23,656 nucleotides of DNA from a virus, in IMG/VR virus record IMGVR_UViG_3300045772_000026, positions 1-23,656 of that record; one strand, written 5' to 3'. Numbering within the stretch: the stretch's first letter is position 1; every line of letters begins with the position of its first letter. The translations under genes and the position numbers were made by a program. Shown in pieces: positions 1 through 23,656 of the stretch. The notes beneath the pieces were generated by a model. That model did not search any database, was not told the DNA's origin, and saw nothing but the letters and a program-made list of their open reading frames with translations.

Positions 1-125
1 TCTGCATTCCATTCCTTGTTTTAATCTATTTCAGGCACACCGCTGCGCCTGCGCGTAGACCATCAACGCACATTGGTTCTTATCGATTGCTACCGGGGCA
101 ATCCTTTAGTCTTCTTAGTCTTCTT

Positions 126-407
126 TTAGTTCGGCAGCTTATCCGCCACGGGCTCACCCTCGATCACAGGCGGCGTCGGATCGCGCAAAGCCATCACCGA
201 GCCCACGACGGTGCGCGGATCGCAGTCAATGGTGTGATTCGAGGCGATGATTACCCGCGATGGGCGCACTTCCCCACCGCCCTTGCGCAGTCCTGTAATC
301 AGGTTGCCCTCCTGAACCTCCACAACACGCCCAAAGATCAAAGGACGATCCAGACTCAACATCACCAGGTCACCCGCCTTCAAGTCATTCCCTACTGCAT
401 CTTTCAT
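126..407 (-). CDS. Small beta-rich phage protein, unknown function
   Basis: 93-residue protein, not assigned to a named family. The start is placed at the ATG at 407 rather than the in-frame ATG at 428, because a strong GGAGGAGGG Shine-Dalgarno lies 6-10 bases upstream of 407. The sequence begins MKDAVGNDLKAGDLVML and continues with alternating hydrophobic strands (LIFGRVVEVQEGNLITGL), which resembles a small SH3/KOW-like beta barrel; this is only an impression. The C-terminus is Pro/Glu-rich (DPTPPVIEGEPVADKLPN). It is the last gene of the leftward module, 41 bases downstream of the DUF1376-like gene, and probably shares its transcript. In-frame codons continue after the TAA as Lys/Thr-rich sequence to a TAG near 92-94, but nothing shows that they are translated. 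Confidence 0.7.
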   Translation of the reverse strand: MKDAVGNDLKAGDLVMLSLDRPLIFGRVVEVQEGNLITGLRKGGGEVRPSRVIIASNHTIDCDPRTVVGSVMALRDPTPPVIEGEPVADKLPN

Positions 408-448
408 ATAGATACCCTCCTCCGGCATTCAGGCCGGTGCTGGCTACG

Positions 449-1483
449 TCAAAGACTACGCTCCTCATGCAGAGGCTTGCCGTACCTGTCCAGCGGCCCA
501 GCGGCGTACTTGACTAGATCGCGTATCCACTTTCGCGGAGGATCTGCATTGTTCACATCCTGCGAACGCGCACGATTTTTCAGTAGCTCTTTGAACGCCC
601 ACAAAACCACCCCAGGATTCGAGCGCATAAATTGCCGTAAAGCTCGGTCTTCAACATCCGTCCAGGGGCACGGAATTCCCCCACCATCGCCGGCACTCCA
701 AAACTGAAAAATCTCCTGCTTGAAACTCTCGAAACCGACATCCGAACCTTTATCTGTTTTTGGACCATCAGCCCCATTTGTGTACTGGGGAGCAATCTTT
801 TTTGGCGGTACCCCCACTGCGTCCGCAGAATTTTTATGTAGATTTCCCCCACCACTGCTCTCCGAGCGCGTCTCAGCGCCTCCTGATCGTTTTCGCTTTC
901 CTTTCGTATCAACAGTTTGCGCTGGTGCCACAGCACTTTCCGCCGAGCTGGTGGGTGCGTTCGCATCGGCCGTTGGCGCTGAGTTTTTTGACGGGTCCGG
1001 TTCATCCCGATTCCCCCGCGCCGCAGCGTGGGGGTTAGGGGGAGTACTTGCTTTTAATACTGTACTGTCCTTGGAGTTCGACGATTGCCGAGGCAATCCC
1101 TTAGTGATCGCTGAGCGATTCGACTGCTCTTTTCCCCACCTGATTGCATTGCCTTTTAGTGCCCCATCGCGCCGCGATTCGGTTATCCGTTTCGCCTCTG
1201 ACCACTTCTCAAAACCAGCTTGGTTTCTAAGGCGGCCGCCTGGCAAAGAGATGAATTTTTTAAGGATTCTATCTTTATGTTGAGCCCATTCATCTGCTGT
1301 TAAACCACACATTTCAAAGAGTTCTTGATCGTCCCCAGGCAAACTGCATTCATCTGTCTGCCACTGCGCAGTGAGCAGGTAAATATATCCCAGTCGCGCC
1401 ACAGATTCAGATCTCTGAACAAAAGAGCTTGCCTTAAAAGCATCGATCTCGAAAGGCATCCAGGTACGCCATTTTTCTGACAA
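449..1483 (-). CDS. DUF1376/YdaU-like phage replication protein
   Basis: 344 residues. The N-terminal ~115 residues (KWRTWMPFEIDAFKAS, ARLGYIYLLTAQW, LPGDDQELFEMCGL, GGRLRNQAGFEKW, then RRDGALKGNAIRWG) follow the pattern of the DUF1376/YdaU family found in phage replication-initiation proteins. Residues ~115-250 are a low-complexity Ser/Ala/Lys-rich linker. The C-terminal ~80 residues (PWTDVEDRALRQFM, WAFKELLKNRARS, PPRKWIRDLVKYA) look like a small helical DNA-binding or helicase-loader-interaction domain; that role is inferred. The start is TTG at 1483 with GGAG seven bases upstream; the next in-frame Met is residue 9. The gene is transcribed leftward away from the 11-bp repeat array, and one repeat-like unit (1106-1116) lies inside the linker-coding part. 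A replication gene beside and containing iteron-like DNA is a usual phage origin arrangement. Confidence 0.75.
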   Translation of the reverse strand: MSEKWRTWMPFEIDAFKASSFVQRSESVARLGYIYLLTAQWQTDECSLPGDDQELFEMCGLTADEWAQHKDRILKKFISLPGGRLRNQAGFEKWSEAKRITESRRDGALKGNAIRWGKEQSNRSAITKGLPRQSSNSKDSTVLKASTPPNPHAAARGNRDEPDPSKNSAPTADANAPTSSAESAVAPAQTVDTKGKRKRSGGAETRSESSGGGNLHKNSADAVGVPPKKIAPQYTNGADGPKTDKGSDVGFESFKQEIFQFWSAGDGGGIPCPWTDVEDRALRQFMRSNPGVVLWAFKELLKNRARSQDVNNADPPRKWIRDLVKYAAGPLDRYGKPLHEERSL

Positions 1484-1575
1484 GTTTCATCTCCATTCCG
1501 GGGGTGAAAAGCAACTTTCAAAGTCTGTTTTCAGGTCAAATTCAACGCCCAAAAAACAACACCTGAATCGCTGAC

Positions 1576-1623
1576 GATCGCCAACGGATCACTGAGCGAT
1601 CGGTCAGTGATCCGTTGGCGATC
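1576..1623. repeat. 48-bp near-perfect palindrome at left end of the array
   Basis: Arms 1576-1595 and 1604-1623 are exact reverse complements over 20 bases. The 8-base centre gCGATCGg is itself palindromic except for one G/G pair (1596/1603). The palindrome comprises array units 1-4 and the GATC that opens unit 5, and it can form a long hairpin or cruciform. It may be a strand-opening or initiator-binding element of the presumed origin. Confidence 0.85.
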
Positions 1624-1784
1624 ACTGAGCGATCACTGAGCGATCACTGAGCGATCACTGAGCGATCACTGAGCGATCGGTAAGGGATCGGTGAGGGATG
1701 GCTAAGCGATAGGTGAGCGATCGGTGGGAGATAGCTGACTGACAGGTGAGCGATCGCTGAGGGATCGCTATCCGATCAACATCA
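1576..1784. repeat. 19-unit, strictly 11-bp-phased iteron-like array
   Basis: Starting at 1576 a GATC or GATC-like tetramer recurs every 11 bases without a break to 1774, giving 19 units. Units 2 and 5-9 are identical (GATCACTGAGC). Others vary around GATC(A/G)(C/G)TGAG(C/G), for example GATCGGTGAGG at 1686 and GATCGCTGAGG at 1752. The phase is never lost even where the sequence has diverged (units at 1697, 1708, 1730 and 1741). Eleven is not a multiple of three and stop codons recur in every frame, so this is not coding. The spacing is about one helical turn, so a bound protein would sit on one face. The location beside a replication-type gene suggests origin iterons; this function is inferred. 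Confidence 0.85.
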
Positions 1785-1890
1785 GGGCGAGTGGGCCTGG
1801 CAACCCCCGCCGCACGACGAACGATTATCCTTGAGAACTATACCGCCCGGCGTCTGGTCAATATTGGTCACTTTTTGGCTTTTTCCTTCG

Positions 1891-2133
1891 CTATGCCGCA
1901 GCTCCATCGTCCAGAACAGAGGAGAGAGTTTCAAAAAACGGGTCAGGAGGAGCAGCTATTACCTTTGAGGCGGTTGCCACACAAGCCATGCGAACAAAGG
2001 CCGTGAAGCTCAGTCCGCGCCGATCTGCGGCGCGCTGGATAAGATCAACATCCTCCTGGCTGGCGAAGCGAATGATCTTCTGAACGCCGTTGGGAATATA
2101 TTTCTTGCGAGGTAATTTGTTCTTGTTCGTCAT
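1891..2133 (-). CDS. Ribbon-helix-helix-like small DNA-binding protein
   Basis: 80 residues. A basic N-terminus (MTNKNKLPRKKY) is followed by a short strand (QKIIRFASQEDVDLI) and two helices (DLIQRAADRRGLSFTAFVRMACVATASKVI). That layout and the GLSFTAFVRMACVATA motif fit ribbon-helix-helix proteins such as antitoxins, MobC-like proteins and Arc-type repressors. No toxin-like partner is adjacent, so a phage regulator is more likely than an antitoxin. It is divergent from the RusA-like gene across only 24 bases that contain an imperfect palindrome. No good SD precedes the ATG, and a TATAGT sequence lies about ten bases upstream, so a leaderless transcript is possible. Autoregulation of the divergent promoters is inferred. 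Confidence 0.6.
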   Translation of the reverse strand: MTNKNKLPRKKYIPNGVQKIIRFASQEDVDLIQRAADRRGLSFTAFVRMACVATASKVIAAPPDPFFETLSSVLDDGAAA

Positions 2134-2140
2134 GGTTAAA

Positions 2141-2152
2141 TACTATATCGTA
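2141..2152. promoter_or_regulatory. Imperfect 12-bp palindrome in divergent promoter gap
   Basis: TACTATATCGTA equals its reverse complement except for one symmetric pair. It fills half of the 24-base gap between the divergent RHH-like and RusA-like genes. Plus-strand TACTAT (2141-2146) has a weak TTGTTC 17 bases upstream (2118-2123), and minus-strand TATAGT (2142-2147) faces the other way. This could be an operator overlapping two -10 elements; it is sequence inference only. Confidence 0.35.
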
Positions 2153-2157
2153 AAAAT

Positions 2158-2694
2158 ATGGGGAAGATGAGCGCGGCGGCGGACCGGGCAGCCTGGACCA
2201 AGTTTGTAGAGGATCGCGAACCCCAGCCCGAGGCCCAGCGCAAAGTAAGTCGACTTAGTTTTATAGTCGAGTGCAAAGGCGTTCCCCAGGGCAGTATGAG
2301 CGGCGTGGCCATCACCCGCGAGGACGGATCGCCGGGAACCATCTTCAAGGCGGACAACAAAGCAACACACCCCTATCGCAACCAGGTGGGCTGGGCGGCT
2401 GCCAGAGCGAAGGCCGACGCAGGCCTGGCTGGATTGCTATTTGCGCGAAGCGGTATGGCTGTGCGCATTGGCTTGACCTTTGTTTTTGCGCGGCCCAGGT
2501 CGGTGGCGAAGACGCGGATCTATCCGGTCGTAAAACCCGATCTGGACAAACTTGCTCGAAGCACATGCGATGCGATGACCGGAATTATCTGGGAAGACGA
2601 CGCGCAGGTGGTGGGCTTTGACACGCTGGAGAAAATTTATGGAGATGTGGCTTGCGTGCATGTGAGCATACGACTGGCAGAGGAGACGAATTGA
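2158..2694 (+). CDS. rusA: RusA-family Holliday-junction resolvase
   Basis: 178 residues. The signature KPDLDKLARSTCDAM...WEDDAQVVGF (residues 126-154) is that of RusA: acidic residues D128, D130 and the EDD cluster (146-148) would bind metal, and K131 is conserved. Family members cut Holliday junctions and help resolve phage recombination or replication intermediates. The RusA core begins near LSFIVECKGVPQGS (33-46). The first ~30 residues are an Ala/Arg-rich extension, and the first ATG has no SD, so the start is uncertain (2167 is an alternative). The family is usually ~120-140 aa, so this copy is long. It overlaps the start of the following Cys-rich gene and opens the rightward operon. 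Confidence 0.85.
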   Translation: MGKMSAAADRAAWTKFVEDREPQPEAQRKVSRLSFIVECKGVPQGSMSGVAITREDGSPGTIFKADNKATHPYRNQVGWAAARAKADAGLAGLLFARSGMAVRIGLTFVFARPRSVAKTRIYPVVKPDLDKLARSTCDAMTGIIWEDDAQVVGFDTLEKIYGDVACVHVSIRLAEETN

Positions 2695-3047
2695 GCGATG
2701 AGAACGAACTACTCGAAACGGCTGAACCTTTCGAGCTTGAGTTTTTTCATTGTGTTGTGTGCGGGGAACCGATTCCAAACAGCCGCGTGATTCGCAAGGC
2801 CGTCACCTGCTGCGAAGAACATGCGACTGTTTTGAAAAATGCCCGGCGCAGGGTGCGCGATAACTCGAAATGCAGGCTCTGCAATCGGCCGGCTACGCCT
2901 GAAGAGATCGCAAGCTGGCGCCGGTGGAGAAGGGAAGCCTACGGGGAAACAAGGGGCAGGAAAGCAGCTCCCAAATCTGAAGATGCGCCCCAGGATGATC
3001 AACCCGCGCTTGCCAACATAGAGGAAAAGGAAGAGGCTCAAGCGTAA
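2691..3047 (+). CDS. Small Cys-rich (zinc-type) protein
   Basis: 118 residues if started at TTG 2691, which overlaps the RusA-like gene's TGA (ATTGA) and has GAGGAG five bases upstream. A longer reading from TTG 2652 lacks an SD. Cysteines occur as CVVCGEPI, a TCCEEH cluster and a CRLC pair, enough to form one or two zinc sites. A basic stretch (NARRRVRDNSK, WRRWRRE) suggests nucleic-acid binding. The tail is acidic and Gln/Glu-rich. The family is not recognised. Zn-finger proteins of this kind often sit between recombination and packaging genes in phages. Confidence 0.65.
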   Translation: MSDENELLETAEPFELEFFHCVVCGEPIPNSRVIRKAVTCCEEHATVLKNARRRVRDNSKCRLCNRPATPEEIASWRRWRREAYGETRGRKAAPKSEDAPQDDQPALANIEEKEEAQA

Positions 3048-3060
3048 AGGAGTACCTCCT
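3048..3060 (+). promoter_or_regulatory. Mini-hairpin containing the Shine-Dalgarno of the 3061 gene
   Basis: AGGAG-TAC-CTCCT is a perfect 5-bp inverted repeat with a 3-base loop, immediately before ATG 3061. The left arm is the ribosome-binding site (GGAG, 8 bases from the ATG), so folding would mask it. The pairing is seen in the sequence; a role in translational control is inferred. Confidence 0.4.
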
Positions 3061-3630
3061 ATGAGCAGCTTGGCTATCAAGCGCGCAGCACCCGCCAACC
3101 CCGTCATTGCAGCTGTAACCACCGCCCAGGTCTTTGCCCTGGCTTCAAACTCAGCAGCCGCTTGCACCATCGGCGCACCCGGTCACCTGGCGATCGAGGG
3201 AAAGAAATTCATGGTGCGCGCCGAAGGAAACCTGCAAACCGTGGGCGCCTATACAGCGCTGCCCACCCTGCTTGCCAAACTGGCAACTCCAGCATCGCCG
3301 CTGGTGCCTGGGAATTGGACGATCATCGGCGCGGGAACCGCACGCGCTGTGGGCACCGCCTGGAGCCCCTGGTGGATTGAGGCTGAATTGCAGTTCGACT
3401 CGATCAGCGGCATCATGCACGGGATTTTTTCGGCCGAGACGAACAACCTGTATGACGCCCGCGCGGCGATCAGCAACACCATCACCGGCATCAACGGCAC
3501 AAACACGACCCTGGCATCGGGCAACACCGCGGTTCCAACCGAGCCGGCGCTGGTTTTTGCCGTGGCACTCACCTTCAACACGGGCGGCCTGAACATCGGC
3601 AACCTGTACAACTTCGAGCTGGGCTTCTAA
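3061..3630 (+). CDS. Probable virion structural protein, unknown family
   Basis: 189 residues, Ala/Thr/Asn-rich, almost without charged clusters or cysteines (one Cys), typical of beta-rich virion proteins. The start is fixed by a strong AAAGGAG site. The C-terminal half has alternating strands (WWIEAELQFDSISGIMHG, ALVFAVALTFN, NIGNLYNFELGF). This half faintly resembles the end of the Sec-signal protein at 12302-13015: an acidic/aromatic strand, then a Thr/Ser-rich turn, then HG and a further strand. A decoration, spike or minor capsid role is possible but unproven. It lies upstream of the terminase, before a hairpin at 3646-3684. Confidence 0.6.
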   Translation: MSSLAIKRAAPANPVIAAVTTAQVFALASNSAAACTIGAPGHLAIEGKKFMVRAEGNLQTVGAYTALPTLLAKLATPASPLVPGNWTIIGAGTARAVGTAWSPWWIEAELQFDSISGIMHGIFSAETNNLYDARAAISNTITGINGTNTTLASGNTAVPTEPALVFAVALTFNTGGLNIGNLYNFELGF

Positions 3631-3645
3631 GAACGCGGCTACCCC

Positions 3646-3684
3646 TATACGCGGGAGATGTGCAGCGCATATTTCCCGCATATA
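3646..3684. repeat. Intergenic inverted repeat, 11-base arms
   Basis: TATACGCGGGA (3646-3656) and TCCCGCATATA (3674-3684) pair at 10 of 11 positions around a 17-base loop, between the stop of the 3061 gene and the next SD. There is no T-tract on either side, so it is not a classical terminator. It could be an operator, an RNA processing hairpin or a late-promoter element. Confidence 0.4.
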
Positions 3685-3710
3685 CAACCCAAACAGACGA
3701 AGGAGAGGCG

Positions 3711-4040
3711 ATGGCGAAGGAAGAGAAAGTCAAGCACGCGCTCGGCGGCAAGGAACGCAAGGAAGAAGAACGCGAAAAGAAGACGCATACCCACGGCGTG
3801 CATTACGAGCGGGCGGACAATGGCGGCGTGAGGGCGCATGTGCATGTGCATCACGGCGAAGGTCCGAGAAGCGAAGGGCACAGCCATACCGAGGAGCATG
3901 TCCTGCCCGACATGGAAGCAGCGGGCGAGCACCTCCAGGAGCACATGGGCGACCAGCCGGCCACTGGCGAGATGCCGCCGCAGGAAGGACCGCCGCCCGA
4001 AGCTACGCTGGCACCGGGTGCCGAAACAGGAGGGATGTAG
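3711..4040 (+). CDS. Small histidine-rich protein
   Basis: 109 residues starting at ATG 3711, chosen because AAGGAGAG lies just upstream; an earlier in-frame ATG at 3660 falls inside the hairpin. The N-terminus is strongly charged (KEEKVKH...KERKEEEREKK). A His-rich centre follows (HTHGVHYER, AHVHVHHGEG, GHSHTEEH), and the tail is Pro/Glu-rich. Thirteen His residues occur in all. No family is recognised. The alternating HxH pattern could bind divalent metal; this is inference. It sits directly before the Tat-signal-like gene and two genes upstream of terL. Confidence 0.65.
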   Translation: MAKEEKVKHALGGKERKEEEREKKTHTHGVHYERADNGGVRAHVHVHHGEGPRSEGHSHTEEHVLPDMEAAGEHLQEHMGDQPATGEMPPQEGPPPEATLAPGAETGGM

Positions 4041-4328
4041 ATGGTTACACGGCGCGGATTTTTTGGAATGCTTGCGGGAGCACTCGCGGCGGTCGGGATC
4101 GGATCAAAGGTCAAACCGCCGCAGAGCCACAGGACTTACCTGGTGGGCACAGAGGCGATTTTCTTCACTGACCCGGTGAGTTATCGGGTCAAGTTTTCAG
4201 CGGGACCGCCGCCCCGCTGCGGGGAGCGGATCAGAGTGATTGACGCCAAAGAGTGCGTGATCGGCCAATATGCAGATTACTGGCCGCCACCAAAAAAAGC
4301 GCAACCCAACACTCCAGACGAGCTATGA
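4041..4328 (+). CDS. Small protein with twin-arginine-like N-terminus
   Basis: 95 residues, ATG immediately after the preceding TAG with AGGAGGG upstream. The N-terminus MVTRRGFFGMLAGALAAVGIG has a twin arginine, two Phe, and a short Ala/Gly/Leu hydrophobic stretch, as in Tat signal peptides or an N-terminal membrane anchor. The mature part has a beta pattern (FFTDPVSYRVKFSAG, GERIRVIDAKECVIG) and no recognised domain. It overlaps terL by ATGA (4325-4328), so it is translationally coupled to it. An exported or membrane protein next to the terminase is unusual. Confidence 0.65.
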   Translation: MVTRRGFFGMLAGALAAVGIGSKVKPPQSHRTYLVGTEAIFFTDPVSYRVKFSAGPPPRCGERIRVIDAKECVIGQYADYWPPPKKAQPNTPDEL

Positions 4329-5986
4329 ATAACACGATCGACGTTGCGCGCATCGGCGAGGACCAGGCTTACAAGGATGAGCTTTGCTGGCGCGCGCAAA
4401 CCGATCTGCTCTGGCTGGCGAAATTCATGCTGGGCTATACGCTGATTGACGAAGAAGACCACCGCGAAATGTTCGAGATGTTCGTCAAGAAAGACCCCGG
4501 CAAACCAATCGAAGAGCAGGACACCGAGTACAAGGTCCGCGTCATCCTGATGCCGCGCAGGACGTACAAAACTACGGCTAACATTGCCGACACCGTGCAA
4601 TGGATTCTTTGCTTCCCCGAAGTGGCTGTGATGGCCATGACCGCCAGCAATTCGCCCGACTCGCCCCTGGCAGACGCCTTTGTGATGGAATGCGCCATGC
4701 ACTTCTACCACGCCGAGGGCACCCCGCTGAAACCGCTGCATCAATGCTTCCCCGAGCATGTGCTGCATAAACTGCCCAAGGCAGGCGAGTTTACGACGCC
4801 GGCCAGGCAGAACTACCGCCGCGATCCGACCGTGAAAGGCGTCTCGATTGAGCAGAGCTTGAGCGGCTGGCACCCCGATGTGCTCAAGGCAGAGGACATT
4901 CAGGACAACCGCAACTCGCAAACTACCTATGCGCTGCGCAAGGTTTGGAACAACCTGAACATCAACATCAAAATGCTGGCCGACTGGGGCTACCGTGAAC
5001 ACACCGGAACGCGCTACGGGCCGATGGACGTGTACGGCAAGATACTGGCGGGCGCCAACCCGCAAACAAAAATTCTTTGGAAACCGGCTTATGTCCGCCG
5101 CAAACACGCTTTGAAGACTGAAGATCAGGATTTAGTGGAAGGCGACGTGATTTTGCAGTTTCCGCGCCAATTGCCATGGAAATTTCTAAGAAGTGTGAAG
5201 AAGGACGATGAAAACAGCTTCTGGACGCAGTATATGAACATTGCGGAGGGAGCTTTCAAACCCACCTTCCCGATGGAGCGACTGGAGGCGGCGAAGATGA
5301 GCGAGGAGGCCACGCCGCACGACAACACAGTGCATATTGCGTGGCGCTTTGAGTATGCCGAGAGCAAAAACGCGGCCTGTGCGGTGGGCGTGGAGCAGCG
5401 CGGACGCATGACGATTGTGGAGGTCTACACCGGCAGCCCAATGCCCACCGCGCTGGCCGCGAAGGTTGTAGGCCTGGCTAAGAAGTGGGAGTGTCACCGG
5501 GTGCAGATTGAGGACACGCCGGGTGCTCGGAGCATGGAACAGCACATTCGCAACCAGGCCTTTGAATCGGCCTGGCGGCTGGACATACTTTGGACCGAAT
5601 TTTTGCAGGATGCGACCGCGCGCGCCCTAGCGGTGAAGAGCGCGGAGCCCCACTTACTGGCCGGGCGGCTGCTTTTCAGCGATGGCATCCAGAACCTGCA
5701 AGAGGTTTTCCGCCAGCTTTACCACTTTGGCATGGTCGAAGAAACCGAAATTGCCAGCGTGGTAAGCCGGGTGGCGGCGGAGCTGCCCAAGAGCGTGGCC
5801 GCGGAGGACTTTGACCAGGCCGACGATGAAAAGTGGGAGGAATATGTGGGCCAGGACGCCTACAATCGCGTGTACGGCAAGGGCGCCTATGCGGAAGAGG
5901 AACCGGAGTTTGCGGCTTCGGAGAAAGAATGGCAGCCGACGACAGCCGCCGGGCTGAGCGAGGCTATGCCGGGGTTGAGCGGATGA
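4325..5986 (+). CDS. terL: Terminase large subunit (packaging ATPase/nuclease)
   Basis: 553 residues from ATG 4325, which overlaps the preceding TGA. TerL powers DNA packaging into the prohead and cuts the DNA. The ATPase domain has a Walker A-like RVILMPRRTYKTTAN (residues ~72-86) and a probable Walker B HPDVLKAEDIQD (183-194). The C-terminal nuclease part begins near residue ~340 (NTVHIAWRFEYAESKNAACAVGV), followed by VQIEDTPGARSMEQ and FDQADDEKWEEYVGQDAYNRVYG, an arrangement like RNase-H-fold terminases. The first acidic position, usually Asp, appears as Glu in RFEY, if this alignment is right. The length is normal for TerL. No small terminase gene is recognised; one of the small upstream proteins could be it. 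Confidence 0.9.
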   Translation: MNNTIDVARIGEDQAYKDELCWRAQTDLLWLAKFMLGYTLIDEEDHREMFEMFVKKDPGKPIEEQDTEYKVRVILMPRRTYKTTANIADTVQWILCFPEVAVMAMTASNSPDSPLADAFVMECAMHFYHAEGTPLKPLHQCFPEHVLHKLPKAGEFTTPARQNYRRDPTVKGVSIEQSLSGWHPDVLKAEDIQDNRNSQTTYALRKVWNNLNINIKMLADWGYREHTGTRYGPMDVYGKILAGANPQTKILWKPAYVRRKHALKTEDQDLVEGDVILQFPRQLPWKFLRSVKKDDENSFWTQYMNIAEGAFKPTFPMERLEAAKMSEEATPHDNTVHIAWRFEYAESKNAACAVGVEQRGRMTIVEVYTGSPMPTALAAKVVGLAKKWECHRVQIEDTPGARSMEQHIRNQAFESAWRLDILWTEFLQDATARALAVKSAEPHLLAGRLLFSDGIQNLQEVFRQLYHFGMVEETEIASVVSRVAAELPKSVAAEDFDQADDEKWEEYVGQDAYNRVYGKGAYAEEEPEFAASEKEWQPTTAAGLSEAMPGLSG

Positions 5987-6171
5987 GCGACGAAACAAAT
6001 GACCCAATCTGCACATGCGGCCACAGAAAAAGCGAACATATTCGCTTCGGCAACGATGTTGGATGCCGCCATGAGGAAGGACTAGATGAGTTCTGCTCTT
6101 GTTTCGGCTTCGAAAGTATCGGCGATGTAACTGAGGGTTTCGGGATTCCACTGGAAGGGACGGTGCGCTGA
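5983..6171 (+). CDS. Small CxCGH zinc-type phage protein
   Basis: 62 residues, start ATG 5983 overlapping the terL stop. The spacing CTCGHRKSEH...GCRHEE...FCSCFGF gives Cys/His ligands for a zinc site, and this C-x-C-G-H ... C-x-C-x-x-F layout recurs in small phage ORFs. Its function is not known to me. It is coupled to terL upstream and, by TGATG, to the next gene. Confidence 0.7.
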   Translation: MSDETNDPICTCGHRKSEHIRFGNDVGCRHEEGLDEFCSCFGFESIGDVTEGFGIPLEGTVR

Positions 6172-6404
6172 TGAAGATCGCGATTGAGAGCACGCGGCAT
6201 ATTGTCGAAATCATGGTTCAGGGTGTGGCTGTGCCGGCGCGGTTGTGGGTGGGCAAGACGGAAAGCGGCATCGAAGTGCAATGCCTGGTGACAAGGATTT
6301 CCGCGCTCGAAACCGAGGACCTGGCCGAGTTTGATCGTGAGCTGAACGAGGTTTCCCCACCAACGGCCACAGGGGTTGCCTTTCCGCTGCGGATGATCTT
6401 GTAA
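6171..6404 (+). CDS. Small conserved-type phage protein
   Basis: 77 residues, start overlapping the preceding TGA (TGATG). The sequence MKIAIESTRHIVEIMVQGVAVPARLWVGKTESGIEVQCLVTRI reads as a compact beta fold, then an acidic segment (EDLAEFDRELNEV). Proteins of this look occur next to terminase/portal genes in other phages, but I know no function. The end lies 14 bases before the Cys-rich ORF at 6419. Confidence 0.65.
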   Translation: MKIAIESTRHIVEIMVQGVAVPARLWVGKTESGIEVQCLVTRISALETEDLAEFDRELNEVSPPTATGVAFPLRMIL

Positions 6405-6418
6405 CACGAGGTTGCACG

Positions 6419-6649
6419 ATGTTGCAGGTTGACCCATTTTCGAAACGCATGATCTGCTCCGCTTGCTGAAACGGCGCTCATCACCGGAAGGGCGACACGG
6501 TTATAGATGCTGACTGCAAATGCCTTTGCATGGATGCGATCAAGGCGGCGCAGCGCAGGCATGAAGACCAGGTGATTGCGGAGCGAAAGCGGCGAGCGGC
6601 GAATAAGAAAGAGCAAGCGGAGTCCGATAAAGACTGGGAGACAAAATGA
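6419..6649 (+). pseudogene. Small Cys-rich ORF interrupted by an in-frame TGA
   Basis: One reading frame runs from ATG 6419 (GAGG seven bases upstream) to TGA 6647-6649, which overlaps the portal start as ATGA. It is broken only by TGA at 6467-6469 (codon 17). The flanking residues MICSAC | NGAHHRKGDTVIDADCKCLCM form a zinc-type ligand set (CxxC before the stop, CKCLC after). The second half continues with a charged helix (RRHEDQVIAERKRRAANKK). A single T-to-G change (TGA to GGA) would give CSACGNG, the common zinc-knuckle form. The possibilities are a nonsense mutation, a read error, readthrough, or a re-start at ATG 6530, which has no SD. Other genes here use TGA as a normal stop. Confidence 0.6.
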
Positions 6650-8790
6650 GCGAGCTGGCGAACCAGGTGAACGGGTCGATGACGATTGAACCCCGCGATG
6701 TGGAGTTGCTGGGGCCGCTGCTCGATCCGCGCTATACCGACGATGGGGCGGTGCAACTGGTGATTCAGGATGCGCAAAAGGCCCAGACCTATCTTGACCA
6801 GAAGCAATGGAACCTGCACTGGCGCGAGGCCGATGTGCTTTACCAGAGCCCGCGCTCAAACCAGGCCTTTGAAGGCTCGACCGTGGCCCGCGCGAACATC
6901 TCTCGCTTTACCGTGGCCAAGCATGTGAACAGCCTGGTGCCGGCGATGAAGAGCGGCATTTTTTATGAGCAGCCGCCATTTTTGATCCGCCCAAGGCCTG
7001 CGACCAGCGAAACGACCGCACGCGCGAAAACGACGCTCTACGGAACCTTGCTGGACGATTGCGATTTTGAGAGCGAGAGCGAGCTGGCCATGGAAAGCAT
7101 GACCAACTTTGGCACCGTGATCTGCAAGGCCGGATGGATGAAGGAAACCAAGACCAAGAACGTGCGCAGTCCCAAGCAGGCGCCCGTGAAACAGCAATTG
7201 CCTTTCGGCGGCGAGCTGACCATCCACACCATCGAGAGTGACAAGCTCGAGGTGACGCCCACGGAAGTAACTACCGAAGGCCTTACGTTTGAGATGTGCG
7301 AGCTGGGTAGCGTGCTGGTCGATCCGACCTGGCGGAAGCCTAATGCCCTGCACCGCGGGGCGAAATGGGCTATCCATGCGACCTATCCGACCTTTAAAGA
7401 CCTGGACAAGCTGCGCGAACAGATTGTGGTGGACGACCAAGGCAAGCAGGTGGGCGGCTACGATATTCCGCCCGAGCAAGAACTGAAAGCCTTTTTCTTT
7501 TCGCACCCCGGAAACGCCGGCACGCCAAGCCAGGTGCAGCTCAACCTGGGTGGCCAGAACTGGGCCATCCACCACGCGCAGAACGAAGAAGAACCGGGCA
7601 GCGTGGACCCGCTGGAACGGCCCATCAAGATGCTGGAACGCTGGGACCACGAGTACGTCTATACGATCCTGGTACCGGACGGAGGAGACCGCGGCGTGCT
7701 CATCAGGAACGAGCAGCACGATCTTCCTTTTCTTCCGTTCTTCAGCGCCAACTTCTGGAACATTCCGAACGCCCCTTATGGCATTGGCGTGGGTAGGTTG
7801 GCGGGAAGCGACCAGAGGATTGAAAAAGGGCTCACAGATGCCGTGCTCGACATTTTGAGCATGGCGGTGAATCCAATGTATGCCCGCGACCGCGGGGCCA
7901 ATGCTCCCACGCAGCAGATCCGGCAGCGGCTGGGCGGCATTGTGGACGTGGATACCAAGCCGGGTCAGTCTGTGAGGGACGCGTTTGGAATCATCGAACT
8001 CCCAAAGACACCCCCAGAAGCCTTTACGGTATTACAGGCCGCGTCCCAATCTGCCCAGAGCACCACTGGTGCGGATGAGGCTTTCACTCAAGGTTCGCTT
8101 CCTGGGAAAGGCGGCAGCAGTGCGGCGCGGACCGCTACCGGGGCCGGCGGTATCATCGCGGCGAACGCAGGCAAAATTCAGGGACCCGTGGGGCATTTTG
8201 TAAAGGGCATCCTGCTGCCGCTGATTGAGCTGCTGGATTATCTGGTAAAGAACCGGATGAGCCCGGCGAAGATCAGGGAGACGCTAGGCGACGAGCTGGG
8301 CGATGCCTTTGAACTCGACGCGAAAAACTTCTACGAAAGCGAAGACCGCTACGAATGCCTGGCCGGGGCGCACCTGGTCGCCAAGAAAGCCATGGCGCAG
8401 GCCTTGCCGCTGATGGTGCAGATTTTCGAAAATGCGCCACTCATCCAGCAGCTGAACGCTACCGGATGGGTGGTAGACGTGAAAATGTTGCTTGAAATGT
8501 TTATGGAGGTCAGCGAGTGGAAGAACGCCCGCGAGCTGATAAGAAAAATGACGCCCGAGGAGCAGCAGAAGTTTCAGGCGGCGAACCCTGGGCAGCAGAA
8601 GGTGCAGGCGCAGGTGGCGGCGATCGGCGCGCGGCACCAGGCCAAGAGCGCGGAAATCGACCAGTCAGCGGAAGCAAAGCTGGCGCAGAGCTTCCTTGAC
8701 AAAGCCAGCGACGAGGCAGCGCAGCGGGATATGCGGAGCTGGGATATGGCCGCAGACAACAAAAGCGAGTTTGCGCCGACGGGAGCGTAA
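6646..8790 (+). CDS. Portal protein
   Basis: 714 residues, ATG 6646 with GGGAG upstream. The portal forms the dodecameric DNA channel at the head vertex and docks the terminase. Supporting sequence: an early helical wing segment (WREADVLYQSPRSNQAFEGSTVARANISRFTV), a central stem-like part (PYGIGVGRLAGSDQRIEKGLTDAVLDILSM), and a clip-to-crown region ending in an Ala/Gln/Lys-rich helix (MTPEEQQKFQAANPGQQKVQAQ...). The length matches large P22/N4-type podovirus portals rather than the ~450 aa of siphovirus portals. Its position between terL and the scaffold/capsid genes fits. It is translationally coupled to the interrupted ORF upstream. Confidence 0.88.
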   Translation: MSELANQVNGSMTIEPRDVELLGPLLDPRYTDDGAVQLVIQDAQKAQTYLDQKQWNLHWREADVLYQSPRSNQAFEGSTVARANISRFTVAKHVNSLVPAMKSGIFYEQPPFLIRPRPATSETTARAKTTLYGTLLDDCDFESESELAMESMTNFGTVICKAGWMKETKTKNVRSPKQAPVKQQLPFGGELTIHTIESDKLEVTPTEVTTEGLTFEMCELGSVLVDPTWRKPNALHRGAKWAIHATYPTFKDLDKLREQIVVDDQGKQVGGYDIPPEQELKAFFFSHPGNAGTPSQVQLNLGGQNWAIHHAQNEEEPGSVDPLERPIKMLERWDHEYVYTILVPDGGDRGVLIRNEQHDLPFLPFFSANFWNIPNAPYGIGVGRLAGSDQRIEKGLTDAVLDILSMAVNPMYARDRGANAPTQQIRQRLGGIVDVDTKPGQSVRDAFGIIELPKTPPEAFTVLQAASQSAQSTTGADEAFTQGSLPGKGGSSAARTATGAGGIIAANAGKIQGPVGHFVKGILLPLIELLDYLVKNRMSPAKIRETLGDELGDAFELDAKNFYESEDRYECLAGAHLVAKKAMAQALPLMVQIFENAPLIQQLNATGWVVDVKMLLEMFMEVSEWKNARELIRKMTPEEQQKFQAANPGQQKVQAQVAAIGARHQAKSAEIDQSAEAKLAQSFLDKASDEAAQRDMRSWDMAADNKSEFAPTGA

Positions 8791-8792
8791 AG

Positions 8793-9056
8793 ATGAGCCA
8801 TGTTGTAAATTTCATCCCAAGCGGCAGGGGAAAAGCACGATGCGCGCCCGATCCGGAGTATCCCAACGGAAAAGTAATGGGGAAAGTCAAACCCGGAACG
8901 CGCCAGTGTCGTGTCACGTTGCCCTATCCAGCCCCGGAGTGCGGTGTCTTTAGAGTTGACTGCAAGACCTGCAAAATGGTGGTACTGGTGACAGCGGCGG
9001 GGCGGCCAGACGACCCCAAGGAAGTGATTTTGGAATGCGGGAGGCCGGTAAACTGA
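8793..9056 (+). CDS. Small conserved Cys-containing phage protein
   Basis: 87 residues, two bases after the portal stop. The core TRQCRVTLPYPAPECGVFRVDC, then CKMVVLVTAAGRPDDP, is a pattern I associate with small uncharacterised phage proteins (C...LPYPA..CG...C..C......AGR.DDP). Six cysteines could hold zinc. Function unknown. It is coupled to the next gene by TGATG. Confidence 0.7.
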   Translation: MSHVVNFIPSGRGKARCAPDPEYPNGKVMGKVKPGTRQCRVTLPYPAPECGVFRVDCKTCKMVVLVTAAGRPDDPKEVILECGRPVN

Positions 9057-9322
9057 TGCAGATCGAGTGCGGATACAACGAATCGGAGGACGGGAAAACC
9101 ATCACGCTGGGGCTGACACTGACCCGCGAGGAATTTGAGGCGTGGCTCATGCTGATGGGCCTAGCCGCGGGAACAGCCACAAGCGAAAGCATGTCGGCAC
9201 TGAGTTACACCGCGCTGCGCCTGGCCAACAAGATGAACGAGGGAAACCCGAACTGGCGGCCGTATTGGGTGCCGGAGGAGGCTGGCCATGGAACTGAAGT
9301 TGCGCACAACCCGTACGCTTAA
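9056..9322 (+). CDS. Small phage protein, unknown function
   Basis: 88 residues from ATG 9056 (TGATG overlap, GGGAGG upstream); an in-frame ATG at 9035 inside the previous gene is less likely. Acidic, with a strand-helix start (QIECGYNESEDGKTITLGLTLTREEFEAWLMLMGLAAG). No known family. It overlaps the next gene by 35 bases. Confidence 0.6.
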   Translation: MQIECGYNESEDGKTITLGLTLTREEFEAWLMLMGLAAGTATSESMSALSYTALRLANKMNEGNPNWRPYWVPEEAGHGTEVAHNPYA

Positions 9323-9626
9323 AGTCACCGAGATTAAGGTGAACCCGGACGAGCAGGCGCAGCTTTGCGACCTGGCGCTGGACCCGCGTTACGAGGCCCT
9401 GCTGAACGTGATGGAGCGGGCCTGCATCGAACTGGAGACAGCGCACCTGAATACGCCGGCGGGCGAACCGGAGGCGGTTTTGGGCGGCCACCTGATGTGT
9501 AAAGCGAGCTGGCTTTTCTTTGCATATATCCAAAAACAGGTCTTAAATGCTTACAATAGCCGCGCGGGCGACGATGAGCAGAATAAACCGGCCTCGCTCG
9601 ACGATCTATTGCAAGGAGTAGGATAA
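9288..9626 (+). CDS. Small helical phage protein, unknown function
   Basis: 112 residues, start ATG 9288 with GGAGGAGG upstream inside the previous gene. Mostly helical (NPDEQAQLCDLALDPRYEALLNVMERACIELETAHL). A segment KASWLFFAYIQKQVLNAYNSR follows, with an acidic end. Small helical proteins just after the portal in other phages can be chaperones or capsid assembly factors, but this is not established here. Confidence 0.6.
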   Translation: MELKLRTTRTLKVTEIKVNPDEQAQLCDLALDPRYEALLNVMERACIELETAHLNTPAGEPEAVLGGHLMCKASWLFFAYIQKQVLNAYNSRAGDDEQNKPASLDDLLQGVG

Positions 9627-9630
9627 GCGC

Positions 9631-10464
9631 ATGAAGACGTGGGTAGACCAGGGCGGCGGCAAGTGGAAGTTGACGGTAACTTCGGATAACCCCGGCGACG
9701 GCGCGCCTATCAGCGTATTCCACGGTACGCGCGAAGAAATTGCCGACCAACTGGCCGACAGCCAGGCCAACGCGAACCGGCGGATCGCGGAGCTGAAACG
9801 GAATGGGCAACCCCAGCCCCCGCCGCCGCCGCCAACCGGGCCAAAGCCCTTGACGGCGGCGGAACGGATGCAGACCGTGGCCGACCTTACCAACCCCGCC
9901 ACCGCCGACAAGGCGGTGCTGCGCATTGTGGAGTCGGCAGTTGGTCCGATTGAGAATTTGCGGGAAGCAGGCGCCAACGCGCCCGCCGAACGCGAAGACC
10001 GGCAGGAAAGAAGGGCTGTCGAGGCCGCCGAGGCCTTTGCCGCCGAAACGCCGGAGTACTACCCCAGCCCGCACAACGCGGGCGTCATGTATCGCTATGT
10101 ACAACTACATGGCGATTTGAGCAACAAAGCGCATTACCAACGCGCCTTCCAAGAGCTGAGCGAAGCACAATTGCTTCAGACAAGGCCCAGGGAAGACACC
10201 CCAGAAACGCAGCCATCGGAACCGCAGCCTGAGCGGAATGCTCCCGCGCCAGCGCTACCGAAGGCTCCCACCCGGATTTCGACCGGGGTTACCAGCCGCG
10301 ATGTGAGCGGAACCCAGCCGAGGCCTACGAACAGGCTGAAGTACACGCGGGAGCAGATCGCCAACATGAGCGCACGGACCTATAAAGACCTGATGAGGAC
10401 CGATCCGGAGCTGACCAGGTGCGTGGAGTACTACGCCAAACAGCCCCAGCGCAGAGTTGGATGA
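9631..10464 (+). CDS. Scaffold-like protein upstream of the major capsid gene
   Basis: 277 residues. Ala/Glu/Arg/Pro-rich, with a poly-Pro run (QPQPPPPPPTGPKP, ~60-73), a helical middle (AAERMQTVADLTNPATADKAVLR; EREDRQERRAVEAAEAFAAE) and a Pro-rich linker (~185-230) before a basic C-terminus (REQIANMSARTYKDLM ... KQPQRRVG). Scaffolding proteins guide capsid assembly and lie directly upstream of the capsid gene. The helical, low-complexity composition and position match, and a basic C-terminal helix is common in them, but no sequence motif proves it. AGGAG precedes the ATG. Confidence 0.55.
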   Translation: MKTWVDQGGGKWKLTVTSDNPGDGAPISVFHGTREEIADQLADSQANANRRIAELKRNGQPQPPPPPPTGPKPLTAAERMQTVADLTNPATADKAVLRIVESAVGPIENLREAGANAPAEREDRQERRAVEAAEAFAAETPEYYPSPHNAGVMYRYVQLHGDLSNKAHYQRAFQELSEAQLLQTRPREDTPETQPSEPQPERNAPAPALPKAPTRISTGVTSRDVSGTQPRPTNRLKYTREQIANMSARTYKDLMRTDPELTRCVEYYAKQPQRRVG

Positions 10465-10479
10465 TCGAAACCCCGCCGA

Positions 10480-10494
10480 CCTCAGCCACTGAGG
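10480..10494 (+). promoter_or_regulatory. Hairpin at the edge of the capsid gene ribosome site
   Basis: CCTCAG-CCA-CTGAGG is a perfect 6-bp hairpin with a 3-base loop, ending two bases inside the GGGAG Shine-Dalgarno (10493-10497) of the capsid gene. It could stabilise the mRNA 5' to a highly translated gene or modulate its initiation; this is inferred. Confidence 0.4.
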
Positions 10495-10503
10495 GAGCGG
10501 GAA

Positions 10504-11673
10504 ATGAAAATTACACGGGATGAAAGGTTTGTTGAGCGGAGAGACTGGGTTGTAGCGAACATCCTGCGCCCGCTTCTCTATGTGCTGGCCCTGGCAGGCT
10601 CAGCGATCGCGGTGATGGTGCGCCTTGAAGGCATTGCCCTGGCCACCCAGGCGCGACTGGGCGCCGGTTACTCCCCGGCCTCAAACACAACCAGCAATCT
10701 GACGCAGACCCAGGTCAACTATTACGACAAAAACTTCATTGAGAACCTGAAGGCCGAGACGCCGCAATATCGCTGCGTTGAGCGCAGACCGCTGCCAGAG
10801 AACTCCGGTAACACCCTGAACCTGTTTGAATACGTCCCGTTTGGTCCGGACCTGAACCAGGCGCCCGAAGGAACCGTGTCAAGCGGCGAGACGATCAACA
10901 TTTTGACCGACAAGATTGCGATAGGCAACTATGCCGACTACCTGAACTACTCCCGCTTCAGCCTGCAACTGGCGATTGACCCGGCGCTTGAGAACGGCGG
11001 CAAGGAACTGGCCTACCAGTGCGCGCTGACCGTGGCCTATCTCATCAAGAACACCACCGACGCCTTGAATGTGATCGACAGCAGCGTAGCCGTACAGAAC
11101 GCCTACAACGCGCCTTTCAACAAGACAAACATCACGTCGGCCGTGGCCAGCTTGCGCGGCAGAAACGTGAAGACGTTTGAAGAGCAGAAATTCTGCGGAA
11201 TCATCACCCCGTTTTGCTGGGGCGATGCGCTGAACGACAACACCAACAATTCGTTCACCGACGTGCTCAAGCGCAACATCGAAGGCCAGGCGCTGCTGAA
11301 AGAGCTGCCCGGCGGCGAGGGCGAGTATGTGGAGGCGCTGGACTGGGCCGGGGCGCGCTTCTACGAGAGCACCATTGTGACGCTGACCCCGAATTACTTG
11401 GGCCACGCCGGCGTGACAGCCTACCGCACCTACCTTTACGGCAAAGACGGCATCATCACCATCAGCATGGGCGCCAAGGAAATGACCGAGATTGGCGACG
11501 GCGACTGGCGCAACCTGAAGGTGATTACCAAGCGGTACGACGACGCGAGCATCAGCGACCCGGCAATGATGATTGGCGGCTCAGTGGCGTACAACTTCAA
11601 CTTTGCCGTTGGCGTTGTGCCGGATACGACAGGCCGCGTGCGCTACATCGACGCCCCGACTCTCATCAGCTAG
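10504..11673 (+). CDS. Major capsid protein, N4-gp56 type, with membrane-like N-terminus
   Basis: 389 residues, ATG 10504 with GGGAG upstream. From about residue 62 the sequence follows the N4-gp56 major capsid family: TSNLTQTQVNYYDKNFIENLKAETPQYRCVERRPLPENSGNTLNLFEYVPF, then TINILTDKIAIGNYADYLNYSR and an FKELPGG-like region before GVTAYRTYLYGKDGIITISMGAKE. This protein builds the icosahedral shell. The first ~50 residues are atypical: a charged start (KITRDERFVERRD), then a strongly hydrophobic span of ~22 residues (VANILRPLLYVLALAGSAIA and beyond) and a short Ala-rich region ending TQARLGAGY, like a signal anchor. The family usually starts close to the YYDK motif. A separate start near residue 38 lacks an SD. 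The extension may be cleaved or may be a membrane-targeting segment; unresolved. Confidence 0.85.
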   Translation: MKITRDERFVERRDWVVANILRPLLYVLALAGSAIAVMVRLEGIALATQARLGAGYSPASNTTSNLTQTQVNYYDKNFIENLKAETPQYRCVERRPLPENSGNTLNLFEYVPFGPDLNQAPEGTVSSGETINILTDKIAIGNYADYLNYSRFSLQLAIDPALENGGKELAYQCALTVAYLIKNTTDALNVIDSSVAVQNAYNAPFNKTNITSAVASLRGRNVKTFEEQKFCGIITPFCWGDALNDNTNNSFTDVLKRNIEGQALLKELPGGEGEYVEALDWAGARFYESTIVTLTPNYLGHAGVTAYRTYLYGKDGIITISMGAKEMTEIGDGDWRNLKVITKRYDDASISDPAMMIGGSVAYNFNFAVGVVPDTTGRVRYIDAPTLIS

Positions 11674-11687
11674 TTGCGCATAGCACA

Positions 11688-11731
11688 GCCTCCAGCTTTT
11701 AGCTGTTAGCCCGTTGTATGGGGCTGGAGGC
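11688..11731 (+). terminator. Stem-loop after the capsid gene (processing or attenuator hairpin)
   Basis: GCCTCCAGC (11688-11696) and GCTGGAGGC (11723-11731) pair perfectly over 9 bp with a 26-base loop. The inner bases CAGCTTTTAGCTG give an alternative small hairpin. No T-tract follows, so a strong intrinsic terminator is unlikely. A stabilising or attenuating hairpin behind the capsid gene is the best guess. Confidence 0.4.
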
Positions 11732-11766
11732 ACACCCTCTAACAATCGGGTAACAACGGAGCGACC

Positions 11767-12240
11767 ATGGCAGAGACAAAACCGAAACCGAAGCCGGAAG
11801 AAGACGAAGACGAGGAACTGGAACGCGAGTATAAGCGGCTGCGCAACGAAGAGCTGCGGGAGAAGCTGGCGACGGCGGCGGACCGGAAAGAACGGACGCG
11901 CGCGGACCGCGAGCGGCAGCTTGCCGATTTCAAGAAAAACGAGCGGGTGCGCCTTCACAAACAGACCATTTGCAAACACCGCAAGGGCGGCCGGAACAAC
12001 CAGTTTGCCAAGGGCACCGCGGCGGAGTATTCCGTGATTTTGAACACCTATCCGACCGGCCAAATGTGCTTTACCTGCACGCGCTGCGGCAAGGAAGTTT
12101 GGAAGCCGGAGAAGAAGCTGAAAAAGTCTGAGCCGAAGCGCTATGCCGCGATGTGGGAGGAATGGCAGAAGTGGGCCGAATACCCCACGGACAACTCGCC
12201 CAGCGGCGGAAAAATCTTCGAAATCGAAGAAGCCGCATAA
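11767..12240 (+). CDS. Coiled-coil / zinc-ribbon-like phage protein
   Basis: 157 residues. A very charged helix (~8-60: EEDEDEELEREYKRLRNEELREKLA...) is followed by TICKHRKGG, YSVILNTYPTGQMCFTCTRCGKEVW: two CxxC-like pairs plus CKH, giving a probable zinc ribbon. C-terminus KAWEEWQKWAEYPTD-like. The ATG at 11767 lies 14 bases beyond ACGGAGCG. It sits directly after the capsid gene; similar small proteins occur beside gp56-type capsid genes, but their role is not known to me. Confidence 0.65.
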   Translation: MAETKPKPKPEEDEDEELEREYKRLRNEELREKLATAADRKERTRADRERQLADFKKNERVRLHKQTICKHRKGGRNNQFAKGTAAEYSVILNTYPTGQMCFTCTRCGKEVWKPEKKLKKSEPKRYAAMWEEWQKWAEYPTDNSPSGGKIFEIEEAA

Positions 12241-12247
12241 AACCGCG

Positions 12248-12280
12248 TCTTGTTGCATAAAAGCTGCTCTTGTTGCATAA
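12248..12280. repeat. 13-bp direct repeat TCTTGTTGCATAA, 20-bp offset
   Basis: TCTTGTTGCATAA occurs at 12248-12260 and 12268-12280, offset by 20 bases (about two helical turns), in the 61-base gap before the Sec-signal gene. Two tandem activator/promoter sites are possible; a TTGTTG -35-like hexamer lies in each copy. A duplication is the alternative. Confidence 0.5.
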
Positions 12281-12301
12281 CCCGATGCGTGGAGGAACAC
12301 G

Positions 12302-13015
12302 ATGAAAGCGAAAATCCTTATTTTGAGCGTGCTGGCCCTGGCCCTGGCGCCATTGACGGCGCACGCGCAGTTTGCACAGATCACGAACGGGCCGAATGCG
12401 ACCAGCACCTGCCCGCCGGGAACCCCGCCGCTGCTGACCGCGGATGTATCGACGAACATCCTATCAAGCTGCGGGACGGCGGGTACTGCTTCAACCTTGC
12501 AAACGACGCTTTGCACGCTAGGAGCGCAAACCGCTGTGACGACGGTCACGACCGCGCAGACCATCGCAACCTGCGCGATGCCCACCAACGCCATGAACCA
12601 TGGCGGAACGTCGCCGAGGGTGCTCAGGGTCTGCGGCTACGGGGTTTACACGACGCCAGGCACCACCGCGCCGGTGCCCACTTTCCAAATTGTGATTGCG
12701 GGCGTTACCCAGGTGGCCATTACCACGGCGGCGCTGAGCACCACCGCCAGCACAAACATGCCTTTCCAGTTTTGTTACGACTTGACCACCGTGACGCTGG
12801 GAACGACTGGAACGCTTGAAGCGCATGGCCAGCTCAGCATCGGCATCGGTGCAAACACGCCGGCGGCAGCGGAGACGACTTACCAGGACACCAATGTGCT
12901 GCCCTCGGCGGCGACCAACTTGAACACCGCCAACAGCTTTCTGTTTCAAGTGTCATCGACACTGGCCATCAGCAGCGTGCAAGTGCGGCAGTTGACCGCC
13001 GAATGGGTGAGCTAA
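12302..13015 (+). CDS. Secreted-type Cys-rich protein in the virion block
   Basis: 237 residues, ATG 12302 with GGAGG upstream. N-terminus MKAKILILSVLALALAPLTAHAQ has the charged start, Leu/Ala core and AHA-Q end of a Sec type I signal peptide (cut after residue ~22). The mature protein is Thr/Ala-rich and beta-like, with six cysteines (TCPPG, SSCGTA, TLCTLG, ATCAMP, RVCGYG, FQFCYD), consistent with disulfides formed outside the cytoplasm. A later part (YDLTTVTLGTTGTLEAHGQL ... LNTANSFLFQVSSTLA) has a beta-sandwich feel and faintly resembles the C-terminal half of the 3061 protein. No family is recognised. It could be an exported virion-associated or surface protein; not a typical capsid component. 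Confidence 0.6.
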   Translation: MKAKILILSVLALALAPLTAHAQFAQITNGPNATSTCPPGTPPLLTADVSTNILSSCGTAGTASTLQTTLCTLGAQTAVTTVTTAQTIATCAMPTNAMNHGGTSPRVLRVCGYGVYTTPGTTAPVPTFQIVIAGVTQVAITTAALSTTASTNMPFQFCYDLTTVTLGTTGTLEAHGQLSIGIGANTPAAAETTYQDTNVLPSAATNLNTANSFLFQVSSTLAISSVQVRQLTAEWVS

Positions 13016-13019
13016 GGCC

Positions 13020-13589
13020 ATGAACCACGAAGAGTTTTTACAACGCGAAACGACGGCCCGTCTGGAGCGACTGGAACAGCTTGCGAGAAAGATTCTCGCA
13101 AAGCTTGAACCGCGCTTGAGCAGCATCGGGATAATGTTCACATTTTCAACCGCAGTAGGAGACAACCCCATGAGCGCAGTAGCAGGTCCTGTAATTCTCA
13201 CAACGGCGGGCCAGGTCGCGACGGCCTCTGTTCTTGGCTTCGATCAGCTCGGTAACCCCTGGACGGGAACCATTCCGCCCGTAACCTTCAGCTCGTCCGA
13301 CACCGCGGGCGCCGTGTTTACCTCGGTCGACAACGGAGACGGCACCGCCACCGTTACGGCCGTAGCCAACGGCGTGGGCACACTCACCGCCAGCTTGACC
13401 AGTGCGGAAGGCCTCGCGCTCACGGACGGAGAAACCGTGACGGTGACGATCGGCGGCGGAACAGGCGGGACGCCGGTTCTGTCAAGCATCAAGGTGGCGT
13501 TCGACACCGGCACCGCCGCAACCGCCAGCACCAGAAACGCCGGGGCCGCTGACTCTGCAGCCGCTGGATACGTCGTAAAAAAAAACTAA
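13020..13589 (+). CDS. Ig-like-domain (Big_2-like) virion protein, frameshift zero-frame product
   Basis: 189 residues in the zero frame. Residues 1-50 are a coiled-coil-like start (EEFLQRETTARLERLEQLARKILAKLE). From ~52 to ~145 an Ig-like fold is evident (GPVILTTAGQVATASVLGFDQLGNP, FTSVDNGDGTATVTAVANGVGTLTAS, LTDGETVTVTI), the type found as accessory domains on phage virions, then a Gly-rich linker and an Ala/Thr tail. Two starts are plausible: 13020 (weak AAGG) and ATG 13170 at residue 51 (strong AGGAG, 9 bases), so long and short forms may exist. The coding region ends GTA AAA AAA AAC TAA, i.e. an A-AAA-AAC slippery heptamer at 13580-13586 directly before the stop, with an open -1 frame behind it. 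Confidence 0.7.
   Translation: MNHEEFLQRETTARLERLEQLARKILAKLEPRLSSIGIMFTFSTAVGDNPMSAVAGPVILTTAGQVATASVLGFDQLGNPWTGTIPPVTFSSSDTAGAVFTSVDNGDGTATVTAVANGVGTLTASLTSAEGLALTDGETVTVTIGGGTGGTPVLSSIKVAFDTGTAATASTRNAGAADSAAAGYVVKKN
13580..13586 (+). other. A-AAA-AAC slippery heptamer for -1 frameshifting
   Basis: Zero-frame codons read GTA AAA AAA AAC TAA, so the heptamer X-XXY-YYZ is A-AAA-AAC (part of a nine-A run, 13577-13585). The stop follows immediately at 13587-13589. This is the canonical form for programmed -1 frameshifting; it is also a run where a base-count error could mimic one. Confidence 0.6.
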
Positions 13590-13741
13590 CTGAGGCCGCG
13601 GTAACCGGCTCAGTTGCGGAGCCACGGACGCTGAGCCCAACACTGGGACCGCATCCGGACGCCGAGGAACTTGCCGAAGCGATCCCGGCACAAGACAACC
13701 GGACGCCTAACCAGAAAGTCAACGCGGCGAAACTGGGGTAA
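13586..13741 (+). CDS. Putative -1 frameshift extension of the Ig-like protein
   Basis: After a -1 slip at 13580-13586 the reading continues for 51 sense codons from CTA at 13586 to TAA at 13739-13741. It encodes an Ala/Pro/Glu-rich hydrophilic tail (LTEAAVTGSVAEPRTLSPTL, PHPDAEELAEAI, NRTPNQKVNAAKLG). The frame contains no ATG, GTG or TTG, so it could not be initiated separately. It ends exactly two bases before the ATG of the next gene (13744). Otherwise this would be an unusual 154-base gap in a densely packed block. It is probably a tail joined to the Ig domain in a minority of molecules; inferred, not shown. Confidence 0.5.
   Translation, partial: LTEAAVTGSVAEPRTLSPTLGPHPDAEELAEAIPAQDNRTPNQKVNAAKLG
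13588..13615 (+). promoter_or_regulatory. Inverted repeat just downstream of the slippery site
   Basis: AACTGAG (13588-13594) pairs perfectly with CTCAGTT (13609-13615), and CCG/CGG (13596-13598, 13606-13608) extends the stem past a one-base bulge. The stem begins one base after the heptamer, closer than the usual 5-9-base spacer, so only its inner part would act as a stimulatory structure. Confidence 0.4.
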
Positions 13742-13743
13742 CA

Positions 13744-14760
13744 ATGGGATCGAGCACCACAACGCTTCAATCGATCACCGATTACGTGGCGGCACTGGGA
13801 GAACTTGGCCCGGTGCTGCCCACGGGCGGTTTCAGCGTGAATACCGCGCTCGGAATTGGCACGGATGTGATGCTCGATTTGATTTCCCAGCGATTCAATT
13901 GGAAGTGGAACCGGATGAAAATTCCGCCGTTCTACACTTCAAGCTGGCAGCAGGACTATGCCGGTATAGGTTCTACATATTCCGCATATATAGGATGGCT
14001 GGAAGGCGGGTACTGGATCGACATAAACAACACCGCGCTGCCAAAGCCCACCTGGCCGATTGAAGCGGTGCGGGATTTGCCCGTGACGTCGATCAGCGGA
14101 AACCCGCCGGGAAAGATTGCGTGGCTGCCGAACAACCAGCTGAATCAGGGCGTGTGGCCGGGGCCGGGAAAGGCCTACACCGCGCCGTTGGGCGCTGTGA
14201 CGACGCCGACCAATCCGCCGATCAACATTCTGGATGCGAACGGCAACATTCTGGTTTTGACGACTTATGGCGTGACAGGCCTGGTTGCGCCCGTGCTGCC
14301 GGCGTCCTCGGCTGAGGGCGTGACGGTGAACGATGGAACCTGTGTGTGGACCGTGGCCGGGCCGAACTCCCAGGGCTTCAGGATTCTGCCCCTGCCCCCG
14401 CAGCAGGCCGTGGTTTACCAGATAAACGTGGTGGCGCAGATGCGCGCGCCCGCGCCGTTCACAAGCATGGGCGCATTCATCAACCCCGTGCCCGACGACT
14501 ATGCGAACTGGTTCAGGGACGGATTTATTGCCGGCTGCTACAAGATGAGCCCCAACCCCCAGATGAGGGCGCTTTACTATGGCCCGCGCGGGTTGCATGA
14601 AAGCTGGCTGGGAGCGATGGAAGCGGCCATGAAGCAGGGAGACCGGGAGACGGACAACGCCGGTTTCATTCCGGACCGAAGCGTGGTGGCGCCGCAAGGC
14701 GGCTACGACATTGGCCCGGCAAACCCGTTTATGCCCGGCTATATGTGGCCAGGGAGATAA
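13744..14760 (+). CDS. Neck/adaptor-like virion protein with inserted module
   Basis: 338 residues. The start follows the frameshift stop by two bases. Residues 1-135 (LQSITDYVAALGELGPVLP, MLDLISQRFNWKWNRMKIPPF, AYIGWLEGGYWIDI, ALPKPTWPIEAVRDL) and 215-338 (QQAVVYQINVVAQMRAPAPF, AFINPVPDDYANWFRDGFIAGCYKM, ALYYGPRGLHESWLGAM) suggest a virion connector. Between them (~143-208) is a module YTAPLG...YGVTGLVAPVLPASSAEGVTVNDGTCVWTVAGPN, the same pattern repeated in the large nozzle-like protein. The position after the capsid genes and before the nozzle-like protein is that of tail-tubular/adaptor proteins in podoviruses, but no diagnostic motif was seen. Confidence 0.5.
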   Translation: MGSSTTTLQSITDYVAALGELGPVLPTGGFSVNTALGIGTDVMLDLISQRFNWKWNRMKIPPFYTSSWQQDYAGIGSTYSAYIGWLEGGYWIDINNTALPKPTWPIEAVRDLPVTSISGNPPGKIAWLPNNQLNQGVWPGPGKAYTAPLGAVTTPTNPPINILDANGNILVLTTYGVTGLVAPVLPASSAEGVTVNDGTCVWTVAGPNSQGFRILPLPPQQAVVYQINVVAQMRAPAPFTSMGAFINPVPDDYANWFRDGFIAGCYKMSPNPQMRALYYGPRGLHESWLGAMEAAMKQGDRETDNAGFIPDRSVVAPQGGYDIGPANPFMPGYMWPGR

Positions 14761-14762
14761 AC

Positions 14763-15212
14763 ATGATTGCGAGCCCGCGCACAGTGACGGCGATTCAAGG
14801 CTGGGAAGGGCTGCGGCTGAACATCTATGCCGATCAGAACGGGCACGCCACGATCGGCTATGGCCATCTTTTAACCCATGCCGAACTAGCCAGCGGCATT
14901 TATCTGAATGGCATTTCATCGGCTGGCGCCTGGACGCTGCTTGCCGCGGATCTGACGCTGGCTGAGCAGATTGTGAAAGTGCAGCTGTCGAAACAATTTG
15001 GGGTTTATATCCTGTCACAAGGAAAATTCGATGCGCTGACGAGCTTCACCTTTAACCTTGGCGCGAATGATCTGGCTGTGATGCTGGCGCATGGCTGGGC
15101 GCAAGTGCCGGTGCAGATGCCCCGCTGGGTATATGCGGCGGGCGTTGTAGATGGTCCTTTGGTAAAACGCCGGGCCATGGAATTGACCTGGTGGAACGAG
15201 GAGGCGGCCTGA
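14763..15212 (+). CDS. Lysozyme, GH24 (T4-type) endolysin
   Basis: 149 residues starting at ATG 14763 (GGGAG six bases upstream); an in-frame ATG at 14745 is in the previous gene's tail. It hydrolyses the MurNAc-GlcNAc bond of peptidoglycan. The T4-lysozyme catalytic triad is visible: E15 in GWEGLRL, D24 in YADQNG, T30 in ATIGYGH, with the E-x8-D-x5-T spacing of T4L E11-D20-T26. The usual FDALTSFTFNLG motif follows (~93-105). No signal peptide or TM segment is present, and no holin or spanin gene is visible nearby. Lying between neck and tail genes, it may act at entry as a virion lysozyme or at lysis. Confidence 0.88.
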   Translation: MIASPRTVTAIQGWEGLRLNIYADQNGHATIGYGHLLTHAELASGIYLNGISSAGAWTLLAADLTLAEQIVKVQLSKQFGVYILSQGKFDALTSFTFNLGANDLAVMLAHGWAQVPVQMPRWVYAAGVVDGPLVKRRAMELTWWNEEAA

Positions 15213-15398
15213 ATGCCATTGAAAAAAGGATCGAGTAAAAAGACGATCAAGACCAACTTTGAGGAGTTTGGAAAAGGCAAGACCTTTGCCCGCACCAAAG
15301 CGAAGTTTGGAGCGAAGAAGGCCAACAAACAGCGCGTGGCCGTGGTTCTGTCAACCGCGCGCAAAACCGCCAAGAAAAAGACAGCGAAGAGGAAATAA
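15213..15398 (+). CDS. Small Lys-rich basic protein
   Basis: 61 residues, ATG right after the lysozyme TGA with GAGGAGG upstream. Extremely basic and repetitive (MPLKKGSSKKTIKTNFEEF, KAKFGAKKANKQRVAVVLS, ARKTAKKKTAKRK). The layout MPLKKGSSKK...KQ..A..LS.AR resembles short basic proteins found in phages and bacteria. It may bind DNA or membranes; not known. Confidence 0.65.
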   Translation: MPLKKGSSKKTIKTNFEEFGKGKTFARTKAKFGAKKANKQRVAVVLSTARKTAKKKTAKRK

Positions 15399-15399
15399 A

Positions 15400-16104
15400 T
15401 TGGCGTCAACGAAGACAATTCAGGACTGCATCAACTGGGAAGCCAGTTTCCTCGAGCAGCAGCCGGTGCTTGTGAATGGCATGGAGCCGGCGCTAAGCTC
15501 GGCCACATTGGTGCTACAGACGGTACTGGGTCCGCCCTTTGCGTGGCCGTGGAACCGCGGCGTGGTTATTTTTACCGCCGCGACGCAGGACACCCCGCAA
15601 GGGGGATTGAGCAACTTTGGCTTTTTGGAAGGCGGCACAGTGACGCCCACCGCGGGCGGAAAGCCGTGGGAGGTTGCAGTCAAGAATCTGCTGCATGTGG
15701 ACGCGAGCGGGGCCAGGCCCGCGTTTTGCTCGCCCTTTTTGGACGATGGGGCGGGAAACATCACCTTTAGGCTGACCCCGGCCCCGGACCAGAGTTATGT
15801 GGTGACGCTGCCCTACCAGAAAAAAGCGCCGGTGCTGATGAGTCTTGGATCGAGCTGGCATCCGGTGCCCGACGAGAAAAACTACATTTGCCAGTGGGGA
15901 CACCTGGCGATGATGAGCCTGATTGGAAACGACGGGCGATTCAGCGAATACAACACCAAATTCATCACCGCATTACTGGGAGCGCAGGGCGGTTTGACGG
16001 ATCTGGAACGCAACATCTTTCTGGCCAACTGGACGCGCGTGCTGGCCCAGCTGCAGGCCAATCAACTGGGAACTGCCGAGCGGTATAAGGCAAGGGAGAG
16101 CTGA
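15400..16104 (+). CDS. Virion protein, unknown, probable neck/tail component
   Basis: 234 residues starting at TTG 15400 (GAGG seven bases upstream, just after the previous TAA). The upstream part of the frame, back to 15259, is only an out-of-frame shadow of the basic-protein gene. The sequence is beta-rich with aromatics (INWEASFLEQQPVLVNGMEPALS, GPPFAWPWNRGVVIFTAAT, QSYVVTLPYQKKAPVLMSLGSSWH). The helical C-terminus GLTDLERNIFLANWTRVLAQLQANQ fits a virion protein of the neck-tail region. The next gene overlaps its stop (TGATG). Confidence 0.55.
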   Translation: MASTKTIQDCINWEASFLEQQPVLVNGMEPALSSATLVLQTVLGPPFAWPWNRGVVIFTAATQDTPQGGLSNFGFLEGGTVTPTAGGKPWEVAVKNLLHVDASGARPAFCSPFLDDGAGNITFRLTPAPDQSYVVTLPYQKKAPVLMSLGSSWHPVPDEKNYICQWGHLAMMSLIGNDGRFSEYNTKFITALLGAQGGLTDLERNIFLANWTRVLAQLQANQLGTAERYKARES

Positions 16105-19100
16105 TGCCAGAATCTCCCCTGATTGCCGCCGGCGCGCAGGTGCAGCCGATCAGCGCCGCGCCGCTGCATACCAACCGGATGTTTACCGGCCTGTGGACAC
16201 AGCGCAACCCGCTGCGCGATGCGGCGACGACGTTTCTTTTGGAGAAGTTCTATTCGGCAACGCGCTTTGAGAGCCTGATTGGCGGCCAGAATATGGAGGT
16301 GACCACGCGGCTGACACTGGCCACGCGGCCAGGCTCAAGCGTGTATAACGCAGGGCCTTTTCCGCCAATCAATCGCTTTTATGAATTCCGCGCATTTTCA
16401 GCGGGCGGGGAAAACATTCGCATCCTGGCCAGCGTTGATCCGGCGACCGGCTTGAACTATGGCACCGTGCGCGATGTGACCGGGCCGGCGAACAATGTGA
16501 TTTTGCAGCAAAAAGCGGTGGGCGCGGGCAGGACGAGCTTTCAAAGCGTGGGTAACATCTGCTTTTTTGCTGATGGAGTGAATGCCAGCAAATATGTGCT
16601 GAGCGGGCAAAGCTGGACGCCGAACACGGCATTTGCGCAGGGGCAGTTTATTGTGGACCCCTATAACAACCTTCAGCTCAGTATCGGATCGCAGACGGCA
16701 ACACTGACCAACATCCAGATCACGAGCAACGTGGTCACGTTCTTTTTTTCAGCTGCGACGCAACTGACGGTGCCGGTTGGAGCCTATTTGTCGGGGGCAG
16801 GCCTTACCACCGTGCCAGCGCTGAATAGCACGCCAGTCAAGGTAATAAGCGTCAGCAACGGGCAGCAGCTTTCATGCGCTTACCTGCATGCAGACGTGCC
16901 TTATTCGGCTGAAACAGGCACTGAGACGACAGGCGCCGGTTTCACCGGCTTGATACCCGCCGCATGGCAGCCCGCCCTGGGCGCGGTGACACTGGACAAC
17001 ACGGCGCAATGGGAGAACCGCGGGCCATCCGTGGAACAGTGGGGCATTGCGACGCCGCTGCTGGCCCCCACGGTGACGCAGGCCTTGGCGCCGACGATTT
17101 ATCCGGCCTGGGCGGCAAACACCTGGTATGGGCCGCTGTTTGTGATTTTGCAGGGCGGCGTGCTTTACCAGCTGACCACGGCGGGCGTCACCGCGGCGGC
17201 GCTGCCCACTTTTAGCGCGGGCGTGGGTCTGACAACGGCGGACGGAACGGCGGTGTGGACCAGCCTGGGACCCGGCGTATGGACCGCTTCACACCCCTAT
17301 GTTGTGGGCAATGTGATTGAAGCCAGCTTCACGTACTACATCACCGTGATGCAGACCACCTACACATGGAACGGTTATGTGAATGTGCCCACCGTTACCT
17401 ATGTCCAGCAGCCGGTGACGGTGACCAACCTGTTCAAATGCACAGCAGCAGGAAACAGCGGGCTGGCGGCGCCGGTTTGGACGAACGGCTATGGAACCTC
17501 GGTAACCGAGAGCACCGGGGTGGGCTGGGTAAACCAGGGCGCGGCGATAGCGTGGCCGGGAGCGACACAGACCTTGAGCCTGGCCACGCAAATATTGGAC
17601 GCGAACAATAACGTGGAGGCTCCGCAACTGATTGCCAAGACCGGCGCCGCAGCCCCGGCCTGGAGCGCGGCGGCGCAAAGCTCAACCGCCGACGGCGGCC
17701 AGCTATGGCTGAACGGCGGCCCTTATTCCAAAGCCAACAGCTACGCGTGGCAGTGGGCTTATAGCGGCAAGAACTCGATTACGGGGCACATTGGCACGGC
17801 CAGCCCTATTTCACTTCCCTACACGGTGGCGGCGGATTACCTGCCCGTGATCCAGGGCCAGGGGATACCGAACGACCCGCAGATTGACGAGCTGGTTATT
17901 TGGCGCACGCTCCAGGGCGGCAGCACCCTGCTCTACGACGCGACCATTCCCAACCCGGCCGTGGGTGCGGCGGCAAACACCTGGATCTTTACCGACACCA
18001 CGACGGACAGCGGCCTGAACGAGCTGATTACCGCGCCGATTGACGGGTCGAACAATCCCCCGCCCGTGGGCTGGACGCCGCAGGCCTATTACCAGGGACG
18101 TATCTGGGGCTTTGTGAACAACGTTCTGCAATATAGCGGCGGCCCTGCCACCATTACCGGCAGCGGAAATGAAAGCTTTCCGGGCCTGAACCAGTTCACT
18201 TTCCCTTCGCAGGGGGTAACCTGCTGGCCAACGTCGATTGGGCTTATCTGCTACACGAACTCCGACATTTGGGTGGTGCAGGGACAGGGAACTTCGAGTT
18301 CGCCCTACTACGTAGTGAACTTCCAGCAGGGTGTTGGCCTGGCCTCGCAGGATGCGCTGGCGGTGAACGGTTCAACGGGCTACGGAATGCTCACCTCTGG
18401 CCAGGTGGTGAGCATGGACCCCGGCGCGGGCGAACTGGAAGTGGGCTTCCCGATCGGCGACCAGTTCAACGCGCTTTATACTCCGGCGGCCACTTATTGC
18501 GCGTGGCATCAGGGATCGAGCGCGGACATGGCGCTCTATGTGGCGGATGGTGCGGCAGGATGGTTCAGGATGAGCGCCGTGAGTGCGCCGGAGAGCGGCA
18601 ACACATGGAGCACGCGGGCGCTGATCCAGGGTGGGGTGAAGGCGATTGCCAGCGTGGAGACCAGCCCCGGCATCAAGGCCCTGCTGCTGGGTCCGGCCGC
18701 GCAGGGACAGCCGATACTAAAACGCGATGCGACAACCAACGCGGACAACGGTGTGCCCTATCAACCCTTTGCCAACATTGGCAGCATTGTGATGGCCCAG
18801 CCGGGAACCAGCGCCGGGGTGCAATTTGTGACCACCGAAGAGATGGCGATTGCGGGCGCGAAGCCGTGTACGGTGGGAATATTGCTGGACGAGATTAGCG
18901 GCGCGTTTACCAATCTAGTCCACTCGACCAACGACCCGCCCAACCTGGCACCTTCACAGACCGTTACCACGAAGCGCTTTTGGGCGATGCAGAGCGGCAA
19001 ACCAGTGGCCTGCCGCCACCTGCAAGTGCAGATTGGTTGGCCGGCGCAGAACTACCCCAACGAGTTGCTGACCTATACGATTTACGGCCGGCTGCCGCAG

Positions 19101-19115
19101 AAGGCGAGGAAATGA
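16104..19115 (+). CDS. Large tail nozzle-like protein with inserted repeat modules
   Basis: 1003 residues, ATG 16104 overlapping the preceding stop. Residues ~1-165 (MFTGLWTQRNPLRDAATTFL, FESLIGGQNMEVTTRLTLATRPG, SVYNAGPFPPINRFYEF) and ~560-1003 (YYQGRIWGFVNNVLQYSGGPATI, TCWPTSIGLICYTNSDIWVVQG, GRLPQK) fit tail-tube or nozzle proteins such as T7 gp12/P22 gp10, which end the podovirus tail. Between ~170 and ~541 there are about four tandem modules sharing 'W..n..Y..g..v...lY...t.G......P.f......dgt..W.n.Gp' (e.g. DNTAQWENRGPS, ADGTAVWTSLGPG, TGVGWVNQGA, DGGQLWLNGGP). One more copy is in the 13744 gene. Carbohydrate or host-surface binding is inferred. Confidence 0.7.
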   Translation: MPESPLIAAGAQVQPISAAPLHTNRMFTGLWTQRNPLRDAATTFLLEKFYSATRFESLIGGQNMEVTTRLTLATRPGSSVYNAGPFPPINRFYEFRAFSAGGENIRILASVDPATGLNYGTVRDVTGPANNVILQQKAVGAGRTSFQSVGNICFFADGVNASKYVLSGQSWTPNTAFAQGQFIVDPYNNLQLSIGSQTATLTNIQITSNVVTFFFSAATQLTVPVGAYLSGAGLTTVPALNSTPVKVISVSNGQQLSCAYLHADVPYSAETGTETTGAGFTGLIPAAWQPALGAVTLDNTAQWENRGPSVEQWGIATPLLAPTVTQALAPTIYPAWAANTWYGPLFVILQGGVLYQLTTAGVTAAALPTFSAGVGLTTADGTAVWTSLGPGVWTASHPYVVGNVIEASFTYYITVMQTTYTWNGYVNVPTVTYVQQPVTVTNLFKCTAAGNSGLAAPVWTNGYGTSVTESTGVGWVNQGAAIAWPGATQTLSLATQILDANNNVEAPQLIAKTGAAAPAWSAAAQSSTADGGQLWLNGGPYSKANSYAWQWAYSGKNSITGHIGTASPISLPYTVAADYLPVIQGQGIPNDPQIDELVIWRTLQGGSTLLYDATIPNPAVGAAANTWIFTDTTTDSGLNELITAPIDGSNNPPPVGWTPQAYYQGRIWGFVNNVLQYSGGPATITGSGNESFPGLNQFTFPSQGVTCWPTSIGLICYTNSDIWVVQGQGTSSSPYYVVNFQQGVGLASQDALAVNGSTGYGMLTSGQVVSMDPGAGELEVGFPIGDQFNALYTPAATYCAWHQGSSADMALYVADGAAGWFRMSAVSAPESGNTWSTRALIQGGVKAIASVETSPGIKALLLGPAAQGQPILKRDATTNADNGVPYQPFANIGSIVMAQPGTSAGVQFVTTEEMAIAGAKPCTVGILLDEISGAFTNLVHSTNDPPNLAPSQTVTTKRFWAMQSGKPVACRHLQVQIGWPAQNYPNELLTYTIYGRLPQKARK

Positions 19116-19333
19116 TGGCGAAACCAGAGATGAGAAACGCGACGGATACGGTGGCGCAGACGGGCGCGCCGGCAGGCATGCCCCCGGTAGAAAATGGAAC
19201 GATCGACGGCGTGCATCCCTTGATGATTTCAAGCTTGCCGCCGATTGCCAGCGGCGCCGACGTGTATAGCCGCCAGTTTTACCGCGGCGGCCGGCTGCCA
19301 CTCAGAAGGTATTTGCCGGTGACGGTGAAGTAA
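19115..19333 (+). CDS. Small phage protein, unknown function
   Basis: 72 residues; ATG 19115 is preferred over 19112 because GAGG (19106-19109) gives a better distance. Neutral/Pro-Gly-rich first half, then FYRGGRLPLRRYLPVTVK, a basic end. No family is recognised. It sits between nozzle and GNAT-like genes, and could be an assembly or tail factor. Confidence 0.55.
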   Translation: MAKPEMRNATDTVAQTGAPAGMPPVENGTIDGVHPLMISSLPPIASGADVYSRQFYRGGRLPLRRYLPVTVK

Positions 19334-19342
19334 GGGAGATAT

Positions 19343-19873
19343 ATGGCGCATATTCTCGGCATATTCGACGGTTTGGAACTACGCGCGGTGGGCGAGGAAG
19401 ACCGCGAAAGGCTGGAGAAGTGGATTGCGGCCGACGAGCACCATGCAGGGATACGCGATGCGGATTTTTTTATGGGTCTGCGCAAGAGCTTTAGCGGTGA
19501 AACCGAGGCCGATCCGCGCGCAACCTGCACGGCGCTTGAGGACGAGAAGGGCACGGTATTTTTTATCCGGCTGAGCAGGGCAACGCGGGTGAATATTCAG
19601 TTTGGCCCTGGAAAGACGGTGCACCAGCGCAAGCGGGTGGTGGAAGCGCTGGTGAAAGGAATGGCCTTTTTGGAAGTGGCTTTGGAGCGTGCGGGCGCGG
19701 AAGAGTGGATTTTTGAAACCGAAGACGCGGGCCTGGCCGAGATGGCGGGAAAGCACTTGGGATTCAGGGAAAGCCCGAATGAGCTGGTACGACTCATTGA
19801 GCCTTTGGAACCGCCTGAACGCGCCCCGCAGGCTGTGCGCGGGGAGCAACAGATAACCCAGGGGGTGCAGTGA
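19343..19873 (+). CDS. GNAT-like acyltransferase-fold protein
   Basis: 176 residues, ATG 19343 with GGGAG upstream. The N-terminal part (FDGLELRAVGEEDRERLEKWIAADEHHAG) and the later strand-helix-strand pattern (TVFFIRLSRATRVNIQFGP, RVVEALVKGMAFLEVALERAGAEEWIFETEDAGLAEMAGKHLGFRES) look like a compact GNAT fold: the GMAFLEVALERAG helix and AGKHLGFRES end are typical. The R/Q-x-x-G-x-G/A acetyl-CoA loop is not clearly present, so catalysis is doubtful. GNAT-like proteins are known among podovirus tail/internal genes. The TGA overlaps the next ATG (GTGATG). Confidence 0.5.
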   Translation: MAHILGIFDGLELRAVGEEDRERLEKWIAADEHHAGIRDADFFMGLRKSFSGETEADPRATCTALEDEKGTVFFIRLSRATRVNIQFGPGKTVHQRKRVVEALVKGMAFLEVALERAGAEEWIFETEDAGLAEMAGKHLGFRESPNELVRLIEPLEPPERAPQAVRGEQQITQGVQ

Positions 19874-20505
19874 TGTGCGGAGGAGCATCGGCAACACAAG
19901 ATCAGTTGCAGAGCGAGGAAGCTTCTTTTTACCAGACGCAGGTGCAGGCCTATAACACCGCGTATAAGAATTTCTCGGATCTGTCGGCAACGCTGAACGC
20001 ACAGTTTGCGCCCATTTTGGCAGCGGGGCCAAACCAGATGGGCTTTAACGACGCCGAGCTGACCAACCTGGACACCACGGCAACCGAAGGCACCGCGCAG
20101 GGCTATGCCAAGGCCAAGCAGGCGCTCCAGGAGAACGTGGCGGCCCAGGGTGGCGGCATGAGCAACATCAATCTGACGTCGGGGGCGACCGAGCAGGAAC
20201 AGGAGGAACTGGCCTCAACGGCGGCGGGAACCGAAAGCGCCGAGAAGTTGGGCATTCAACAGGCCGGATATTCGCAGGGTTACAACGAATGGGAGAACGC
20301 GGTGCAGGGAACGGAGAGTCTGGCCGCAGGATGGAACCCGAATAGCTTTTCAAGCAGCGCAAACAGTGCGGCGCAGACGGCAAATACGGAAGCAAATACA
20401 ATTACGCAGGAAAACAACAGCGTCTGGACCAGCGTGATTGGGGCGCTGGGCGGGATTGCGGGCTCAGCGGCGGGCGGATGGGCGCTGGGCAAGTCAAAGG
20501 GATAG
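19873..20505 (+). CDS. Internal virion/ejection-type protein
   Basis: 210 residues from ATG 19873. Begins MCGGASATQDQLQ, like gp14/internal-virion-type proteins of podoviruses (a Met-Cys N-terminus). Ala/Gln/Asn/Gly-rich helices follow (SFYQTQVQAYNTAYKNFSDLS; GYAKAKQALQENVAA), and the C-terminal SVIGALGGIAGSAAGGWALGK is a Gly-zipper hydrophobic segment that could cross a membrane. Such proteins are packed in the head and injected to form the DNA channel. Its position right before the large ejection-like protein supports this; it is inferred from composition and context. Confidence 0.55.
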   Translation: MCGGASATQDQLQSEEASFYQTQVQAYNTAYKNFSDLSATLNAQFAPILAAGPNQMGFNDAELTNLDTTATEGTAQGYAKAKQALQENVAAQGGGMSNINLTSGATEQEQEELASTAAGTESAEKLGIQQAGYSQGYNEWENAVQGTESLAAGWNPNSFSSSANSAAQTANTEANTITQENNSVWTSVIGALGGIAGSAAGGWALGKSKG

Positions 20506-20514
20506 GGGCGAACC

Positions 20515-22404
20515 ATGGGCACAGCGGCGCAGGCGGGCGGCTACACAAGCGAAGGTGAAGACCAGGCGCCGCAGATTCCAGCGGAGCCAAGTTCCGGGCC
20601 AAGCGGAAGCGGAGCCTCGGAAAATGGGACGGCGGGCGGGTTCGCCCCCGCACCGCCGCCCCAGACCACGCGCGATGCTTCGCTCGACAACCAGAAAATA
20701 GACGCGCAGCCGCTCAAGACCCCGGAGCCGAGCTGGGGCGAGAAGGTGTATCACGGCGTGCTGAACGCGCTGGGTGGATCCAGCGACGTGAGCCTGGCGC
20801 GCGATCCCCAGACCGGCAAGATGGTGGCCACCGCGGTGAAGAGCGGACCAGGCCAGCAGTGGAAGCGGATTATCTCGGGCGCGATCGCCGGCATGGGCAA
20901 CGCGGCGGCCAACGCGGGCACCGGACCAGGAGCGAAGACGCGCGGGCTGGGGCTGGGCATCCAGGCCGGCGAGCAGCAGGCCGAGAAGGGGCAGCAGCAG
21001 CAGCGCCAGAATGCCAACGAAGACTTTGAAGCACAGCAAAAGGCGGCGACCTCAAGCGCGCAGAATGCCCTGCTGAGCCACCAGATTGCGCAGTCCACCT
21101 TCAACCTGGAGCGCGGCAAGATTGAAGCCAGCCAAGGGGATATGGACCGGGCAAATGCGTTTGGGAAATTGATTTCAGATGGCGGCGAAGCCTCGCAGGA
21201 TATGGGCATCTTTCCCGATTTCAAGAGCGTGGTGGCGGCGTTCAAGGAGATGCCCGCGCTGCATGACCACCTGGCCCAGGGCCGGATGATTGCGATTCCG
21301 CATATTGGCGACGACGGCAAGATCGACGGAATTCATGCCGCGCTGGTAACACAGGACTGGCTGGACGGAAAAATCACCAAGGATTTGCCGCTGACCATGA
21401 AAACCATGAAGGACGGCAAGCTGACCGAATCGACGTATACCATTCCGGCCGGGGGAATATCGAACGGCGACGCGAGCAAGCTGCTCATGGCGCAGAGCAA
21501 AGACGCGCTGGACGAGTACGACAAGCAGGCCAAGGAGAAAGACGACAAGGAAAAGCTGAGACTTGAGGCCAGCCGGACCGCGCATGAGAACCGGGCCAAC
21601 GATGCAACCGCCGACAAGGAAGAAACGGACGCAGCAAACCTGCGAGCAATGGCTGCCGGCGGCGATGCCGGGACAACGCTGGTTGACCAGATTGGGACCG
21701 GGCGGATGCCGATCAAAAATTTGAGCTATCTGGCCGCGCGCAAACCGGAGCTGCTCGCGGCGGTGGCGCAGAAATATCCCGGCTTCGACGGCTCCAAGAT
21801 AGACGGCTACGTGTCCGCATACCACGATTTCACTTCGACCAAACCGGGGAGCGCAGGGGCGGCGCTGAACGCGGGCGGGACGGCGCTGGGCCACCTGCGG
21901 GAGCTGAGAGCCCTGAACACGGTTGAAAGCCATATTCCCCACACGCCGGCCTGGACGGCCTACCAGAACAAGGCGGCTACGGTGGCCACCGAACTGGCCA
22001 AGTTTTATGGCGATGCCACGATTCCGGCCATTGCGTCCATCAAAGACACGCTCACGTCGACACTACCGGGAAACAGGGACAAGGCGATTACCACACAAGC
22101 GCAATCGATGGGCGACAAGCTGGACAGCTACGAGACAAGCTGGAAGAACGCGGCGCCCAGCGCGGCATATGAGGCGAATATGCCGGATATATCTCCGCAA
22201 GCCAAAGAGGCTCGCGCGGCGCTCGATCCGAAATATCACGCGCGGCGCGTGGCCGAGCTGACACAGAACCCGGAAGCCCCGCCAAAGACTGGCGGCACGG
22301 CCGGCGCGCCAGTGAAGATTACGCCCGGTGAACGGGTGGCAACCGCCGCCGATGGAACCCCACTGGTGGTGAGAGGAGGCCAATGGGTCCCGGCGCAGCA
22401 CTAA
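20515..22404 (+). CDS. Ejection-type internal virion protein
   Basis: 629 residues, ATG 20515, ten bases after the previous stop. Low-complexity N-terminus (Pro/Gly/Ser/Ala), then SWGEKVYHGVLNALGGSSDVSL (~73-94), a Gln-rich helix (GEQQAEKGQQQQRQNANEDFEAQQ) and a long Lys/Glu/Ala helix (DEYDKQAKEKDDKEKLRLEA). The C-terminus (KITPGERVATAADGTPLVVRGGQWVPAQH) carries the DGTPLVVRGGQWVP motif I associate with ends of phage ejection proteins. No enzymatic signature is seen. It probably forms part of the ejected internal core; inferred from composition, position and the next gene. Confidence 0.6.
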   Translation: MGTAAQAGGYTSEGEDQAPQIPAEPSSGPSGSGASENGTAGGFAPAPPPQTTRDASLDNQKIDAQPLKTPEPSWGEKVYHGVLNALGGSSDVSLARDPQTGKMVATAVKSGPGQQWKRIISGAIAGMGNAAANAGTGPGAKTRGLGLGIQAGEQQAEKGQQQQRQNANEDFEAQQKAATSSAQNALLSHQIAQSTFNLERGKIEASQGDMDRANAFGKLISDGGEASQDMGIFPDFKSVVAAFKEMPALHDHLAQGRMIAIPHIGDDGKIDGIHAALVTQDWLDGKITKDLPLTMKTMKDGKLTESTYTIPAGGISNGDASKLLMAQSKDALDEYDKQAKEKDDKEKLRLEASRTAHENRANDATADKEETDAANLRAMAAGGDAGTTLVDQIGTGRMPIKNLSYLAARKPELLAAVAQKYPGFDGSKIDGYVSAYHDFTSTKPGSAGAALNAGGTALGHLRELRALNTVESHIPHTPAWTAYQNKAATVATELAKFYGDATIPAIASIKDTLTSTLPGNRDKAITTQAQSMGDKLDSYETSWKNAAPSAAYEANMPDISPQAKEARAALDPKYHARRVAELTQNPEAPPKTGGTAGAPVKITPGERVATAADGTPLVVRGGQWVPAQH

Positions 22405-23656
22405 ACGGATTGCCGCCCTTGCCGCCAGGCGCGACGCTTGCCCCGCCGCCGCAGGGAGGCGGAGGCCTGCCGCCCCTGCCGCCAGGCGCCAAGCTGGCCG
22501 GCGCGCCCACGCCGCCCGCTGCCCCGGCAACAGGGATGCAGCGCGCGAACGCGGCTTTGACCGGAGAGAACGAACCAGACCAATGGCGGTCTCCGGTTTT
22601 GGGCGGGATGATGAGCGGGGCGCTGAAAAGCGCGAGCAGCCTGGTGGGCAACATCTTGGATATGACGGGCCGCGCTGTGCACGCGCAGGGGCAAGCGGTG
22701 GCGCCGCAGGCAGGGGCAGTGAATGACGCCATGCTGAAGCACACCAAGGACGCTGCTGACTGGCTACGGAGCGGAGGGCAGCCGGCGGGATTTTGGGAAA
22801 ACGTGGGGGCGGTGGGCGAGCAGGTGCTTGAATACCTGGGCACGGACGGGATACTGAAGCTGGCAGGACCTGCCGCCGGAGCTGGCGTGAAAACCCTGGA
22901 GGCCGCCGACCACTTGAAACAGGCGCAAAATGTGGCGAACATCTTGGCAGGTCACCCCAAGCTGGCGGGCCTGGTCGCCATCGGCCTGAAAGCCAGCAAA
23001 GACGCGGCCATGCTGGGCACACAGACCTATCTCCACACCGAAGACCCGGAGCAGGCGGCGACGGCGGGCGCGATCGGCGGCGGGACGAGCGCAGTGGCCA
23101 GTTTGCTGGGCGCCGGCATTACGGCCCTGAAAAATGCAGCGCCGACGACGACGAAGGTTGGCGAGGAAACCGTTCCGGTGATGGCCGACCAACTAGACAA
23201 GGAAGGCGGCTTGACCGGGAAGACCGCAACCAAGGAATCGCCGGCGATTGCGGCGGAGCAGCAAAAGAGCTTGCAGGCAGTGACTGCGAACACGGCCAAG
23301 CGCGGAGCCATGACGGCGATCGACAAGGTGAACGCCACCCGAGGGGCATTTCCGGCGGCGGAAGCAGGAGCGCCCCAACTGCCCGCTGGCGAAGGCGCGC
23401 AGCCTTTCACCTTCACACTGGAAACCACGCCGCCTACCGAAACACCCACCGGGGAGATGGCGCACAGCGCCGCGCAGCGCCAACAGGCTGCCTTCAAAGA
23501 TCCGCACTTTTTGACCGAAAGCGCGCCGACGCGGACAGGCGAGGTTGCACCTGGCGGCCGCGCGATCGCCGGAGCCGAGGGCGCGACAGGCGCGGACATT
23601 CGCACCGGAAAGACACCCGAAGACGCCGGGGAGACGGTTGGGGGCGGCGGAACACT
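22383..23656 (+). CDS. Large internal virion protein, partial at window end
   Basis: Open from ATG 22383 to the edge (at least 424 residues; no stop in the window). ATG is preceded by GAGAGGAGG (3-base spacing) and overlaps the previous gene by 22 bases. The start has a tandem duplication: GLPPLPPGATLAPPPQGGG followed by GLPPLPPGAKLAG. The LPPLPPG motif is one I associate with N-termini of podovirus internal virion proteins. Later segments are Ala/Gly-rich (GGMMSGALKSASSLVGNILDM; AATAGAIGGGTSAVASLLGAGITAL), possibly membrane-active. No lytic-transglycosylase motif has been reached by the window end, though such proteins often carry one further on. Confidence 0.6.
   Translation, partial: MGPGAALNGLPPLPPGATLAPPPQGGGGLPPLPPGAKLAGAPTPPAAPATGMQRANAALTGENEPDQWRSPVLGGMMSGALKSASSLVGNILDMTGRAVHAQGQAVAPQAGAVNDAMLKHTKDAADWLRSGGQPAGFWENVGAVGEQVLEYLGTDGILKLAGPAAGAGVKTLEAADHLKQAQNVANILAGHPKLAGLVAIGLKASKDAAMLGTQTYLHTEDPEQAATAGAIGGGTSAVASLLGAGITALKNAAPTTTKVGEETVPVMADQLDKEGGLTGKTATKESPAIAAEQQKSLQAVTANTAKRGAMTAIDKVNATRGAFPAAEAGAPQLPAGEGAQPFTFTLETTPPTETPTGEMAHSAAQRQQAAFKDPHFLTESAPTRTGEVAPGGRAIAGAEGATGADIRTGKTPEDAGETVGGGGT

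Follow-up and report, generated by a model that had tools for sequence, protein, structure and literature searches.

The window, the whole stretch of DNA analysed here, comprises all 23,656 bases of an IMG/VR viral record, probably a fragment of the genome of a soil phage (fuller relatives measure 32–44 kb). Its minus strand encodes a small protein (126–428), a DUF1376 protein (449–1483) and a ribbon-helix-helix protein (1891–2133), followed on the plus strand by genes for RusA, a zinc-finger-like protein, terminase, portal and lysozyme; a tandem array of 11-bp units occupies the space between the DUF1376 and ribbon-helix-helix genes, directly upstream of DUF1376. The features on which the interpretation turns are as follows.

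449..1483, minus strand: DUF1376 protein, 344 aa, proposed lambda-O-like initiator (Pfam DUF1376, 1.2e-8; AlphaFold2; PHROGs of relatives)
1093..1122, no strand assigned: extra unit copies in the DUF1376 gene, codons ~121–130, at the end of the N-terminal domain
1505..1544, no strand assigned: candidate unwinding element, AT-rich, between the array and the DUF1376 start
1576..1784, no strand assigned: proposed iterons, a 19-unit, 11-bp-phased array (consensus TGAGCGATCRC / GATCACTGAGC)
1576..1623, no strand assigned: 48-bp near-perfect palindrome, possible cruciform (units 1–4, 46/48 self-complementary)
1891..2133, minus strand: ribbon-helix-helix protein, 80 aa, TacA-antitoxin-like, rival candidate for array binding (Pfam TacA1, 6.1e-5)
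2158..2694, plus strand: RusA-like Holliday junction resolvase, divergent neighbour, conserved in relatives
2692..2702, plus strand: weaker outlying unit match, TGAGCGATGAG, at the end of rusA

Array units start at 1576, 1587 and onwards to 1774, giving 19 starts in strict 11-bp steps with zero phase slips, as an initial annotation made from the sequence had described from its GATC-like anchors; an exact GATC opens 15 of the 19 units, the other four beginning GATG, GATA, GATA and GACA. The six identical units of that annotation were recovered (6/19, each GATCACTGAGC), as was the non-coding character of the array, no open reading frame of at least 60 aa overlapping 1576–1784. Tandem Repeats Finder reports 1567–1769 (period 11, 18.5 copies, score 152), and the lag-11 match fraction of 0.74 lies 15 s.d. 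above shuffles, with a value of 0.69 (8 s.d. above shuffles) in the drifted half (1675–1774); mean pairwise identity between units is 7.3/11. The claim that spacing is conserved more strongly than sequence thus holds inside the array, but not across relatives, where neither is kept.

Three features had been overlooked. Units 1–2, reverse-complemented, are units 3–4, forming a 48-bp palindrome whose strand (1576–1623) has a folding energy of −31 kcal/mol (z −9), and the inversion keeps the 11-bp phase because GATC is its own reverse complement; near-matching units also lie at 1101 and 1112 within the DUF1376 gene, 11 bp apart and in phase. The A+T content of 1505–1544 is 67.5%, matched by 0.27% of the record's 40-bp windows, and such an AT-rich element is less marked beside the repeats of most relatives than in the window. 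A separate imperfect 29-bp repeat (2.8 copies) is present at 22411–22499, close to the end of the fragment.

The DUF1376 protein passes the family cut-off (Pfam accession: PF07120; 35.6 bits vs 30.1). It has no PHROG match itself; of 18 DUF1376 family members, 12 hit PHROGs called primosomal protein, and the replisome organizer, DnaD-like and O-like PHROGs are each hit by single members. No sequence family common to lambda O and the window protein was found at the thresholds used, and a PDB sequence search with the DUF1376 profile returned nothing up to E 10. An AlphaFold2 model predicts a disordered linker (residues 132–247) between two folded domains, a C-terminal one at 248–331 and an N-terminal one that appears winged-helix-like; the corresponding N-terminal domain of one relative (L062), predicted alone, reached pLDDT 89. 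The nearest folds to the N-terminal domain are those of RepA_N initiators, ORC2 winged helices and DnaD, weak matches at Z 5–6 (RepA_N structures 4pql, 5kbj, 4pt7 and 4pta at Z 5.1–6.1, under 8), and the best structural matches overall are likewise weak (Z 6.1–6.3; Foldseek against PDB, E 0.05 or worse). The predicted viral structures that match this domain are DUF1376 proteins, with replication and replisome-organizer proteins ranking below them.

A tblastn search with the DUF1376 protein of relative L025 identified 17 INPHARED records, including Rac-SA53 ydaU and a protein annotated as DNA replication protein O, and 13 of the 17 regions were read, with H3, H11, H13 and H15 set aside as duplicates or close relatives. 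Across these 13 cultured regions a helicase, DnaC-like or replication P gene often follows the DUF1376 gene, which in several regions adjoins DnaC/DnaB-type genes or occupies the place of lambda O. Cultured DUF1376 genes, including those of the E. coli Rac type, carry 11–12-bp-spaced repeats at the codons of the lambda O iterons: the repeats lie at codons about 116–150, and the lambda iterons (39034–39118) correspond to O codons 117–144. The repeated words differ between phages, with TGTTCAAACA in the DUF1376 genes of E. coli phages; CGTTGAACG-type words in Pseudomonas phage PfDIW6, in 11-bp steps at 2843, 2854, 2865 and 2876 of the locus and recurring at codons 61–64; and tandem ATGCTCCAAGCA in cyanophage Lbo-JY16 (L103:2674, 2842, 2854). 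The 11-bp word of Lbo-JY16 is also that of four environmental phages bearing TGCTTGGAGCA, with identical encoded peptides (DAWSIA and APS).

A codon-shuffle test over codons 95–165, from which Rac-SA53 (a near-duplicate of 683R6) was excluded, detected excess repeated 7-mers (p < 0.05) in 9 of 12 cultured genes (8/9 in a first set and 1/3 in a second; the signal of L116 rests partly on a 6-bp microsatellite) vs 11 of 116 control segments, and excess matching at lags 10–13 in 7/12 vs 8/116. Lambda O gave p 0.001 in the word test and did not pass the lag test; among 20 environmental loci, passes numbered 12 for words and 8 for lag, and for the window gene neither test was significant (p 0.12 and 0.19). 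In Pseudomonas phage PfAn1, an apparent unannotated DUF1376 gene (L116:2456–3409) lies upstream of the annotated replication protein P.

Environmental relatives were collected by terminase searches of IMG/VR, yielding 14 loci and then 48, the second set taking in most of the first; a search with the DUF1376 protein alone passed no related locus, and the ribbon-helix-helix protein led to 15 distant ones. The host is presumably a member of the Acidobacteria, a placement drawn from a distant Tunturiibacter phage terminase (26%) because bacterial genome contigs yielded no terminase relative. Gene order around DUF1376 is conserved among the terminase relatives. The window's array is absent from all loci examined, none of which has so high a copy number, and neither its sequence nor its 11-bp spacing is kept: L019, with 48% N-terminal identity, has a different repeat at lag 12 in place of lag 11, and a matrix of the window unit scanned over L019 and four others did not cluster at their loci. 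The initial annotation had regarded relatives that keep the gene without the array as telling against an origin; the array is indeed lacking and the gene kept, but most relatives have other repeats there, with 12 of 19 non-duplicate relatives carrying 10–13-bp repeats, often palindromic, in the same place.

This figure derives from 21 loci in which the DUF1376 gene plus 700 bp was compared with shuffles: repeated 9-mers exceeded all 60 shuffles in 14, from which the window and L026 (a duplicate of L023) are subtracted, and 7 of the 21 showed no repeat excess. At a log-likelihood of at least 14, a threshold picked after looking (the shuffle comparison was not), 14/21 DUF1376 regions stand against 4/106 structural control windows. 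The words are diverse: TGCTTGGAGCA in L023, L025, L052 and L062; TGCTTGAAGCA or TGCTTAAAGCA in L024 and L049, the latter with five tandem copies of 49–50 bp just upstream of DUF1376 (L049:2296–2510) and TGCTTAAAGCA in each; TCCGTCAACGGA in L031; CTAGCTGAGCTAG in L055; TACTCCGAGTA in L046; and ACGGTGACCGT in L019. In one 42.7-kb relative, all ten copies of TGCTYNRAGCA fall within 416–2488. GC skew, proposed earlier as a check, does not switch clearly at DUF1376 in the four fuller relatives analysed.

Such clustering bears on a rival reading of the array as a minisatellite grown neutrally by slippage where intergenic DNA tolerates it, for which the six identical units beside drifted ones, suggestive of recent expansion, and the lack of any comparable copy number among relatives both speak. 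A 26-copy 11-bp array of similar unit (TGAGCGATSAT, with TGAGCGATCA common to the window unit) also occurs at L032:3906–4194 and L033:1–288, on contigs that are not recognisable relatives of the window phage, and fits the same account. Against it, most relatives, and cultured DUF1376 phages too, have repeats of unrelated sequence clustered around DUF1376, and these co-vary with a single protein domain, making a neutral minisatellite quite unlikely. A related proposal, that the unit belongs to a host minisatellite family, was not borne out by a strict triple-unit genome scan, which produced 18 scattered matches in unrelated taxa, none Acidobacteria by title, and says little more than that. Elsewhere, a 39.6-kb viral contig carries an 11-bp array of TGATCCCGAAG in 8.5 copies (L034:2737–2832).

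In some relatives dispersed sites reach up to 3 kb outside the DUF1376 gene, unlike the compact lambda origin, and this reach, together with the position of the array directly upstream of DUF1376, would suit operators for DUF1376 or another regulator that control transcription of the DUF1376 operon and have no origin function. A consensus scan found neither a sigma-70-like promoter nor a terminator at the array, and the missing promoter, with in-gene sites at the codons of the lambda iterons that favour an origin, renders purely transcriptional operators very unlikely. Dam methylation, which the initial annotation had raised for the repeated GATC, is unsupported as the point of the array and was rejected as a conserved feature because relatives' sites in the same place contain no GATC; outside the array the record holds 97 GATC sites, where composition predicts ~83 for the record as a whole.

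Which protein tracks the repeat sequence was addressed by two co-variation tests, from both of which the duplicates L026 (of L023) and L047 (of L046) were removed. Classes set by eye on 13 loci, assigned after looking, were tracked by the DUF1376 N-terminus (AUC 0.99, 0/2000 permutations), with values of 0.54 for the C-terminus, 0.65 for the ribbon-helix-helix protein and 0.70 for TerL; with the two TGCT...AGCA classes merged, the N-terminus gave 0.90 and TerL tracked too (0.80, 6/2000). Because these labels had been set after looking, a label-free test was run on 20 loci (11 for the ribbon-helix-helix comparison) with the N-terminal coding DNA masked. Pairs of loci with common repeat words were more alike in the DUF1376 N-terminus (AUC 0.84, 1/2000), and no tracking was seen for the C-terminus (0.57), TerL (0.49) or the ribbon-helix-helix protein (0.56, 499/2000). 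Natural swaps show the same dissociation: L028 and L029 are 91% identical in TerL, 77% in the C-terminus and 67% in the ribbon-helix-helix protein, but 20% in the N-terminus, and have zero repeat words in common, and L049 and L031 are 62% identical in the C-terminus and 18% in the N-terminus.

The ribbon-helix-helix protein encoded at 1891–2133, proposed earlier as a possible binder and related by its family profile to PDB entry 7ak7 (0.0029), offers a further explanation, in which its dimers coat the 11-bp direct repeats as an operator repressing the DUF1376 operon or as a centromere. ParR of plasmid R1 coats the 11-bp direct repeats of parC in this way. In favour of this explanation, the gene adjoins the array in the window, repeats are present in 10 of 11 loci with the gene vs 3 of 9 without (Fisher p 0.017), and the fuller relatives are phage-plasmid-like, 7 of 12 encoding ParA. 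Three loci (L046, L049 and L055) nevertheless have repeats without such a gene, and in L024 the ribbon-helix-helix protein is close to those of L023 and L025 (46–49%) but the DUF1376 N-terminal domain and site word are as in L049. Unlike at a ParR/parC-like centromere, the repeat sequence of the window family does not track the ribbon-helix-helix protein; in the one relative examined in detail, ParA is encoded at the opposite genome end, where TGCTYNRAGCA is absent, and nothing array-like was found near ParA in two relatives. Binding by this protein is unsupported because loci with similar repeat sequences are not more alike in it, its presence alone accompanying repeats, and an operator or centromere of this type is unlikely.

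Among the 12 fuller relatives, the ParA-type ATPases and the absence of any tyrosine integrase (0/12) make a phage-plasmid life for the family plausible. The right end of G003 encodes ParA, a DnaC/IstB-like ATPase and a clamp-loader-like ATPase, and a DnaC/IstB-like gene is present in three fuller relatives; the window fragment has no match to this gene and none to ParA. Beside ParA in G003 (L077:3884–4729 and 3685–4008) lies a small protein resembling a ribbon-helix-helix partition partner by eye, with no Pfam match.

From the co-variation of the repeats with the DUF1376 N-terminus, the PHROG names of its relatives and the in-gene repeats of cultured phages at lambda O iteron codons, we infer that the array units are probably iterons to which the DUF1376 protein binds at a lambda-O-like origin, the set having expanded and mostly moved upstream of the gene. 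The suggestion of an origin with cooperative initiator binding, already made in the initial annotation, is upheld to this extent. The DUF1376 protein would act as lambda O does at a phage replication origin, its winged-helix-like N-terminal domain binding the units cooperatively along one helix face; the 48-bp palindrome and the adjoining AT-rich stretch would open, and the C-terminal domain would recruit the helicase through a DnaC-like loader, whose gene would be found at the rightmost end of the fuller relatives and be absent from the 23.7-kb window fragment. In most DUF1376 phages the sites would reside within the initiator's own coding sequence, immediately after the part for the DNA-binding domain; in the window phage, amplification would have placed most of them upstream of the gene, and phages would exchange the N-terminal domain and the site sequence together.

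The layout has its precedent in the lambdoid origins (PMC7466680). In lambda the sites lie in the linker-coding DNA of a two-domain initiator (O codons 117–144), and the putative in-gene sites of the window fall at codons 121–130; AT-rich DNA accompanies the iterons in both. Unlike the 18-bp annotated iterons of lambda, the window units are 11 bp long, form a tandem run of 19 and lie mostly beyond the gene. In E. coli Rac, for which the consulted passages state an active origin, oriJ (PMC3945230), Rac-SA53 YdaU is a DUF1376-type primosomal protein beside ydaV with TGTTCAAACA-type repeats in its gene, although Rac shows no large upstream array and the placement of oriJ in ydaU is only putative. 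The closest published precedent for the paired change is the PLE RepA_N replicon of Vibrio cholerae satellites, where, in the portion of the account available, the DNA-binding N-terminal domain co-varies with semi-palindromic iterons and the C-terminal domain is conserved (PMC8263062); unlike in the window, the PLE iterons are ~30 bp, lie in a separate intergenic origin of an integrated satellite and pair with RepA_N, not DUF1376. Support for the helical-phase argument comes from plasmid iterons, at which half-turn separation is described as abolishing cooperativity in the available text (PMC4980987). The earlier remark that no array of this form had been described is correct for the window sequence as far as the searched collections go, but helical phasing of iterons is in itself familiar; the literature searched contained no paper joining DUF1376 and iterons.

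More broadly, there is about an even chance that DUF1376 proteins are widespread phage initiators carrying their own origin in the gene as helically spaced palindromic iterons, the iteron sequence, but not its position, changing along with the DNA-binding domain by exchange, and that in the window such an origin has spread beyond the gene as an array of 19 units, in a family of phages with a possible plasmid lifestyle. If so, a domain still lacking an assigned function, which occurs in phages of Acidobacteria (the presumed host here), cyanobacteria, and alpha- and gammaproteobacteria, would gain both a function and a binding-site code; the replication start sites of DUF1376 phages would become predictable, and these phages would offer a natural series of swapped initiator–site pairs in which to study the evolution of recognition.

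Follow-up and report, generated by a model that had tools for sequence, protein, structure and literature searches.

The gene for an Ig-like protein in the window, the whole 23,656-nucleotide stretch of the soil phage record IMGVR_UViG_3300045772_000026, very probably ends in a recoding site. A run of nine A's lies directly before the stop codon of this gene, and recoding at the run would fuse the Ig-like protein to a tail encoded in the -1 frame. The features of this junction are the following:

13020..13589, + strand: Ig-like protein gene, zero frame, 189 aa (open reading frame list, AF2 model, Foldseek, homologues)
13577..13586, + strand: slippery run AAAAAAAAAC (sequence; A9G at the equivalent place in the related contig L018)
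13587..13589, + strand: zero-frame stop TAA, adjoining the slippery run, likewise in L018
13588..13615, + strand: inverted repeat AACTGAG/CTCAGTT, arms at 13588-13594 and 13609-13615
13586..13741, + strand: -1 frame tail, 51 aa, LTEAAVTGSVAEPRTLSPTLGPHPDAEELAEAIPAQDNRTPNQKVNAAKLG, then TAA (translation, codon usage, motif homology)
13703..13720, + strand: TPNQKV motif in the tail, with counterparts in relatives, both in stand-alone genes and in in-frame tails of Ig proteins

The Ig-like gene extends from the ATG at 13020 to the TAA ending at 13589 and encodes, in this order, an N-terminal helix, an Ig β-sandwich, and a short linker leading to the stop. Its ending, GTA AAA AAA AAC TAA (13575-13589), contains the nine A's at 13577-13585, and the description of this ending in an earlier note on the same DNA, with a heptamer before the stop, matches the sequence to the base. 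Two overlapping heptamers lie in the zero frame of the run, A AAA AAA (13577-13583) and A AAA AAC (13580-13586). The gene end thus shows the arrangement typical of bacterial -1 frameshifting, a zero-frame X XXY YYZ heptamer shortly before a stop, and so does L018, with A AAA AAG before TAA. The earlier note had named A AAA AAC as the slip site; this heptamer is present in frame, with nothing to favor it over the overlapping A AAA AAA. In E. coli, A AAA AAC slips only weakly. Apart from the nine-A run, no homopolymer in the 23.7-kb window exceeds a length of seven. Runs of nine A or T occur three times in ∼680 kb from 20 related contigs, the pieces of which partly overlap, and two of the three are the Ig gene ends of the window and L018.

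The inverted repeat behind the run exists as previously described, but its proposed role as a stimulator of slippage is unsupported. The region folds no more stably than shuffled sequences (folding z-score of -0.6 in the window, not significant), and the minimum-energy fold at the junction uses a different, competing stem. Folding of the matching stretch of L018 against shuffles also reveals no excess stability, with the z-scores of both stretches within -0.1 to -0.7. The repeat was therefore rejected as a stimulator, since shuffles fold equally well and the rival stem forms.

The -1 frame is open for 51 codons, from 13586 to the TAA at 13739-13741, which lies 2 bases before the ATG of the next gene at 13744. 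No ATG, GTG, or TTG occurs in this frame downstream of its preceding stop, at 13550. The earlier note was accurate on the extent of the frame and its lack of start codons, and also in placing the Ig domain in the zero frame, so that a slip would append a tail rich in Pro, Ala, and Glu. The open frame by itself was rejected as evidence, because such openness arises by chance in about 30% of cases: 29% of the shuffled sequences and 32% of the stretches taken out of frame are open as long. Codon usage is more telling, with a log-odds score of +10.6 for the tail in the -1 frame compared to -15 in each of the other two forward frames. Out-of-frame control stretches show a mean of -19 (standard deviation of 8), and none reached the score of the tail. 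The tail of L018 scores +13.3, a value typical of the genes of that contig. The window tail further carries a C-terminal T/S-P-N-x-x-I/V motif, referred to here as the PN motif. A PN profile built without the two tails scores those of the window and L018 at 14.7 and 15.6 bits, values reached by 21 and 13 of 20,000 shuffles, respectively (∼1 in 1000 and ∼1 in 1500). Judged by codon usage and PN motif homology, the -1 frame after the site is protein coding. The core of the earlier note, an Ig-like gene to which a protein-coding tail is joined at -1 after a slippery run of A's, is supported.

Relatives were collected from IMG/VR via the next gene (17 and then 51 loci) and via the Ig gene (10 and then 27 loci), with overlap between the two sets. 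In L018 (contig 3300030114_000029), the Ig gene ends with GCA AAA AAA AAG TAA, followed by the -1 tail VTAEVKPAAVPAAAKVKPATASQPAQSPLGKPLSPNDLIRQSQ with the PN motif and then by the next gene, a probable adaptor gene. The order of Ig gene, nine A's, stop, -1 PN-motif tail, and adaptor gene is thus common to both phages, the Ig proteins of which are 62% and the adaptor proteins 72% identical. The sequence flanking the A-run aligns poorly between the two, with ∼14 extra codons before the run in the window and a different linker after it; the nine A's are kept nonetheless. Among the diverged relatives, L018 alone conserves this layout, and a scan of viral contigs for further cases of nine A's, stop, and PN motif returned only the L018 contig, the other matches being unrelated. 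The -1 form is represented by two examples only. One unrelated contig, L149, contains at ∼127-640 a frame of 112 codons that ends in nine A's and a stop, followed by a 59-codon -1 tail, possibly a frameshift of the tail-chaperone type.

It is highly improbable that the A-run was misread or misassembled and that the gene is in truth one simple open reading frame through the tail. One miscounted base in the run would suffice to produce this picture, and in-frame fusions of Ig domain and tail do occur in three relatives (L027, L102, and L103). Against this reading, two diverged phages, each from its own record, agree in the number of A's and in the stop, and the A-run is missing from the junction of the in-frame relatives; an error in both the window and L018 is very unlikely. 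The run could also act as a mutable on/off switch at the DNA level, with replication slippage altering the number of A's so that clones with another count make the fusion. Long A-runs are mutable, and the group has both in-frame and out-of-frame forms. A switch should, however, leave different counts behind, and exactly nine A's are present in both known out-of-frame copies, which makes this a very improbable explanation.

Ig-less relatives contain a small acidic gene with the PN motif at the position of the tail (for example, LSPNEKV, TPNQII, or KPNDLI), sometimes twice. In L027, L102, and L103, the Ig protein is encoded elsewhere in the genome and carries the PN motif in frame at its C terminus (DLTPNQKIAAAV and PLSPNQAIAGAA); these genomes are without a stand-alone PN gene. 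The earlier note had called for a comparison of homologues, and this comparison proves informative. Over 19 relative contigs and the window, some of the contigs being fragments and a few having been read except for short portions at their ends, 10 show a stand-alone PN gene and no Ig gene, 3 in two lineages (two of them nearly identical) show an Ig protein with an in-frame PN tail and no stand-alone gene, and 2, the window and its single relative at -1, show an Ig gene with a -1 PN tail and no stand-alone gene. Two more show an Ig gene with another tail, and three have neither an Ig gene nor a PN gene. Comparison of the contigs demonstrates that the tail is coding, that it matches both stand-alone and in-frame versions, and that the layout recurs in a diverged phage. 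The PN motif is not universal, since the Ig genes of L084 and L108, at the same position as in the window, carry an in-frame Ala-rich tail without it. Most Ig homologues outside this podovirus group are without a tail and without an A-run. No DNA or protein matches to the Ig gene were found in cultured phages, and a scan of bacterial genomes returned only a contig of an Acidobacteria metagenome-assembled genome (MAG) and a distant match to a Roseburia MAG protein.

The stand-alone gene found at this position in the 10 relatives raises the alternative that the tail is a separate gene, with its own start or with reinitiation after the TAA. The fifth codon of the L018 tail is a GTG and would suit this reading, but the absence of any ATG, GTG, or TTG from the -1 frame of the window makes it extremely improbable.

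Several further sequences were observed around this position or motif. In L044 (∼2830-2990), the slot is occupied by a small gene (MADENNEHQAPIAPTIEDRLAKLEEAH...) that resembles the N-terminal helix of the Ig gene and has neither Ig domain nor PN motif. L038 (2267-3000) contains two overlapping small genes before the adaptor gene, each with a terminal PN motif. A conserved gene of the window at 19343-19873, present in several relatives, includes a GF..SPNELV stretch; the SPNELV at 19772 was set aside as a tail motif because it belongs to this other gene and the match looks coincidental.

In the proposed mechanism, the nine A's before the stop would serve as the recoding site, and most products would stop at the TAA at 13587, giving the Ig-like protein alone. 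A fraction would enter the -1 frame, either by ribosomal -1 slippage on the lysine codons or, alternatively, through the addition of one A to the mRNA by RNA polymerase, and reading would continue for ∼51 codons. The resulting fusion would consist of the Ig protein, a Pro/Ala/Glu-rich linker, and the C-terminal T/S-P-N-x-x-I/V peptide. We infer the occurrence of the shift, its mechanism, and its rate from the sequence. In relatives, the small gene beside the adaptor gene carries the same PN peptide, sometimes in two copies, and the peptide switches between a gene of its own and a fusion; on these grounds, it probably serves to dock the Ig protein to some component of the head-tail junction. 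If so, the shift would control how much of the Ig protein is tethered and how much is not.

Recoding at the level of the mRNA, in which RNA polymerase slips while copying the nine A's and the transcript gains one A or loses two, is a sub-case with somewhat less than an even chance of being correct. The altered message would be read normally by ribosomes and give an identical fusion. Nine A's is a run length avoided in many bacterial genomes and is found in known users of such slippage, Thermus dnaX and insertion sequence (IS) elements (PMC1088944). Both phages keep all nine, although a ribosomal heptamer needs only six or seven, and no stimulatory structure was found at the junction. On the other hand, both sites are in-frame lysine heptamers adjoining the stop, as a ribosomal site requires, and runs of AAA lysine codons produce long A-runs anyway. 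Ribosomal and transcriptional slippage are indistinguishable from the sequence here.

The assignment of the zero-frame product as Ig-like is made by fold and not by family, since Pfam and PHROGs name no Ig family for the window protein, with no score sufficient for a curated family. The AF2 model (pLDDT of 80) shows an N-terminal helix at residues 3-29 and a β-sandwich at residues 33-142, an Ig fold of the Big_2 type found in phage domains. Foldseek matches to the model are phage and bacterial Ig-like domains, including vertex proteins of phage Douge (E value of 1.7e-4) and the Ig domain of lambda gpV (E value of 4e-3). Profile searching adds weak matches, to a solved Big_2 domain (E value of 0.018) and to S-layer Ig domains. 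The predicted model thus supports an Ig fold, and the position of the gene in the structural block together with the fold points to a putative virion protein.

The Ig gene contains one further conserved signal, which was unexpected, as was the duplicated strand described below:

13157..13172, + strand: internal Shine-Dalgarno sequence AGGAG (13157-13161) and in-frame ATG at 13170 (homologue comparison)

Among the 19 homologues with an identified internal Met, some of them close relatives, 17 show a Shine-Dalgarno sequence of at least 5 nt before this ATG, compared to 3.3% of 2410 control internal ATGs. The predicted second start would give an Ig core without the N-terminal helix and the first strand. 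The second start is conserved, and gene finders would not report a start of this kind. The internal ATG sits just after the strand LSSIGIMF, a motif that recurs near the C terminus as LSSIKVAF. This edge-strand motif, L-x-x-I-x-[ILV]-x-F, is present twice in all 17 homologues compared (at 13116-13139 and 13479-13502 in the window), flanking the rest of the domain, against a background of 31 occurrences in 278,217 positions. Many Ig homologues end right after the second copy. In the AF2 model, the first copy forms a confident strand and the second is a low-confidence stretch without secondary structure. The duplication suggests strand exchange between Ig units. A scheme with up to four products from the two starts and the slip, in which Ig units are linked by donor-strand exchange, is doubtful. 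If it were true, the internal-start product, without its own first strand and with a spare one, could chain head to tail, the long form would be the base of the chain, and the slipped form would be the end that docks on the virion.

The gene that follows the tail is predicted to encode an adaptor:

13744..14760, + strand: probable podovirus head-to-tail adaptor with an inserted β domain (VIA-align, Tunturi_3 relative)

Chains of podovirus tails and adaptors, among them SU10, N4, and KHP30, occupy nearly all top rows of the VIA-align comparison (Z of 9-10). The structure model itself is of low confidence (pLDDT of 52), and the product is a probable podovirus head-to-tail adaptor. The portal of the window matches the SU10 portal family. 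The only cultured relative of the next gene is found in the Tunturiibacter phage Tunturi_3, an acidobacterial podovirus (PMC11924767), and no relatives were found in bacterial genomes. The middle of the next gene, at 14140-14373 (model residues 133-210), matches a tailspike domain of cyanophage Pam1 (Z of 5.8; 57 residues aligned) and appears as an inserted β domain in an adaptor-like protein. The adaptor homologue of L018 (4001-5317), a 448-aa open frame, contains an insertion near query residues 187-206.

Translation of the adaptor gene may be coupled to that of the tail end, and the shift might serve the adaptor as well. Shifted ribosomes would end at 13741 and restart at the adaptor ATG, so that the slip would set adaptor synthesis. 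This addition is compatible with the fusion, as both can hold, and is unlikely. In both the window and L018, the adaptor start is preceded by almost no Shine-Dalgarno sequence (3 nt each, compared to 5 to 7 nt in several relatives), but some relatives with stand-alone genes are also weak there. The tail moreover retains a conserved motif, and therefore the peptide itself matters.

With respect to the recoded fusion, the phage group bears on a suggestion made in a review (PMC5009743). In that view, Ig domains are mobile among phage genes, chance decides whether they arrive in frame, and slippage rescues some of the cases. Within this one group, the tail occurs as a separate gene, as an in-frame fusion, and as a -1 fusion, and the same C-terminal peptide can be tracked through all three forms, which makes the chance-landing idea testable. 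An unnamed short motif may in addition tether proteins near the head-tail junction in phages of uncultured soil bacteria.

The joining of Ig-like domains to phage proteins by -1 shifts is on record (PMC5009743). Three cases in that source resemble the window: gene 10 of T3, the coat protein of which receives an Ig-like extension by a -1 frameshift, the counterpart of this gene in T7, and Lactobacillus phage A2. In each, -1 recoding near the end of a gene of the structural region yields both a short product and one with a C-terminal extension, as is proposed for the window. T3 and A2, unlike T7, share with the window the involvement of an Ig-like domain. In T3 and A2, however, a coat or tail protein is extended by the Ig domain, whereas in the window this domain lies in the zero frame and the extension is the short PN peptide. 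Kuravirus-like phages (the SU10 and YF01 group) extend the coat protein with an Ig-like domain by a frameshift (PMC9965538). They share with the window the podovirus type, the SU10-type portal family match, and the combination of an Ig-like domain with a frameshift, predicted in the case of the window. Unlike in these phages, the Ig domain of the window is encoded by a separate gene, several genes after the coat protein and beside the adaptor gene.

In lactococcal phages of the 936 group, the shift between the major tail protein and TpeX follows an Ig-fold adhesin domain and adds an extension (PMC6669499). This order of Ig fold, shift, and extension is the closest precedent for the window, although the Ig domain there belongs to the major tail protein and the extension is a long one with carbohydrate-binding modules. 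T4 Hoc (PMC10385173) is similar in having Ig-like domains followed by a conserved C-terminal part, which binds the virion, but it is described with a capsid-binding domain instead of a short peptide and without a frameshift. Thermus dnaX and the IS elements (PMC1088944) obtain two products from a nine-A run, as is proposed for the window, by mRNA slippage that is established in those systems and possible in the window. The window departs from the known pattern in that the Ig domain lies in the zero frame and the predicted slip would add a probable docking peptide, a pattern that appears partly reversed.
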